Positions 1 to 64,000 of a stretch of DNA of 64,000 bases are shown piece by piece. Position numbers and translations under genes: made by a program. Position 1 is the first letter of the stretch. Every line of letters begins with the position of its first letter. Location of the stretch: contig NZ_CP009501.1 of the NCBI RefSeq assembly GCF_000969885.1, positions 248,001 to 312,000 of the forward strand. The letters are read 5' to 3'. The stretch comes from Methanosarcina thermophila TM-1. GTDB lineage: Archaea > Halobacteriota > Methanosarcinia > Methanosarcinales > Methanosarcinaceae. The notes under the pieces are model-generated. The model saw only the letters and a list, made by a program, of their open reading frames with translations, did no database searches and was not told the DNA's origin.

Positions 1-552
1 AACAGAGTTGTCGGGAAGTTTAATTCTGACAAAGAAATTAAGGCATATGTCTATCGAAAATTCCCTGCTTATACGATAAGAAGTAAGCTTCTACCCCCTC
101 AAGAGGAGAGAAAACAGGAACCATGTCTTTTCACCATAGGATATGAAGGAAGAGACATTGACCTTTTCCTTAATATCTTAATTCAGAATTCCATAGATAT
201 TCTTATTGACGTTAGGAAGAATCCCTTCAGTATGAAGTTTAGTTTTACAAAAAATAGACTTAAAAATTATCTTGAGAACTCAGAGATTCAATATATTCAC
301 ATTCCTGAGCTTGGAATAGAAGGAGAAAAAAGAAAAGCCCTTGCCACATACAAAGATTACGAAAAGCTCTTTGAAAATTACGAGAAAACCACAATAAAAA
401 AAAACCCTGAACTTTTAGATAAAATTGTGGAGTTAAGCCGAAACCATCGTGCTGCACTAATGTGTTTTGAGGCGGACGTAAATAGGTGTCATCGTGGAGT
501 TATTGCACGAAATATAGTCCAAAAAGAAAATGTGGAAGTTTTAAATATCTGA
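1..552 (+). CDS. DUF488 family protein (5' end outside window)
   Basis: The reading frame is open from the first base, so the gene starts upstream of the window. After about 40 residues of unassigned sequence it enters a DUF488 domain, visible as TIGYEGRDID and then IDVRKNPFS. The family's conserved Cys-rich end follows as MCFEADVNRCHR. An ATG at 232 lies inside the domain and is not a plausible start. DUF488 proteins are small rhodanese-like proteins of unknown biochemical role, often found near DNA-processing or stress genes. It is 54 bases upstream of the next gene and probably co-transcribed with it. Function is not assigned. Confidence 0.8.
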   Translation, partial: NRVVGKFNSDKEIKAYVYRKFPAYTIRSKLLPPQEERKQEPCLFTIGYEGRDIDLFLNILIQNSIDILIDVRKNPFSMKFSFTKNRLKNYLENSEIQYIHIPELGIEGEKRKALATYKDYEKLFENYEKTTIKKNPELLDKIVELSRNHRAALMCFEADVNRCHRGVIARNIVQKENVEVLNI

Positions 553-606
553 AACACATAAATGCCATATAATACTATTGTCATATTTTTTGGAGGCTTT
601 TCCTGA

Positions 607-1365
607 TTGAAACAGGAAACCGAGAGAATCTTAGTTCTGGTGAGGGCTACACCAGAAGAAAGTAAAAAACATGGTTATCTTGTATGTGTTGCCGGAATAA
701 ATGAGAAGGGAGAGTTCAGGAGAGTTTATCCTTTCGAATTCAGTTATGGGGAAAAGTCAATCGATTTTAAGAAGAAAGACAGGATTGAAGTTGTCCTTAC
801 AGAACCGGATAACGACCAAAGAAAAGAAAGCAGAAAGCAAATCCGCTACAAGAACCTGCATTCTCCTGTTGAGGACGAAGAGCTAAGAAATTTACTCCGG
901 TCGAAAGTAAGTTCAATAGAAAAATTAACAGAAGAGAATGCAAGTCTTGGAGTAGTAAAGCCTGAACTTATTGATGTAAAGGTAGAAATAAATAGTACTG
1001 AAATATATGACAAGCAGCAGTACTTTAATTTGATGGGCGATTATCTGGTCGAGAAAAGAGAAAAAGTCAAAATGCCTGTCGAATTAAGATATAATTTCAG
1101 GTGCAAAAACAATCCTGCCTGCAGAGGACACCAGATTATCCTGCTTGACTGGGAATTTAACGAACTTGCAAGAAATATTATGCGGACTGACGCAAATCCT
1201 GCATCCATTGAAAAAAAGATTCGAAACAGGTTTTATGACTTCATGAAGGAAAGAGATCTTTATTTTGTAATGGGAACCCATTTCCGCTTCAAGACTTGGA
1301 TGATTATTGGGATTTTCTATTTAAAGAAAAAAGACGAAAAGCAGAAGGAACTTTTTGATTTTTGA
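607..1365 (+). CDS. Conserved-looking hypothetical protein, 252 aa, Cys/His motif
   Basis: I do not recognise this family with certainty. The start is TTG at 607, preceded by a GGAGG run at about 591-595. The N-terminal 60 residues look beta-rich (GYLVCVAGINEKGEFRRVYPF). The middle, residues 85-150, looks helical and charged. The C-terminal part begins near residue 160 and carries a possible metal site, C166, C172 and H175, in CKNNPACRGH, followed by DWEFNELARN. No signal peptide or membrane segment is visible. The short gap to the DUF488 gene suggests a two-gene unit, which could act on nucleic acid, but that is inference only. Confidence 0.7.
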   Translation: MKQETERILVLVRATPEESKKHGYLVCVAGINEKGEFRRVYPFEFSYGEKSIDFKKKDRIEVVLTEPDNDQRKESRKQIRYKNLHSPVEDEELRNLLRSKVSSIEKLTEENASLGVVKPELIDVKVEINSTEIYDKQQYFNLMGDYLVEKREKVKMPVELRYNFRCKNNPACRGHQIILLDWEFNELARNIMRTDANPASIEKKIRNRFYDFMKERDLYFVMGTHFRFKTWMIIGIFYLKKKDEKQKELFDF

Positions 1366-1651
1366 AAGTTTTTATATCATGTATATTATGAAAATCCAAA
1401 TTGTAAAAAAATTATATAGTTGAAGGTCTATTTTATTAAAAAGATGGATTGATAGAAAGAACAGTTTTATCATCAAATATTGAATCGATAGGTTGTGATG
1501 AGAGTAAAAAGTATTAGAAGTTGAATTTAAATAAGAAAGTATATATCAATATAAAGGCGTTCCTACAATATTCTTCAAAATCTTCTTCGTGCAGGTTCAC
1601 ATGGAAAGTATTTCAATGTGTGTATAAAAGATAAGTACCCAACAGCAAAAA

Positions 1652-3403
1652 TTAATTAGATAACTTAAGCAATAATTCGTTTATTTCACTAGGGATTTTT
1701 GTTTTATCACAATAATTACCTAATACTTCTCCAAAAATTATTTTCCTGAATTTTTTTCCACTGCCACTATTTAAAGATTGAAGTTCTGAACTGAACTTTT
1801 TGCCAGGATTAGAGCTACATTCCTCTCTTAATTTATTTATGTTTTCCAAAGTCCATCTGGATTTGCTAATATCTTTTCCACACTCGACTAAGTAATTTTT
1901 CCAAGATTCATATATAACATCATCACTAAATGAATCTTCAAATTCTTTTGTTCCTACAGTGATCTGCCTATCTGGGTGGATTTTTAGCTCATCGATTAAT
2001 TTTAAAGTTTCTTCGCTTGCGTCATTGTCCTTAACGACGTAAATACTATTTTCGTCCACTAACTCTAACAAAGCTTTTGCAAAACCAGGAATATTCTTTA
2101 TTCCTCTTGTATTTATTACCTTAATTAAATCACTATTTAATGAAACATCATATATTTTTTCATAAATCCTTGGCAAAAATGATTCTTCTGTTTCACCTTC
2201 TACAATAATAATTTTCTTGGCAAAATACAAGTAGATATTTTCAATTCCAAGTTTTCTTAAGATCTCATCTGAAGTTTCCGGTTCATTTTTTAGAAATTTG
2301 ATCTTTGTTTCATTTGCGTTCTCTTGGACTAATAGACGTATTTGTTTTGGCTTTATAGCATTTATTAAAAAGGGTGAGTGAGTAGTTATGATAATTTGAC
2401 AGCCTTTTTTACCTAATTCTTTTAAAATGTTTAATAGTTCTAACTGTGCTTTTACATGTAAGTGTGTGTCTGGCTCATCTAGTATATACAATTTTGAGTC
2501 TTTGCATGGCTCTTCACTTTCCATTTTGTATTCAAGTAATGCTAAAGAAATTCTTCTTTTGGTTCCATCCCCCTTTTTTTCAACGGAAATTTCATTTCCA
2601 TTTTCTAAAAATTTAACTTTTGAATAGATATTTAAATTCTTAGGTTCAAACAGGGGTTCTATTTTAATATCAGTAAGTCGATTTAAATACTGTTTCAATT
2701 TTTCTTTTATTCCTTTTGATTCAAGGTTTTCAGAAATTGATTTGGCATAACGATCCAATTCTTCTTGAATTATTTCTTTAATTGTTTTCTCATCTTGAAT
2801 TTTTGTGTCCCAAATATTAGCTTGTTTGTCTTTGAGAAAAACTTCCTTAAAAAAAAATTCCACATTTTCAAATTGTTTTCCATCGAGTTGAATTTTATTT
2901 AATCCAAAAAAACGCCCATTACTAATGGTTATTTCATCTTCAGATAATTTCGAAACTAACTGATTTTTTAAAGTTTGGATGCTACTATTTACGCGTACAG
3001 TCAATCCAAACATTTTAGCTAAATCTTTGATCTTAGATTCTTGAGCTTCAGTTAAGCTACCTGGTAAAGAATTTAGAAATTCTTTAGTTTCTTGAATGAA
3101 CTTTTGACTTGGTTTTATTATAAAACTAGAGTCAGGAAATTTTTCTTTGCTGTATTTTTTTATAAATTCAAAGTCTTCCGTAACTAGTTTTACTTCTATT
3201 TCTTCACGTCCATAATTAAAGTCATCAAGTTCTAATGAATAATCTTCCGTAAAAAGATTTAAACAGCTGATGATAGAGCTTTTACCGCTGTCATTTTCTC
3301 CAACTATTAGAGTAATATCATTCTCAAATGCAATTGTTAAGTTACATAAACACCTAAAACCATCAATTTCTAGCTGTTTAATCTTCACTTTAATTACTTC
3401 CAC
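1652..3403 (-). CDS. OLD-family ATP-dependent endonuclease (AAA ATPase plus TOPRIM)
   Basis: This 583-aa protein has an ABC/SMC-type ATPase domain. Walker A is GENDSGKSS (residues 35-43), the signature-like GDGTKRR is at 278-284, and Walker B is ILDEPDTH (307-314), followed by TTHSPF. A C-terminal TOPRIM domain shows VEGETEE (401-407) and VKDND (457-461), the acidic residues that bind metal in OLD nucleases. OLD proteins are DNA nucleases with roles in phage exclusion and recombination. No UvrD-like GajB helicase is adjacent, so a solitary class 1 OLD is more likely than Gabija. The start is GTG at 3403, or a GTG five codons later. No good ribosome site is seen for either. The gene is markedly AT-rich, which suggests horizontal gain. 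Confidence 0.88.
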   Translation of the reverse strand: MEVIKVKIKQLEIDGFRCLCNLTIAFENDITLIVGENDSGKSSIISCLNLFTEDYSLELDDFNYGREEIEVKLVTEDFEFIKKYSKEKFPDSSFIIKPSQKFIQETKEFLNSLPGSLTEAQESKIKDLAKMFGLTVRVNSSIQTLKNQLVSKLSEDEITISNGRFFGLNKIQLDGKQFENVEFFFKEVFLKDKQANIWDTKIQDEKTIKEIIQEELDRYAKSISENLESKGIKEKLKQYLNRLTDIKIEPLFEPKNLNIYSKVKFLENGNEISVEKKGDGTKRRISLALLEYKMESEEPCKDSKLYILDEPDTHLHVKAQLELLNILKELGKKGCQIIITTHSPFLINAIKPKQIRLLVQENANETKIKFLKNEPETSDEILRKLGIENIYLYFAKKIIIVEGETEESFLPRIYEKIYDVSLNSDLIKVINTRGIKNIPGFAKALLELVDENSIYVVKDNDASEETLKLIDELKIHPDRQITVGTKEFEDSFSDDVIYESWKNYLVECGKDISKSRWTLENINKLREECSSNPGKKFSSELQSLNSGSGKKFRKIIFGEVLGNYCDKTKIPSEINELLLKLSN

Positions 3404-3926
3404 TAGTAATTAATGCCAGTTACTTCCTAATGTATTTATAGATATTTAATTTTCTAATTATTATATTAAGAGCTGCAGTTGACAGAGTCGGAGTACAATA
3501 ATGGTAAAAAACTCATCTTTCCTTCTCACCCCTCCCTATCTCTTTCTTTATCCTCCAACCAAAGGAACATTCTGGATACAGTATTACGGTACTGTTCCAA
3601 CTAATTCGAAATTTACTTTTTTCAAACTCACACCTTTATATAATCCTGAACTTACCTCCCAGCATGAGCAACGGTACTATCAGAGCAAATATTAAAGAAG
3701 GGATGAACGTAGGGATTGTTTAAAAACAAGACCAGAAAACCGGAAAAATTCAGAGGGCGTTGTAAGAAGAATATTAACCAATTCTTCAACTCATCCGCAA
3801 GGAATAAAAGTCCAGTTAACTGTGCACCAATTACAAATTTTGATTAACAGATTTGCACATTGAATCTTAAAAATAACAATTAATTCAAAAAAAGAAAAGA
3901 AATAAAGCCGCAAAACGCAGCTTCAC
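3404..3926. other. Intergenic region with one small hairpin
   Basis: No gene is convincing in this 523-base stretch. A 64-codon plus-strand frame (3501-3695) has no ribosome site and no recognisable domain. A short inverted repeat, ACAGTA-TTACGG-TACTGT, lies near 3578-3595. The region separates the AT-rich accessory genes from the fpo operon. Confidence 0.4.
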
Positions 3927-4322
3927 TTAATGCTCATGCACATGCTCGTGCCCGTGTATTCTGCCCTCTTCGTGAGCCTGCTCGATCTGTTCTCTTTTAA
4001 ACTTGATATAAGCCTCATTGATTCCTTTAAGGCAAATTGTACAGACATTTGCTTCTTTTTTCACGATTCCTTTTGAGAAATCGGGGACCTGAAGTTCTAC
4101 AGGGTAAACCCTGCCTTTTCTTCCGCACAGAGCACATTTGCTTCTCCTGCAGGAAAGTTCTTCTTTATCAATGCTTATGTAGGTTTTCTGGGCGGAATCG
4201 AGGCAGATTGCACAGAGTCCTTTCCACACACCCTCTGGATAGGCGAATTTGAGGAGGGGAGGGAAGGTTTTGACCGGGATAACGGTCGGGAGTGCACGTC
4301 CGCAAAGATCACAATCTGTCAT
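3927..4322 (-). CDS. fpoO: F420H2 dehydrogenase subunit FpoO
   Basis: Last gene of the fpo operon, 13 bases after fpoN. The 131-aa product has four CxxC-type pairs: CDLC near the N-terminus, CAIC, CRRSKCALC and CTIC. It ends in a His-rich tail (HGHEHVHEH). The cysteines could bind an iron-sulfur cluster or zinc. FpoO is found only with the methanosarcinal complex and has no counterpart in bacterial complex I. Its precise role is unknown. The call rests on position and the paired cysteines. Confidence 0.9.
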   Translation of the reverse strand: MTDCDLCGRALPTVIPVKTFPPLLKFAYPEGVWKGLCAICLDSAQKTYISIDKEELSCRRSKCALCGRKGRVYPVELQVPDFSKGIVKKEANVCTICLKGINEAYIKFKREQIEQAHEEGRIHGHEHVHEH

Positions 4323-4335
4323 TTCTCATACCTCC

Positions 4336-5778
4336 TTAGGCTAATACCTGTGCTGCATCCATTGCCCACTGCAGGAAGGGTTCGGACCAGATTCCCATTA
4401 CCAGCACGCCGGCTACTGCAATCAGGAGAGCTGCCGCATATTGGAAAGGCATTCCTATCTTTTTGCCGTCGGGGGGCAGGAAATACATGTATCTTACAAG
4501 CCTTGCATAATAGAACAGCGAAAGGGCACTATTCAGGACTGCGATTACTGCAAGCCATGCCATTCCTGCTTCAATAGTCGAAGAGAAGAGCAACAGCTTT
4601 GCCATGAAACCTGCAGTCGGGGGGATACCTGCAAGGGCAAAGACGAAAACCGTCATTGAAAGAGCCGCCAGCGGCATTTTTTTCCCAAGACCTTTGAAAT
4701 TGTCCAGATGATCCGGAGTAATTAGATCCCCTGTCTTCTGTGAGGTTACCATCCAGACAACGGCTGCGGTTGCAATAAATGCTCCTCCTTTCATAAAGGC
4801 ATGGGCAAGGGTATAGAAGATTCCGCCTGTAAGCGCCATTGGGGTCATTACCACAAAAGCCATTGCGATATACCCTGCCTGGGCAAGGGAAGAGTAGGCA
4901 AGCATGCGTTTTACGCTTGTCTGCGATACTGCAACCACGTTTCCGAAGGTCATAGTAACGGCTGCAAGAATTGTAAATGCAAGCTGCCAGTCAACCTGAA
5001 GGGCTGGAAGAGCCAGAATAAAAACCCTGAAAGCTGCCACAAAACCCATCTTTTTCGACCCGGCTGCAAGCAGTGAGGAAACAACTGAAGGCGAGCCCTG
5101 GTAGGCATCAGGAGCCCACATGTGGAAAGGCACAAGCGCCATCTTGAAGCCAAAACCTGCAATAAGCAGCACGATGGCGACAAGCCCAATAGGATTCTGA
5201 GCCAGAAAAGCGGCGTTTTCAGCAATTGCAGGAATTCTGGTAGTGCCTGTTGCCCCGTAGACAAAAGAGATGCCAAAAAGCATAAGCGCTGAAGAGATTG
5301 CACCTATTATAAAATATTTCATGGCGCCTTCGAGCGACCTTGCATCCTGCTTCTCAAAACCTGCAAGTGCAAAAGTGGCAAGGCTTGCCAGCTCAAAGGC
5401 ACAGAAGAGCAGGATCAGGTCATTTGCGGATGCCACACCCATCATCCCGAAGGTTGCGAAGAGCACAAGGCAATAGAACTCTTCGGTATGGTCGCTATTT
5501 TCGTTGTACTTTATTGAAGCAACCGAGACGATCAGTGCAACTGCCAGGAATACCAGCTTAAAGAACTGGGAAAGGGCATCGATACTGACAGTATTGTAGA
5601 ACATCACAGCTTCGGTCCCTAAACTCTGCACTGTCAGGACTAGAGCTGCGAACACTCCAAGGGTTGCCAGGTAACCGAGCACATTCTTGGTTCTGGGGGA
5701 CATAAAGGCCCCTATTAGCAGTATAATCAGGGCGGTTGCAACGACTGCGATTTCAGGTGCAAGTAGCATAAAATTCAC
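4336..5778 (-). CDS. fpoN: F420H2 dehydrogenase membrane subunit FpoN (NuoN-like)
   Basis: Hydrophobic protein of 480 aa with about 14 membrane segments, the antiporter-like subunit equivalent to NuoN/ND2 of complex I. It pumps protons as part of the membrane arm of the Fpo complex, which passes electrons from F420H2 to methanophenazine. Family hallmarks are MKYFIIGAISSALMLFG, the lysine-bearing helix at GFGFKMALVPFHMWAPDAY, and KRMLAYSSLAQAGY. Its start is 6 bases after the fpoM stop, so the two are translated from one transcript. Confidence 0.97.
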   Translation of the reverse strand: MNFMLLAPEIAVVATALIILLIGAFMSPRTKNVLGYLATLGVFAALVLTVQSLGTEAVMFYNTVSIDALSQFFKLVFLAVALIVSVASIKYNENSDHTEEFYCLVLFATFGMMGVASANDLILLFCAFELASLATFALAGFEKQDARSLEGAMKYFIIGAISSALMLFGISFVYGATGTTRIPAIAENAAFLAQNPIGLVAIVLLIAGFGFKMALVPFHMWAPDAYQGSPSVVSSLLAAGSKKMGFVAAFRVFILALPALQVDWQLAFTILAAVTMTFGNVVAVSQTSVKRMLAYSSLAQAGYIAMAFVVMTPMALTGGIFYTLAHAFMKGGAFIATAAVVWMVTSQKTGDLITPDHLDNFKGLGKKMPLAALSMTVFVFALAGIPPTAGFMAKLLLFSSTIEAGMAWLAVIAVLNSALSLFYYARLVRYMYFLPPDGKKIGMPFQYAAALLIAVAGVLVMGIWSEPFLQWAMDAAQVLA

Positions 5779-5784
5779 CGTTTT

Positions 5785-7272
5785 TTACACCCCCACGGCA
5801 GCCCCAAGGCTAACTATTGCTTCCGAATTCGTAATCATCATATTAAGCACCGGACTCGGGTTCCAGCCAAAATAGATCACAAGAAGGGCAATTACTCCCA
5901 TCGAAAAGACCTGTAGGGAATTAATATCGCTGATATCTCCGACTTTTGCATTGTACACTCCGAACATCGCCCTCTGCATTGCCCAGAGGTGGTAACCTGC
6001 AGTAATCACTATTGCCAGCAGGGCAAACAGGACAAAACCAGGCAGGTTGACATAGCTAAAGGTAAACACCAGGAACTCGGCAATAAAGCCGCTAAGCCCG
6101 GGCAGGCCGAGGGATGCCATAAATCCTACCATCATAAGCACGGTCAGTTTCGGCATTCTCTTTGCAAGCCCGCCAAGGTTGTTGATGATCCGTGTGCCTG
6201 TGGTGGTCTGGATTGCACCAGCGGACATGAACAGGATGCTCATTATAAGTCCGTGGGAAAACTGCTGGAACATAGCACCTGAAACTGACAGTGCAATGAA
6301 GCCGGCCGAACCCAGTACGACAAATCCCATGTGGCTCAGACTGGAGTAAGCGATCATGCGTTTGAGGTCTTTCTGCCTCAGAGCCACAAGCGCCCCGTAC
6401 ACTATGCTGAAAGCTCCGAGCAATCCCAGCATGTTAATTATAAGTTCAGGGCTGCCTGTATTCGGGAGCATGGGTAGCGAAATCCTGAAAAGCCCGTACC
6501 CTCCGATTTTAAGCAGGATAAAAAGTACACTACCTGCCGTAGGGGCTTCGGTATAAGCATCCGGAAGCCAGGAGTGGAAGGGGAAAACCGGCAGCTTTGC
6601 CAGGAACCCGAAGATAATCGAGAGGAAAATCGCATCTCTCAACAGGCTGGATTCAAAGAACTGGAACTGTGCAACCAGTTCTCTTATATCAAAACTGGGA
6701 GCGCCTGTCTGCTGCCAGGAGGCGTAGAAGAGCCCGAAAATCCCAAGCAGCATTATCAGGGAGGCTACATGCGTGTAAATAAAGAACTTGTACGATGCAT
6801 GTACCCGCTTTTCTCCTCCCCAGATATTCACCATAAAGAAGAGGGGAATAAGGGTAAGCTCCCAGAAGATATAGAAGACCAGGAAGTCAAGGGCTACGAA
6901 GACTCCTATAACTGCAGCCTGCATGGTAAGGATCAGACCATAGAACCTGTTAGGGGCATCCCTGTCTTCCTTCCAGCTGTAAAGGATCAGGAATGGGATA
7001 ACAATTGAATTCAGGAGGATGAGAGGCATGGAAATGCCGTCGATTCCTACTGAATAGTTAACCCCGAGAGAGGGAATCCATTTTATAGACTCAAAGAACT
7101 GCATGGCAGCAGTACTGCTGTCAAAGTTCAGGTAGGCATACAGGGTAAGACCAAGAGTCGCAATAGACCCTAAAAAGCCCAAGCCTGCAGCCTGTTTTTT
7201 CGTTTTTGTGAAAAAGGTCACGGCTGCGAAAATCAGCGGCACCAGAATCAACAGTGATGCAACCGGCAGCAT
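5785..7272 (-). CDS. fpoM: F420H2 dehydrogenase membrane subunit FpoM (NuoM-like)
   Basis: Antiporter-like subunit of 495 aa, equivalent to NuoM/ND4. Key elements are FWELTLIPLFF (the conserved membrane glutamate), FPFHSWLPDAYTEAPTAGSV and KRMIAYSSLSHMGF. These are shared with all proton-pumping ND4-type subunits. Fourteen or so membrane helices are expected from the hydrophobic profile. The start codon overlaps the fpoL stop by one base (TGATG at 7272), a sign of coupled translation. Confidence 0.97.
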   Translation of the reverse strand: MLPVASLLILVPLIFAAVTFFTKTKKQAAGLGFLGSIATLGLTLYAYLNFDSSTAAMQFFESIKWIPSLGVNYSVGIDGISMPLILLNSIVIPFLILYSWKEDRDAPNRFYGLILTMQAAVIGVFVALDFLVFYIFWELTLIPLFFMVNIWGGEKRVHASYKFFIYTHVASLIMLLGIFGLFYASWQQTGAPSFDIRELVAQFQFFESSLLRDAIFLSIIFGFLAKLPVFPFHSWLPDAYTEAPTAGSVLFILLKIGGYGLFRISLPMLPNTGSPELIINMLGLLGAFSIVYGALVALRQKDLKRMIAYSSLSHMGFVVLGSAGFIALSVSGAMFQQFSHGLIMSILFMSAGAIQTTTGTRIINNLGGLAKRMPKLTVLMMVGFMASLGLPGLSGFIAEFLVFTFSYVNLPGFVLFALLAIVITAGYHLWAMQRAMFGVYNAKVGDISDINSLQVFSMGVIALLVIYFGWNPSPVLNMMITNSEAIVSLGAAVGV

Positions 7273-9290
7273 CAGAGTACCTCCATTATTAACTTAACAA
7301 GTATAATTAGCAAACTCACACCCGCAACTAAGGCAGTTGCATAAGTCTGGACAACTCCGGTCTGAATTCTCCGGAGTTCCTCACTTATACCGACTGTAAG
7401 AATTCCGATTCCTTCCACGATGCTGTCAACTATTACATCAAGCACCTGAGTAAGAAGAGCAACTACACCGTATATTATTCCGAGTGAGAAGAACTCGGTA
7501 TAGATCTCGTGCTGGTAATAGCGTTTGTAGAGCAGCCTGTAAACCGGATTCTTCATTGAAGCGAGAGGCCCGAGTTTGATTATCCTCAGATAATAGATTA
7601 CAAAAGCGACTGCAAGACCTGCAACGGCTACAATCAAAGGAATCCACAGGACAAGAAGAGGCTCATGCCCTGCTGCCTCTACAAGCTCATATCCGCCGAT
7701 GCCTGCAAGGCTTCCTATATCAAGATTCACGAAAGTGTTGACAAAGGTCTCCTCAAGGAAAGCCATAAACCCTGTCTGTGTCAGCCCTCCAAACACTAGG
7801 GCAAAGACTGCCAGAATGGAAAGGGGGATGGTCATAATGGCAGGGGACTCGTGTCCATGATAGTCACTTCTGGGCTTTCCAGTAAAGGTCATGAAGATCA
7901 GCCTGAAGATGTAAATCGACGTGAGGAGTGCAGCTGCAATCGAGAACAGGTAGGGAATCCAGTTGTTGCTGTGCTCTCCAAAAATATAGGCAGCTTCAAT
8001 AATTGCATCCTTTGAGAAGAAGCCGCTTGTTCCTATTGAAGTCCCTGGAATTCCAAACCCTGCAAGAGCCAAGGCTGCAATTGCCATAGTGACTGCCGTA
8101 ATCGGCATTACCTTTCCTACGCCTCCGAGCTCCCTCATATCCTGTGTGCCGACGGCATGGATTACGCTTCCTGCGCAGAGGAAAAGAAGCGCTTTGAAGA
8201 AAGCATGGTTGATAAGGTGGAATATGGAAATGCCGACGGCTTCAAGCCCTATTGCTGAACCCATTCCAAGACCGAGCATCATGTACCCTAGCTGGCTTAT
8301 GGTTGAGTAAGCAAGCACACGTTTGAGGTCGTTCATTACAATGCCCATAGTGCCTGCAAAAAGCGCGGTAAAGCCTCCGAGATAGGCAACCACCATAAGG
8401 GATTCAGGGGCTGCAATAAACATCGGGAAGGTTCTTGCGACCAGGTAGACCCCGGCAGTAACCATTGTTGCAGCATGAATAAGGGCTGAGACGGTTGTTG
8501 GGCCTTCCATTGCATCAGGAAGCCATACATGCAGGGGAAACTGCCCGGATTTTCCTATGGCTCCTCCGAAGAAGAGCAGGGTAATGATAGTAAGGTGGCT
8601 TACCTCAAATCCGAAAATATTTGCCTGAAGCGCGGAAAGCTGAGGGATATAGCTAAAGATTTCATCGAATCGGAGCAGGTATGTTCCGTCCTGGAAACCT
8701 CCTGCAAGTTTCAGAAGATCGGAAGTCAGTAAGATTATTCCAGTAAGGAACATCACATCCCCGACCCTTGTTGTCAGGAAAGCTTTCTTGGCAGCGGCTG
8801 CAGCTGAGGGCTTTTCGTACCAGAATCCAATAAGGAGATAGGAACATAACCCTACAAGTTCCCAGGAGACAAAGAATTGAAGAATATTGTCCGAAAGCAC
8901 AAGGGAAAGCATTGCCGCAGTAAAGAGCGCAGTTTCTGCAAAGTATCTGGGTTTTCCCGGGTCATGGGACATATAGCTGACTGCATAGATATGGATAAGC
9001 AGGCTCACAAAGGAGACCATTGACAGCATTACTGCAGCCAGAGGGTCAATTAATATTCCAATATTGAGCACTGCAAACCAGGAATAGGACTGGCTTACAA
9101 CCTCTTCCGGGTTTGCCAGTAGCCTGAGCGTAATCACTAAAGAGATTATGAAGGAGGCAGCAATTGCCAGGATAGGAACGACTGCACCGCCTGACGGCAT
9201 TTTTTTGCCGAAGAAGAAGGTGATTACAAAAGCCAGTGCAGGAAGCAGGGGGATTAAAAATGCATACTCTTCCAGAGCCGTTTTTACCAC
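7272..9290 (-). CDS. fpoL: F420H2 dehydrogenase membrane subunit FpoL (NuoL-like)
   Basis: Largest membrane subunit, 672 aa, equivalent to NuoL/ND5. It carries [39 protein letters not shown] and [14 protein letters not shown]. The extended C-terminal third, which in complex I includes the lateral helix, is present (residues about 500-672). It overlaps the end of fpoK by 7 bases. It forms the distal end of the proton-pumping arm. Confidence 0.97.
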
Positions 9291-9586
9291 CTCAGGATGT
9301 TGAGCTCATCAAGGTTGATATTGTCGTGCATTCTGTAGATTGCCATGAAGATTGCAAACCCGACTGCTGCCTCGGCAGCTGCAAGGGCAATTGAGAACAA
9401 AGCAAAGACCTGACCGTCAAGCGTATTTGTATAACTTGAGAAAGCTACAAGGTTCAGGTTTGCGGAGTTAAGCATGAGTTCAATGCACATTATCATCCTA
9501 ATGCCGTTTTTATGTGTCATTACCCCATAGAGCCCGATTGAGAAAAGCAGGGCTGCAAGCCCGAGGTAAAAACTTAAAGGAATCAT
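9284..9586 (-). CDS. fpoK: F420H2 dehydrogenase membrane subunit FpoK (NuoK-like)
   Basis: Small membrane protein of 100 aa with three hydrophobic segments, typical of NuoK/ND4L. The conserved glutamates appear in [17 protein letters not shown] and in [14 protein letters not shown]. Its ATG overlaps the stop of the upstream gene by one base (TGATG at 9584-9588). It links the pumping subunits to the quinone-site module. Confidence 0.96.
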
Positions 9587-9834
9587 CAGTTTCCCTCCCC
9601 TTTTGCCATGTAGATCGCTCCTATAAGGGATGCGAGCAGGACAATTGAAAGAACCTCAAAAGGCGCTACATACTGAGTAAAGGTCAGCACCCCTATACCT
9701 TCTATATTACTCTGGTCTTCAGGATTTGCCGGCAGTTCGGAAACTGTATTCCAGGAGGTTCCAAAGGCTCCGACTATCACGACAGCTGTAAAGAGCAGGG
9801 CTACAAGAAAGGCTAGAAGCTGATTAGTCCGCAC
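9586..9834 (-). CDS. fpoJ: F420H2 dehydrogenase subunit FpoJ, C-terminal half (second fpoJ gene)
   Basis: An 82-aa protein with an N-terminal hydrophobic segment, then a polar loop and a second membrane helix at [18 protein letters not shown]. This matches the C-terminal part of NuoJ/ND6. In Methanosarcina the NuoJ equivalent is encoded by two consecutive genes, and that split is seen here. The gene overlaps the end of the first fpoJ by 11 bases, so it is a separate reading frame and not a continuous one. Confidence 0.92.
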
Positions 9835-10144
9835 CTGGTTCGCCCCCTATCTCACGTTTTGTAAGCATAACTGCAAAGAGGATCAGTACTCCGATAGCCC
9901 CTATATAAATCAGTACCTGGATAACTCCGAGAAACTGGGCGTTTAAGAGGATATAGAGAGCAGCTATTCCGAACATACACAAAATAAGAGCAAGTCCAGC
10001 CCGGACAACATCTTTTGCAATTACTACGAAGATTGCAAAGAATACTGTGATAACTGCAAGAAGCCCGAAAACAGCCATTTGCAGAGCTGCTCCAATTGTT
10101 TCGAGTTCTATAGTCTCAAGTCCCATTGCTTCGAGCCAGATCAT
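9824..10144 (-). CDS. fpoJ: F420H2 dehydrogenase subunit FpoJ, N-terminal half (first fpoJ gene)
   Basis: A 106-aa protein with three membrane segments, matching the N-terminal part of NuoJ/ND6. The conserved helix is seen at VLIYIGAIGVLILFAVMLTKR. I keep the first ATG, which overlaps the fpoI stop (ATGA). An AGGTGA ribosome site lies six bases upstream of it. Together with the next short gene it makes a complete NuoJ-like subunit. Confidence 0.94.
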   Translation of the reverse strand: MIWLEAMGLETIELETIGAALQMAVFGLLAVITVFFAIFVVIAKDVVRAGLALILCMFGIAALYILLNAQFLGVIQVLIYIGAIGVLILFAVMLTKREIGGEPGAD

Positions 10145-10551
10145 CTCTCGTCACCTTTCTCAAGATCGACTTCTCTGGCGAGTTTCTCAGGGGTCATAAG
10201 CAAGTCTTTATGTCTCCATTTAATGAGCCCTTTAGCGTATTCCTTACCACTTGAAAGCGCGCCTTTTGGGCACTGGTCTATACAAAGCCCGCAGAAAAGG
10301 CAGTGTCCTATGTCAATCTGGGGGAACCAACGTTGTTTCTCACTGCCTGGTGCAATAGGAGCTTTTACGATCTGGATTGCGGCGTTAGGGCAGGTATTGG
10401 CGCAGATGCCGCAGCCTATGCATTTACTTTTATCAAGTATCTGAAGCCCCCTGAACCGGTCGGAAAGTTCTGTAGGTTTTTCCGGATACATTCTGGTAAC
10501 GGGAGGCCTTGTGATAGTTCTAACCGCGTATTTAATGTTTTTAAGAACCAT
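10141..10551 (-). CDS. fpoI: F420H2 dehydrogenase iron-sulfur subunit FpoI (NuoI-like)
   Basis: A 136-aa ferredoxin-type subunit with two [4Fe-4S] motifs, CIGCGICANTCP and CLFCGLCIDQCP. It carries electrons from the F420H2-oxidising subunit FpoF, encoded elsewhere, toward FpoB. The open frame extends to 10599 inside fpoH, but I choose the ATG at 10551 (MVLKNIKYAV). That start leaves a 7-base gap after fpoH, as expected for this tight operon. It has a GGAG/GTGAT-type site just upstream. Confidence 0.94.
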   Translation of the reverse strand: MVLKNIKYAVRTITRPPVTRMYPEKPTELSDRFRGLQILDKSKCIGCGICANTCPNAAIQIVKAPIAPGSEKQRWFPQIDIGHCLFCGLCIDQCPKGALSSGKEYAKGLIKWRHKDLLMTPEKLAREVDLEKGDER

Positions 10552-10558
10552 GATTTCA

Positions 10559-11599
10559 TCACGCTCCCAGGTAGAGTCCGAGCGCCACAGCCCAGACAAG
10601 GTTTAAAAGGGCAAGAGGAAGCAGTTTCTTCCAGCTCAGGTCAACAACCTGATCTATCCTGAATCTCGGAACAGCCCATCTGAGACCTATAATTACCATA
10701 AGTACAAAGACAGTTTTCACAAGCAGGAATCCTGTTGGGGCTATAAGACCAAGCACAGGGTTGTTTGCAACAAAGGAAGGTACGTTCCAGCCGCCAAGGA
10801 AGAGCAGGGCTACAAGGAAAGAACCGAGGATCATGTGGATATATTCGGCAAAGAAACCGAGCCCAAACCGCATTCCACAGTACTCCGTAATCCAGCCTGC
10901 TATGAGTTCTTCTTCGGACTCATTCTGGTCAAAGGGAAGCCTTCCCATATCAGCCATAAGTGATACAAAGAACACGAAGAATCCGATTGGTTGGAGGAAG
11001 ATATTCCATAGAAGCCCCTGTGCTCTTGATATTTCCACAATACTCAGGGAGCCTGTCATGACAGCTACACTTACCACGCTTAATCCGAGAGGCACTTCAT
11101 ATCCTACCATCCGGGCGAAGTTTCGGAAAGCTCCGAGCAGGGAATATTTATTGTTCGAGCCGTAAGCCACCATGAAAATCCCGAAGATCGAGATTGCGGA
11201 CATTGCTTCAATATAAAGCACACTTATGTCCATCTGAGTGACCGCAAGCGGGTATTCTACCCCATTAATAAAGACCGCGCCCACAGGGATAGCTACCAGC
11301 ATAAGAAGAACTGAACTGATCATAAAGATGTTAGCATTATTGAAAAGTAAGCTGTCAGCATTCAGTGGTCTTAAGTCTTCTTTTGTAAAGAGCTTGATCG
11401 CGTCGGCTACGAGCTGTAAAAGCCCATATTTTCCTACACGGCAAGGTCCCATCCTGGACTGGATATCGGCAGAAAGCTTTCTTTCGAGCCACACAGCTCC
11501 CATAGCTGCTATGAAGATAAATCCAACCAGAAGAAGGCCAACAGTTCCGCGAATCCAGGGGAGTAAAGGAATTATAAATTCAGGAATTTCTATTGGCAT
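10559..11599 (-). CDS. fpoH: F420H2 dehydrogenase membrane subunit FpoH (NuoH-like)
   Basis: Membrane subunit of about 346 aa, equivalent to NuoH/ND1, which forms the electron-acceptor (methanophenazine) chamber with FpoD and FpoB. Family motifs are VWLERKLSADIQSRMGP, NESEEELIAGW and YSLLGAFRNFARMVGYE. A GTG at 11608 is also in frame, but the ATG at 11599 has an AGGTGAT ribosome site five bases upstream, so I prefer it. The gene begins 5 bases after the fpoD stop codon. Confidence 0.95.
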   Translation of the reverse strand: MPIEIPEFIIPLLPWIRGTVGLLLVGFIFIAAMGAVWLERKLSADIQSRMGPCRVGKYGLLQLVADAIKLFTKEDLRPLNADSLLFNNANIFMISSVLLMLVAIPVGAVFINGVEYPLAVTQMDISVLYIEAMSAISIFGIFMVAYGSNNKYSLLGAFRNFARMVGYEVPLGLSVVSVAVMTGSLSIVEISRAQGLLWNIFLQPIGFFVFFVSLMADMGRLPFDQNESEEELIAGWITEYCGMRFGLGFFAEYIHMILGSFLVALLFLGGWNVPSFVANNPVLGLIAPTGFLLVKTVFVLMVIIGLRWAVPRFRIDQVVDLSWKKLLPLALLNLVWAVALGLYLGA

Positions 11600-11604
11600 T
11601 ATAA

Positions 11605-12729
11605 TCACCTGTCCGCTTCACTGGTACAGCCGTCCATACTGCCCGCAATTGCTGCTACGTCTGCAACAGTCGTGCCTTTGATAAGCGGAGGCAGAGCTTG
11701 CAGGGTTGGGTAGTGAGGACCTCGGATCTTTACCCTGTATGGCTTGTCCGTGCCATCGGAGATCATATACATTCCCATTTCCCCCCTCGGGTCTTCCACT
11801 CTGTGGAATACCTCACCTGGCGGAACTCTCATTACCGGGGTTCTCCTGCTGTACAGGGCATCTTCCGGAAAAATTGGCCCGCCTGGAAGCTGGTCGAGAC
11901 ACTGTTCTATTATGTAGATGCTTTCCCTCATCTCATTGAGCCTGACCTGTACTCTTGCAAAACAATCTCCTGCGGTTTCCGTGCAGACATTGAAGTCCAG
12001 ATCTTTATAAACCAGATATGGCTCATTTTTCCGAATGTCAAAAGGCACACCGGTTGCACGCAGAGGAGGCCCTGAAACCCCAAGTTCCTTTGCAATATCT
12101 GCAGTCAGGACCCCGACTCCAACGGTCCTTTCCCTGTAGATCCTGTCAGTGTGGAACATTTCCTCAAAGTCATCGATGGCTTTTTTCAGATTGTTAAGGG
12201 CAGGAATCGCCTTTTCTTTAAAGCCGTCCGGAAGGTCTTCACGCACCCCTCCAAATCTCAGGTAGCTGTGGGTAATCCTGGCTCCTGTGACCATATCGAT
12301 AAGGCTAAGAACCTCTTCCCTTTCCCTGATCGTATACATGAACATGGACACGAAGCCAATGAATTCTCCAAATTCACCCATACCCAGCAGGTGGCTCTGA
12401 ATCCTTGTGAGTTCCTCAAGAATGACTCTGATATACTGAGCCCGCTCAGGCGGCTCGATGTCTAACAGTTTCTCGGTACAGCCTACAAAACATTCTTCGT
12501 TCATAAGGGCTGCAAGGTAGCATATCCTGTCCACGATTGTAATTCCCTGGAGGTAGGTCTTATTCTCCAGGATTTTTTCAATACCTTTGTGAATGAATCC
12601 CAGTTCTACCTCGGCATCTACGACTGTTTCTCCTCTTAATCTCAGGTTCAACCTGAAGGGTCCGGGCTGCATAGGATGCTGAGGGCCCAGGTGTATAATC
12701 ATCTCATTCGGTCCAAGCTTTTCTTCCAT
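11605..12729 (-). CDS. fpoD: F420H2 dehydrogenase subunit FpoD (NuoD-like)
   Basis: A 374-aa hydrophilic subunit, equivalent to the 49-kDa NuoD protein that evolved from the hydrogenase large subunit. Motifs seen are HLGPQHPMQPGPFRL, ELGFIHKGIEKILENKTY, EELTRIQSHLLG and the C-terminal PHYPTLQALPPLIKGTTVADVAAIAGSMD. An ATG at 12744 overlaps the fpoC stop, but the ATG at 12729 has a GAGGGGGTGG ribosome site immediately upstream and is the better start. Confidence 0.95.
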   Translation of the reverse strand: MEEKLGPNEMIIHLGPQHPMQPGPFRLNLRLRGETVVDAEVELGFIHKGIEKILENKTYLQGITIVDRICYLAALMNEECFVGCTEKLLDIEPPERAQYIRVILEELTRIQSHLLGMGEFGEFIGFVSMFMYTIREREEVLSLIDMVTGARITHSYLRFGGVREDLPDGFKEKAIPALNNLKKAIDDFEEMFHTDRIYRERTVGVGVLTADIAKELGVSGPPLRATGVPFDIRKNEPYLVYKDLDFNVCTETAGDCFARVQVRLNEMRESIYIIEQCLDQLPGGPIFPEDALYSRRTPVMRVPPGEVFHRVEDPRGEMGMYMISDGTDKPYRVKIRGPHYPTLQALPPLIKGTTVADVAAIAGSMDGCTSEADR

Positions 12730-12740
12730 TTTCCACCCCC

Positions 12741-13217
12741 TCATACCAGATTTCTTGCTGTTTTATTAGGGAAACCCTTGTAATCTTTCCTTAGAGGCCA
12801 TTCTCCAAGCATATCTTCGGGAAGTACAAGTGGCTTCAGATTAGGGTGGTTTTTGAACAGGATTCCAAAAAGTTCGTATGTTTCTCTCTCATACCAGTTT
12901 GCATTCCAGTATACCGATACAATGGATTCGATTTCCGGATTATCTCTCGGAAGTCTAGCTTTGAGCGTAAGAACTACAGGATGGTTATATGATGCAATAT
13001 GGTAGACTACTTCAAGCTCATTCCTTTTTATGTAGTCCACCCCGCAGACTGAACAGAGATGGTCGAATTGAAGGGAATCCTTCAGGTACTGGCAGACTTC
13101 TTTTGCTTTCTCCTTATCGACGTAAGCCCTGGCACGGATTTCGGATTCGGCGGCTGCTTCGAAAATTGCCTCAGGAAACGCATCTGTTAGTGACTTAAGA
13201 ATTTCTGTAACATCCAT
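12741..13217 (-). CDS. fpoC: F420H2 dehydrogenase subunit FpoC (NuoC-like)
   Basis: A 158-aa soluble subunit, equivalent to the 30-kDa NuoC protein, which scaffolds the peripheral arm next to FpoB and FpoD. The conserved family signature is YWNANWYERETYELFGILFKNHPN, split here as ANWYERETYELFGI and then LPEDMLGEWPLRKDYKGFP. It is 47 bases downstream of fpoB. Confidence 0.95.
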   Translation of the reverse strand: MDVTEILKSLTDAFPEAIFEAAAESEIRARAYVDKEKAKEVCQYLKDSLQFDHLCSVCGVDYIKRNELEVVYHIASYNHPVVLTLKARLPRDNPEIESIVSVYWNANWYERETYELFGILFKNHPNLKPLVLPEDMLGEWPLRKDYKGFPNKTARNLV

Positions 13218-13264
13218 AATTTCCCCTCAAATGAATCGGAAAATCAAAAAGAGCCTCAGCAGTC

Positions 13265-13816
13265 TTAGTATTCCGTGCCTCGGTCTTTTTTGGCTTTAAT
13301 TTTTTCTTGAAGCTCCACAAATCCCTGAATCAGTGCTTCGGGCCTTGGAGGGCATCCAGGAATGTAAACATCAATCGGGAAGATTTCATCAATATTCTGC
13401 ACAGTGCTGTAGGATTCGTAGAAAGGCCCGCCGCTGATGGAACAATCCCCCATACAGATTACCCATTTCGGAGAAGGCATCTGTTCCCAGAGCCTCCTTA
13501 AAGCAGGCAGGTATTTCTTTGTCACATAACCACTGATTATCATGACATCAGCCTGCCTCGGGGAGTTCCTCGGAATTATCCCAAAACGATCAGTGTCATA
13601 ATGTGCACAGCCTGTAGCGATCATCTCAACCCCGCAGCAGCCCATAGGCTGAGTCATAAACCAGAGCGAGTTTTTTCTCCCCCAGTTGATAATGTCCTGA
13701 ACCTTGGATTTCTTAAGTAGATTGTGAATAGCACTGGTTGTTGTCGTGATGACTCCAGGAATTTCTTCAGACTTTTCATCGGTTTTATTCGTTTTTTTCT
13801 CCTTCACTTCACCCAT
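13265..13816 (-). CDS. fpoB: F420H2 dehydrogenase iron-sulfur subunit FpoB (NuoB-like)
   Basis: A 183-aa subunit that holds the terminal N2-type [4Fe-4S] cluster. Ligands expected from NuoB are visible as the adjacent pair C60-C61 (MGCCGVEM), C125 (CMGDCSISGG) and C155 (PGCPPRPEAL). The first 30 residues are a charged, Lys/Glu-rich extension. The ATG overlaps the end of fpoA by 13 bases, and an AGGGGGC ribosome site lies about seven bases upstream, inside fpoA. Confidence 0.96.
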   Translation of the reverse strand: MGEVKEKKTNKTDEKSEEIPGVITTTTSAIHNLLKKSKVQDIINWGRKNSLWFMTQPMGCCGVEMIATGCAHYDTDRFGIIPRNSPRQADVMIISGYVTKKYLPALRRLWEQMPSPKWVICMGDCSISGGPFYESYSTVQNIDEIFPIDVYIPGCPPRPEALIQGFVELQEKIKAKKDRGTEY

Positions 13817-14178
13817 GTGAGAGCCCCCTTCTTCCAGAGATAAATGTATCCAAAGAGCAGTACAAAAACAAAAAGAAACATCTCAATTACTGCGATAGAG
13901 GTAATCCCGTGTCCCTTATAGACTGTAACCCACGGATAAAGGAAAAGCACTTCCACATCAAAGATCACAAAAGCGATCGCATAAAGATAATACTCAACAT
14001 TGAACTGGATCCTTGCAGTTCCTGTGGGAACTGAACCCGATTCGTATGTCGTATACTTGCCTGCTGCCTTGCTCCTCGGACTCAGATGCTTTACCATAAA
14101 CATTGTCATTGGTGGCATAACAAGTGCCACAAAAAGAAATATGGCGACTGGTATGTAACTATCAATTATTCCAGACAT
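13804..14178 (-). CDS. fpoA: F420H2 dehydrogenase membrane subunit FpoA (NuoA-like)
   Basis: A 124-aa subunit with three membrane helices, equivalent to NuoA/ND3. Landmarks are KYTTYESGSVPTGTARIQFNVEYYLYA, seen as YESGSVPTG then RIQFNVEYYLYAIAF, and the acidic helix FVIFDVEVLFLYPW. A GTG at 14187 is in frame, but the ATG at 14178 has AGGTGAT at the right spacing. It is the first firmly recognised gene of the operon. Confidence 0.95.
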   Translation of the reverse strand: MSGIIDSYIPVAIFLFVALVMPPMTMFMVKHLSPRSKAAGKYTTYESGSVPTGTARIQFNVEYYLYAIAFVIFDVEVLFLYPWVTVYKGHGITSIAVIEMFLFVFVLLFGYIYLWKKGALTWVK

Positions 14179-14218
14179 TAATATCACCTATTGGAATGCA
14201 GCAACCTGAATTGCAGCG

Positions 14219-14371
14219 TTACATGACATCGACTGCGGGGTTTGGACATAAACTGCGTCCGAACACCCGAGTTTTAAGCAAATCGCGTTCAGTCCACAAC
14301 ACAGGCCTTTCTGGAAACGCCTGAATCCACCAATCCTTAATTTCAGTAAAAGGATTACTGCATTCAGACAT
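14219..14371 (-). CDS. Candidate small first gene of the fpo operon (possible FpoP), 50 aa
   Basis: A 50-codon ORF lies 40 bases upstream of fpoA on the same strand. It starts with ATG at 14371 and ends with TAA at 14219-14221. The product begins MSECSNPFTEIKDWWIQ and contains VLWTERDLLKTRVFG, a composition that looks coding rather than random. Some Methanosarcina fpo operons are described as starting with a small gene called fpoP, and position and size fit that. I cannot compare sequences here, so the name is left off. No strong ribosome site is visible (upstream bases are AGCCCGAAAGCAA). Confidence 0.5.
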   Translation of the reverse strand: MSECSNPFTEIKDWWIQAFPERPVLWTERDLLKTRVFGRSLCPNPAVDVM

Positions 14372-14730
14372 TTGCTTTCGGGCTCTGAAAAATTTGATTC
14401 ATTTGCCCGGAGTTGTATAATAAATTGTTGAAAGTGCAGATATTTCCTGTTTCAGATAGTATTAATTCAGTTGCGTGAAATTAGTATAATTAATAACCAT
14501 TACAGTACACTATAGCTAATTCTGCAATTGTATTAGGGGATATTTATAATTATTTGCTAGATAATTTGTATTTATATAAATATTGAATTTAATTAATTAA
14601 AGATGTTCTTTTAGAATATGAGCATGTTTAAAAAATAGAATAAAAGCACTTGCCCGTCTATGACATTATATAACCCTTAATTATGTTGTTGCCTATTAAA
14701 TGTCATAACTCTAATAATATAATTTATTAC

Positions 14731-14769
14731 ATATATAAGTAATCCTATAACTTAGGATTACTTATATAT
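14731..14769. repeat. Perfect inverted repeat, 17-bp arms, 5-base loop
   Basis: The left arm is 14731-14747 and the right arm 14753-14769, with loop TAACT at 14748-14752. The arms match exactly. It lies in the middle of the divergent fpo/cof control region. It could be an operator for a dimeric regulator, a cruciform, or a bidirectional transcription block. Confidence 0.9.
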
Positions 14770-14813
14770 ACAAATTAATTATTTCAAATGAATAAAAGAA
14801 TCACATAAATATT

Positions 14814-14855
14814 ATGAACAATTGTGATAAATCTATGAACAATCGTAATAAATCT
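14814..14855. repeat. Two tandem 21-bp direct repeats
   Basis: Copies are 14814-14834 and 14835-14855 and differ at three positions. Each starts ATGAACAAT and ends AATAAATCT or GATAAATCT. Head-to-tail copies of two helical turns each, close to a palindrome and between divergent operons, could be regulator sites. Confidence 0.7.
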
Positions 14856-14901
14856 AAAGGTTAAAAATTTAATAATGAGCATTGAAATATAAAATAACAA
14901 G

Positions 14902-14919
14902 CTTAAAAATATTTTTAAG
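14902..14919. repeat. Perfect 18-bp palindrome CTTAAAAATATTTTTAAG
   Basis: Self-complementary with no loop. It sits about 245 bases upstream of the dicluster ferredoxin start. AT-only palindromes can arise by chance in this composition, so a regulatory role is uncertain. Confidence 0.5.
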
Positions 14920-15163
14920 TTGTCTGCGAAAGGCTGGGGCGAAAGATTTCATTTCTACTTCAACCTGTACTGCTGCATTTATGATATATTCCGAACCTTA
15001 CATTATAAAAATATTCAATAGAAAATAAATCACATCACTGATAATAATTTATGTTGCCGCATTCATGGCAAAGGTAAAATTCACGCCGAGATATAAGCCT
15101 GAGAACACACTGTACCAATACATTATAATAAGTCTTTTATGATAGGAAAGCTGGTGGAATCGC

Positions 15164-15325
15164 ATGAAGATCAACGATAATTGTGTAGGATGCGGCCAGT
15201 GTGCTTCTTTTTGTATGAAAGAAGCAATAGAGGTAAAAGGGAAGGCACGAACTACCAATGCCTGTATAGACTGTGGGATCTGTGCTGTTTACTGCCCCGT
15301 TAAGGCTATAGAGGTGCCGGCGTGA
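15164..15325 (+). CDS. Small dicluster ferredoxin, 53 aa
   Basis: An easily missed gene with two [4Fe-4S] motifs: CVGCGQCASFCMKEA and CIDCGICAVYCPVKA. The second Cys set of the first motif ends CMKE instead of CP. A GGTGGA ribosome site lies six bases before the ATG. The stop overlaps the GTG start of the following flavoprotein (GTGA at 15322-15325), so the two are translationally coupled. It probably donates electrons to that flavoprotein. Translated directly from the sequence. Confidence 0.9.
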   Translation: MKINDNCVGCGQCASFCMKEAIEVKGKARTTNACIDCGICAVYCPVKAIEVPA

Positions 15326-16599
15326 AAGCAATTGTAATTGGTGCAGGGCTTGGAGGGCTCTTAAGTGCAGCCAGGCTCTCAAAGGCAGGGTATCAGGTTG
15401 AGGTTTATGAGAGACTTCCTATCACAGGAGGAAGGTTTACAAACCTGAGTTATAAAGGATTTCAACTTTCGAGTGGAGCTCTCCACATCCTGCCTCACGG
15501 ACCTACAGGCCCTCTGGCTCAGTTTCTCCGTGAAGTCGGAGCTGATGTTGAGATCGTGCGGTCAGACACGACAACAGTGCGAGTTCCCCTGAAGAAGGAC
15601 AGCCCTGATTACAGTGAAGGTTTCAGGGATATTCCTTTTTCCGATTTTCCCACACTTCTCTCGCATAAAGACCGCCTGAAGATTGCCCTTCTTACAGTGA
15701 GTACGCGCAAGAACCGACCCACAGGAAGCACTCTCCAGGCCTGGCTCAGGAGCCAGATTAAGGACGAATGGCTTGTGAAATTTGCAGATTCTTTCTGCGG
15801 CTGGGCGCTGAGTCTCAGAAGTGATGAAGTGCCTGTAGAAGAAGTCTTCGAGATAATTGAAAACATGTACAGGTTCGGCGGACCTGGTGTTCCTGTAGGC
15901 GGATGCAAAGGAATAATCGACGCCCTTGAGAATGTAATTGCCGCACACGGCGGAAAGATCCATACCAGAGCCGAGGTTTCAAAAATCCTTCTGGAGAATG
16001 GTAAAGCTGCAGGTGTGCTTGTTGGCGAGGAAGCTCATAAAGCCGACCTGATAATCAGCAATCTCGGGCATGTTGCAACAGCCTGCCTTTGCGGGGAGGC
16101 ACTTTCAGGAGATAAAAACTCAGAATACCTGAAACAGCTTGAGACCCTGAGACCCTCTGCCGGCATAAAGATCTGTCTTGCTGCAGATGAGCCGCTTGTA
16201 GGGCATTCCGGCGTCCTTCTCACCCCATATGCGAGAAGAATAAATGGGATAAATGAGGTTACCCAGGTTGATCCGAGACTTGCTCCACCAGGCAAGCACC
16301 TTGTGATGTCTCATCAGTACGTAGCCCCTGAGAATATAAAAAATCTCGAGGCTGAAATCGAATTAGGACTTCAGGATCTTAAGGAAATCTTCCCTGATAA
16401 GAGATACGAAGTTCTGCTTATCCAGTCATACCATGACAGCTGGCCGGTAAACAGGGCAGCGTCAGGTACTGATCCTGGTAATGAAACCCCGATTCCAGGG
16501 CTCTATGTCGTGGGGGATGGAGCCAAAGGAAGGGGGGGTATAGAAGTCGAAGGCGTGGCTCTCGGCGTGGCTGCAACCATGAAAAAAATTCTTGGTTAA
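15322..16599 (+). CDS. FAD-dependent oxidoreductase, phytoene desaturase (CrtI)-like
   Basis: A 425-aa flavoprotein beginning with the dinucleotide-binding motif GAGLGGLLSAARLSKAGYQVEVYE. The N-terminal LPITGGRFTNL segment and the C-terminal VVGDGAKGRGGIEVEGVALG segment are typical of the CrtI/amine-oxidase superfamily. GTG start overlaps the upstream ferredoxin stop. Family members oxidise or reduce isoprenoid or other hydrophobic substrates. The substrate here is unknown. The coupled ferredoxin suggests a reductive reaction, and proximity to the cof genes may or may not be functional. Confidence 0.85.
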   Translation: MKAIVIGAGLGGLLSAARLSKAGYQVEVYERLPITGGRFTNLSYKGFQLSSGALHILPHGPTGPLAQFLREVGADVEIVRSDTTTVRVPLKKDSPDYSEGFRDIPFSDFPTLLSHKDRLKIALLTVSTRKNRPTGSTLQAWLRSQIKDEWLVKFADSFCGWALSLRSDEVPVEEVFEIIENMYRFGGPGVPVGGCKGIIDALENVIAAHGGKIHTRAEVSKILLENGKAAGVLVGEEAHKADLIISNLGHVATACLCGEALSGDKNSEYLKQLETLRPSAGIKICLAADEPLVGHSGVLLTPYARRINGINEVTQVDPRLAPPGKHLVMSHQYVAPENIKNLEAEIELGLQDLKEIFPDKRYEVLLIQSYHDSWPVNRAASGTDPGNETPIPGLYVVGDGAKGRGGIEVEGVALGVAATMKKILG

Positions 16600-16622
16600 A
16601 CAAATTCAGCAGGTGTTCTATC

Positions 16623-17624
16623 ATTCCACCGAAAAATCCCGATTTTGTAACTTACTCGAAAAACGTCTTTATCCCTGTAACCAATATATGCAGGAACCGC
16701 TGCGGGTACTGCGGCTTTCGGCGGGAACCCGGGCAACCGGACGCCAGGCTCATGAAACCTGAAGAAATTCTTCCCATACTTGAGAATGGGGTAAAGGCGG
16801 GGTGCACTGAAGCCCTTTTCACCTTTGGCGAGCTTCCAGAAGAGGTGCCGGAGTATAGAAGGTGGCTAAAAGAACTTGGCTATTCTTCTACTCTTGAATA
16901 CCTTCTCTTTCTCTGTGAAGCTGCGATCGATATTGGAATTCTTCCTCATACGAATGCGGGTATCATGACGCGCTCAGAGCTTAAGGCTCTAAAGCCTTTG
17001 AATGCAAGCATGGGGTTGATGCTTGAGAGCACGGCAGCTCTCGATGCACATAAAGACTGCCCTGGCAAACTTCCCGAACTCAGGCTTGAAACTATCCGGG
17101 AAGCCGGAAAGCTCAGAATCCCTTATACTACCGGCATTCTTGTAGGGATCGGGGAGAGAAGAGAAGACAGAATTGAGTCGCTTGAGGCTATTGCAGGTCT
17201 TCACAGGGAATACGGGCATATCCAGGAGGTTATTATCCAGAATTTTACCCCAAAATCCGGAACACATATGGAAAACTTTCCAGAACCTGCAGTAGAGGAA
17301 ATGGTTGATACTATATGCCTTGCCAGGCAGATCCTTCCTCCTGACGTGGCAGTGCAGGTTGCCCCAAACCTTATAGACCCTAAGGCTCTTATCGCAAAAG
17401 GGGTTAGTGACCTTGGAGGTATATCCCCACTGACAATTGACTGGATTAATCCTGAAGCCGAATGGCCGGATGTAAAGGACTTGAAAATGAAACTCGAACC
17501 AGTTCAGCTCAGGGAACGCCTGCCGATTTACCCCCAGTATGTGAAAAGAGGGTGGTATTCAGACAGGTTAAGCGGGCTGATAGCACAGCTTTCGGACTCG
17601 GAGGGTTACAGGAAACAGCCCTGA
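16623..17624 (+). CDS. cofG: FO synthase subunit CofG, probably with a non-standard start codon
   Basis: CofG is the radical-SAM subunit that, with CofH, forms 7,8-didemethyl-8-hydroxy-5-deazariboflavin (FO), the chromophore of F420. The radical-SAM motif CRNRCGYCGF (CxxxCxxC) lies at about 16690-16719, upstream of the first in-frame ATG (16752), so a start at 16752 would remove the cluster. No ATG, GTG or TTG occurs in frame between the previous gene and the motif. An AGGTG site at 16611-16615 precedes ATC (16620) and ATT (16623). I place the start at ATT by spacing, giving 333 aa. The start is uncertain, the identity is not. Confidence 0.85.
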   Translation: MPPKNPDFVTYSKNVFIPVTNICRNRCGYCGFRREPGQPDARLMKPEEILPILENGVKAGCTEALFTFGELPEEVPEYRRWLKELGYSSTLEYLLFLCEAAIDIGILPHTNAGIMTRSELKALKPLNASMGLMLESTAALDAHKDCPGKLPELRLETIREAGKLRIPYTTGILVGIGERREDRIESLEAIAGLHREYGHIQEVIIQNFTPKSGTHMENFPEPAVEEMVDTICLARQILPPDVAVQVAPNLIDPKALIAKGVSDLGGISPLTIDWINPEAEWPDVKDLKMKLEPVQLRERLPIYPQYVKRGWYSDRLSGLIAQLSDSEGYRKQP

Positions 17625-17649
17625 AAAGGGCATGCGGAGAATTAGAAAA

Positions 17650-18777
17650 ATGAACAGTAAAATTCCCGAAGACCTTATAGAACGCGTATATCAGGGGAAG
17701 AGCACAAAAGAAGACGGGCTTCTACTCCTTGAGGTACCTCCTTTCGAGCTCTTCAGGTTTGCGGATGAACTCCGCTCCCTTACGGCAGGGGATACGGTTA
17801 CTTACGTCGTAAACAGAAATATTAACTTTACCAGCCGCTGTGTGGGAACCTGCGGGTTCTGCGCATTTAGGACGAATAACGGCAAAGTTCTGACCCTTGA
17901 AGAAATAATGGAAAAAGTAAGGGAGGCGGCACAGGCAAATGCTACTGAAGTCTGCATCCAGGGAGGACTTCTGCCTGACGCTGGTATTGACTTTTATCTC
18001 GGGATTGTAGAAGCCATAAAAGCCGAATTCCCTGATATGCATATCCATTCCTTTTCACCGATGGAGGTTTACCATGCTTCCCGTGTCAGCGGAATTTCTG
18101 TAAAAGAAGCCCTGCTACAACTTAAAAAAAGCGGGCTTGACACCATGCCCGGCACGGCAGCTGAAATTCTTTCGGACAGGGTAAGGGAGATTATCTGCCC
18201 TTCAAAAATCAAAACCTCGGAATGGATAGAGGTGGTTACCCAGGCACATGCCGCGGGCATTCCTACGACTGCAACGATGATGTATGGGCATGTTGAAACC
18301 CTTGAAGAAAGAATAGAACATATATTGATCGTCAGGGAAATCCAGAAAGAAACAGGCGGAATTACGGAATTTGTACCCCTACCTTTTATGCCTTATAACA
18401 ATCCTGTAGGGGAGAAATTAATGAGAGAAGGTAGATACGCCACGCCTGGTCTTGAGGATCTTAAGAATTATGCTGTTTCCCGTATTCTTCTCCACGGGTA
18501 TGTAGACAATATTCAGGCAAGCTGGGTGAAGTTAGGGAAAAAACTTGCGCAGTTTGCTCTTCATTGTGGGGTTAACGATCTTGGGGGTACCCTTATGGAG
18601 GAAAGTATTTCAAGGTCTGCAGGAGCCTCTAATGGAGAAGCGATATCTGTAGAAGAACTCGAGTGGATGATTTATGGAGCTGGGAGAGTTCCAAAAGAAA
18701 GAACCACTCTGTACGGAAGAGTGAATGAGCTGATTTCGGGAAATCCGAGGCGATCAGGGTTCAGAGTCTCAGAGTGA
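17650..18777 (+). CDS. cofH: FO synthase subunit CofH, first copy
   Basis: Radical-SAM enzyme of about 375 aa that joins a tyrosine-derived fragment to the uracil precursor in FO synthesis. The CVGTCGFCAF motif (CxxxCxxC) and the EVCIQGGL segment are diagnostic, followed by TATMMYGHVET and SWVKLG. An ATG at 17632 is in frame. The ATG at 17650 has GGAGA nine bases upstream and is preferred. It starts 25 bases after cofG. A closely related copy follows directly. Confidence 0.93.
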   Translation: MNSKIPEDLIERVYQGKSTKEDGLLLLEVPPFELFRFADELRSLTAGDTVTYVVNRNINFTSRCVGTCGFCAFRTNNGKVLTLEEIMEKVREAAQANATEVCIQGGLLPDAGIDFYLGIVEAIKAEFPDMHIHSFSPMEVYHASRVSGISVKEALLQLKKSGLDTMPGTAAEILSDRVREIICPSKIKTSEWIEVVTQAHAAGIPTTATMMYGHVETLEERIEHILIVREIQKETGGITEFVPLPFMPYNNPVGEKLMREGRYATPGLEDLKNYAVSRILLHGYVDNIQASWVKLGKKLAQFALHCGVNDLGGTLMEESISRSAGASNGEAISVEELEWMIYGAGRVPKERTTLYGRVNELISGNPRRSGFRVSE

Positions 18778-18821
18778 ACCTATCTAGGGATAGATATATC
18801 AGATAAACAGGAATGATCGGG

Positions 18822-19979
18822 ATGTACATGAGAAAGCAGGCAGCAATTCCTGAGGATGTCCTTGAGAGGATATATCAGGGAAACTGCACAAAAGAGGATG
18901 CACTTCTCCTGCTTGAAGGAAGCCCATTCGAGTTATTCGAACTTGCCGATAGCCTTCGGGCCAGTACCACAGGTGATATTGTTAGTTATATCACGAACAG
19001 AAATATTTATATTACAAATAAATGCGCAGGAAATTGCGGATTTTGCGCTTACAGGACAGAAAAAGGGTATATACTGAGCGTGGAAGAAATCCTGAAAAAG
19101 GTGAGTGAAGCCTGGAAAGCCGGAGTTGTTGAGGTTTGCATCCAGGGAGGGTATATTCCGGAAATCGATATGGAATTCTACCTGGAGATTGTAGAGTCAA
19201 TAAAAGCTGAATATCCAGAACTCTGTATTCATGCCTTTTCCCCTATGGAAATACACTACGCGTCAGAAATCTCAGGCATGTCCGTAAAAGAGGCTCTTCG
19301 TAAGCTTAAAAAAAGCGGGCTTGATTCCCTTACCGGAACTTCAGCTGAAATTCTTTCCGACAGGGTGAGAAATATAATCTGTCCCGAAAAAATCAGTGCA
19401 CAGCAGTGGATCGATATTATAAAGACCGCACATAAAACCGGAATTTCTACAAATGCAACTATTATGTACGGACATGTTGAAACAATCGAAGAGCGTCTTG
19501 ATCATGTTTTTACTATCCGCGAAATACAGAAAGAGACCGGTGGATTTTCAGAGTTTATCCCAATGTCCTTTTTGCCCTATAATAACAGGATAGGGGAGAA
19601 GATGCTAGCATCTGGAAAATTCGCAAGCACAGGGCTTGAAGACTTGCAGCTCATTGCCATTTCTCGCGTAATCCTGCACACCTACATAAATAATATTCAG
19701 GCAACCTGGGTTAAACTCGGGAAAAAGCTTGCTCAGTTTGCCCTCGAATGCGGAGCTAATGATCTAGGAGGCACGCTTATGGAAGACCAGATTTCAACCG
19801 CATCTGGAGGGAATCACGGAGAATACATGTCTCCTGCCGAGTTCGAATGGATGATAAAAGGGGCAGGAAAGATCCCTGTACAGAGAGATACCCTTTACCG
19901 GAAAGTGGAACCAGGTTTCCCGAATAGAGCAGGCTCATTGCCAGCTTGCGGAAAGGCAAAGATAAGCAGTAAAGAGTAA
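18822..19979 (+). CDS. cofH: FO synthase subunit CofH, second copy
   Basis: Paralogue of the preceding gene, about 385 aa and alignable over nearly its full length. It keeps the radical-SAM motif CAGNCGFCAY, the EVCIQGGYIP segment, ATIMYGHVET and the GGTLMEDQIS end region. Three in-frame ATG codons lie close together (18813, 18822, 18828). AGGA at 18809-18812 fits 18822 best. Two cofH genes side by side are known in Methanosarcina. Whether they differ in activity or expression is not visible. Confidence 0.92.
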   Translation: MYMRKQAAIPEDVLERIYQGNCTKEDALLLLEGSPFELFELADSLRASTTGDIVSYITNRNIYITNKCAGNCGFCAYRTEKGYILSVEEILKKVSEAWKAGVVEVCIQGGYIPEIDMEFYLEIVESIKAEYPELCIHAFSPMEIHYASEISGMSVKEALRKLKKSGLDSLTGTSAEILSDRVRNIICPEKISAQQWIDIIKTAHKTGISTNATIMYGHVETIEERLDHVFTIREIQKETGGFSEFIPMSFLPYNNRIGEKMLASGKFASTGLEDLQLIAISRVILHTYINNIQATWVKLGKKLAQFALECGANDLGGTLMEDQISTASGGNHGEYMSPAEFEWMIKGAGKIPVQRDTLYRKVEPGFPNRAGSLPACGKAKISSKE

Positions 19980-20229
19980 CTACTCTAGCCTACAGCGTTA
20001 GAGGCTTGAATTCAGTTTAGACAGAATTGTAGCCCCCAATTTCCAATTCGGTCTCTTCCATGTGATTTGACTATATCAAATAAATCAGAGCCGCTGAGAT
20101 TCCTGCAAGCTGAACTAACAGAAAAATCAATGAACTTTTTCGGGCTGCAGGGGTTTAATTATCTAAATTTCAATAAATTATGTTTAATATTCATGTATTT
20201 ATGTTCCAATCATATTTTCAGGAGTTCCG

Positions 20230-20856
20230 ATGAAAGCTGTAATCCCCTATAAAAAAGCCGGTGCAAAATCCAGATTATCGCCTGTCCTGAGTCTGGAAGA
20301 AAGAGAAGAACTTGTGGAACTGATGTTGAATCAGGTAATAGATACCCTTAAGGAAGCCGGAATAGAGACAATTGATATTCTCAGTCCTTCGATGTATGGA
20401 CTTGAGAACATGACGAAAGCCACTGTGATTCTGGATAGAAATGATCTCAATGAGGCTCTTAACTTGTATCTGGAGCAGGCTGAAGAGCCGGTTATGATTG
20501 TTATGGCTGATCTTCCTCTTCTGTCTCCAGATCATGTTAAAGGGATAATTTCAACTGAAGGAGACGTTTGCATCGTCCCGGGAAAAGGTGGAGGCACAAA
20601 TGTATTGTTTATCAAAAATCCTTCTGATTACAGGGTCAGGTACTACGGTTCGAGTTTCCTGACTCATTGTTCGATTGCAGAAGAAGCAGGGCAGAATGTT
20701 GAGATTTACGACTCTTTCCTTGCAGGTATAGATATAGATGAGCCTGAAGACCTGGTAGAACTGCTTATACATGGAAGCGGGGCTTCGAAAGAGTATATTA
20801 GCAAAAAATTCAGGCTTGAGATTAGCAGAGGAAGAGTAAGGCTGGCTCCAATATGA
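20230..20856 (+). CDS. cofC: 2-phospho-L-lactate guanylyltransferase CofC
   Basis: A 208-aa nucleotidyltransferase that activates 2-phospholactate with GTP to give the side-chain donor for F420. The N-terminus MKAVIPYKKAGAKSRLSPVLS is the GTP-binding loop of the CofC/MobA-like fold, followed by VMADLPLLSPDHV and PGKGGGTNVLF. The CAGGAG ribosome site precedes the ATG. It completes a cofG-cofH-cofH-cofC run, although a 250-base gap precedes it and it may have its own promoter. Confidence 0.94.
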   Translation: MKAVIPYKKAGAKSRLSPVLSLEEREELVELMLNQVIDTLKEAGIETIDILSPSMYGLENMTKATVILDRNDLNEALNLYLEQAEEPVMIVMADLPLLSPDHVKGIISTEGDVCIVPGKGGGTNVLFIKNPSDYRVRYYGSSFLTHCSIAEEAGQNVEIYDSFLAGIDIDEPEDLVELLIHGSGASKEYISKKFRLEISRGRVRLAPI

Positions 20857-21519
20857 GATTAGCAGGGGCAGTTCTCAAATAATTGGAAAAGCAGAAAGGT
20901 TATATGAAATTTGAAATAAACTGTTATGGGGTAAATAACCTGACTAGCTTTAATTTGGAAATCTTGTATTGAAATCTTATATTAAAAATTTCCATTGAAA
21001 CCTTATATTAAAAACTTAGAAACCTTATATTAAAAACTTAGAAACCTTATATTAAAAACTTTATATTACGAATCTTTATATTAGAATCTTTATGTTCAAA
21101 CTTTATGCTCAAATTTTGTATTCAAATCTTATATTAGAAAAGTTACGCTAGGACTAAAAAACTACGTATCGAATTTTTCAACCTGGCTTCAGATCAAAAG
21201 TTATAAATATAATTTACTATTTGGTTTGAAATTGAATAATATGGAAACAAACTAATAGTCTGAGCTTTAAGCATTCAGGTAAGTGACCTGCAAACAAATC
21301 TAGCTTGTCTTCCAGAAGTGTGTATTTATATGTAGGAAAAAACTTTGACACTCGGAAGTTAAAAGTCGGAAGTTAAAAATGTTCAGATATGGTAGTTTTA
21401 ATCAACAAAAAATATATGGTAGAGGACTGCTATTACTGCCTTAAAATTACCATGATTTGCCAAACTGCCTAACATGCCATAAATTGCCTTATTTGCCTTT
21501 AAAAGTTACAGGTGAGCTG
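20857..21519. other. AT-rich intergenic region with tandem repeats
   Basis: No gene is seen here. The left part (20960-21150) consists of degenerate and exact copies of a CTTATATTA-containing unit, annotated separately. The right part leads to the ferredoxin/geranylgeranyl reductase operon. Confidence 0.5.
20997..21061. repeat. 22-bp tandem repeat, three copies
   Basis: Two exact copies and a third matching 21 of 22 bases lie head to tail at 20997, 21019 and 21041. Each has CCTTATATTAAAAACTT at its core. Looser relatives extend on both sides, to about 20960 and 21145. There are no unique spacers, so this is a minisatellite and not a CRISPR array. Confidence 0.85.
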
Positions 21520-21696
21520 GTGAGCTTCAAGATAAACCGATATAAATGTGGATATTGTGGTGCCTGTGTGGGAGTCTGCCCTAAGGGAGCACTCGAACTT
21601 ATAGAGACATGGGTTGAAGTAGATGAAAGCACGTGTATTGCATGCGGAATATGCGATCGCATCTGCCCTGTAGGAGCAATTGAGGTAATGAAATGA
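21520..21696 (+). CDS. Dicluster ferredoxin partner of geranylgeranyl reductase
   Basis: Encodes a ferredoxin with two [4Fe-4S] motifs, [15 protein letters not shown] and [15 protein letters not shown]. In M. acetivorans a ferredoxin encoded next to geranylgeranyl reductase is reported to supply its electrons, and this pair matches that arrangement. I start at GTG 21520, which has AGGTGA four bases upstream, for a 58-aa product. An ATG at 21457 is in frame and would add 21 unusual residues. The stop overlaps the next gene's ATG (ATGA). Confidence 0.88.
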
Positions 21697-22916
21697 AGGA
21701 CAGATATGATGTTTTAGTAATAGGAGCAGGTCCTGCAGGTTCCATTGCTGCGAGAAACGCAGCTGAAAAAGGGCTTGATGTACTTCTAATTGAGAAACGC
21801 CAGGAGATAGGCGATCCTGTACGCTGTGCTGAAGGCGTGAACAAAGAATGTCTCAAGAAGCATGTGGAAATTGACAAAAGGTGGATTTGCGCGGACCTTA
21901 AAGCTTCTCACATCTACTCCCCAGATGGTACAAGGATAGTGATGGCAGAAGAAATCTCTGGTGGAGAAGTAGGCTATGTCCTTGAGAGAAAAGTGTTTGA
22001 CAGGGCACTTGCAGAGCAGGCTGCCCGTGCGGGGGCTGAAGTAAGAGTAAAAACCCGAGCAATTGACCTCATAATCGAGGATGGTTTCGTCAGGGGAGCC
22101 AAACTAATGCACCTTGGAAAAACATATGATGTGCGTGCCAAGATAGTTATAGGTGCTGACGGAATCGAATCAAAGGTAGGTCGATGGGCAGGCATCGATA
22201 CTTCCCTGAAGCCCATAGACATAGAAACCTGTGCCCAGTATTTGATAGCCGGAGTGGATATAGCCCAGGACTATTGCGAGTTTTATGTAGGAAACGAGAT
22301 TGCACCGGGCGGTTATATATGGATCTTTCCTAAGGGCGAAGGCAAAGCCAATGTAGGGATTGGTATCCTCGGAAGCAGGGCAGGAAAATTCAAGCCAAGA
22401 CCTGTAGATTACCTTAACAGCTTTGTGGAAAAGAAATTTCCCAATGCTAGAATTATTGAGATGGTTTATGGAGGAGTTCCGGTATCAGGCAGCATTGAGA
22501 AAACGTCGACTAATGGTCTCATGCTAATCGGAGACGCTGCCCGTCAATCCGACCCGATCACAGGCGGCGGAATTCTGAACGCTATGGAAGCAGGGAAGCT
22601 TGCAGGAGAAGCTGCGTATGCGGCTATTTCCTCAGGGGACGTTTCCCTCCAGAAACTTGAAGAGGTTTATGAGAAGCGCTGGAGGGCAACCATAGGGCAT
22701 GATATTGACATGAGCCTCATAGTAAAGAATTGCTTTATCAACCTGAGTGACGATGACCTGAACTCTCTTGCCCGTTCCCTGAAAGATGTAAAATTTGAAA
22801 GAATGAGCCTTCTCGATTTATTACAGGCTCTCTTTAAAGCCAATAAAAAACTACTCTGGGACCTTCGAGTCCTTTTCAAGGACGCTGCAAAAGAAGTAGC
22901 AAAAAATAAAATATAA
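21693..22916 (+). CDS. Digeranylgeranylglycerophospholipid reductase (geranylgeranyl reductase)
   Basis: A 407-aa flavoprotein that saturates the geranylgeranyl chains of archaeal membrane lipids. The N-terminal FAD motif is [17 protein letters not shown], followed by the characteristic DPVRCAEGV cysteine segment and [19 protein letters not shown], the YxWxFP signature of the family. [15 protein letters not shown] completes the FAD site. It overlaps the ferredoxin stop by 4 bases, so the pair is translationally coupled. It probably acts at the membrane surface. Confidence 0.94.
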
Positions 22917-22917
22917 C

Positions 22918-22933
22918 GCCCGGAAACCCGGGC
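22918..22933 (+). terminator. Hairpin terminator after geranylgeranyl reductase
   Basis: A six-pair GC stem (GCCCGG / CCGGGC) with loop AAAC begins one base after the stop codon and is followed by a T-rich run, ATTTTCTGTTTTT. It lies between convergent genes and may also shield the trkH transcript. Confidence 0.7.
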
Positions 22934-22987
22934 ATTTTCTGTTTTTATATTTTTCCTTTAATTTTCCTCAAAGGGTTTCCTGTAATA

Positions 22988-24394
22988 TCACTTTTTCCAG
23001 AATTCAGGAGTGAAGAGTAAAATTACAGTATAAACTTCAAGCCTGCCAATCCACATATTCGAAATCAGGACTAATTTCCCTAGAGGGGGGATAGAATCAA
23101 AACTGCTCATAGGGCCTACGATATTCATGCCTGGTCCTACATTACCAAGCGTAGCTATGGACGCAGTAAACGAGGATATTATGTCCATGCCCAGGACCGA
23201 GAGAATAAGGGTGCTTGAGACAAAGATAAGTAGATAAATGACAACAAATGAAACTATGGAATTGACAATCTCCTCGGGCACGTTTTTACTGTTTAATTTA
23301 ACGCCTTTTATGGCTCTTGGATGAAGGGCCTTAAAGAGTTCCATTCTACTGTGCTTGAGAAGGATAAGAACGCGTACAACCTTGATGCCTCCGCCTGTAG
23401 AGCCGGCACAGCCTCCAATAAACCCAACTATAATAAGTATCATTTTCGCAGAATCAGACCAGAGATTGAAATCCGTTGTCACGAGCCCGGTAGTTGTCAT
23501 GACTGAGATTACATGAAAGATTGCAAGTCGGAATGAATCTGAAAGGTTTGTACCAAAATCTCGCCAGAGCAGGAAGGTGAGAAGCCCGCTTGCAGCAAGG
23601 ATCAGGGCAGTATAAAACTGGAATTCTTCATCTTTAAGAAGGGTATTTTTGTCTACAAATATTGCTCGGTAGTAAAGGGCAAAGTTTGCACCGGCAGCGA
23701 AAGTGAATAACGCTGTTATATACTCTACAAGGGGGCTGTTAAAAGCTCCAACACTCAGTCTGTAATTGGAGAAACCTCCACAGGACACTGTAGAAAACAT
23801 AAGATTAAGTGAATCATATAGGGAGACTCCTGCAAGCATAAGGACGATAACCTGCAGGAAAGAAATTACAAAGTAAATTGTCCAGAGAATTCTTGCGGTT
23901 TCCCTTACCCTGGGCTTCAACTTATCCTCGGTGGGTCCGGGCATCTCAGCGCGGAAAAGCTGGCGGCCTGCAACCCCTAGCTTGGGCAGGATAGCAATGA
24001 AAAGCACGATAATACCCATGCCCCCAAGCCACATAATCATGCCTCTCCAGAAGAGAATGCTTTTAGGGTGGCTTTCTATATCATTAAGAATTGTTGAGCC
24101 TGTAGTGGTAAATCCTGACATGGATTCGAAAAACGCATTTAAAGGAGAGATTCCGTCCATAATAAAAGGAATTGCTCCGAAAACGGCAGCTGCAAGCCAG
24201 CCCAGGGCAACGATTGCAAAGCCTTCCTTGCGCATCCATTCCTCTTCGGTCTTATAGGAGAGCAGGAGAAAGCCTGTTAGAGTGGTTACGAGAATTGAAA
24301 CCAGAAAAGGAGTTAAACTCTCCCCGTAATAATATGCGACTCCGAGAGGGATTATCATGAAAAGCCCCAGGAGCCTGAGCAGACCGCCAAGCAC
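22988..24394 (-). CDS. trkH: TrkH-type potassium uptake channel subunit
   Basis: A 468-aa membrane protein with about ten hydrophobic segments and four re-entrant pore loops of the Trk/Ktr/HKT type. The loops are recognisable as SGFTTTGSTIL, STVSCGGFSNY, VMTTTGLVTTDF and ATLGNVGPGMN. It forms the K+ pathway, gated by the cytoplasmic TrkA proteins encoded upstream. The start is GTG 24394 with no clear ribosome site. ATG 24358, in the first membrane segment, is an alternative. It is last in a trkA-trkA-trkH series on the minus strand. Confidence 0.94.
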   Translation of the reverse strand: MLGGLLRLLGLFMIIPLGVAYYYGESLTPFLVSILVTTLTGFLLLSYKTEEEWMRKEGFAIVALGWLAAAVFGAIPFIMDGISPLNAFFESMSGFTTTGSTILNDIESHPKSILFWRGMIMWLGGMGIIVLFIAILPKLGVAGRQLFRAEMPGPTEDKLKPRVRETARILWTIYFVISFLQVIVLMLAGVSLYDSLNLMFSTVSCGGFSNYRLSVGAFNSPLVEYITALFTFAAGANFALYYRAIFVDKNTLLKDEEFQFYTALILAASGLLTFLLWRDFGTNLSDSFRLAIFHVISVMTTTGLVTTDFNLWSDSAKMILIIVGFIGGCAGSTGGGIKVVRVLILLKHSRMELFKALHPRAIKGVKLNSKNVPEEIVNSIVSFVVIYLLIFVSSTLILSVLGMDIISSFTASIATLGNVGPGMNIVGPMSSFDSIPPLGKLVLISNMWIGRLEVYTVILLFTPEFWKK

Positions 24395-24472
24395 ATATAA
24401 AAATTCTAAAATTCATGCAGATCCACTGTTTTAGAGCTGTTAGACCCTTTTGGATCGTTTGTATTTACCTGT

Positions 24473-25819
24473 TCACTTAAAAAACTTCTCCACAGCCGGA
24501 ACAGCGGAAGATAAAGCAAAGATTATTACCCTGTCTCCTTCCCGAATTACGGTATCTCCTCTAGGTATAATAGTATCATCATTATGGACTACCATTGTAA
24601 CAAGCGCTCCTTTGGGAAACTTGACCTTATCAAGGGATTTTCCGACTATTTTTGAGCTTCTTGACGCTGTATACTCGATGATTTCGGCCTTTTCGCCTTC
24701 AAGAGTGGCAAGTTTTTCAATACCTCTTCCCATTGTAAGCTTCAAAACCTCATTTACTGTTGCTTGCCTGGGACTGACTGCCATATCTATCCCAATCATT
24801 TCGAACAAAGGCACGTAATCCGGACGATCAGCCCTTGCTATCACTTTCTTTGCCCCAAGCTGCTTTGCCAGAAGTGAGCACAGTAGATTTTTTTCATCGC
24901 TATTCGTAACTGCAAGCACAACGTCCATATCTTCGATATTTTCTTCCCTCAAAAGATTGACATCTGTACCATCCCCGTTTAAAATGAGGGCATTTTCCAG
25001 CATTTCAGCCACTTCTATGCAGCGGCTTTTCCTGTACTCGATAATCTTGAGGTCTGCATTCTCATCTTTATCAATCAGTTTAGCAAGATAAAATCCTACA
25101 ATTCCGCAACCTATAAGGAGAATTCTATTCCTGTGGGGCTCTCCGTTCCCGAAGATACGACCAAGTTCTTCCAGGGCTCTGGGCTTGCCTACAACTACCA
25201 TACGGTCATTTGCATTAATAGCATCATCCCCATGAGGAATAACTACTTCGTTTTTCCGAAAGATCGCACTTACAATGCAGCAGTCATCAAGCTTGAGATC
25301 CTTTATCTGCTGCCCTACAAGCCTGTTGTCTGGATGGATAGCGAATTCCATCATCTGAACTTTTCCCTCGGCAAAAACTTGCGCATCTATAGCTGACGGG
25401 CTTGAGAGCACCTCAGCAACCTCGGAAGCAAGCGCAAGCTCAGGACAGATCATGATATCAACTCCAACCTGAGCCCTTGAAGTTACAGGCACATCAATAT
25501 AATCCGGGTTGCTCACTCTCGCAATTGTCTTTGTTTCTTTCCAACCTGGATGGGACCTTAGTATAAGCTTTGCAGTCATGCAGGCAACGATATTGACCTC
25601 ATCGACTCCAGTGACAGCGATCAGAATATCCGCATCATGAAGGATACTGGTGAGAATATCAGCGTTTGCGCCATTTCCTTCCAGAACCTGAACATCAAGT
25701 TCATCCGCCCTTCGTGCAACCTCCTCATCTTTTTCGACAACAATCACATCATGTGTAAGAGAGAGAAATTTTGCGATATGGTATCCAACTTCGCCTGCAC
25801 CTATAACTACAGCTTTCAT
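24473..25819 (-). CDS. trkA: TrkA potassium transport regulatory protein, copy next to trkH
   Basis: A 448-aa cytoplasmic protein with two RCK domains. NAD(H)-binding motifs appear at GAGEVGYHIAKFLS (residue 7 on) and again at IGCGIVGFYLAKLI (about residue 235), each followed by a TrkA_C-type segment. It binds nucleotide and gates TrkH. A GAGGA ribosome site precedes the ATG. It is 78 bases upstream of trkH. A second gene with the same domain order and length lies directly upstream. Confidence 0.94.
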   Translation of the reverse strand: MKAVVIGAGEVGYHIAKFLSLTHDVIVVEKDEEVARRADELDVQVLEGNGANADILTSILHDADILIAVTGVDEVNIVACMTAKLILRSHPGWKETKTIARVSNPDYIDVPVTSRAQVGVDIMICPELALASEVAEVLSSPSAIDAQVFAEGKVQMMEFAIHPDNRLVGQQIKDLKLDDCCIVSAIFRKNEVVIPHGDDAINANDRMVVVGKPRALEELGRIFGNGEPHRNRILLIGCGIVGFYLAKLIDKDENADLKIIEYRKSRCIEVAEMLENALILNGDGTDVNLLREENIEDMDVVLAVTNSDEKNLLCSLLAKQLGAKKVIARADRPDYVPLFEMIGIDMAVSPRQATVNEVLKLTMGRGIEKLATLEGEKAEIIEYTASRSSKIVGKSLDKVKFPKGALVTMVVHNDDTIIPRGDTVIREGDRVIIFALSSAVPAVEKFFK

Positions 25820-25947
25820 AAGAGTTCCTCAAAAAGGCTTGGTTGCAGATAAATTAACCTGCTTGCTTAAATAATCATGGAAAAAGAAAAAAGTAAATGG
25901 TTGGTTTATGATGAGTGTTATTTAGTAATACCATAATAAAGCTTCAG

Positions 25948-25971
25948 TGGGAAAAGGTGAGATTTTTCCCA
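25948..25971. terminator. Hairpin between the two trkA genes
   Basis: An eight-pair stem, TGGGAAAA / TTTTCCCA, encloses an 8-base loop just downstream of the second trkA. No T-run follows in the direction of trkA transcription, so it could as well be a processing or stability element. Confidence 0.4.
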
Positions 25972-26008
25972 TAGTGAGATTAAAAGGCAGCTCCATGAAG
26001 GTATGATT

Positions 26009-27355
26009 TTATCTGAAAAATTTTTCAATTTCTGGTGTTGCAGAAGACATAGAAAAGATAACCACTCTATCTTGATTCTCAATTATAAAATCCCCTCTCG
26101 GGACTATAGTCTCTTTTCCCCGAACTACCATATTTATGAGAGCTCCTCTTGGGAACTTTACTTTGCTTAACGGTCTCCCGACAATTTTAGAGCTTTCAGA
26201 AGCCGTATATTCTATGATTTCTGCTTTTTCGCCTTCAATAGTTGTCAGGGTTTGTATTCCCCTGCCCATTGTAAGCTTCAATACTTCATTTACAGTTGCT
26301 TCCCTGGGACTGACTGCCATATCTATGCCGACCATTTCAAAGAGAGGAAGATAATCCGAGCGGTCAGCCCTGGCAATTACTTTCTTTGCCCCAAGCTGTT
26401 TTGCAAGCAGAGCGCACAGAAGATTTTTCTCATCACTGTCTGTGACTGCAATAACAACATCCATATCCTCTATATTTTCTTCTTTGAGCAAGTTGAGATC
26501 AGTGCCATCCCCATTAAGTATAAGGACACCTTCGAGTGTTTCCGCTACCTCAATGCAGCGGTTCTTCCTGTGCTCAATAATCTTAAGGTCAACATTCTCT
26601 TCTTTGCTTATTAACTTAGCCAGATAGAAACCAACAATTCCGCAGCCTATGATAAGAACTCTATTTTTATGATGTACTTCATTTCCGAAAATGCTACTCA
26701 GGCTTTCCATAGCTTCAGGCTTACCAACAACCACCACATGGTCATTTGCCTTTATAACATCGCTCCCGTGAGGAATAATTATTTCATGATCCCGAAAAAC
26801 CGCACTTACAATGCAGCAGTCAGCAAGCTTGAGATCCTGCATCTGCTTTCCTACAAGCTTGCTTTCGGGGCTTATTGCAAACTCGGTCATTCGGACTTTT
26901 CCCTCAGCAAACATCTCGGCATCTATTGCGGACGGGCTTGATAGAATTTCAGCGACTTCGGAAGCAAGCGCAAGCTCTGGACAGATCATAAGATCGACTC
27001 CAACCTGAGCCCTGGAGGTTACAGGTGAATCTATGTAGTCTGGGTTGCTGACCCTGGCAATGGTTTTAATATCCTTCCATCCGGGCTTGCTTCGGATGAC
27101 CAGCTTTGCCGTCATGCAGGCAACAATATTAACTTCATCGAGACCGGTCACAGCCACAAGCAGATCCGAATCTTGAAGAAATTTTGAGAGAAGCTCAGCG
27201 TTTGCACCGTTTCCCTCTATAGCAAGGACATCAAGTTCGTCTGCCCTTTTTAATGCTTCTTCAGCTTTTTCAATAATTATTACATCGTTTTTGGGGGAAA
27301 GGGCTTTTGCAATGTGATAACCTACTTCCCCAGCGCCAATAATTATAATCTTCAT
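26009..27355 (-). CDS. trkA: TrkA potassium transport regulatory protein, second copy
   Basis: A 448-aa paralogue of the neighbouring trkA with the same two-RCK layout (GAGEVGYHIAKALS, then IGCGIVGFYLAKLI). Many blocks are identical, such as MTAKLV, DYIDSPVTSRAQVGVDLMICPELALASEVAEIL (shown here in part) and MGRGIQTL. Differences cluster in the first 60 residues and the linkers. An AAGGTG ribosome site precedes the ATG. Its own hairpin and 189-base gap suggest it can be transcribed separately. The two may form hetero-octamers or respond to different ligands. Confidence 0.93.
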   Translation of the reverse strand: MKIIIIGAGEVGYHIAKALSPKNDVIIIEKAEEALKRADELDVLAIEGNGANAELLSKFLQDSDLLVAVTGLDEVNIVACMTAKLVIRSKPGWKDIKTIARVSNPDYIDSPVTSRAQVGVDLMICPELALASEVAEILSSPSAIDAEMFAEGKVRMTEFAISPESKLVGKQMQDLKLADCCIVSAVFRDHEIIIPHGSDVIKANDHVVVVGKPEAMESLSSIFGNEVHHKNRVLIIGCGIVGFYLAKLISKEENVDLKIIEHRKNRCIEVAETLEGVLILNGDGTDLNLLKEENIEDMDVVIAVTDSDEKNLLCALLAKQLGAKKVIARADRSDYLPLFEMVGIDMAVSPREATVNEVLKLTMGRGIQTLTTIEGEKAEIIEYTASESSKIVGRPLSKVKFPRGALINMVVRGKETIVPRGDFIIENQDRVVIFSMSSATPEIEKFFR

Positions 27356-28229
27356 AACACACCTTCAGAAAGTCTGTTTTTAACTAACCTGATGTTGTAA
27401 AACCTTGCGGTCGAGAAGCAAAAAGCACGGAAAATCAGGATAGGACAAATATAATGAAAAAATGTGTGAAATTATGAGAACATAGACAGGACAAAATTGT
27501 AAAACGTGGTCAAATGAATTGTTTTTGATGAAATTAATCAGCGTGTTGACCATCTCTGGAAATTAGATATCTTGCGAATAAATATAGAGACTATATTTCT
27601 TGCAAAGCAATTTCAGATTAAAGCTTTAGTAAACTTTTAAAATTGAACAGTTATATATAAATCTTTTTAGATATTTGAAAAATAAATATGAAAGTAAGCG
27701 AAATCTGTAAAAGTAAAAGGTGAAAGGGAAGAAGGCAGAAAGAAGAGATAAACGGATAAGAAACTACCTGAAAAAGCTAAAAATACTGAAATCCAGGAAT
27801 GATAAGCAAAAATTTCACTAAGGATAAGATGTAAGTGTGGAAATAAAAAGAAAAGGATCAAGGAAAAATATAAAAAGGAAGTATATTTGGGATTAAGGAG
27901 AAAAGTCTCAGTATTAAGAATTTGATTATTAAGAACCTGAGTATTACGGATCTGATTATTAAATATCTGATTATTAAATATCTGATTATTAAATATCTGA
28001 TTATTAAATATCTGATTATTAAATATCTGAGTATTAAGAAACCTGAGTGTTAAGAATCTGAATGTTAAGAATCTGAGTGTTAAGAATCTGAGTATTAAGA
28101 ATCTGAGTATTAAAATTCTTAATACTCAGAATCCCTGTACTAAGGAATCCCAATATTACAGAATTTCGGTTTTTCAGTTTTAAAGAGGAAGATACCTTTA
28201 AAAAGATTAAAATATAGCTAAAAGCGCTT
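27356..28229. other. AT-rich intergenic region with a 15-bp minisatellite
   Basis: No gene is supported across 874 bases. The part nearest dnaJ is a long tandem repeat, described separately. The remainder (27400-27900) is purine-rich on the plus strand and shows no structured RNA that I recognise. Confidence 0.5.
27908..28120. repeat. 15-bp tandem repeat array, about 14 copies
   Basis: Units follow the pattern TGATTATTAAATATC in the middle (at least five exact copies) and TGAGTATTAAGAATC toward both ends. The last units face a reversed copy, giving the hairpin GAGTATTAA-AATTC-TTAATACTC near 28103-28125. The array lies just past the dnaJ stop codon. There are no spacers, so it is not CRISPR. 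Confidence 0.85.
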
Positions 28230-29390
28230 TTAACTCTCAAAAGCATCCTTTACTTTCTCAAAAAATCCTTTGCTTTTTTTGGATTTTTCTGTAAATTTAT
28301 CGTACCTGCCTTTTTCGCCTCCCGGGTTTTTACCACTGCTCAATGCTTCAAACTGGCGAAGAAGTTCTTTCTGTTCGTGGCTGAGATTTGTTGGGGTTTT
28401 TATTACAACCCTTACGAGCTGGTCACCTCTCCTGCTTCCATGCAGGTGCTGGATACCCTTTCCTTTAAGCCTGAACACGGAATGGGTCTGAGTCCCTGCA
28501 GGAATATTCATCTTGACCTTGCCGTAGAGGGTATCTACCATAATATCAGTCCCGAGCGCAGCCTGAGCAAACGAGATTGGAACCTCGGAGATTACATCGT
28601 AGTCTACTCTCTTAAAGATTTTATGCTCCATAACATGAAGCACTACATAGAGATCTCCAGGCGGAGCTCCGGGGTCTCCCGCATCACCTTCTCCACTAAG
28701 CCTCAGGCTCATGCCTGAATCAGCTCCTGCAGGTACGTTTACTGTTATTTTTCTCGTATTTCTAACCCTACCTGTGCCACTGCAGACCGGGCACGGAGAT
28801 TCAATAACTTGACCCTTGCCGCGACAGGTAGAACAGGTGGTAGTGCTTACAAACTGCATGCCCAATCCTGTGCGTGTGGTGCGGATTTGACCTGTACCGC
28901 CGCATGTTGGGCAGCGTTTTGGGCTTGTGCCGGGTCTAGCCCCGGTTCCGGAACAGTTAGAGCATCTTTCAGTCCTCGGGACATCAATATCTTTACGGAC
29001 TCCAAATGCTGCTTCTTCGAAGGTTATATAAAGGTCATACTGGAGATCTGATCCTCTCCTCGGTCCCCTGGGACCCCTTCTGCTTCCGCCGAAAAACATT
29101 TCGAAAATATCCCCGAAGCCGCTGAAATCCGCACCCCGGAAGATATCTTCTGCGGTGTACTGTCCATTTATTCCGGCATGTCCGAAACGGTCGTACTGAG
29201 CCCGTTTCTCAGGATCTGAAAGCACAGCATAAGCTTCTGAGATCTCTTTGAACTTTTCCTCAGCCCCAGGTTCCTTATTCCTGTCAGGATGATACTTTAA
29301 TGCAAGTTTTCGATAGGATTTCTTTATATCCTCGGGTGTAGCATCTCTAGACAACCCAAGAATTTCGTAATAATCACGCGTTGTGGCCAT
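28230..29390 (-). CDS. dnaJ: Chaperone protein DnaJ (Hsp40)
   Basis: A 386-aa co-chaperone that stimulates DnaK ATP hydrolysis and delivers unfolded clients. The J domain is at residues 5-70 with the HPD triad ([10 protein letters not shown]). A G/F-rich linker contains [13 protein letters not shown]. Four zinc-binding repeats, [24 protein letters not shown] and CPVCSGTG, are all intact. A C-terminal peptide-binding region follows. It is third in grpE-dnaK-dnaJ order, 106 bases after dnaK. Confidence 0.97.
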
Positions 29391-29408
29391 CAGGATTCCC
29401 TGTCATTT

Positions 29409-29440
29409 TAAAAAAGATAAAGCTCCGGAGCCTGCAAGTG
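29409..29440 (-). terminator. Hairpin with T-run between dnaK and dnaJ
   Basis: On the minus strand an imperfect stem (CCGGAAACCTGC / GCAGGCTCCGG) with loop ACTT is followed by AGCTTTATCTTTTTT. This looks like a terminator or attenuator after dnaK. It would leave dnaJ partly dependent on read-through or its own promoter. Confidence 0.55.
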
Positions 29441-29496
29441 CAGGTTTCCGGTAAGGCCTGAGAATCTCCAGGCCTGTCTTATTACTTGCTCTTTCT

Positions 29497-31353
29497 TTAT
29501 TTACGCTTTTCGTCGTCAACTACCTCATAATCGGCGTCGACGACCGTCTCTTCAGGACCTTTTGCATCTGTGCGTCCTGCTGCTCCACCTGCTGCCTGTT
29601 GAGCCTGCTGGGCGGCTTTCTGATACATTGCAGTGGAGATCGGATATATAGCTTCCTGAAGAGCTTCGGTTTTTGCCTTAATCTCTTCGGCGTCCTTACC
29701 TTCAAGAGCTTTTTTAAGGTCGTCAATTGCGGCGTTTACCTTTGACTTCTGATCCTCTGTAGCCACATCTCCGGCTTCTTTCAGAGTCTTTTCGGCAGCA
29801 TTGATCAGGGTTTCGGCATTGTTCCTGGTCTCGACTTCTTCTTTGCGCTTTCTGTCTTCTTCGGCATGCAATTCTGCGTCTTTGATCATGCGCTCGATTT
29901 CGGCGTCTGTGAGTCCACCTGGTTTCTGGATGGATATAGACTGTTCCCTGCCGGTTCCAAGATCTTTTGCACTCACATGCAGGATACCATTTGCGTCAAT
30001 GTCAAAGGTAACTTCGATCTGTGGGACGCCTCTAGGAGCTGGTGGGATGCCGTCAAGGGTAAAACGCCCAAGGGTTTTGTTTTCGGAAGCAATTCCCCTT
30101 TCTCCCTGAAGGACATGAATCTCTACCGAGGGCTGATTATCAGCTGCCGTTGAGAATATCTGGCTCTTCCTGGTCGGAATTGTCGTGTTTCTCGGGATCA
30201 ATGGAGTTGCTATGCCTCCAAGTGTCTCAATTCCAAGGGTGAGTGGAGTGACATCAAGCAGCAGGATATCTTTTACCTCGCCTCCGAGCACACCAGCCTG
30301 GATGGCTGCCCCGATTGCAACGGCTTCGTCAGGGTTAATGTTCTTGTAGGGTTTCTTGCCTGTGAAGTTCTCTACAAGCTCCACTACCGCAGGCATCCTT
30401 GTAGCGCCTCCGATAAGGATTACTTTGTCGATATCGTTTGGCGTAAGCTTTGCATCGCTGAGAGCCTGGCGCATGGAAACGAGAGTTTTCTCAAGAAGGT
30501 CCTCGGTCATCTTCTGGAATTGGGCTCTGGTCAGGTCAATATCAAGGTGCTTTGGTTCCCCATCTGGACCAACTGTAAGGAATGGAAGGTTGATATTGGT
30601 ACTTGCGACACCAGACAGTTCGATTTTGGCTTTCTCTGCAGCATCGGTTAAGCGCTGGAGTACAGCTCTGTCCTTTGAGAGATCAATTCCCTCAGTCTTT
30701 TTGAATTCGGCAAGTAAGTAGTTGACAATGCGCTGGTCGAAGTCGTCTCCTCCGAGATGGGTATCGCCGCTTGTGGCTTTTACCTCAAAGACTCCGCCTC
30801 CAATCTCAAGAATGGATACGTCAAAGGTTCCGCCTCCAAGGTCGTAGACAAGAATAGTTTGCTCAACTTCGCCTTTATCAAGTCCATAAGCAAGGGATGC
30901 AGCAGTCGGTTCATTGATAATTCTGAGGACTTCAAGACCTGCAATTGTCCCTGCATCCTTTGTAGCCTGCCTCTGGGCGTCATTGAAATAAGCAGGAACT
31001 GTAATAACAGCTTGTTTGATTTCTTCTCCAAGATAAGCTTCTGCATCGGCTTTGAGTTTCTGGAGAATCATTGCAGAGATTTCCTGCGGTGTGTATTGCT
31101 TTCCCTGAAGGGTCACCTTGTAGTTGGGTTCTCCCATATGCCTCTTAATGGAGTAAACAGTGTTCTCAGGGTTTGAAATAGCCTGTCTCTTTGCGACCTG
31201 ACCTACAAGTTTCTCCCCTTTTTTGGAAAATCCAACCACTGACGGGGTTGTCCTGGCGCCTTCGGCATTAGGGATCACGACAGCTTCCCCGCCTTCCATT
31301 ACTGCCATGCATGAGTTAGTAGTACCAAGGTCAATACCCAGTATTTTTCCCAT
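29497..31353 (-). CDS. dnaK: Chaperone protein DnaK (Hsp70)
   Basis: A 618-aa Hsp70 chaperone. The ATPase domain opens with [18 protein letters not shown] and includes [33 protein letters not shown] and [14 protein letters not shown] substrate-binding domain with [12 protein letters not shown] follows, then a helical lid and a Gln/Ala-rich tail ending near [24 protein letters not shown] ribosome site precedes the ATG. Hsp70 in methanogens is regarded as a gain from bacteria. It works with the adjacent grpE and dnaJ. Confidence 0.98.
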
Positions 31354-31525
31354 GTTTTATCCTCACTAGATCCTGATTAAATTCTTCACTTAATGATTTA
31401 GATAAAAGTTCTTAGACAAGTCATTGAATTAATTTATTTATTAAGTTAACTGGTAAGTTATTCGATTAAATTCAAGAATCAGGTCATAACAGAATTACAG
31501 GAGTAAAATTATGCCTGAATCTCCT

Positions 31526-32260
31526 TTATTCCTTAGTCTCATTTGGGTTTCTTGCCACTGAGACTATAGCAGGCCTGATAACTTTCGAGTTAAGAGCGTA
31601 TCCGGCTTTGTAAACCTCTACTATAGTATTGTCCGGAAGTTCAGAGGTTTCGACATGCTGAACTGCTTCGTGCTTGTGAGGGTCGAATTCGCTGGCTCTT
31701 TCACTCTCGATTTTCTCAATTCCATATTTTTCGAGGATTGAGAAAAACTGTTTTGAAAGCTGTTCTAATCCGCTGGCGATCGAGCTCATATCCTCTGCAG
31801 TCTTTGTAGACTTGATGGCACGATCGAAATTGTCCGTTACTTCAAGGAAATCAAGAAGTACCTGCTCAAGCACAGCTTTTCGGGTTTCCTCTATCTGGCG
31901 GGCGGTCCGTTTTCTGAAATTGTCAAAGTCTGCTGCAAGCCGAAGAAGCTGGTCTTTGAGAATCTCGTTCTCCTCCCGGCACAGCTCCTCAGGGCTTTTT
32001 TCAGTTTCGGAACTGGCAGAAGCCTCTTCGGGACTACCCTGTGCTTCTTTAGCCTGTGTTTCTTTAGCCTCTTCGGGACCACCCTGTGCTTCTTTAGCTT
32101 CTTCAGGACTACCCTGTGCTTCTTTAGCTTCTTCGGGATTATCCTGTGTTTTTTTAGCTTCTCCCCCCGAAGAACCAGAATTCTTAGCATCAGGGTCTCC
32201 AGCTTCAGCCTGGGTATCTTCTTTAGAATCCGCATTTCCTTCTTTATCGAATATTTTCAT
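31526..32260 (-). CDS. grpE: Nucleotide exchange factor GrpE with repeat-rich N-terminus
   Basis: A 244-aa protein that releases ADP from DnaK. The GrpE core starts near residue 95 (ILKDQLLRLAADFDNFRKR) and continues as a long coiled coil, then the beta domain with HEAVQHVETSELPDNTIVEV and GYALNSKVIRPAIVSVA. The first 90 residues are an acidic low-complexity extension of about four copies of a decamer like SPEEAKEAQG. This is longer than in typical GrpE. GGGGAT precedes the ATG. It is first in the operon, 172 bases before dnaK. Confidence 0.95.
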   Translation of the reverse strand: MKIFDKEGNADSKEDTQAEAGDPDAKNSGSSGGEAKKTQDNPEEAKEAQGSPEEAKEAQGGPEEAKETQAKEAQGSPEEASASSETEKSPEELCREENEILKDQLLRLAADFDNFRKRTARQIEETRKAVLEQVLLDFLEVTDNFDRAIKSTKTAEDMSSIASGLEQLSKQFFSILEKYGIEKIESERASEFDPHKHEAVQHVETSELPDNTIVEVYKAGYALNSKVIRPAIVSVARNPNETKE

Positions 32261-32386
32261 TAATCGATCCCCATCAAGTAATTATAGCGGTTTCGCTCGT
32301 CCTGATCTGTGATTGTTTGTAATTCTATAAATACTTTTCGGATAACGGGTATATCTTCTAATCCAAATGGGTGAGAAAAAGAAAGA

Positions 32387-32830
32387 TCAGTAAAAATGAT
32401 TTTGAAGTTTATATGAAAGTGCTTTGAGTATTACAACGCTTGCAATCATAGAAGCTGCGATTGCTGAGATCACCTGATCCCACCCGATTGCCGAGATTCC
32501 TCCTCTCAGTGCAAACTGCACGCCGCCTACAAGCGACACAAAGACAAAGGAAAATCCGAAACCTGCAAGTGCTCCTCCAACAAGGGAGCTGAGAGTGTCC
32601 AGTCCCTGTCTTTCGTAAAAAACCATACCTGCAATAAATATCACAGCAAAGATCAAGAGTACGACTGCAGTAGGCAATGGACTTTCTTTTGTGGAAAAAA
32701 TCTTAAAAAGCCCGAGCCCCATGTCAACCAGGAATATGCCCATGAGAACCGCAATAGAAAGGGTTTTCACAAACGAGTTTTCAAAGACCGACTGAGAGTT
32801 AGGGTTTCTGCTGCTAATAGTACCAGGCAC
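32387..32830 (-). CDS. Small multi-pass membrane protein, unknown function
   Basis: A 147-aa protein with four hydrophobic stretches, at about residues 25-45, 55-72, 80-105 and 115-140. The short polar N-terminus is MPGTISSRNPNSQS. No catalytic motif is seen and I do not recognise the family. It lies upstream of grpE on the same strand with a 126-base gap, so it may or may not share a transcript with the chaperone genes. Confidence 0.7.
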   Translation of the reverse strand: MPGTISSRNPNSQSVFENSFVKTLSIAVLMGIFLVDMGLGLFKIFSTKESPLPTAVVLLIFAVIFIAGMVFYERQGLDTLSSLVGGALAGFGFSFVFVSLVGGVQFALRGGISAIGWDQVISAIAASMIASVVILKALSYKLQNHFY

Positions 32831-32927
32831 CTTTATGTTTTTACGATGTTTAACTTTTAAGGTATACGTATAATTTATATAAACTTTTACATAGCAAATT
32901 TAATCCTCAATTCCAACCGTTGAGCCG

Positions 32928-32968
32928 AAACCGTTGCGCCGGTTTATCACCAAGCGTTGCGCCGCTTG
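32928..32968. repeat. Two adjacent 6-6-6 hairpins with the same TTGCGC loop
   Basis: Hairpin one, 32928-32945, pairs AAACCG with CGGTTT. Hairpin two, 32951-32968, pairs CAAGCG with CGCTTG. Both have loop TTGCGC. The stems differ by paired changes, the pattern expected of a conserved folded RNA or protein-binding DNA element. It lies in the divergent region before mfnD. Confidence 0.65.
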
Positions 32969-32993
32969 ACCACGCCGTTCTGGGGTTTTCGCT

Positions 32994-33017
32994 CAAGCCT
33001 TTTTTCTAAAAGGCTTG
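32994..33017. terminator. 10-bp stem hairpin upstream of mfnD
   Basis: CAAGCCTTTT pairs with AAAAGGCTTG around a TTCT loop, 43 bases before the mfnD ATG. It lies in the 5' leader of mfnD, so an attenuator or RNA-stability role is possible. Confidence 0.5.
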
Positions 33018-33060
33018 CGTTGCAAAAGTAATATATAAATGACTGGGTTTTTCCTTTCCA

Positions 33061-34020
33061 ATGAAAATCCTGATTGCGGAATTTGCTGTCGGCACAGAAA
33101 TTGAAAAATCCCTTATCCCTGAGGGAGCAGCTATGCTGAAAACCCTTGTAGAGAGTTTTGTCCGGCTTGGGTATGAGGTTTATTACCCATCGGCAGGCAC
33201 GAAAATCTGTGCAGGCATGCGGGTTGAATCTACAGCTGAGAATTTCAGGCAGGTAATTGGGAGAGAAGCAAAAAGTTGCGACGCGGGGCTAATTATTGCC
33301 CCTGATTCAATGCTTCCCGAGCTGAATGAGGTTCTTGAGGAGAATACTGTAAATTTGGGATGCTCTCCCAGGTCGGCAGCCTGCTGTGCGGATAAGTTGC
33401 TCTGTGCGGAAATCCTGAAGAAAGCCGGGATTAAAACTCCTGAAATTGCAAAAGAGCCGGAAAAAGGCAAAAGATATATCACAAAACCAAGATTCGGCTG
33501 CGGAGCAGAGGCAACATACCTGGTCACAGAGTTCGAGAACAAAGAGGGATTCTTTGCGAGTGAGTATATTGAGGGAGAGCATCTGAGCGTAAGCCTTATT
33601 GCAGGAAAAAAATCGCTTCCTCTTACTGTAAATCGTCAGTTCATAGAATTTGGCAAGAAAGAAGCTGAATCCGGAGAAAAGGGGAAAGCAGAAGTTTCCG
33701 GAATAAAGTATAACGGGAGCCTTACTCCTTACCAGACTGAAAGAAGAGAAGAAATCTATGAAACCGCAATTTCCACAGCGGAATGTCTGAACTGTTTCGG
33801 ATATGTAGGTGTGGATATTATACTCACCGATTTTCCGTATGTAGTGGATGTGAATCCAAGGCCCACAGCTTCGCTTTTCGGGATCAGCCGTGTTATGCGG
33901 GAGGAAATAGGAGACCTGATTCTGAAAAACAGGTTTGGAGAACTTCCTGACCATGTGAATATTGAAGGAGAATTCTGTTTTTCAAAGGATGCTCTGGGCG
34001 AACTTTTTGGAAGAACTTGA
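33061..34020 (+). CDS. mfnD: Tyramine--L-glutamate ligase MfnD (ATP-grasp)
   Basis: A 319-aa ATP-grasp enzyme that joins glutamate to tyramine in methanofuran synthesis. ATP-grasp features are KRYITKPRFGCGAEATYLV, EYIEGEHLSVSLIAGKK and the metal-binding DVNPRPTASL near residue 270. The identity is supported by its neighbours, mfnF and mfnE, which make and use the later intermediates. The upstream bases TTTCCTTTCCA lack a clear ribosome site, so the message may be leaderless or nearly so. Confidence 0.88.
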   Translation: MKILIAEFAVGTEIEKSLIPEGAAMLKTLVESFVRLGYEVYYPSAGTKICAGMRVESTAENFRQVIGREAKSCDAGLIIAPDSMLPELNEVLEENTVNLGCSPRSAACCADKLLCAEILKKAGIKTPEIAKEPEKGKRYITKPRFGCGAEATYLVTEFENKEGFFASEYIEGEHLSVSLIAGKKSLPLTVNRQFIEFGKKEAESGEKGKAEVSGIKYNGSLTPYQTERREEIYETAISTAECLNCFGYVGVDIILTDFPYVVDVNPRPTASLFGISRVMREEIGDLILKNRFGELPDHVNIEGEFCFSKDALGELFGRT

Positions 34021-34097
34021 AAAATAGATAGCAGATTAAAGACCAGAAAAATAGAAACGCTGGAAAGCTTAAAAAGAACCTAATAAAGGGCTCAAAA

Positions 34098-35072
34098 ATG
34101 AATTCAAAAATTATCGGGCTTGATATTGGAGGAGCGAATACCAAACTTGCTTCCTCGGACGGAAAGATCGTAGAACTTCACTATTTGCCTCTCTGGAAGA
34201 ACACGCGGCTTCCTGAGGTTCTGAAGGAAATCGCACAGCGGCTGCAGCCCGAAAAAGTTGCTGTTGTTATGACCGGAGAACTTGCAGACTGTTTTGAGGA
34301 TAAGGAACAGGGCATTCTCTATATAAAGGCATGTGTTGATTCTGCCTTCGGGCCCTCGAAAGTTTCATATATAAACAATATGGGCAGGTTCCAGCATGAA
34401 ACTGATGATATAAGGAAACTTGCTGCTGCCAACTGGGCGGCTTCTGCCAGGCTGGTAGGAAAAGAGTTAGGAGATTGTATTTTTGTGGATGTTGGAAGCA
34501 CCACAAGTGATATTATTCCTATCGTTTCGGGTGGACATAAAGCAGGGCTTACTGACTTTGAGAGGCTTTGCAGGAGTGAACTCGTGTATGCAGGCACACT
34601 CAGGACAAACCTTGCCGCACTTCTCGAAAAGGTAAAGCTTGAGAGAGGCTGGTGCAGGACGGCTTCAGAACTCTTTGCTACAACTGCGGACGCTTATCTC
34701 CTGCTTGGAAAAATCGATGAGGGTATGTATACATGCGAGACTGCTGATGGAGCAGGCAAGAGCAAAACCGATGCTATGCGCAGGCTTGCAAGGCTTGTCT
34801 GTGCGGATCTTTCTGAAATCCAGGAAGAGGAAATCTATGAAATCGCAAATCAGGTAAAGAGAAAACAAGTTTTTACCCTGGCTGAGGCGATTTCCGAGGT
34901 TGCGGAGAGAAACGGGCTTAAAAGAATCGCAGCCGCAGGCCTTGGGGAATTTCTGATAAAAGAAGCTGCAGAGAGGCTTGATATGGAATTCGTATCGATA
35001 TCCAGCCACTGGGGAGAAGAAATCTCAAAAGTTTTCCCGGCATATGCGGCTGCCAGGCTGATTGAGATGTAA
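34098..35072 (+). CDS. mfnF: Methanofuran synthesis coupling enzyme MfnF
   Basis: A 324-aa protein of the hydantoinase/oxoprolinase (actin-like ATPase) group. It condenses the aminomethylfuran diphosphate with glutamyl-tyramine. Sequence marks are IGLDIGGANTKLASSDGK at the N-terminus, VVMTGELADCFEDK and FVDVGSTTSDIIPIVSG. These are typical of the family once called H4MPT-linked C1 transfer pathway protein. It follows mfnD by 77 bases and precedes mfnE on the same strand. Confidence 0.88.
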   Translation: MNSKIIGLDIGGANTKLASSDGKIVELHYLPLWKNTRLPEVLKEIAQRLQPEKVAVVMTGELADCFEDKEQGILYIKACVDSAFGPSKVSYINNMGRFQHETDDIRKLAAANWAASARLVGKELGDCIFVDVGSTTSDIIPIVSGGHKAGLTDFERLCRSELVYAGTLRTNLAALLEKVKLERGWCRTASELFATTADAYLLLGKIDEGMYTCETADGAGKSKTDAMRRLARLVCADLSEIQEEEIYEIANQVKRKQVFTLAEAISEVAERNGLKRIAAAGLGEFLIKEAAERLDMEFVSISSHWGEEISKVFPAYAAARLIEM

Positions 35073-35152
35073 AATCTTCACCTGAGGAATTCCAGTCTCA
35101 GGGCAGGCAGGTTGAGAACAAACACCGGATAATTGAAACCTGAAAGAAAACT

Positions 35153-35821
35153 ATGAGATTGGTGGTTAAGATTGGGGGAAGCCTTATCAAAGAGGCTACC
35201 GAGCTTGTAAATAGGTTGGTAGAGGAATTTGGCTCAGGAAGCCAGAAGATTGTAGAGGGAGGGCACACAGCCGAAAGCTTCCCTTTTTCCATTCTCATAG
35301 TGCCTGGAGGAGGCATCTTTGCTGATGCAGTCAGAGAAGCCGATGAGAAGTTTTGCCTGAGTGCCGACACAGCCCACTGGATGGCAATTCTTGGGATGGA
35401 GCAGTATGCCTATTATCTTCAGGATAAAACCGGTTCAAGGGCTGTAGACTCAATAGCAGATGTGCCTGAAGGGGTTTCAATTCTCTTTCCATACAGGCTC
35501 CTGAGAGAAGAAGATCCCCTGCCTCATAGCTGGGACGTAACATCCGATACTATTGCAGCCTGGATTGCAAAGCAAATCGGAGCAAGATTAATAAAAGTTA
35601 CGGATGTAGATGGCATATTCAGGAATGGAAAGCTAGTCAGGGAAATTTCTGCCTCCAGTTGCGTAGGGAACAATGCAAGCTGCATCGACCCTGCCCTGCC
35701 GAAGTTTCTTCTGGAAAACCGAATGGAATGCCTGATTGTTAACGGAAAATCTCCTGAGAGGGTCATTAGGGCTGTGTACGGAAAGCCTGTACCTGGTACT
35801 ATGGTAAAGGGGAATGTTTAA
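35153..35821 (+). CDS. mfnE: Aminomethylfuran phosphate kinase MfnE
   Basis: A 222-aa amino-acid-kinase-fold protein. It phosphorylates 5-(aminomethyl)-3-furanmethanol phosphate to the diphosphate used by MfnF. KIGGSLIKEA at residues 6-15 is the nucleotide loop, LIVPGGGIFADAVRE follows, and IKVTDVDGIFRNGK marks the C-terminal lobe. It lies 80 bases after mfnF. The three mfn genes in a row give confidence to each call. Confidence 0.88.
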   Translation: MRLVVKIGGSLIKEATELVNRLVEEFGSGSQKIVEGGHTAESFPFSILIVPGGGIFADAVREADEKFCLSADTAHWMAILGMEQYAYYLQDKTGSRAVDSIADVPEGVSILFPYRLLREEDPLPHSWDVTSDTIAAWIAKQIGARLIKVTDVDGIFRNGKLVREISASSCVGNNASCIDPALPKFLLENRMECLIVNGKSPERVIRAVYGKPVPGTMVKGNV

Positions 35822-36022
35822 ATTGTATATTGTATATGACTAGGGGAGAAGCAAAGAGTATAGTAAAGTGCATCCAAAAGCGTTAATTAAATTCAGTTAA
35901 TTAAATCTGCTAATGTTTACAAAGGCGCCAGGGAAAATCGAAACTCGATGTTTAAGGAGGGCGCCCAATTCACAGCAGCTCATAACCGTTTGCTATTTGA
36001 ATTAACATTTAAGGAGAAAAAA

Positions 36023-36193
36023 ATGTCAGCACAAAAAATTGAGTACTGTACTTCATGTGGAATTCGCCTTGTGGAAAGGGGTTATGTAAAGTTTCCCTGC
36101 CCGGAGTGCGGATCAGAAATAGGAAGATGTGCAAGCTGCAGGCAGCAGGGTAACGTATACACCTGCCCCAAGTGCGGATTTAAGGCACCCTGA
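36023..36193 (+). CDS. Small zinc-ribbon protein, 56 aa
   Basis: Encodes four CxxC-type knuckles, CTSCG, CPECG, CASCR and CPKCG, enough for two zinc sites. This matches the small archaeal zinc-finger family often placed before aEF-1beta. An in-frame ATG at 35948 exists, but AAGGAG lies just upstream of 36023 and family length supports that start. The next gene starts 86 bases on, so both are probably on one message. A translation-related role is inferred from context only. Confidence 0.88.
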
Positions 36194-36279
36194 TTCAGGT
36201 AACTTAATCAGATCAATGCCTGTGTATAAAATTCTTGAACTCGATCAAAAGACAAAATAAAAGTATAAGAGGAATCAGA

Positions 36280-36549
36280 ATGGGTGACGTTGCAGCAAAA
36301 ATTAAGATTATGCCAGAAAGCGTTGAAACCGACCTTGCAGAATTAAAAGAGAAAATAAAATCCGTAATTCCTGCCGGGGCAGACCTTCACGGAGATATTG
36401 TTGAAGAGCCTATTGCTTTTGGTCTGAAGGCTCTAATTGTAACATTAATTGTCAATGACGAAGAAGGCGGAACTGAACCTGCAGAAGAAGCTTTTGCAAA
36501 AGTTCCCGGTGTCGAGACCGTTCAGGTTCTGGAAGCCTACCGTATTTAA
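36280..36549 (+). CDS. Elongation factor 1-beta (aEF-1beta)
   Basis: An 89-aa guanine-nucleotide exchange factor for aEF-1alpha. The full protein matches the C-terminal catalytic domain of eukaryotic EF-1beta: [16 protein letters not shown], then [17 protein letters not shown] and [12 protein letters not shown]. The start at 36280 has GAGGA eight bases upstream. An earlier ATG at 36235 lacks such a site and would add 15 residues not seen in the family. Confidence 0.95.
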
Positions 36550-36609
36550 GAGGAGAAAAGACCGGACACAAGTCCGGAAAACCATCTTTTCAATTCTCCT
36601 TTCCTATAA

Positions 36610-36681
36610 GGGCTCGTAGATCAGGGGAAGATCGTTACGTTCGCAACGTAAAGGCCGCGGGTTCAAATCCCGCCGAGTCCA
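36610..36681 (+). tRNA. tRNA-Ala (anticodon CGC)
   Basis: The acceptor stem pairs GGGCTCG with CGAGTCC (one G-T pair), followed by discriminator A. The anticodon stem TTACG/CGTAA holds the loop TTCGCAA, so the anticodon is CGC. The T arm is GCGGGTTCAAATCCCGC. CCA is not encoded and no intron is present. Confidence 0.95.
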
Positions 36682-37096
36682 TTTAATATTCCGGATTATT
36701 GCTTCTACTTCTTTTTTTCATGATTAAGCATTCATTTGATGATAAAAGAATAGATTCAAAGAGACAAATTGGAAGAGCGATAAAGCACTCTCCGCAAATG
36801 TCGTTTTAAGCTGTCGGATTTTAATAAATTATGCTGAACTTTCAAAATCTTGGAATATATCAGATGCTTTTTAAATAGGGGATGCATAACGGATCAACAT
36901 ATATTTTTAATAAGATAATAAAAAGATAAGCCAGGAAGCATCGGGCTCAAGAAAAAAGAGTGGAAAAGTGAGGAAAGATCCTCAAAAGACGCTCTTGGTC
37001 TGGATTTCGATAAAGATAATGATATCTATTTCTGTACAACTCACAAATATGCGAATTAAGAAAAACGGGGGATTGTAAATTACTAAAGACAATAGT
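36682..37096. other. AT-rich intergenic region
   Basis: Nothing beyond a possible T-rich end after the tRNA (36706-36719) is seen. It presumably contains the promoter of the histidine kinase gene. No ORF or repeat stands out. Confidence 0.4.
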
Positions 37097-40000
37097 ATGC
37101 TCGGAAATGCCGAAGGGATAAGCGAATCAGGTAAAGAAGAGCTGAAGATGGAGCTTCTCCCGACAGACCCAAATTTTTTCCTGAAATTGGGAGAAGAGGG
37201 AACAATTCTTTGCGCTAATAAGGCAGCTAAGGCTCTTCTTGAATATTGGGGTGTAAAAGAAGGGCAAAAAGTGCCTGATGTACTGAGGCACAATATAAAA
37301 AGAATCCTTGCACAGAAGGAGCCGAAAAGTTTTGAGATTCAGGCAGGGAAGACAACATATGCTGCAGTACTCTATCCTTTTCCGGAAGAGAACTATGTAA
37401 ACCTTCAAGCTTTTGATATAAGCTTCAGGGCTCTTAACGAAGAAAAGCTCCGCAGAAGAGAAAAACAATACCTTTCTCTGAGCAACCTCAGCAGGATCTC
37501 CTTAACCTGCAAAAACTTACAGGAAATTCTGGAAAGAAGCGCCCTGCTTATTGCTAAAGGGCTTGGTGCGGACTTTTCCAGAATCCTGGAACTCATGCCC
37601 GATGGAACTTTTATTATGAGGGCAGGATACGGCTGGAAAGAGAAGTACATAGACAGCGTTATTATAAAAGAGAAGTCTCAAGCCGAATATGCCCTTGCTT
37701 TGAAAAAAACTATTATCCTGGAAGATATTGATACCGAAACCCGTTTTGAGTGCAGTGAGTTTATCAGGCGGCACGGCATAGCCAGCGGAGCTACGGTTCT
37801 GATAGGGGATATGAGTAAGCCTTTTGGGGTAATGGAAGTTTACAGTCGGGAAAAGAGAGAGTTTACTGAGGATGAGATATATTTCCTGGATTCTGCTGCT
37901 ATTTTATTATCCGAGATCATAGGGCGTCGGCATGCCGAGGAAAAACTCCGGATTCATCAGAAGGAGTTGGAAAAGCTCGTTGAAGAAAGAACCCTTGAGT
38001 ACACGGAAGCAAATGAGAACCTTCTACATGAAATAATGGAAAGGAGAAAAACTGAAAAAAACCTCACGAATAGCCTGAAATTTCTTGAAACTCTCCTTGA
38101 TACCATACCCGCACCTGTGTATTATATAGATAATAATGGCAGGTGTCTCACTTGTAATAATATTCTAGCCAGGCAGGTTCTGGGACTGGAAAAAGAAGAA
38201 ATTATAGGAAAAACTTTTGCTGAAGTGCACAATAAGTCGCAAGCGGGGATTTTACTTGAAATCCATAAAGACGATCTGGAGCTGTTGCAGAGAGGGGGAA
38301 GCGACGTATCTGAAAAAGAAATCATGTGTGCTGACGGCATAAAAAGAGACTTCCTGGCGAGCAGGGTAACTTTTCTGGACGAAGAAAAAAACGTAAGGAA
38401 TATGGTCGCTGTACTGCTTGATATAACTGAACTCAGGAAAACTGAGAATAAGCTCCAGAATAATGTGAGATTTCTGGAGACCCTGCTTGACAGCATTCCA
38501 AGCCCGGTGTTTCAGAGGGACTTGAATGAAATATACGTAAACTGTAACGAGAGTTTTGCCAGGCAGATTATGGGGCTTCCCAAAGCTGAGGTTATAGGGG
38601 GCTCTTTTAGAGAGTTCCAGAAGAGAGTTCCAAAGGAGCTTGCAGAGATCTATCACAAGCATGATAGGAACCTCCTTGAAAAAGGGGGAAGCAACTATTA
38701 CGAAACCAAGGTGCTCTGTGCCGACGGCATAGAGAGAGATTTTCTTTTCCATAAAGCCACTTACCAAGACAGTTCGGGAAAAGTGGCTGGAGTAGTCGGT
38801 GTAATGCTTGATATTACCGAGCGTAAAAAAGCTGAGGAGATTTTCAGGAGAAGTGAGGAAAGATATCGGATCGCTGCCGAACAGACAGGGCAGATTGTGT
38901 ATGACTTTAATATAAAAACACAGGAGGTAGATTGGGCAGGAGCTATTCCAGAGCTTACCGGTTACAGTTTTGAAGAGTTCCAGAAAATCAATCCTGAAAC
39001 GTTGCTGGAGCACATTCATCCTGATGATCTCGGTGGAATAATAGAAAAAGTCAAGGTCTTCTTTGAGAAAGGAGAGAGATTGAGAGAAGAGTTCAGGTTC
39101 AGGAGAAAGGACGGTAATTATATTTATGTAGAAGACCGGAGAGTCCTTCTCAGGGACGCGGAAGGAGATCCATATAGAGTGCTTGGGGTAATGAAAGATA
39201 TTACGGAGATAAAGCTTGCATCGAAAAAAATGAAAGAGAGCGAAGAGCGCTACCGGTCCTTTATGAAAAATTTCAGGGGAATAGCTTTTCAGGGAAATCT
39301 GGATTTTACACCTATAATGATTGACGGGAGTGTGGAAGAGATTACAGGGTACCGGGGAGAAGATTTTATGTCCGGAAAAGTAAGCTGGAACCAGATTGTT
39401 CTCCCTGAAGACTGGCAAAACCTTGTTAATAATAATGAGAGATTAATAAAACATCCGCTGCTTGTAATAGAACACGAATACCGTATAAGACACAGGGATG
39501 GAAAAATAAAATGGGTTCGCGAAGTTGTCCAGAATGTTTCAGATTTTACAGGCAAGAGAAGAATCCTGCAAGGTGCAGTTTATGATATAACCAAACAAAA
39601 AGAAGCTGAAGAGTCTCTGAAAAAGGTAGAAGAAATCCGTAAAAAAGAAATCCATCACCGCATAAAAAATAACCTTCAGGTTATCTCCAGCCTCCTGGAA
39701 CTCCAGGCTGAAAGATTTGACGAAGAAGAAGTCCTTGAAGCTTTCCGTGAGAGCCAGAACAGGGTTGCCACTATGGCTATAATCCACGAGGAGCTCTACA
39801 GGTCAAAAAATAGTGAAACCCTCGATTTCTCGGAATACCTTCAGAAATTGACCTCAGATCTTCTTCACTCCTACACTGTCAGGAAAGGCGATATCAGGAT
39901 GGAGCTGGATATTGAGGAGGTCTTCTTTGGAATGGACACGGCAGTCCCTCTTGGGATAATTATTAACGAGCTCGTGTCTAATTCTCTAAAACATGCTTTT

Positions 40001-40303
40001 CCTCAGGGTAGAAAAGGGGAAATTCGGATAAAACTCTGCAGGGTTGAAGAGAACGGAGAGAATAAAAATATAAGTAATAGCACTAATAATATTGGTGCTA
40101 AGAGCTCAGTTGATAAAAGTAGCCAATATTCGCTGGTAGTTTCGGACAATGGATTAGGTTTTCCGGAAAATCTCGATTTCAGGAATACTGGTTCTCTGGG
40201 TCTGCAACTTGTAAATATTCTTGTTGAACAACTGGAGGGTACAATCGAACTCCAAAATGGTGCAGGGACTACCTTCAAAATATTGTTTAAAGAAAACGAC
40301 TGA
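37097..40303 (+). CDS. Soluble multi-PAS/GAF sensor histidine kinase
   Basis: A 1068-aa kinase with no membrane segment. Approximate order: PAS-like (25-110), GAF (130-275), coiled coil (277-325), four PAS domains (330-450, 455-575, 590-720, 720-850), then HisKA_2 phosphoacceptor region and HATPase. The phosphoacceptor is H853 or H854 in EIHHRIKNNLQVISSLLELQ. ATP-binding motifs are NELVSNSLKHAFP, VSDNGLGFPENL and GSLGLQLV. An asparagine/serine-rich insert lies at about 985-1005. The signal is unknown. The adjacent receiver is its likely partner. Confidence 0.93.
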   Translation: MLGNAEGISESGKEELKMELLPTDPNFFLKLGEEGTILCANKAAKALLEYWGVKEGQKVPDVLRHNIKRILAQKEPKSFEIQAGKTTYAAVLYPFPEENYVNLQAFDISFRALNEEKLRRREKQYLSLSNLSRISLTCKNLQEILERSALLIAKGLGADFSRILELMPDGTFIMRAGYGWKEKYIDSVIIKEKSQAEYALALKKTIILEDIDTETRFECSEFIRRHGIASGATVLIGDMSKPFGVMEVYSREKREFTEDEIYFLDSAAILLSEIIGRRHAEEKLRIHQKELEKLVEERTLEYTEANENLLHEIMERRKTEKNLTNSLKFLETLLDTIPAPVYYIDNNGRCLTCNNILARQVLGLEKEEIIGKTFAEVHNKSQAGILLEIHKDDLELLQRGGSDVSEKEIMCADGIKRDFLASRVTFLDEEKNVRNMVAVLLDITELRKTENKLQNNVRFLETLLDSIPSPVFQRDLNEIYVNCNESFARQIMGLPKAEVIGGSFREFQKRVPKELAEIYHKHDRNLLEKGGSNYYETKVLCADGIERDFLFHKATYQDSSGKVAGVVGVMLDITERKKAEEIFRRSEERYRIAAEQTGQIVYDFNIKTQEVDWAGAIPELTGYSFEEFQKINPETLLEHIHPDDLGGIIEKVKVFFEKGERLREEFRFRRKDGNYIYVEDRRVLLRDAEGDPYRVLGVMKDITEIKLASKKMKESEERYRSFMKNFRGIAFQGNLDFTPIMIDGSVEEITGYRGEDFMSGKVSWNQIVLPEDWQNLVNNNERLIKHPLLVIEHEYRIRHRDGKIKWVREVVQNVSDFTGKRRILQGAVYDITKQKEAEESLKKVEEIRKKEIHHRIKNNLQVISSLLELQAERFDEEEVLEAFRESQNRVATMAIIHEELYRSKNSETLDFSEYLQKLTSDLLHSYTVRKGDIRMELDIEEVFFGMDTAVPLGIIINELVSNSLKHAFPQGRKGEIRIKLCRVEENGENKNISNSTNNIGAKSSVDKSSQYSLVVSDNGLGFPENLDFRNTGSLGLQLVNILVEQLEGTIELQNGAGTTFKILFKEND

Positions 40304-40341
40304 CTATCCGGAGACTTATTCGATATTAAAGGGGAGATACA

Positions 40342-40773
40342 ATGAAAAAGGCAAAAATTCTGGTAGTCGAAGACCAGAATATCGTGGCTCTTAATATCAG
40401 AAACAAATTGAAAAACCTTGGATATACTGTGACGGGTACTGCGTCCACAGGAGAGGAAGCCATAAGAAAAGCCGATCTGTCGAATGCAGACCTTGTTCTT
40501 ATGGATATCATGTTAAAAGGAGAAATGGATGGAATTGAGGCTGCCCGTGAAATTAAGAACAAGCTTAAAATTCCAGTGCTTTATCTTACCGCCTATACTG
40601 ATGACGAGACTCTGGAGAGGGCAAAAACAACAGAACCTGCAGGATATATCTCAAAACCTTTTAAAGAAGAGGATTTGCACAGCAATATAGAGATGGCTCT
40701 TCACAAACACAGAGCTGAGAAAAAGGAAGCTGAGAAAGAGGCGGAAAAAGAAAGTGAGAATAGCACTGAGTAA
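40342..40773 (+). CDS. Stand-alone response regulator receiver protein
   Basis: A 143-aa receiver domain without an output domain. The acidic pocket is E10-D11, the phosphorylated residue D55 (LVLMDIML), T83 (YLTAY) and K105 (YISKPF). All switch residues are intact. The last 25 residues are a Lys/Glu-rich tail. It starts 38 bases after the kinase stop, with GGGGAG upstream, so the two form an operon. With no DNA-binding domain it probably acts by protein contact. Confidence 0.94.
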   Translation: MKKAKILVVEDQNIVALNIRNKLKNLGYTVTGTASTGEEAIRKADLSNADLVLMDIMLKGEMDGIEAAREIKNKLKIPVLYLTAYTDDETLERAKTTEPAGYISKPFKEEDLHSNIEMALHKHRAEKKEAEKEAEKESENSTE

Positions 40774-41320
40774 TTTTTCACCATAAATCCGACCAAATCA
40801 AGTCTCAACGAGAAACTTTAGAGGAAATTCCCACTGGCACAGGGAGCTGAAATTCTAAAAATGGAATTGAGAATAAAGAAAGTAATTCCAATCGGAAAGA
40901 ATCCTCTAAAATCTCTTTTAGTGAACTATCCCCTGCTTTCTGATGAAAACAAGGAGGGGATTTTCCGCCTTAGGTTTAAAATTGGCGTTCTGACTATGCT
41001 CTTTCAGGGTAGATTGCACCGAAGAGAATAACCGTGAGATATGTCAGACAAGTTTCTTTTCTTTTTTCAGGATAAACTCAGCCTACTAGACTCCATGCTA
41101 CAGAGAATCGAGAGAGATTTACTTGCGCGCGATTTACTACTGAAAAATTGAAAATGCCGTATAAATGAAATCTCGGAGTAAGGGCATAAAAGATTATTAA
41201 AATATTTAACAAATATTGCCTTGTCTGATTTCTGTGCAGAAGGCTGAAGAAGAAACAGGAAAGCGATTTTGATAGGAAGACTAATCTGCTGTAAGGACAA
41301 TAAGATTAACAAGAACTGGT
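40774..41320. other. Intergenic region, no gene recognised
   Basis: A 547-base stretch with no ORF or repeat that I can support. It lies between the two-component genes and the helical-repeat protein. Confidence 0.4.
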
Positions 41321-42247
41321 GTGGGGCATGGTACTTCGTTTGTAAATGAAAATGAGCTTGATGAGGTCAGAACTATTGAAGACGGGTTCCGTAAAGCGTA
41401 TAGTGGAGACCAGAGAGGCACAATAGAAGCCATCAACAGGTTAAGGGACTTCGTGTTTCAGCTTATTCATCTAGATGCCAATGCTGAAAATGAGCTGGAT
41501 TTGAAAGCACTTATCATCTCAATTGGGGATATAGCCAGGGTTGCTGCTGAAAAGGAGATGCAGCAGGCATGTGCAGTTTCATGCTATGTACTTGGGGATA
41601 TAGTGTTTGAGGCTGCCAGCCAGAAGAGGGAAACTATTGCTATAAAGGCTTTATCCATTATAGGAAGCCTTGCCCAGGAGATTGCAGAAAAGGGACTGGA
41701 TACGGCAGCGAAAAGTGCAGCTGAATCGCTTGGGAACTGTGGGAAGAACTCTTCTAGAATGAAAATGGAAACCTTGGTAAGCCTTTCTGAAGTTTATCTT
41801 ATGCAGGTAGCCTTGAAATCAATAGAAAAAGGTCTTCCTTATGCCGGAATTGCTGCCATAGATTTTCTTGGAGAAATAGGTGTAGCTTCAGCCGAACAGG
41901 AAATTGAATCCAATGCTCTGGAAGCTGCAGTTATTCTTGAAGACCTGGGCAATGCCGTCATAAGAAGGGAAAACAGCGAGTCCCATGCAAAGGCTATAAT
42001 TGAGGCACTTGAAAACCTGGGCAAAGCAGTCTCTCAGCGCGGCATGAGAAATGTAATCATTCAGATTGCGTGGTCTCTGGAAACAATACGTGTGCTTACT
42101 CTTGAACGTGGAATGAAAGGAGCATGCTTTGCCGCAAAGGCTGCACTCGAATCTGTCAATACAGCAGGTCTGCTTGATGAAGTACAGAATCTGGAAAAGA
42201 TCAGGGAAATAAAAGAGCTCCATTCTATTATTTTGAGAAAGCGTTAA
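41321..42247 (+). CDS. All-helical repeat protein, unknown function, 308 aa
   Basis: The sequence is built of repeated amphipathic helices with a pattern such as AAIDFLGEIGVASAEQEIES and AIIEALENLGKAVSQRGMRN, with a period of roughly 35-40 residues. This resembles HEAT or ARM-type solenoids. I do not recognise a named family. It has no signal peptide or catalytic motif. The start is GTG 41321 with no nearby ATG. A scaffold role, perhaps for the nearby kinase and receiver, is only a guess from context. Confidence 0.75.
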   Translation: MGHGTSFVNENELDEVRTIEDGFRKAYSGDQRGTIEAINRLRDFVFQLIHLDANAENELDLKALIISIGDIARVAAEKEMQQACAVSCYVLGDIVFEAASQKRETIAIKALSIIGSLAQEIAEKGLDTAAKSAAESLGNCGKNSSRMKMETLVSLSEVYLMQVALKSIEKGLPYAGIAAIDFLGEIGVASAEQEIESNALEAAVILEDLGNAVIRRENSESHAKAIIEALENLGKAVSQRGMRNVIIQIAWSLETIRVLTLERGMKGACFAAKAALESVNTAGLLDEVQNLEKIREIKELHSIILRKR

Positions 42248-42458
42248 GGAAGGAATAGTTGAGTATTCAAAGCTCAACGGATGGCAGTGGGGTTTGAAGA
42301 TATAATTCCTAGAAAACAAGGTTGTAAAAAAAGAATAGTGTAGTTGATCAGTAAAATAGTGTAAATGATCAGTAAAAACAAAAGCTCGTAATAAAATTTG
42401 TAATGACGTTATAGAAAAGAAATCATTATAGGAAAGGCGTTTCGCGTAGAAAAGAATA

Positions 42459-42536
42459 TGGTGCTCCGGCCGGGATTCGAACCCGAGTCTTCGGCTCGAA
42501 AGGCCGGAATGATTGGCCGGACTACACTACCGGAGC
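42459..42536 (-). tRNA. tRNA-Glu (anticodon TTC), copy 1, CCA encoded
   Basis: Acceptor GCTCCGG/CCGGAGC is followed by A73 and an encoded CCA. The anticodon loop CTTTCGA gives TTC. The T arm contains GGGTTCGAATCCC. The outermost anticodon-stem pair (27-43) is C-A, a mismatch, and the same is true of copy 2. Read from the reverse complement. Confidence 0.95.
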
Positions 42537-42964
42537 ACATCGCATTTCATTGCGCATCTCACAGCGCATCTCACAACGAGACCTTCAATAGATACTAGTA
42601 ATATATAAAGCTGTCCCTCTCCAAACCCCTTCTGGGGGATCTATTGGTCAGATAGAGTTTTATGTGAGAACTATTTAAAGGAATTTCATTTCTTTTTATA
42701 GACATGCCGCGACTCATTAAAAAAAACTTTTTCTAAACTCTTAAAGCTTTTTTAAAAAAACTCGATTCAAAATTAGTGAATTAGGGCGGGCAGGCGGCAA
42801 TAAATTATGGACTTTGAGCTCGCCTGAAACTCACATGAGTTACTGGCAACTGACAGCACTATCTGTGCAAGGCAATACATTATAAATTATACGTCTATGG
42901 AAAAGTCAGAGGAGTAATTCTCTTAATTATAGAAGTTATTTGTGAAAATCTGTAAAAAAAAGTA
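42537..42964. other. Spacer between the two tRNA-Glu genes
   Basis: Contains no gene. Short direct repeats of GCGCATCTCACA occur near 42553-42580, upstream of tRNA-Glu copy 1. Confidence 0.4.
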
Positions 42965-43042
42965 TGGTGCTCCGGCCGGGATTCGAACCCGAGTCTTCGG
43001 CTCGAAAGGCCGGAATGATTGGCCGGACTACACTACCGGAGC
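42965..43042 (-). tRNA. tRNA-Glu (anticodon TTC), copy 2, CCA encoded
   Basis: Identical in its mature sequence to copy 1, including the encoded CCA and the C-A pair at 27-43. The identity stops just outside the gene at the 5' end and two to three bases beyond CCA at the 3' end. Confidence 0.95.
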
Positions 43043-43057
43043 GTTTTGTATGTTGTT

Positions 43058-43089
43058 CCCCTTATTGAAGGAGGTTCTTCAATAAGGGG
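43058..43089. terminator. Perfect 13-bp stem hairpin
   Basis: CCCCTTATTGAAG pairs exactly with CTTCAATAAGGGG around a GAGGTT loop. It lies between the regulator gene (43179-43562) and tRNA-Glu copy 2, and probably ends the regulator transcript. On the plus strand it is followed by CTTTTCTAT. Confidence 0.7.
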
Positions 43090-43178
43090 CTTTTCTATAT
43101 ATAATTATCGGTTGCCTGTACTTTCGATATGTTATTAACTGCTGTACTTGGTAACCTTTTCAGATTTCTTCTTAAGCT

Positions 43179-43562
43179 TCATTCATCTTCGATATCGACA
43201 TTGATTTCGCCGGTTTCTTCCGATCTCTCAGCTTCCTGTTGAATGAGGTTTTCAATCCATTCGCTGAGTCTCCCGCAGTATTCGGGTTGACAGTCGCCGG
43301 TGCAACCTGTACAGGCCGAAAATAAATTTCCTGCAAGCAGGAGGTCATATTTTTCTTTAACCTCTTCTTTTGCTTTCAGCAGGTATGTTCTTGCACCGTT
43401 TGAAACTCCAACCTCTCGTACAATAAGGTCTTTGTCCAGAAGCTTTTTTATGATTCTGGAACATTTTCTGCTATCGATGTTCAGCTCTTTCCAGATAAGG
43501 TTCTGGAAAACGCCTTCTTTATGGCTTTTTATTATGTTATAAGCTTCTTCTTCAAGATCCAT
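43179..43562 (-). CDS. Winged-helix transcriptional regulator with Cys cluster
   Basis: A 127-aa protein. Residues 1-65 form a winged helix of the type annotated as B-block TFIIIC-like or MarR-like (VFQNLIWKELNIDSRKCSRIIKKLLDKDLIVRE). Residues 75-98 carry CTGCTGDCQPEYC, four closely spaced cysteines that could hold an iron-sulfur cluster or zinc, so redox or metal control is possible. An acidic tail follows. The ATG is at 43562, directly next to three tandem 21-bp repeats that could be its own operator. Confidence 0.82.
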   Translation of the reverse strand: MDLEEEAYNIIKSHKEGVFQNLIWKELNIDSRKCSRIIKKLLDKDLIVREVGVSNGARTYLLKAKEEVKEKYDLLLAGNLFSACTGCTGDCQPEYCGRLSEWIENLIQQEAERSEETGEINVDIEDE

Positions 43563-43567
43563 GATTC

Positions 43568-43630
43568 CACACTATGATGTTCCTTATGCACACTATGACG
43601 TTCCTTATGTACATTATGATGTTCCTTCTG
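43568..43630. repeat. Three tandem 21-bp repeats before the winged-helix regulator
   Basis: Copies at 43568-43588, 43589-43609 and 43610-43630 follow the pattern CACACTATGATGTTCCTTATG with one to four changes. They fill the whole 72-base gap between the LSm stop codon and the regulator start. Repeats in phase with two helical turns are a typical arrangement for cooperative operator sites. Confidence 0.8.
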
Positions 43631-43634
43631 AAGT

Positions 43635-43859
43635 TTATTCTTCGACAGGAGTAATCAGTATGATGTTATTACCACGAAGCACTACAGAACCAAGGGAACG
43701 GACTTTTTCTCCTTTTACGATCTCCATGGTGTCCTCGAGATGAAGGTTCATGTAGTCATCCACACTCTTAAGAGTGCCTTCAAGCAGATTAAGGTCGCCT
43801 TTCATTTCTACCTGGATCTTTGATCCAACGATCTTCTGAACTTTTTTATTTGGGAACAA
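43635..43859 (-). CDS. LSm (Sm-like archaeal) RNA-binding protein
   Basis: A 74-aa protein with both Sm motifs. Sm1 covers IVGSKIQVEMKGDLNLLEGTLKSVDDYMNLHL (shown by GTLKSVDDYMNLHLED). Sm2 is VRSLGSVVLRGNNIILI. Archaeal LSm proteins form heptameric rings that bind U-rich RNA. The start is TTG 43859, supported by GAGGGT six bases upstream. No nearby ATG exists. It is the gene preceding the winged-helix regulator on the minus strand. Confidence 0.92.
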   Translation of the reverse strand: MFPNKKVQKIVGSKIQVEMKGDLNLLEGTLKSVDDYMNLHLEDTMEIVKGEKVRSLGSVVLRGNNIILITPVEE

Positions 43860-44207
43860 ATTTAAACCCTCGCTTATTTGTTCTGCTTTTTCCCCGTACT
43901 CCCGGGTTCCTGTTTCTTATGTCCCAAGCCGGTAAGGGCGAGCTGCATCAGAGCCGCATCACATGTGCGGTCTGTTCGCTGCCTGTCTCAGCCGCTTCCT
44001 GTCAGTAATCGAGAAAATTTTCTAATATCGTCACTCCACCGGCTTTTAAGAAGACTGAAAATTACTTACCCTTTACAGAGATATATAACCATCGATCTTC
44101 CGGGTTCTCAAAAGACTTCCTGGATCAAATAGCTCCTTATGGAAGTCAAGTTCGATTTCTCAGTTAACCAGAATCCTTAAGCTATTTTATCCTGACTCGA
44201 GCCAGGA
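43860..44207. other. Intergenic region with a GC-rich core (possible RNA)
   Basis: Bases 43895-44010 are clearly richer in GC than other gaps in this window and contain short self-complementary parts, for example CCGCATCACATGTGCGG. This could be a structured non-coding RNA or the leader of LSm. No protein gene is convincing. I did not recognise SRP RNA, RNase P RNA or a known riboswitch. Confidence 0.3.
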
Positions 44208-44606
44208 TCAGATATAACCCTGAATATCCGTACTTTCGTCAATAGGCTTTGCAGCATCTTTTTTTGGTCTCGGGATTGCTCTTGCAATAGGTCCGAAAAC
44301 GGACTCATATTCGTTTATATGCTGGGTCAGCCACCTTGAAAGCTCAAGTGCAGCAACAGGAGAGAGTATAATCTCAGCCTCAACACGCCTCTCGATAACC
44401 CTTGGTTCTGAGGCATCCCCAAACATTTTAGGAGTGTCGTTGTAAAAACCGATCCTGAAATCGTAGGGGCTGTGCCCTCCTGCTGCTCCGATAGCATATA
44501 TCTGCCTGAAGTTATCAGGTTTCAAAAATTCTATTGTGATATTTTTTTTAACCTTCTTTGAGGCTTCATTTTCAATATTTTTCTTGTGTTCTACGTCCTC
44601 AGTCAT
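44208..44606 (-). CDS. DUF3467 family protein
   Basis: A 132-aa protein with a charged N-terminal 25 residues. The DUF3467 core follows, with DNFRQIYAIGAAGGHSPYDFRIGFYND, here recognised by IYAIGAAGGHSPYDFRIGF, and VERRVEAEIILSPVAALELSRWL. The function of the family is unknown. A Lys/Pro-rich C-terminus ends in GYI. It is 188 bases downstream of the helicase gene on the same strand. Confidence 0.85.
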   Translation of the reverse strand: MTEDVEHKKNIENEASKKVKKNITIEFLKPDNFRQIYAIGAAGGHSPYDFRIGFYNDTPKMFGDASEPRVIERRVEAEIILSPVAALELSRWLTQHINEYESVFGPIARAIPRPKKDAAKPIDESTDIQGYI

Positions 44607-44795
44607 GAAATCACCTCTATCTTACTCTCTCAAAATTCTGTTATAATATATCCTGTTGTCGAATTCTGATATATTATATACTGGCTGGATTTTGGGAAAA
44701 CCTGTCAGCCCTGCGTATAAACAATTCATTTTACATATAAACAGGAGCATCTTAACTCTCTATACAATGCTATCTGCAAAAACGTTTTTGATCTC

Positions 44796-47273
44796 TTAAC
44801 CTTGGACTTTCTTTTTAAGCTTTTTTGCTTCTTCTGCCACTCCCTTTTTGGAGTGCACCTTTGCTATAAGTTCCACAGCATCAAGATTACGGACTGCGTT
44901 GTCCAGATACCCGAAAACATCGCCCTGGTATGCGGAAATTCCGTATTTTTCTTCAAGTCTCTTTACAATCTGTTCAGGTTCAAGCGCTTCTGTACGCAAC
45001 TTGATAATTTTTTCCGAGAACTTCTGTTCTGCACAGCCGCAGTAAGGCGAATCTTTGCAGGCACAGGTTAAAAAGTCCGAAGCAAAGCTCAACATTAACT
45101 CCCGGATTTTTACATCAAGCTGGGAAAGGGATTCCCCGTCAAAGATTATATCAAGGGTAGCCCCCTGAAAGACCCTTGAAGGCATATTAACATGCAGAGA
45201 GCTTCCTATCTGGTTTGCATACTTGAAGTACGCTGCATCGAAAAACTCAAGGTTTGTCACAATCTGAAGGGGTTTGTTCTCTTCAAGCACGGCATCCCGA
45301 ATCAGGAAGGCTTTCGATACCGAAAGGAAATGAGTCGCAACAATCTTTCCAAAACGCGTAAGCGTTATCCGGTTTCCTTTTCTTTCCAGAAAGCGATAAT
45401 TCTGGAGGCGCTGGATTAATCTTTCCAGGTCGTAGTTCCCAAACATCATGTTATGGATCTTCCTGAGATCCTGCACCGAAGAAGTGACTGCAACTGATGC
45501 AAGCACTTCCTCAAGCTGCTCGGCTTCTCCGTACTGTACCCCTGCTGAGAGCATTTCGCCCTGAAGCAGTTTGATTGCAACCTCTTCTTCGGTATCGGAC
45601 TGGGAGCCTGAGTAGGACTTTCCGGGCACGGGCATAAGCACGACAATTCCGCGGTCATGATAGTCGGGCCTGCCTGCCCTTCCGCTCATCTGCAGGAAGT
45701 CCTGGACTGAAATCCAGTCTACTCCCATTGCCAGAGATTCAAAGATTACCTGGGAAGCCGGAAAATCCACACCTGCCGCAAGGGCAGCTGTAGTCACGAC
45801 TACCGGAAGCTCTCCTTTTGCAAAGCGAGTCTCAATTTTCTTTCTCTCGTACTGGGAAAGCCCGGCGTGATAGGGAGCTGCCTGAATTGAAAGGGCGGCG
45901 GCGAGCTTGTGGCAGTTCCGGCGGGAGTTTGTAAAGACAATTGTCTGCCCCCTATGCTTTTTAGAAGAAAGCATCGAATACTCTTCTTTCGCTAGCTGAG
46001 AAATTAGCTTTGCCTTCTCGTTTTCCTGGCAGAATAAGAGATGCCGGTCAATAGGGACAGGTCTGTGCTCGTAACGGACAAGCCTGGCTCCGAGCTTCTT
46101 TGCATAGCCCTCAGGATTTGCTACGGTTGCTGAGAGATAGATAAACTGCGCTTCGGGTGCCACATACCTCAGCCTTCCTATAAGCCCGTCCAGCCTGTGC
46201 CCCCTTTCCTGATCTTCGAGGGTATGGACTTCGTCCACAATCACAGTTCCGATCTTACCCAGGTAATCGGCATTTCCAGACCTGAGCATATGGTCTATAC
46301 CCTCGTAAGTCCCCACGATTATATCCGCACTCGGGCTTGTATGCATTTTCACGCGCTGGGAAGTTTTTATGAGATTTGCCCCTATCTTTATTGAAGTGGT
46401 GAGCCCAAGTTTCGAATAGCGCTCTCTGAACTGGTCGTATTTCTGGTTTGCAAGTGCCACCAGGGGAACCAGATAAAGCATTTTTCCTTTTTTATCAAGA
46501 AGGTTCTGGATTCCTGCCATCTCCCCTATAAGGGTCTTTCCGGTTGCTGTCGCCGAGACTACAAACTGATTTTTCCCTTCTAGAAGCCCGGCTTCAATCG
46601 ACAAAGCCTGAACAGGCAGTAAGGTTTCGGATCTTTCGAGCAGCATGTCTTTGAATTTCTTTTGAAGGGGCAGGTTCTTTATCCTGACAGTAGCACTCGC
46701 AGGGTTTGTCCATATAGTATCGTAACGCGTAAACTCCGGGTCCAGCCTATCAGGGGTAAGCATCCTGATAGTCCTATCCAGGTCCCTGGTCTTCACGAGA
46801 ACCTGCTCAAGGAAATCTATGGATTTCTCCCCATACTGCACACCAGCCGAACGGACTGCACGCAAAAGTTCTTCTTTTGCACAGTCCAGGCAGATGAGTT
46901 CATCGTGGTATTTTATGGATTTACTATTTACAAAGTTGAAACGTTTGTTTATCAGGCAGTGTTTGCAGATTTTAACTCTATCTGCACTGAGTTGAAAACC
47001 TTTGAGCATCTCCATAAACGCAGTCTCATTTGCGGGGTCTCCTCCTTCTGCAAGCATTATCCGGTTTGCACTGCGTAAGAGCTCTATAAACTGCTGGTGA
47101 GGAATGAATTCTTCTTTTTTACCGGTAAGAAGCCTTATTTTGTGGGGACGTGGTCCTTTGTGACTATCCTTTATATAGAGTTCCGCCGTATAAATCGGCT
47201 GTTTCAGCCGATCCTTTATAGCCATAACTCTTATCTTCGATTTTTCAGCGTAGCCTAAGACCCAGAGTATCAT
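44796..47273 (-). CDS. Ski2-like DEAD/DEAH-box helicase with N-terminal zinc-binding domain
   Basis: An 825-aa superfamily 2 helicase. Residues near 100-150 form an archaeal domain with CKHC and CLDC pairs, likely binding zinc. Helicase motifs are SATATGKTLIGE (I), DEVHTLEDQERG (II), YLSATVANPEG (III), and VTTAALAAGVDFP with QMSGRAGRPDY (V-VI). A C-terminal region has CACKDSPYCGC, a third Cys cluster. The ATG at 47273 has AGGA five bases upstream and is preferred to TTG 47312. It probably acts on RNA or DNA repair. The substrate is not known. Confidence 0.88.
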   Translation of the reverse strand: MILWVLGYAEKSKIRVMAIKDRLKQPIYTAELYIKDSHKGPRPHKIRLLTGKKEEFIPHQQFIELLRSANRIMLAEGGDPANETAFMEMLKGFQLSADRVKICKHCLINKRFNFVNSKSIKYHDELICLDCAKEELLRAVRSAGVQYGEKSIDFLEQVLVKTRDLDRTIRMLTPDRLDPEFTRYDTIWTNPASATVRIKNLPLQKKFKDMLLERSETLLPVQALSIEAGLLEGKNQFVVSATATGKTLIGEMAGIQNLLDKKGKMLYLVPLVALANQKYDQFRERYSKLGLTTSIKIGANLIKTSQRVKMHTSPSADIIVGTYEGIDHMLRSGNADYLGKIGTVIVDEVHTLEDQERGHRLDGLIGRLRYVAPEAQFIYLSATVANPEGYAKKLGARLVRYEHRPVPIDRHLLFCQENEKAKLISQLAKEEYSMLSSKKHRGQTIVFTNSRRNCHKLAAALSIQAAPYHAGLSQYERKKIETRFAKGELPVVVTTAALAAGVDFPASQVIFESLAMGVDWISVQDFLQMSGRAGRPDYHDRGIVVLMPVPGKSYSGSQSDTEEEVAIKLLQGEMLSAGVQYGEAEQLEEVLASVAVTSSVQDLRKIHNMMFGNYDLERLIQRLQNYRFLERKGNRITLTRFGKIVATHFLSVSKAFLIRDAVLEENKPLQIVTNLEFFDAAYFKYANQIGSSLHVNMPSRVFQGATLDIIFDGESLSQLDVKIRELMLSFASDFLTCACKDSPYCGCAEQKFSEKIIKLRTEALEPEQIVKRLEEKYGISAYQGDVFGYLDNAVRNLDAVELIAKVHSKKGVAEEAKKLKKKVQG

Positions 47274-47835
47274 TTTTATCCTGATCGATTGAAATTTATT
47301 AAATTCTCTCAAAATTTACTATTTACACTTTTAACTTCATTCGGTGCTCAATTTTACTTACTTTTCCTTAGCACACCTTTTTTGTCATTCTTTTATCCTA
47401 TTTGCACCTCATCTTATAGGGAACTATTATATAAATATTTTATCACTTAATAATTATATAAATAAGATAATCTGCTCTTTCCTGAAGATCACAGTATTGA
47501 ATAAGCTGCTTGAAGCATTCGAATATGCAATTTTGTGAAATGACACCATGACTCATTTAAGTAATATTTGAAGAAGTTACTTAAGTGAATTGTCTGGAAA
47601 ATTTCTAAAGACATGCTTAAAGAAAATGTTAGTAAGAGTGCTTATTGTAAAGAAAATTCTGGAAAAATATCTTATCAAGAACCTATTTGTAGAGATTGTA
47701 TTTATTTGGAGTCTGCTTCCCTGCTGCCTTTTTAAAATAAAACTTATAATATACTTCTTCTGTAATTTCTTTAAATAAGACCTTACAAGCATGCTCTTCT
47801 CTCTTCTTTTGCAACTTTTTAACAAAAAGTTATGG
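47274..47835. other. Intergenic region, no gene recognised
   Basis: AT-rich and carrying only shadow frames. A direct repeat of TTACAAGCATGCTC occurs at about 47784 and 47837, the latter at the end of the phosphorylase gene. Confidence 0.4.
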
Positions 47836-48612
47836 TTACAAGCATGCTCCTTCTGTTGCAAATCTGCACATACAGCTTCGGGTTTCTTTGAGATTTTCTA
47901 TGGTGTCAGAAATTATTTCAAAGATCGAATCCTGGGCTTTTCCCACAACTTCAGTGACTTCATCCGCGGTTAGTTTCTGTGTGGTCAACCCACATGCCTG
48001 GTTTGTGACAATGGCGAGAGAAGCATAACAGAGGCTGAGTTCTTTTGCAAGGACTACCTCAGGCACACCCGTCATGCCCACAACATCAGCAAACTGGCTC
48101 ATCATTCGGATTTCGGCTCGGGTCTCAAAACGCGGACCTTCCGTGCAGGCATAAATTCCTTCAGTATAGGAAAGCCCTTTTTTTTCCAGGGCACACCTGA
48201 GAGCAGTCCTGATTTCCGGGCAGTAGGGCTCAGAGAGATCGACATGTACAGTCCTATCATCATAGAAGGTAGAGGGTCTGTTCCGGGTAAAATCTATGAA
48301 ATCATCAAGCACTACAAAACTGCCCACAGGATGTCCTCGCATTGACCCTACGGAATTTGTAGAGATTATACGCTTTGCCCCTATGGCATGTACTGCCCAG
48401 ATATTTGCCCTGTAGTTAATTCTATGTGGAGGAATATGGTTTTCTCCTGCATGCCTCGGAATTATTGCAACTCTTTTTCTTCTTATGGTAGTAAAATAAG
48501 CGGTAACTTCTCCATATGGAGTGTGTACTGGCTGGCTTTCAAATTCCCTGTATGAATTGAAACCAACACCACCGAACACTGCAATCTCTACATTTTCAGC
48601 TGCTTTTTCCAT
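47836..48612 (-). CDS. 5'-methylthioadenosine/methylthioinosine phosphorylase
   Basis: A 258-aa purine nucleoside phosphorylase superfamily member. Motifs are FGGVGFNSY, the phosphate-binding RHAGENHIPPHRINYRANIWA, ISTNSVGSMRGHPVGSFVVLDDFIDFT and GPRFETRAEIRM with VVGMTGVPEVVLAKEL. It splits methylthioadenosine or methylthioinosine in methionine salvage. Closely related methanogen enzymes can prefer the deaminated inosine form. The choice cannot be settled from this sequence alone. It is translated alone, with no obvious operon partner. Confidence 0.9.
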   Translation of the reverse strand: MEKAAENVEIAVFGGVGFNSYREFESQPVHTPYGEVTAYFTTIRRKRVAIIPRHAGENHIPPHRINYRANIWAVHAIGAKRIISTNSVGSMRGHPVGSFVVLDDFIDFTRNRPSTFYDDRTVHVDLSEPYCPEIRTALRCALEKKGLSYTEGIYACTEGPRFETRAEIRMMSQFADVVGMTGVPEVVLAKELSLCYASLAIVTNQACGLTTQKLTADEVTEVVGKAQDSIFEIISDTIENLKETRSCMCRFATEGACL

Positions 48613-48700
48613 TTTTATCTACCTGATGTTTTTTACCGTTGCTCCATTTTTCTATTCGCCTGACCTATCGGATTCTGGTTACCTGGAAAAATAACCGCAG

Positions 48701-49837
48701 TCAGGCGAGCTTTTTCTTTCTTCTACCCCTTTCTGGGTTTCCATTTTCGGAAGCCTGGTTGGATACGCTGTACTTTATACCTACAAGAGCAATAAGAATT
48801 GCAACTATGACTGAATATACAAAATACTGGAGGGCAAGAGTTGCATTATTAGTAATGCCTTCCGAGAGGGAGGCTGCCGCTAAAATATACGTGCTTGCAC
48901 CCCAGAAGAGCAGTCCGGTTGCGATTATAAAGAGAGAGATGGAGATATTTTTATAAATTGGCTTTTCCTCCATCCTTAGATCGAAAATTTTTCCAAGATT
49001 AGCAAGCAGCAGGGCTCCTGCATACCACCAGACTGAGGCATTTATGAATACCGAGACAAGCGTAAGGGTTCCGTGGTACCACACCCCTTCTGCCGAATAA
49101 AGTTCCCATACCTCCATGGCTCCGTATGCAGTTGCTACAAGAATTGTAAGCAGGGCAGCCGTATAGCTTATGAAAACCATCTTCTGTTCCAGAAAAGCGT
49201 CCCAGAGCCTTTCTTTCTCAAGGGCGACAAGATCATCCAGCCCAAAGCCCCTGTACAGCATGTAAAGCCCTACAGCTGCAAAAATTCCCACAACTGCACC
49301 TTCTGGATACTGGGCAAGCAGAAATATTGCATAAATAAGAAAAGCAAGCCCTAAAGGTACAAAGAAGGTCTGGGAAATCTTTGGGTCGCTGAATGCATGT
49401 TTCAAAATATAATAGGTACTTTCCAGATTTTCACTTTGCATTACAACGATTCTTTTTACGGAGTCAATTTTTATACGGGATTGGACAATAGGCACAAGCG
49501 TCTCGTCCTCTGCACCGTCTGATACAAAAATCGCTCTCTGCACATCATGCGTATTGAGAAAGGTTTCGAGCTGTTCTGCAATTTTCTGGTCTGAGATTAC
49601 TCCAACGTTTTTGTCTCCTGCAAAAGAGACTATCTCTGCATCGATTCCTTTTGCCCGCAATTCATCAAGAATCCTGATCCCGCCGAAAATTGTATTGGTA
49701 TCAGAATCCTCCGGATCTGCGATCCCAAGTGCGGCGGCAGCTTGAATATTTGCTTCCCGTCCTACTATCGGGGTTTCGAGCTTTGCTTTTTCGCCCAGAT
49801 CGTTATCTCTGTCTATGCATATAACTAAGGTCTGCAT
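48701..49837 (-). CDS. DUF373 family membrane protein
   Basis: A 378-aa archaeal protein. The cytoplasmic part (1-150) begins TLVICIDRDNDLGEKAKLETP and contains AAALGIADPEDSDTN, the hallmark of DUF373. Residues 160-370 hold about six to seven membrane segments. The tail ends in an Arg/Lys cluster (ERGRRKKK). The function is unknown. The N-terminal acidic loop suggests nucleotide or metal binding, which is inference only. Confidence 0.87.
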   Translation of the reverse strand: MQTLVICIDRDNDLGEKAKLETPIVGREANIQAAAALGIADPEDSDTNTIFGGIRILDELRAKGIDAEIVSFAGDKNVGVISDQKIAEQLETFLNTHDVQRAIFVSDGAEDETLVPIVQSRIKIDSVKRIVVMQSENLESTYYILKHAFSDPKISQTFFVPLGLAFLIYAIFLLAQYPEGAVVGIFAAVGLYMLYRGFGLDDLVALEKERLWDAFLEQKMVFISYTAALLTILVATAYGAMEVWELYSAEGVWYHGTLTLVSVFINASVWWYAGALLLANLGKIFDLRMEEKPIYKNISISLFIIATGLLFWGASTYILAAASLSEGITNNATLALQYFVYSVIVAILIALVGIKYSVSNQASENGNPERGRRKKKLA

Positions 49838-50226
49838 ACTTCCTCTATAGCCTTTAATGGCTTACTCTATCACAGAGAGCTGATTTTTCCTGAGTACGGC
49901 GTCTCAATCCGGTTCTCATATCTTTCCATAAACTCTTTGAATCAGTTAACTAGCCTTACTTTTACAAGCATACTATTTTAATTTATACTTTATAAGCTTG
50001 TAGCGTAACATTAATTTACTTTTAAAATTAGTTTTTGGTTGTGGAGGGTTCACAGAATTTTACTGATAATATTTAAACAATTCCAAAACTTTAAATAAAA
50101 CTTTATGGGGTAATTTTATGATACCGAAAGTTCATAATAAATATCTGAAAAACAGACTTTCTTTTGAGAGAAATCCATTATATTTATTAAATCCATTATA
50201 TTTATTAAATATATGAAGGGGTCTAT
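49838..50226. other. Intergenic region with an 18-bp tandem duplication
   Basis: Contains the promoter of the following small gene. AAATCCATTATATTTATT occurs twice head to tail, at 50171-50188 and 50189-50206, just before the ribosome site of that gene. The copies duplicate a TATA-like core and may act in its transcription start. Confidence 0.5.
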
Positions 50227-50568
50227 ATGGTACAAATGGAAAGTGAAAGCAAGGGAATAGAAACCGGAAAAAAGAGTTCCGGGATTCAGGAACGGTTAGG
50301 AAAGCTTGGAAACGACATTGATCTTCTTGCAAAGAAGACAGGGGACGAAGCCTCGAAACTTGCAAAGAGTATAAATGCAGAAATAAAATCTCTTTCCGAG
50401 GAGATGAAGTCCATTGATGTAAAGGATGAGGTAAAAAGCATCACTGGCAGAGTTGATAAACTCATTGATACAACCGGTGAGAGTGCAAAAAAGCTTGCCT
50501 CGGACATCAAGACCGATGTAAAGAAACTGGTGGACAGGTTCGAAAGCTCTATCTCAAAGAAAAAATAA
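50227..50568 (+). CDS. Small helical coiled-coil protein, 113 aa
   Basis: Predicted almost entirely alpha-helical and rich in Lys, Ser and Asp/Glu, with 11-residue periodic patterns such as EASKLAKSINAEIKSLSEEM and ESAKKLASDIKTDVKKLVDR. This resembles amphipathic LEA or apolipoprotein-like proteins. It has no cysteines, membrane segment or catalytic motif. AAGGGG lies five bases before the ATG. The family and role are unknown. A stress or surface-coating function would be a guess. Confidence 0.75.
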   Translation: MVQMESESKGIETGKKSSGIQERLGKLGNDIDLLAKKTGDEASKLAKSINAEIKSLSEEMKSIDVKDEVKSITGRVDKLIDTTGESAKKLASDIKTDVKKLVDRFESSISKKK

Positions 50569-50599
50569 GCACGACGAAGTGACGGATGAGAAGGTAGAA

Positions 50600-50640
50600 A
50601 TCTTCCACGGGGAAGATAGAAATCTTCTTTTTAACCTTTT
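50600..50640 (+). terminator. Terminator with alternative hairpins
   Basis: ATCTTCC-ACGG-GGAAGAT (50600-50617) can instead re-pair as GAAGAT-AGAA-ATCTTC (50612-50627). Both are followed by TTTTTAACCTTTT. Fits a terminator for the preceding gene. Confidence 0.6.
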
Positions 50641-50737
50641 ATATAATAATTTTTTACTGTGAGTATTTTCTTTATTACGGTCTCTAAATGTTTGATGGGA
50701 AGTCATTTGCCGCTAGAGGTATTAGGGGAGGTTTATT

Positions 50738-51358
50738 ATGTCTGTTTCTTTAAATCCGTACAATTTTACCCAGATCAATCCTGCAAGCTCTCAGCGATCT
50801 CTCTCAAGCCATTCGTCTGATCTCTCTTTTTCTCCCGAACCCATAGAAGAAATAAAACTCTTTCTTGACATGGATGGAGTCCTTACGGACTTCACAGGTG
50901 CCTGCGAAAAACTGAGTGAGGATATGATGTTCTGGTACAGCAATGATAGAGAATTATTCTGGAAAAAAATTGCATCGGCAGGGATTGAATTCTGGTCAGA
51001 GATGCCCTGGATGCCAGGAGGAAGAGAGCTGCATGGGTTTCTTAGAAGTTCGGGCTACTTTCCTACAATCCTTTCTGCGCTCCCAGGACCTGAGAGAAAA
51101 AAAGCCTTAACCAATGCGAGAGAAGGAAAAATCAAATGGATCAGGAGAGAACTTGGACCCTCTTATGCAGAAAATGCGATCCTCTGCTACCGCCCGGAAA
51201 AAGCCCTGCAGTCAGGGACTGCAAGGGTTCTTATTGATGATAATTCCGAAAACATCCGCGAGTGGGAAGAAGCAGGAGGTATTGGAATTCTGCATAAGAA
51301 TACCAGCCGAACAATCAGGTGTTTCAGTAAGATTCTTGAGGTTGAGCAAAGGTTCTGA
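50738..51358 (+). CDS. HAD-superfamily 5'-nucleotidase-like phosphatase
   Basis: A 206-aa protein. After a Ser/Pro-rich N-terminal stretch of about 36 residues comes FLDMDGVLTDFTGACEKL, the DxDGV nucleophile motif of HAD enzymes. SALPGPERKKALTNAREGKIKW and RVLIDDNSENIREWEEAGG supply the lysine and the acidic metal-binding residues. The layout resembles the NT5C-type nucleotidases. The substrate is unknown. GGGGAGG lies eight bases before the ATG. Confidence 0.8.
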   Translation: MSVSLNPYNFTQINPASSQRSLSSHSSDLSFSPEPIEEIKLFLDMDGVLTDFTGACEKLSEDMMFWYSNDRELFWKKIASAGIEFWSEMPWMPGGRELHGFLRSSGYFPTILSALPGPERKKALTNAREGKIKWIRRELGPSYAENAILCYRPEKALQSGTARVLIDDNSENIREWEEAGGIGILHKNTSRTIRCFSKILEVEQRF

Positions 51359-51419
51359 TACTAATTTTAAAATAATAAACTTGCTAATCTTAGCTTCTTG
51401 GAGGAGGCGTTCGGTCAAT

Positions 51420-52247
51420 TTACACTTCCTGCTTACAGGCTACAATAAGGGCTACAATGTTTTCCCTGTGATTTTTGATATCTTCTCCTTCCGCATTCTT
51501 CAACCATTTTTCTCCGCCGTGGATTGCGTGGTCTCCGCAGATAAAGAAAATCGTCCCTTTTTCTGCATTCCGGAAAATCTCGCCCAGGTTTTCATCTACG
51601 GCTTTTGCAGCCTTTTTCAGTTCTTCCCAGCTTTCTGCCCTGTGGGAAAAACGATCAAGAGCCCTTAGGTGAACCGCCAGGATATCAGGCTTTTCTTTGA
51701 GAGCACGCACAGCATAATTCGTTATCTGAAGGTCATAATCCAGGATATCTTCGGAATCTGGAACTCCATAAAAGTCTCTTATTCTTCCCCTGAAACTTTC
51801 TGCACCTTCATACTCGATGACCGCTGACGCTTTCATGCCTGCCCTGTAAGCCCATTCCATGATACTCTTCAGTTTCGGATTTTCCGAGTCTTTTGCTCTT
51901 TCGGTATAGATATCTTGAGTCGAGTAGACATTATGCATTTCTGGTGGATATCCTGTAAAGATTGATGCAATAGCAGGGGATGTTGTTGATGCAACGGATT
52001 TGCACCTGAACAGGATTCCTTTTTCGGCAAGCTCACTCAGTTTTATCATTAATTTAGAAAGGTGCTTGTAAAGGGAATACCCAAGACTATCAACCACAAT
52101 AATTACTGCCGCTCGCTTGCAGCCTCTTTCCTGCGCGTAGGTTTCTACTGCTCGAATTGGTCTGCCTGCAGGCGGAACCATAGGAATTTTGAGCAGTGTC
52201 GCGATCGTAGGGGCAATATCAATTATGCTGCATTCTAAAATTTCCAT
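51420..52247 (-). CDS. Alkaline-phosphatase-superfamily phosphodiesterase-like protein
   Basis: A 275-aa protein with features of the alkaline phosphatase/nucleotide pyrophosphatase fold: IIVVDSLGYSLYK (first metal site), STTSPAIASIFTGYPPEMH (nucleophile Thr/Ser region), ALDRFSHRAE and CGDHAIHGGEKWL (metal-binding Asp and His). It has no signal peptide, so it should be cytoplasmic. It is convergent with the HAD-like gene. The substrate is not known, though nucleotides or phosphonates are usual in the family. Confidence 0.8.
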   Translation of the reverse strand: MEILECSIIDIAPTIATLLKIPMVPPAGRPIRAVETYAQERGCKRAAVIIVVDSLGYSLYKHLSKLMIKLSELAEKGILFRCKSVASTTSPAIASIFTGYPPEMHNVYSTQDIYTERAKDSENPKLKSIMEWAYRAGMKASAVIEYEGAESFRGRIRDFYGVPDSEDILDYDLQITNYAVRALKEKPDILAVHLRALDRFSHRAESWEELKKAAKAVDENLGEIFRNAEKGTIFFICGDHAIHGGEKWLKNAEGEDIKNHRENIVALIVACKQEV

Positions 52248-52586
52248 GTGCTCTCCAATACATTATCTAGTAAGCCGGTTTATATCTATTTTCCTGTACT
52301 GCCGGTTTTAAATTCAGATCTACATAACATAGACCTTTTTAAAGCCCTGAGGCTATTGCTGCAGGTCTATTTTGGTTCCGCCGCCTCTAGGATGGACAAA
52401 TGAAAGTACAGCTGAATTTTCATGAAAGCCAGCAGTACCTGTGATAGTTTATATATTATCACGTAGACTACATATGTAGTGTAAATACTACATATTGTGT
52501 GGCAACAGGCGTTTGCAGCTATTGTAGTAATTCATAGTTGATTACATGCGTGGACGAAAACAAAAACAGGCGTAAAGGTGCATAAA
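52248..52586. promoter_or_regulatory. Promoter region with overlapping palindromes
   Basis: A TATA-like TTTATATATT at 52448-52457 lies inside the inverted repeat GTGATA...TATCAC (52441-52462). About 20 bases downstream, near the expected start of transcription, is the perfect palindrome ACTACATATGTAGT (52467-52480). A half-copy, ACTACATAT, follows at 52487. This is the arrangement of a repressor site that overlaps the core promoter. The nearby winged-helix regulator (53604-53897) is one candidate for binding it. Confidence 0.55.
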
Positions 52587-53048
52587 ATGAAAAAGGCAAT
52601 AATAGCAATTCTGCTGGGAATACTGCTTGTAGGAGCCTCCGGAGCAGCAGTCGTCAGTGCAGTTACTTCGGATAATGCAGGGACAAATTACGGATCTGTA
52701 CCACACAGGTGGGCTGCAAGATGCATGGGCTTGGGTCCGTGTGCAGGAAATTTCTCCAGCTGCCCATATCTCAACTCAGATAAGCCGGTTGAAGTTGAGG
52801 TCGAGACTTCAGATGAAGCCCGCGAGATTGCAAGGAAAGAAATCGATAGCAAGATCTCTAAAGATGACATTTCTCAGATGCGCCGCTGGTGGATTGTTAC
52901 CTATCAGGACGAGGATGGGGTTTACAATCAGGCAAGAATTGATGCTATCAGCGGTGAAGTATTTACTGACTACCCGATTTGCGCAGGAGCACAGGCAGGC
53001 GAAAGGCACTGCAGGGGACAGGGTTACTGCAGAGGAGATAGTTATTGA
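52587..53048 (+). CDS. Secreted PepSY-like protein, Cys-rich ends
   Basis: A 153-aa exported protein. The signal peptide is KKAIIAILLGILLVGASGAAVVSA with likely cleavage after VVSA. A C-terminal module DEAREIARKEIDSKISKDDI... WWIVTYQDEDGVYNQARIDAISGEVF resembles PepSY domains. Cysteines lie before it (CMGLGPCAGNFSSC) and after it (CAG, HCRGQGYCRG). I start at ATG 52587 with AAGGTG seven bases upstream; a GTG at 52578 is also in frame. Genes for a membrane protein and a regulator follow. Confidence 0.8.
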   Translation: MKKAIIAILLGILLVGASGAAVVSAVTSDNAGTNYGSVPHRWAARCMGLGPCAGNFSSCPYLNSDKPVEVEVETSDEAREIARKEIDSKISKDDISQMRRWWIVTYQDEDGVYNQARIDAISGEVFTDYPICAGAQAGERHCRGQGYCRGDSY

Positions 53049-53293
53049 GAATATTATCGAGTGCTCAAGCTAACTCTTAATAATTATCTTCTTTATTCCA
53101 TCAGATTAGGTTTTAAAGTTACAGCTTAAGCATTCATTTTATCAACCTTTTATCAGTTATTTCTATTGAGTTTTTATCGCTACCTTTCTACCAGATATTC
53201 CTTATATTTTGCTTAGCAATATCTAAAGAAAAACTCGATGAGATAAGAAAAGTAAATAATATCAAGAAAACCTGTTTTTTCGAGGTGGGAAGC

Positions 53294-53509
53294 TTGAATG
53301 GTATGGGATACGGCATGATGGGCTCGTTCTGGGGTTTTCTCCTGAACCTTCTACTTATCTTGCTTATAGCAGGTGCAGTGGTAGTGCTGCTAAACAGGTC
53401 CGGGTATGCAGCTCCAAGGGATAATGAGCGAATAATTAAAATGGAAAGAGATATCGAAGAAATCAAAAAAACAGTGGAAGAAATAAAATCCAAACTGGAA
53501 GAAATCTAA
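53294..53509 (+). CDS. Small membrane protein with coiled-coil tail
   Basis: About 71 aa. A Gly/Met-rich N-terminus (GMGYGMMGSFWG) leads into one membrane helix (FLLNLLLILLIAGAVVVLL), then a cytoplasmic coiled coil, MERDIEEIKKTVEEIKSKLEEI. It resembles the short SHOCT-like proteins found in metal-resistance loci. Start is uncertain: TTG 53294 has GAGGTG six bases upstream, GTG 53285 and ATG 53303 are also in frame. Likely co-expressed with the flanking secreted protein and regulator. Confidence 0.72.
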   Translation: MNGMGYGMMGSFWGFLLNLLLILLIAGAVVVLLNRSGYAAPRDNERIIKMERDIEEIKKTVEEIKSKLEEI

Positions 53510-53603
53510 AGTTTAGTCGGAGTGCTAGAATTTTATACAACTGCGGCAGGTTCAGGGAATCTTCCAGGTCAGGTGACACCAGAAATACGTGAGGATATTC
53601 AGG

Positions 53604-53897
53604 ATGGAAAAATCACTTGAAAAGATAGTGGAGATCGGCGAAGCCCTCTCTCATCCCATAAGGTTGAAACTGCTCTACCTGCTGGCTGAGAGGGAGAGGT
53701 ATGTCTACGAACTCGCCAAAGACCTGAACCTCTCAAGGCAGGTAGTAAACCTGCATTTGAAACGCCTGGAAAAAGCCGGATTTGTTGAAAGCGACCTCAG
53801 ACTTGATGATGACGATATGCGGGCAAAGAAGTTTTTTAGATTAAAAGAGTTTGAAGTTTCCCTGTCTATTGAGGATATAAAGCGAATTTTCGAATAA
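53604..53897 (+). CDS. ArsR-type winged-helix transcriptional regulator
   Basis: A 97-aa regulator with IVEIGEALSHPIRLKLLYLLAE and the recognition region YVYELAKDLNLSRQVVNLHLKRLEKAGFVES, followed by the beta wing and a short C-terminal helix. No cysteine is present, so the usual ArsR metal sites are missing. The ATG at 53604 has GAGGA eight bases upstream; a GTG at 53589 is in frame. It probably controls its neighbours. Confidence 0.88.
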   Translation: MEKSLEKIVEIGEALSHPIRLKLLYLLAERERYVYELAKDLNLSRQVVNLHLKRLEKAGFVESDLRLDDDDMRAKKFFRLKEFEVSLSIEDIKRIFE

Positions 53898-54050
53898 GGA
53901 TGGTGTTTTACAGGGTTCAATATATTCTCCCAATTATTCGATTTTTCTTTTCCACTCCCTGAGCAAATATACAAATCTCCCTCCGTAATCTCAGGGTCGT
54001 GATTATTCTCAACAGGAATATATCCCGGCTCACCGTAATACTGTTTGGGG

Positions 54051-54157
54051 ATTGGTATGGTTAGTACAATTAACAAAAGCCCTGAGAAGCTGCAGGCATA
54101 GCTCCACAGCCAACGATAAGAATTGGTATGGTTAGTACAATTAACAAAAGCCCTGAG
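54051..54157. repeat. 36-bp direct duplication spanning the start of the next gene
   Basis: Exact 36-base copies lie at 54051-54086 and 54122-54157, separated by 35 bases. The second contains the ATG and first nine to ten codons of the nicotianamine synthase-like gene. The first holds an identical ATG followed by a stop codon after 14 sense codons, at 54100-54102. Confidence 0.92.
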
Positions 54158-54997
54158 TTTTCAGAAAGCATTCTCAAAGAAATATTTGGCTTGTATCAGG
54201 ACATAAGGGAGCTGTCTGATGATGAGATTCTCAACTGTTCTTCGGACAGGGTTGAGAGATTGTTCCTGAAACTAGATGTTTTAATTACCCGTGATCTGTA
54301 CAGCGATAAAGATTTTGACCTTTTGAATAAACCAGAAATGGAACCGGTTTTTGCTCACATGAATCGATTCCGAAATTTATATACTGTAAGGCTTGAGACC
54401 AGATACTCAAACGAGATCCTTGCAAGCCAGTCGCCGTGGAAGGTGCTTGAAAAGTATCTCTTTTACAGGAATTACCTCAGGCTGGTCCAGATAGAATATG
54501 AAGGTTTCAAATTAAAACCCGAGGACAGGATCTTTTTTCTCGGGAGCGGGCCCCTTCCCCTGACCCTTATCGTTTTCCTCAGGTGCCACGGGATAAAGGG
54601 CACAGGGATAGAGCAGGATCCTGCAAGTGCACAACTCTCAATAAAAGTACTTGATAAGCTCGGGCTTTCGGAAGACATCACCATAATTAATGGGAATCAT
54701 CTTTCCATCAGCCGTGCTGATTTCATAGATTCTGGCACCCATTCAAAGGCTCTTATTATAGCTGCCCAGGCTGAGCCCAAAAAAGAAATTCTCGATCACC
54801 TGCTAAAGGTAATACCTGAAGGCTTCAGGCTATCTTACAGAATCTATGAGAAAGGCTTAATGAAACTGTTAAACCTGGATTCTTCGCTTGATTTGCCTGA
54901 AGGTTATAGAGAGTATAAGAGAATCCAGCCTGTCCCTCCTGCATATAATACCGTCGTATTTCTGCAGAGAACAGAATTTCTGAAGAAAAATGAGTAA
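54128..54997 (+). CDS. Nicotianamine synthase-like protein
   Basis: A 289-aa SAM-dependent aminobutyryltransferase-type protein. The N-terminal helical half includes NKPEMEPVFAHMNRFRNLYTVRLETRYS. The SAM-binding core is DRIFFLGSGPLPLTLIVFLRCHG, then GTGIEQDPASAQLSIKVLDKLG. This is the pattern of archaeal and plant nicotianamine synthases, which build metal-chelating nicotianamine-type molecules from SAM. The preceding winged-helix regulator and secreted Cys protein suggest metal homeostasis. The start codon lies inside a duplicated segment. Confidence 0.88.
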   Translation: MVSTINKSPEFSESILKEIFGLYQDIRELSDDEILNCSSDRVERLFLKLDVLITRDLYSDKDFDLLNKPEMEPVFAHMNRFRNLYTVRLETRYSNEILASQSPWKVLEKYLFYRNYLRLVQIEYEGFKLKPEDRIFFLGSGPLPLTLIVFLRCHGIKGTGIEQDPASAQLSIKVLDKLGLSEDITIINGNHLSISRADFIDSGTHSKALIIAAQAEPKKEILDHLLKVIPEGFRLSYRIYEKGLMKLLNLDSSLDLPEGYREYKRIQPVPPAYNTVVFLQRTEFLKKNE

Positions 54998-55019
54998 ATG
55001 CTCCGAAAACTGGAGCATT
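54997..55019. terminator. Hairpin between convergent genes
   Basis: AATGCTCC pairs with GGAGCATT around GAAAACT, starting at the stop codon of the nicotianamine synthase-like gene. It can serve both this gene and the convergent surface-protein gene. Confidence 0.6.
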
Positions 55020-55085
55020 ATGAGATTCATTTCCAACTGAACCTTAGTAGAATTCTTTTTGGTTCTCTTGTAAGCTCAGCTGCTT

Positions 55086-56888
55086 TCAGTATATAGGTGC
55101 ACTATCTCCTGGCGGTACCTGTGTATTATTTGCTTTGGATACCTGGGGACAGACATTGACTATAGAAGATTTGAAATCCGTACAGTTTTCATTGCTTACG
55201 GTCAGGTTAACTCTATAGCTCCCAGGTCTCGCGTATACATGTAGAGGGTTCCGCTCACTTGAATTTGTCCCATCTCCAAAAGTCCAGTACCATTTAGTCG
55301 CACCTTTTGACATGTCCGTAAATTTCACCGCATAAATGGGCTTGCTGCTGAAGTTTGCAGTAGGACATTTTGGTACTTCAGGACAGGTAGGACATGGACA
55401 CGTGGGACATGGCGGTTTTGGTACCGGAATAGCACACACACAATGTCCGGTTGGAACAGGAAGGCTTCTTGCAGGCGTTGTTGCTATAACGTTGTTGTTT
55501 ATCGTGTTAATTACCGTGATAGTATTGCTGTTAAGGTTTGTCACATGTGCTTCGTTTCCTATTACTGCAATACTGGCAGGATATTCTCCAACGTTAATTG
55601 TGCCTATAATATTGTTGTTTATTGTGTTAATTACAGTAACAGAATTACTGTTGGCGTTACAAACAAATGCTTTTGTTCCTGCAACTGCAATTCCGGTAGG
55701 ATATTCTCCAACATTAATTGTGCCTATAACGTTGTTGTTTATCGTGTTAATTACAGTTACAGTGTTGCTGTTAGCATTGGTCACATATGCATTTGTTCCT
55801 GCAACCGCAATTCCAGCAGGATTCTTCCCAACATTAATTGTGCCTATAACATTGTTGTTTATCGTATTAATCACAGTGACAGTATTGCTGTTGATATTGA
55901 CCACATATGCATTTGTTCCTGCGACTGCAATTCCAGAAGGATGCTCTCCAACATTAATTGTGCCTATAACATTGTTATTTATCGTGTTAATTACAGTTAC
56001 AGTGTTGCTGTTAGCATTGGTCACATACGCATTTGTTCCTGCAAATGCAATTCCAGCAGGATAATCTCCAACATTGATTGTGGCTTCAACACTGTTGTTT
56101 ACTGTGTTAATTACAGAGACAGTGTTGTTGTTAAGGTTAGTCACATACGCCTTTGTTCCATCTGGACTAACTGCAACTCCTCCAGTATCGGGACCAACAC
56201 TCAAATTGGTTGTAGTATTTGTTTCTTCGTTAATTACACTGATAGTACCATTAGTTTCGATTACCGGTGATATAATCTCTGGTATCGATAAATTCTCTGG
56301 TACGGTTATATTCTCATCTGGTACTGTTATGCTATCCCCTGATACTGTTACATTCACTGCCGGCTCTGTTATATTCACTTCTGGTTCTGTCACATTCACT
56401 TCAGGTTCGGTTATATTCACTTCAGGTTCTGTTACATTCACCTCTAGCTCTGTTATATTCACTTCTGGTTCTGTCACATTCACTTCAGGTTCTGTTGGCT
56501 CTGTGACATTTATCTCTGGCTCTGTTATATTGACTTCCGGCTCTGTTACAGTAGGTTCTGGTTCTGTTACATTCGCTTCAGGTTCTGTTACATTTACTTC
56601 AGGTTCGGTTACAGTAGGTTCTGGTGTTTCTGTTACAGTGGGTTCTGGTGCTTCTGTTACAGTGGGTTCTGGTGCTTCTGTTACAGCAGGTTCTGGTGCT
56701 TCTGTTTCTGTCTCGGTAGGCTCTGGTACAACTGGTTGTGTTTCTGTTTCATTATCTCCTGGTGCTGTAGGTAATAGCGTTTCTCCATTCTGTGCGGTTA
56801 CTGATACAGCTGTTACTGATAACAAAAAAAATGTCACCGTAAAAACGCTTAATATCTTCTGTATTCTGTCAAACTTTCGTTTCCCCAT
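55086..56888 (-). CDS. Secreted surface protein with VTEP stalk, YVTN beta-propeller and PKD domain
   Basis: A 600-aa exported protein. Signal peptide at about 1-33 (ILSVFTVTFFLLSVTAVSVTAQ). Residues 50-200 are a low-complexity stalk of VTEPEVN-type repeats. Residues 215-495 contain seven 40-residue YVTN repeats such as GTNAYVTNANSNTVTVINTI, forming a beta-propeller. A Cys/Pro linker (CPTCPCPTCPEVPKC) precedes a PKD domain with WYWTFGDGTNSSERNPLHVY. No C-terminal membrane helix is seen. The 120-base DNA repeats are nearly identical, suggesting recent expansion. Likely a cell-surface adhesion or S-layer-associated protein, as in other Methanosarcina. Confidence 0.92.
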   Translation of the reverse strand: MGKRKFDRIQKILSVFTVTFFLLSVTAVSVTAQNGETLLPTAPGDNETETQPVVPEPTETETEAPEPAVTEAPEPTVTEAPEPTVTETPEPTVTEPEVNVTEPEANVTEPEPTVTEPEVNITEPEINVTEPTEPEVNVTEPEVNITELEVNVTEPEVNITEPEVNVTEPEVNITEPAVNVTVSGDSITVPDENITVPENLSIPEIISPVIETNGTISVINEETNTTTNLSVGPDTGGVAVSPDGTKAYVTNLNNNTVSVINTVNNSVEATINVGDYPAGIAFAGTNAYVTNANSNTVTVINTINNNVIGTINVGEHPSGIAVAGTNAYVVNINSNTVTVINTINNNVIGTINVGKNPAGIAVAGTNAYVTNANSNTVTVINTINNNVIGTINVGEYPTGIAVAGTKAFVCNANSNSVTVINTINNNIIGTINVGEYPASIAVIGNEAHVTNLNSNTITVINTINNNVIATTPARSLPVPTGHCVCAIPVPKPPCPTCPCPTCPEVPKCPTANFSSKPIYAVKFTDMSKGATKWYWTFGDGTNSSERNPLHVYARPGSYRVNLTVSNENCTDFKSSIVNVCPQVSKANNTQVPPGDSAPIY

Positions 56889-57829
56889 TTATCATAACCC
56901 CAGACTTTGCTAAGTTTGATACAATTTTGACCTGATTATTTGACCCTCCCTGCCCAAAAAATCTAATATAATATTTTTGCAGATTATCGCCCACGTCAAT
57001 TTTTAAAAATTATTTCCAGATCTTTATACAACCACGGCTTTTTAACAGGCTTTCAAAATTGTATCAAGGAAAGATTACTGCTATATGATATAATACTTAA
57101 AGAAATATAATTAAGAATATTATAATAATAAAAGCTTTAAAGTCTATTGCCCGATCAGTACAAATATATATGGAGATTCATTTTTTAATATGCCTTCTTA
57201 TCTTCTTAAAAAGGAGTAAACAAACATGAACTAGTAAACATATATGAAAATAGCTGGGATTTCTTATCATCCTAGATTGGGTATCTTATATACACCTGTT
57301 GATTATTTGGCAGATTTATATATTTTATGCAATCCAGGTTTTTTCTTACAAAAAATATTATTTCGCTCTTTTATCATACTCATAACATGTTTTTTAAAGC
57401 AGGAACAATTAAAAGTAAGTTTTTGTTATTCTGACCAGCATTGCTTCCATAACAAGCAACCCTTTCGGTCGTAGGGCCTCAGAGCTTTTTGCAAGAGGCG
57501 GGTCATGAGAAAAACTTCCCAATTAATCTGATCTACTAACATCTTGCTCAATCCAGTAATTCTTCTGAAATTAGATAAGCTGCCTTACTTTTCCCTGGGG
57601 AAGAGCTATGTGTTAGCGGCAGTAAAAGAAGTCAAAAGTAAAATGCCCACCATACAATGAATTTTATTTTTCATAGTAAAAGGTATTACCTAGTAAAAAG
57701 TATTACATAGTAAAAGGTACATTGATTCAAATCCAGAGTATATCGTGTACTTATGATAAAAAATTAGCATTTTTGTAGGTTCTAGCGAACAATTGAAAGA
57801 TACTTTCTAAAACTGGGGGGACAAATTAT
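56889..57829. other. Long AT-rich intergenic region
   Basis: About 940 bases without a gene I can support. The small plus frame at 57244-57474 has no ribosome site or homology that I recognise. A loose tandem repeat of AGTAAAAGGTATTACCT occurs at 57675-57720. The promoter of the surface-protein gene lies at the left end and that of the M48 protease at the right end. Confidence 0.4.
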
Positions 57830-58633
57830 TTGCTGGACAGTGAGATAAAATCTCTAAGGCATCCTGCCGAAATACCTCTTTTCATTATATGTTTGCTGAT
57901 CAGTGTTTTTATTTATGTTACTTTAATGGCAGCTCCGATTCTATATCCTGATCTCCTCGGGAAGGAATATATGCTGATAGTCCCGGGAACGATTGTTTTT
58001 CTCTCATACGTCTCTGGGCAGACTTACGGGGCAATGAGGGCGAATGCGATCAAGCTTTCCGAAAAGCAGTTCCCTGAACTCTACGAAATTATAAAGCGCC
58101 TTTCTTTTGAACTGAATCTCAAAGAAATTCCAGATGCATTTTTAATCCAGCAAGGTGGGCTAATAAACGCGTTTGCTACCAGGCTGTACTTCAGGAGAAA
58201 TTATGTAGTTTTTTATGCGGATGTGGTTGAGGTCGCATACAGGGAAGGAGACTTTGATTCTCTGGAGTTTATAGTTGCCCATGAGCTGGCACACATAAAA
58301 GCAGGTCATGTTACTCTGCTCTACAACCTCTCAATCTTCCCGGTTGCCTTTGTGCCTGTGCTAAAGAACCTTTTATGGACTGCCCTTAGCCGGGCAAGGG
58401 AGTATACTGCAGATAGGATTGCAATCCGGCTTGTTCCTTCAGGCAAAAGAGGGCTTATAGTCCTCTCAGCAGGCGAACACCTATACAAAAATGTTAACTA
58501 CGAGGAATATCTTGAGACTGCAAAAAGCCCTGAGGGCTTCTGGACCTGGTCAACGAATCTCTATTCAACACATCCAACCCTGGTGAGAAGGGTAAAAGCT
58601 CTTAACGAAAACCAGCCTGGAAAAATTTTTTAA
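57830..58633 (+). CDS. M48-family membrane metalloprotease
   Basis: A 267-aa protease. Two membrane segments, FIICLLISVFIYVTLMAAPI and LIVPGTIVFLSYVSG, precede the catalytic zinc motif HELAHIKAGH. The third ligand glutamate is probably in REYTADRIA, the usual ExxxD motif of M48 enzymes. Members such as HtpX degrade damaged membrane proteins or act on secreted peptides. TTG start at 57830 with a GGGGGG site nine bases upstream. Confidence 0.88.
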   Translation: MLDSEIKSLRHPAEIPLFIICLLISVFIYVTLMAAPILYPDLLGKEYMLIVPGTIVFLSYVSGQTYGAMRANAIKLSEKQFPELYEIIKRLSFELNLKEIPDAFLIQQGGLINAFATRLYFRRNYVVFYADVVEVAYREGDFDSLEFIVAHELAHIKAGHVTLLYNLSIFPVAFVPVLKNLLWTALSRAREYTADRIAIRLVPSGKRGLIVLSAGEHLYKNVNYEEYLETAKSPEGFWTWSTNLYSTHPTLVRRVKALNENQPGKIF

Positions 58634-58881
58634 ACCATGGATTTTGAAAGTATAGATCTTGAAAAATTTATCTGGGAATAGAAATGAGAAGTTTTTCAGC
58701 CCGGAACGAGAGAAAAGGGCTTAAAATTGCAGTTTCTGGAGCAAGGTTCCAGAACAGCAGGCAGAAGCCGCAGGGAAAATCAACCGCTAAATGGGAATAA
58801 ATACGGTTATAAGTTTACAAAAAATAAATTTTTATAATGCTTTAAATAGATTTAAATTATTATCCATCTAATACCTCCAAA

Positions 58882-60213
58882 ATGCCATATTTGACTGAGA
58901 TTGTAATCATCCTTGTTCTTATCGCACTCAATGGCTTGTTTTCCATGTCAGAATTTGCCCTTGTTTCTGCCAAGAGAACTCGCCTTAAACAGCGGGCGGA
59001 AGAAGGGGACACAAGGGCAGATGTTGCGCTTAAGCTCGCGAATGAGCCCACGCCCTTTCTCTCAACAATCCAGATAGGAATTACCCTTGTAGGTATCTTT
59101 GCAGGTGCATTCGGTGGATCCACGATAGCAAAGGAACTTGCAGCTTACCTTAGAGAATTCCCTGCTCTGGCTCCATACAGCAGCGGTCTCAGCATCACTC
59201 TCGTTGTAGTTTTGATTACCTACCTTACCCTGATTTTTGGGGAACTTGTCCCTAAACGGCTTGCACTCAACAATGCGGAGTCCATAGCCTCCGCTGTCGC
59301 AAAACCCATGTTCTATCTTTCTATTATTGCAAAGCCGTTTGTGATAATTCTCAGTTACTCAACCGAGTCTGTGCTCAGGGTCTTAAAGGTCAGGAAGATT
59401 ACCGGGCCGCCTGTTACAGAAGAGGAAATCAAGATCATGCTTGAGGAAGGAACCGAAGCCGGAGTGTTTGAGAAAGCCGAATTGAACATGATAGAAGGTG
59501 TGCTTGAGATTGGCGACCGTCGTGTCGATTCCCTGATGACGCATCGCTCTGATATTATCGGGCTTGACCTTGAAGATTCGACCGATGAGAATCTGCGGAA
59601 AATGATAGAAAGTGGCAGATCACATTTTCCGGTATATGAAGGTGAGCTGGATAACATTGTTGGTATGATCTCCGTAAAAAAGGTTCTTGAGAAGTTTGTG
59701 AAAAGCGGCACTGTTGATCTCAGAGATTTGGTTACAAAGCCGGTCTTCGTACCTGAAAGCGCTTCGGTTCTGAAGCTTCTGGAATCGTTCAAGCAGACCG
59801 GTGTGCATTTTGCTCTTATAACTGATGAATACGGGAGCATTCAGGGAGTGATAACCCTGCACGACATCCTTGAAGCCATTGTGGGCGAAGTCCGTTCTCT
59901 GGGCGAGCCTGAGGAGGCGCAGATTAGAGTTAGAGAGGACGGCTCCTGGTTGATTGACGGGGATACGCCCATTGAAAAAGTTAAGGATTTTCTGCCTGTG
60001 GATTCCTTTCCAGGAGAGAAAGAGGGTTACTACCGGACAATTGCCGGGCTGATTATTTTTATTCTGCAGCGAATTCCAGTAACTGGAGACTTTATTGTAC
60101 ACGGAGGACTGCGGTATGAAGTTGTGGATATGGACGGCAATCGAATAGATAAGGTGCTTGTGACGCGGTTTCCCCAGGCTCCTGAAGATCAAACACCTGC
60201 TCCTAAGATTTGA
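58882..60213 (+). CDS. CNNM/CorC-type membrane protein with CBS domains
   Basis: A 443-aa protein. DUF21 (CNNM) membrane domain at 1-185, with NGLFSMSEFALVSAKRTRLK, LSTIQIGITLVGIFAGAFGG and FGELVPKRLALNNAE. Two CBS domains at about 205-325 and a C-terminal transporter-associated (CorC/HlyC) domain at 340-430. Such proteins move Mg2+ or Na+ or sense them. An ATACCTCC sequence lies just before the ATG, but it is not a ribosome site, so initiation signals are unclear. Confidence 0.92.
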   Translation: MPYLTEIVIILVLIALNGLFSMSEFALVSAKRTRLKQRAEEGDTRADVALKLANEPTPFLSTIQIGITLVGIFAGAFGGSTIAKELAAYLREFPALAPYSSGLSITLVVVLITYLTLIFGELVPKRLALNNAESIASAVAKPMFYLSIIAKPFVIILSYSTESVLRVLKVRKITGPPVTEEEIKIMLEEGTEAGVFEKAELNMIEGVLEIGDRRVDSLMTHRSDIIGLDLEDSTDENLRKMIESGRSHFPVYEGELDNIVGMISVKKVLEKFVKSGTVDLRDLVTKPVFVPESASVLKLLESFKQTGVHFALITDEYGSIQGVITLHDILEAIVGEVRSLGEPEEAQIRVREDGSWLIDGDTPIEKVKDFLPVDSFPGEKEGYYRTIAGLIIFILQRIPVTGDFIVHGGLRYEVVDMDGNRIDKVLVTRFPQAPEDQTPAPKI

Positions 60214-60440
60214 GTGACTGTAATCCACTCATAACTTTTTCGCATCTGAATGATAAAGTTTCAGAATGGTATTGAAGAGACTAAATACCCTGCAAATTAA
60301 AAAAAAGAAATTAAAGAGAATTTCGATAAACTGTATTTTTATTTCTGGAAATAAAGGGATTTTTCAGGGGTTATCACGCTCGAAATTCTCAATCCCGTTT
60401 TTATCGGGCTTGAACAGGCGATTAGGGCCTTTCAAAGATT

Positions 60441-60965
60441 TTATTTGCTGCATGTTGACTGTTTAGAGCTAATCGCGCAGTCGATCTGATCACAGGTCTT
60501 TCCGGAGTTGTCAGCGCAGCTTCTCTGGTCGCATGCCTGACCACATTCATCTACACAGTTTTCACAGCAGTCGCCTTCACAGTCTGCCTCGGTACAGTTT
60601 TCACAGCAGTCTCCTGTGCAGTTATCCAGACCGCAGACGTCTATACATTTATCACAGCAGTCGCCTTCACAGTCTGCCTCGGTACAGTCGTCACAGCAGT
60701 CTCCTGTGCAGTTATCCAGACCGCAGACGTCTATACATTTCTCGCAGCAGTCGCCTTCACAGTTTGCCTCGGTACAGTCGTCACAGCAGTCTCCAATGCA
60801 GTTTGATTTGTCGCAGCCGCCAAAGGACAGGCTGTTTAGATCACTGTAAGCAGGGGATTTCTCAGCTTGGCATGCTGAGGCTGTAAACATTCCTATAGTT
60901 AATAACATTAATGCAACAGAAACAGATGCTGTAATTTTCCAGATTGACTTTCTGTCAAAATCCAT
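60441..60965 (-). CDS. Secreted Cys-repeat protein, about 34 cysteines in 174 aa
   Basis: A signal peptide (WKITASVSVALMLLTIGMFTASA) leads to a mature protein built of 30-residue units like CTGDCCDDCTEADCEGDCC followed by DKCIDVCGLDN. Two full units and partial copies are present, each with nine cysteines, and a different Cys-rich tail (CGQACDQRSCADNSGKTC). I do not recognise the family. The acidic, Cys-dense pattern suggests metal binding or a disulfide-rich surface protein. The ATG at 60965 has AAGGAGGA upstream; the frame opens at 61022 without such a site. DNA repeats of 90 bases are almost identical. Confidence 0.85.
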   Translation of the reverse strand: MDFDRKSIWKITASVSVALMLLTIGMFTASACQAEKSPAYSDLNSLSFGGCDKSNCIGDCCDDCTEANCEGDCCEKCIDVCGLDNCTGDCCDDCTEADCEGDCCDKCIDVCGLDNCTGDCCENCTEADCEGDCCENCVDECGQACDQRSCADNSGKTCDQIDCAISSKQSTCSK

Positions 60966-61491
60966 TTTTTTCCTCCTTATTTGTTTACATTTGATCCGAG
61001 AATACTCGCAATCGAAAGCCAACTGGAGAAATTAAAATATAAACATACTTATTTCTATAGTGTATTATAAAAATCCAAAAAAGAGTTTAAAGCTTTGTAA
61101 CGCTTTATTTTCAAACATTAAAGATTACAAAATTATAGATTGTTTTTAACTCTGTTCAGAATCAATTTAAGACTAAACCTGAGGCTCTTAAGGAGGTTAC
61201 ATATTCTAAAATCTTGATACAGTCTTTTGCAATCGAACAAATCAGTCATATGGAGAATTTTTCTTCATACTGAATTCTTAAAGGTCAAAACTACAAAGGA
61301 AGCTTATATTTCATACGTTTAATGGAAAACTAGCATTAAAAATGCTCTTCATGCTATTTTTTTATAAAACCTGTCAGTTTCTCTCAAAATAATAAGAATA
61401 ACCTGATCAACATTTTCTGGAAATAGGAGAAGGAAATTATATGGAAATTATTATATTTGCAGTGCACTATTTCCTTCTCACTTGTTTACTT
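60966..61491. other. AT-rich intergenic region
   Basis: Contains the promoter of the Cys-repeat gene at its left end. No other gene, repeat or RNA is convincing. Confidence 0.4.
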
Positions 61492-62985
61492 TTATTTTTT
61501 CTGTGTATGTTCCAGAATCCAGTTTCCGATAACCTCTAGAGCAGTTGGAGAGATAGTTTCTTCTATTCTCGCGTATTCTGTGGGAGATCCCGTATTAGCG
61601 GTCTGGAATAAATGGTTGAGACCTGGCAACTCTTTAACTGAATAATCTTTATTGCCTCCTGCCCTGAGAGCCTCATCAATAGCGCGGAGGTTTTCTTTAG
61701 GCGGAACTTGAAGGTCTTTTTCCCCATTGATTGCCAGTACGGGACATTTAACTCTCATCAATGTTGGTCTTGGGTCATATGTCAGGAAGAAGCGCATCCA
61801 GGGTGAGGTGAGTTCTTTTACCTGCGAGTCAATAGCAGCCTCGGAATAGCCTAAATTTGCTTTTTCCTCTTCGCTCAGATTTGCCAGTTCAGCCCTTAGA
61901 ATCTCACGAAGCTTCTCCTCAGCAATTGTATTATTTTCTTCCTCCTTTACTACAGAAAACATTCTATTCAGCAAAGCTCTATTTTGCGCAATAGTCTCAT
62001 TACTTACTCCCTCGGCTCTTGCAATCAGGTCACTTTGCATATACAGAATTTCCTCTCCAGTCAGCCCAGGGGCTGCCATCAGTACAATGAATGCAATGTC
62101 TGGAGATTTTACTGCCACCATAGGTGCAATCAGACCTCCTTCGCTGTGCCCTATCAGTCCTATTTGGTCCGGATTTATTTCAGGGCGGTTTTTTAGAAAT
62201 TCAACACCTGCAAGTACATCTCCTGCAAAGTCCTCGGTTGTAGCCTGTGAAAAATTCCCAGTCGATCCTCCAATACCTCGATCATCTACCCGAAGTACGG
62301 CAATACCCTGGCGTGTCAGATAATCCGAAAGTACAAGGAATGGACGGTGTCCGAAGACCTCTTCATCACGATTTTGCTGACCTGAGCCCGTTATGAGTAT
62401 GACTGCCGGGAAGGGTCCCTCTGACTGTGGAAGCGTTAATGTTCCTGCCAGCTTTATTCCTGCTTCTTTATTTTCATAAACAACCTCTTCTTCAGTATAT
62501 GGATATGGTTTTACAGGGTTCTGAGGTCTTTGCACTTCAGGGATCTTCTCAGTCCTGTTAAGGATAAGTGGGAAAGTTGATCCTGCCTGTTTCCATTCTC
62601 CTTCAATAGTCTCGCTACTCTCCTTATATACCCCTTCAAAACTTCCCCCGATGGATTTTACCTCGAGGTTCAAAATGCCTTCTTTATAACTGACAGTATC
62701 AACCGGTATACCGCTTACTCCCTGATCAGGGCTATCCATGCTGGCATTGATAGACCCATCAGGATTAGTAGAAATATTGAATACTATCCTTAACTGCAAC
62801 CCACCTGGGACGGTTAAATTTCCCATCCAGATGCCTTCTATGTCGCTGAGATCTTCAACACCCTCATCAGTCGTGTTATTAATTTGTGAACTGTCTTGCT
62901 GCTGTCCATCTGGTTGAAAAGTGCATCCCAGACTCATTATAGTAATAATCAGCAAGACCAAGCAAATTGTTACTTTACTTCTCAT
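61492..62985 (-). CDS. Lipoprotein alpha/beta hydrolase
   Basis: A 497-aa exported enzyme. The signal peptide ends in the lipobox-like SLGC (CLVLLIITIMSLGC), so it is probably lipid-anchored. Residues 50-150 form an accessory beta domain. The hydrolase core has VILITGSGQQNRDEE, the nucleophile elbow GLIGHSEGGLIAPM, INGEKDLQVPPKENL (acid) and LPGLNHLFQ (His). This arrangement is that of secreted esterases or S9-like peptidases. The substrate is unknown. Confidence 0.87.
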   Translation of the reverse strand: MRSKVTICLVLLIITIMSLGCTFQPDGQQQDSSQINNTTDEGVEDLSDIEGIWMGNLTVPGGLQLRIVFNISTNPDGSINASMDSPDQGVSGIPVDTVSYKEGILNLEVKSIGGSFEGVYKESSETIEGEWKQAGSTFPLILNRTEKIPEVQRPQNPVKPYPYTEEEVVYENKEAGIKLAGTLTLPQSEGPFPAVILITGSGQQNRDEEVFGHRPFLVLSDYLTRQGIAVLRVDDRGIGGSTGNFSQATTEDFAGDVLAGVEFLKNRPEINPDQIGLIGHSEGGLIAPMVAVKSPDIAFIVLMAAPGLTGEEILYMQSDLIARAEGVSNETIAQNRALLNRMFSVVKEEENNTIAEEKLREILRAELANLSEEEKANLGYSEAAIDSQVKELTSPWMRFFLTYDPRPTLMRVKCPVLAINGEKDLQVPPKENLRAIDEALRAGGNKDYSVKELPGLNHLFQTANTGSPTEYARIEETISPTALEVIGNWILEHTQKK

Positions 62986-63339
62986 AATCTCCTCTCTTTC
63001 ACATTTTTAATCTGGCGTTTTTTTTCCCTCTCTATTTGCCTCTCTTTGAATATCTGATCTTTTAATGGGATTGTTTCTGCGCTTGTAGAGTCGGAAAGGA
63101 ATGAATATTAGAAAAATGAATAAGTTAAAACTTATGGCTGAAATTCTAATTCTCAGAAGGTAAAGCTAGGAAATCACGTTTGAGGTATGATAAATGAGAT
63201 GGCAGGAAAAGAAGAAAGCAAGTTCAAGAAAAGGCAAATTAAGTAGTGAGAGTTAAAGCTATATTAGAAAAAGATAAGGAAATAGTGATAGTTGAAAGCT
63301 ATATTGGAAAAGTTAAGGAAAAATAGAATAAGTAAGAAC
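62986..63339. other. Intergenic region with an imperfect direct repeat
   Basis: A purine-rich stretch. An imperfect direct repeat with GAAAGCTATATTGGAAAA-like cores occurs at about 63247-63330. No gene is supported. Confidence 0.4.
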
Positions 63340-63999
63340 TCATCTCCTGAGAATCATTGTTCTCAGCCTATCAGCAGCGCTTGCAGACTTATCGGCAATG
63401 CCTCCTATCCTTTCGACAAGCCCTATAAGGTGGCAGACGCCTGCGCCCCCGATAGCATCCTCATTTTCGAAGATTTCTCTTAATAGGGCTGTTTCAAGCA
63501 CATCCACATCATGTTCAAGCTTTTCGACTTCAGGAATTATGGTCAGTGTTTCCTTTATCTCTTCCTTGCTGAAGGAAGTTGCAAGTAGCTTGTAAAGCTT
63601 GCCTACGAGTTCATCGTATAACCTTGCAGTTTTCAGGGAGGTGCCCATTAACTCCATAAAGCCTTCTTTAATCTTATCAGGAACATCTTTGCAGGGGCGA
63701 AGGGTCATCCAGTAAGCGGCAGCCTGGGCGTAGTCGGCAATGGAATCCTGCTGCTTAAGGAAAGAAAGAAGATCCTTTTTGTTCACTGGCAGCTTCACTG
63801 AAGAGGGAATCCCTGCCCTTATCTTCTGTTTGAGTTTGTCAGCCTCATGCTCCAGCTTGTCAATCTCTTCCGTCCTCTCTTCAAGTATGGGATAATTGCC
63901 TGCACAGTAGGCTTCCATTGCTTCAGCCAGCTTTTCAACTGCCATCACTCCCTTTTTAGCGTGTTCTTCCAGAGGCACAAAGGGAGATTCAGCGACCAC
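63340..63999 (-). CDS. PhoU-like (DUF47) phosphate transport accessory protein, probably 5' truncated by the window
   Basis: About 219 aa are visible, all helical, with FVPLEEHAKKGVMAVEKLAEA and EIDKLEHEADKLKQKIRAGI near the start and KLEHDVDVLETALLREIF and VERIGGIADKSASAADRLRTMIL near the end. This is the DUF47/PhoU-related family, usually paired with a Pit-type phosphate transporter. The GTG at 63999 is the last possible start in the window. Relatives usually have a few more N-terminal residues, so the real start probably lies beyond the edge. Confidence 0.88.
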   Translation of the reverse strand: MVAESPFVPLEEHAKKGVMAVEKLAEAMEAYCAGNYPILEERTEEIDKLEHEADKLKQKIRAGIPSSVKLPVNKKDLLSFLKQQDSIADYAQAAAYWMTLRPCKDVPDKIKEGFMELMGTSLKTARLYDELVGKLYKLLATSFSKEEIKETLTIIPEVEKLEHDVDVLETALLREIFENEDAIGGAGVCHLIGLVERIGGIADKSASAADRLRTMILRR

Positions 64000-64000
64000 G

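Follow-up and report, generated by a model that had tools for sequence, protein, structure and literature searches.

The window analysed here is a stretch of 64,000 nucleotides from the genome of Methanosarcina thermophila TM-1 (3,127,379 bases, single contig). Its minus strand encodes, from position 60965 to position 60441, a secreted, acidic, cysteine-rich repeat protein, referred to below as the Cys-repeat protein; the plus strand has no open reading frame (ORF) there. The following features were assigned to the locus.

60441..60965, minus strand: coding sequence of the secreted acidic Cys-rich repeat protein, 174 residues with 34 Cys (syntenic conservation and dN/dS)
60546..60635, minus strand: repeat unit 3, residues 111–140 (translation, TRF and unit comparison)
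60636..60725, minus strand: repeat unit 2, residues 81–110 (translation, TRF and unit comparison)
60726..60815, minus strand: repeat unit 1, residues 51–80 (translation, TRF and unit comparison)
60873..60965, minus strand: leader or signal peptide, residues 1–31, followed by Cys32 (alignments A1 and A3 and leader profile search; cleavage site by inspection)
60972..60978, minus strand: ribosome-binding site AAGGAGG, 6 bp before the ATG (direct reading)
61037..61048, minus strand: TATA-box-like sequence GTATGTTTATAT (predicted from sequence)
61086..61105, minus strand: conserved upstream element with core AAGCGTTACAAAGCTTTAAA (three exact matches in the genome, none for the control)

The gene stands alone. 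An alpha/beta-hydrolase-like gene upstream on the same strand ends 526 bp away, and a CorC-like CBS-domain gene converges on the Cys-repeat gene from the other side (both named by inspection); the CorC-like neighbour aside, no metal transporter or metal regulator was recognised immediately beside the gene. The strong ribosome site remarked on in the first-pass annotation corresponds to the AAGGAGG 6 bp ahead of the ATG, and (A)GGAGG is kept in ten relatives of the gene.

Translation confirmed the earlier description of 34 cysteines among 174 residues at a fixed spacing, with acidic residues filling the gaps. All of the Cys residues lie within the mature part of 143 residues, of which they make up 23.8%; it also contains 35 Asp and Glu (24%), eight Lys and Arg, two aromatic residues and neither His nor Met. 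The protein is the most Cys-rich among the window ORFs of at least 100 residues, for which the mean Cys content is 2.4%. Three units of 30 residues follow the pattern C-x4-C-x3-CC-x2-C-x4-C-x3-CC-x2-C-x3 and together hold six exact C-x3-CC-x2-C cores; when the mature sequence was shuffled, six or more cores arose in one of 100,000 trials. TRF reported a period of 90 bases with 2.8 copies and a match of 93%. Neighbouring units compared in frame are identical at 77/90 and 82/90 bases (best sliding value 87/90), so the term 'near-identical' used for these 90-base repeats in the first-pass annotation slightly overstates the identity. Units 2 and 3 match each other at 82 of 90 bases, whereas the closest match of each in the nearest relative reaches only 76/90 and 69/90, respectively; unit 1 is closest to a unit of that relative (81/90). 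This pattern is consistent with partial expansion or turnover of units within the M. thermophila lineage: the recent expansion that had been proposed fits units 2 and 3 and does not fit unit 1.

The placing of this exported acidic protein in no known family was also upheld. Ten members of the Cys-repeat family gave no match in Pfam or NCBIfam, and a search of PDB sequences gave nothing convincing; matches at E values of 0.02 and 0.31 were set aside, as they look compositional. AlphaFold2, given ten repetitive sequences as input, returned no confident fold (mean pLDDT 40), a low confidence that can perhaps be a mere effect of that input.

A first scan of genome contigs gave no match, and a profile scan named five Methanosarcina contigs, with M. 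spelaei and Methanosarcina sp. MSH10X1 among the relatives named. An ortholog or close relative was found in 11 other Methanosarcina genomes. For nine of these 11 relatives the flanking hydrolase and/or CorC-like genes lie beside the gene as far as the contig reaches; genome G104 has neither neighbour in the stretch examined, and the relative in G102 is a more distant paralog on a 4-kb contig. Repeat number, the comparison of which had been proposed in the first-pass annotation, does differ, between species: the mature parts of the relatives span 71–246 residues and contain from two to 11 cores, the G102 paralog, with none, excepted. Outside the genus only weak leader-bearing relatives were found, in one other genus of the same family (G006 and G008). 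A phylum-level match in G500, a CYDSCYDxCYDSC-type repeat without the leader, was judged to be convergent, and a weak match in the M. thermophila genome itself (at 1011442; E value 0.02) was rejected as a relative.

For the ortholog pair G078/G103, which are of equal length, dN is 0.028 and dS is 0.095 (dN/dS of about 0.29), which supports a real gene that appears to be under purifying selection in this pair. A remnant alone is left between the neighbour genes in G076, and several Methanosarcina genomes are without the gene. Such losses, together with the wide variation in repeat number, are what might be expected of a largely dispensable low-complexity protein in which slippage expands the repeats under a retained leader and promoter; given the purifying selection in the ortholog pair, and with promoter, leader and Cys density all kept across the genus, we consider this explanation very unlikely.

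Between two orthologs, four of 54 Cys sites and 11 of 161 other mature sites have changed, and odd numbers of Cys occur in several relatives (41, 29, 63 and 37). As Cys changes about as often as other sites and the counts may be odd, it is thiol density that is kept and not a fixed pairing, so that Cys density is conserved more than each individual Cys. That Cys residues can be gained and lost, and that their number may be odd, speaks against a single fixed intramolecular disulfide fold. In composition the protein resembles metallothioneins, with a Cys content within the 20–30% range, CC and CxxC motifs, few aromatics (two of 143 residues in the mature part) and little fold expected in the metal-free state. 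It differs from them in being exported, in being acidic and not Lys-rich, and in its variable repeat number, and its metal binding is a prediction only; since no known metallothionein model was matched in Pfam, NCBIfam or the PDB sequences, it was not filed as a metallothionein. The Vanabins (Vanabin2; PDB entry 1vfi) are likewise small and Cys-dense, and the weak profile match to them (E value 0.31) is not significant and probably compositional.

The Cys-repeat protein might instead be an iron–sulfur or thiol redox scaffold moving electrons at the cell surface, a role in keeping with a Cys-dense exported protein in a genus that exchanges electrons outside the cell (PMC6315138). Its sequence contains neither a ferredoxin-like CxxCxxC nor a haem-binding CxxCH motif (there is no His), it has no Pfam match and no recognised redox gene adjoins it, and a variable number of Cys residues fits fixed clusters poorly. 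No support for electron transfer by the Cys-repeat protein was found in this analysis, and such a role seems highly improbable.

The upstream element was found by aligning the upstream regions of the relatives, in which the block is kept even in the G102 paralog; the element and the sharing of the leader go beyond the first-pass annotation. A 20-mer, AAGCRTTAYAAAGCTTTAAA, lies about 120 bp upstream of the Cys-repeat gene within a wider element at about 61086–61125 that includes an upstream box, ATCTTT. The 20-mer occurs exactly at three sites in the genome (reversed-pattern control, 0), which precede the Cys-repeat gene, the gene for a secreted PKD protein of 143 residues and that for a CDCES-type acidic Cys-rich repeat protein (339-residue ORF). 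At one mismatch or fewer, 46 element sites were found in 21 of 31 genomes of the genus (control, 0); in the rest of the family the element is nearly absent, the 81 genomes from other genera having only two sites. The spacing from element to TATA-like box is 57–58 bp in most of the family promoters (57 bp from the exact 20-mer in the case of the Cys-repeat gene) and 98 bp in the CDCES-type family. A site in front of a cation-efflux-like gene (L120, in G090) was judged to be a chance occurrence because the rest of the promoter is missing.

At four further loci (L105, at 1085557–1085576 on the minus strand of the M. thermophila genome, and L116, L134 and L141) the element and a TATA box at 58 bp are followed by no consistent ORF, and the region after them holds conserved sequence with a AAAGATCTTT inverted repeat. 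This region is a possible candidate for a non-coding RNA; a search of Rfam with the locus gave no match. A looser element with three mismatches, accompanied by a TATA-like box, lies upstream of a 137-residue ORF in the M. thermophila genome (L108, at 2600523); this ORF may resemble DUF1699.

The signal peptide claimed for the protein was recognised by inspection as a signal-peptide-like leader, MDFDRKSIWKITASVSVALMLLTIGMFTASA, followed by Cys32. This Cys is kept in all ten aligned members, one of which has an extra residue before it. The A-S-A-C32 junction fits the relaxed form of the lipobox [LVI][ASTVI][GAS]C and not the strict form (Ala at −3); cleavage by signal peptidase I at an AxA site would agree with it as well. 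The protein may be released freely rather than anchored at the surface.

Conservation is much stronger in the leader than in the mature part, and unrelated secreted proteins share the leader. A search with profile A3, made from the first 31–34 residues of several element-bearing families, retrieved from the genome exactly the three genes picked out by the element search and no others (Cys-repeat gene, E value 5.1e-18). As A3 contains the leaders of these three genes, their recovery is partly by construction; what is independent in the agreement is the absence of a fourth gene from the A3 results, together with the blindness of the element search to the leader. A search with the leader of one relative alone also brought up the PKD gene along with the Cys-repeat gene. 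Of the 46 element sites in the genus, 35 precede a gene with the leader (0.003 expected by chance). Fifteen leader loci were re-read: 14 without a site at one mismatch or fewer (eleven more such leader genes were left out) and, as a positive control, G089, in which the site is exact. In twelve of the re-read loci the element has two or three mismatches and lies 131–193 bp before the ATG; in G099 it has five mismatches, and G086 has no element above the shuffled controls.

A conserved leader before a divergent and often Cys-rich mature part is also characteristic of the conotoxin superfamilies, but the Methanosarcina proteins are archaeal and much larger, with unrelated PKD domains among their passengers and a common upstream element. 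This same architecture might point to a rapidly evolving, effector-like secreted family that acts on other microbes in the manner of venom or defence peptides. With purifying selection in the best-compared ortholog pair (dN/dS of about 0.29), members of several hundred residues at the largest and PKD and Ig companions typical of structure, we regard this as very improbable.

Downstream of the element sites are the Cys-repeat, CDCES-type, small PKD and Big_9-like families, a family of 260 residues with 44 Cys and a family with an RDRLRDGSC repeat. The CDCES/CDxxDC-type acidic Cys-rich secreted protein of M. thermophila (L104, at about 2323800–2324966 on the minus strand; 339-residue ORF) has a repeat unrelated to that of the Cys-repeat protein, the same type of leader and an exact upstream element, and its relatives reach several hundred residues. 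The PKD protein of this genome also has the leader and promoter element in common with the Cys-repeat gene. The Big_9-like bacterial-Ig proteins (L123, L126, L129, L138, L142, L146 and L147; 126–135 residues, 14–19 Cys) have the element and a different leader. Many of their Cys residues are invariant across the seven members and could be paired. The two members scanned matched Pfam Big_9, one with an E value of 1e-6 and the other with 3e-4, a match slightly below the Pfam cut-off, and a model (pLDDT 74.5) is an Ig/cadherin-like sandwich for which the best PDB matches are adhesin domains. The PKD and Big_9/cadherin-like companions have predicted folds typical of adhesins. The Methanosarcina surface proteins built with PKD and similar repeats (PMC2447325, available in part) are, like the Cys-repeat protein, secreted and built of repeats in the same genus; the available part makes no mention of cysteine or of a Cys-rich repeat in them.

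That the Cys-repeat gene belongs to a Methanosarcina-centred secreted set is well supported at the level of sequence, by a common promoter element and a mostly homologous leader of 31–32 residues before differing mature parts; among these are at least four different Cys-bearing repeats, besides a small PKD domain and a bacterial-Ig domain studded with Cys. Co-regulation of the element-bearing genes, which one factor would switch on together, is a well supported prediction. The leader and promoter may be common only through old duplication, in which case co-regulation would not be proven; in favour of a function are the fixed spacing of the element and the fact that it also stands ahead of genes with other leaders and of an apparent non-coding transcript.

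Given the PKD and Ig/adhesin-type companions, we infer that the products would be parts of an extracellular matrix. Less surely, the Cys-repeat protein would be mostly unfolded until metal is bound, its dense Cys thiolates, helped by Asp and Glu, would bind iron-sulfide species or metal ions of the soft or borderline class, and within the matrix it would hold metal or be cross-linked by it. More repeats would mean more capacity for metal, which would leave copy number free to drift. To the explanation as a whole, a co-regulated secreted set that is probably part of the matrix or envelope and whose Cys-repeat member is predicted to be a metal-holding or cross-linked matrix component, we assign a probability of roughly 0.45.

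The serious rival to the metal–thiolate reading is a disulfide mesh: inter- and intramolecular disulfides formed after export would harden the aggregate matrix into a cross-linked coat, perhaps on contact with oxygen. Several unrelated many-Cys extracellular modules stand under one promoter element, and the Cys-studded Ig family keeps many Cys residues invariant in seven members, as fixed pairs would. Methanosarcina belongs to a group of strict anaerobes, however, in which surface thiols would tend to remain reduced, and the Cys-repeat family is often odd in Cys count and does not preferentially keep its Cys positions; we therefore hold a coat of this kind to be rather unlikely, if far from negligible. 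Metal–thiolate binding is the chemistry that we infer in preference to a unique disulfide fold, from the Cys density without fixed positions, the odd counts, the acid-rich and low-aromatic composition and the anaerobic host, and it is the least certain part of the explanation. A bolder proposal, which we think doubtful, is that element and leader form a cassette for swapping mostly Cys-rich extracellular domains, that these domains together form a thiol-rich, metal-linked matrix of a kind so far undescribed in archaea, and that the common regulator would also drive the possible non-coding RNA.

In the literature searched on Cys-rich secreted proteins of Methanosarcina, no description of the Cys-repeat family was found. 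Two sources, each available in part, are circumstantial and do not name it there: in M. barkeri the source of Fe/S affects the PKD surface proteins (PMC10846266), and a larger number of Cys-rich proteins was found in Methanococcus voltae grown on pyrite (PMC9431491). According to PMC6315138, it is not known through which contacts at its outer surface M. barkeri carries out direct interspecies electron transfer; the wider matter is how Methanosarcina forms electrical, mineral and cell–cell contacts. Searching a genome for the promoter element narrows the candidate surface proteins to a short list, mostly Cys-bearing, and gives a handle on when and why they are made; through this undescribed secreted group, a hidden part of the outer coat of methane-producing archaea becomes testable.

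The window also encodes, at 55086–56888 on the minus strand, a secreted protein of 600 residues that combines TEPEVNVTEPE repeats with beta-propeller repeats of the YVTN type and is PKD-like at its C-terminus (by inspection); it has a syntenic relative in G093.
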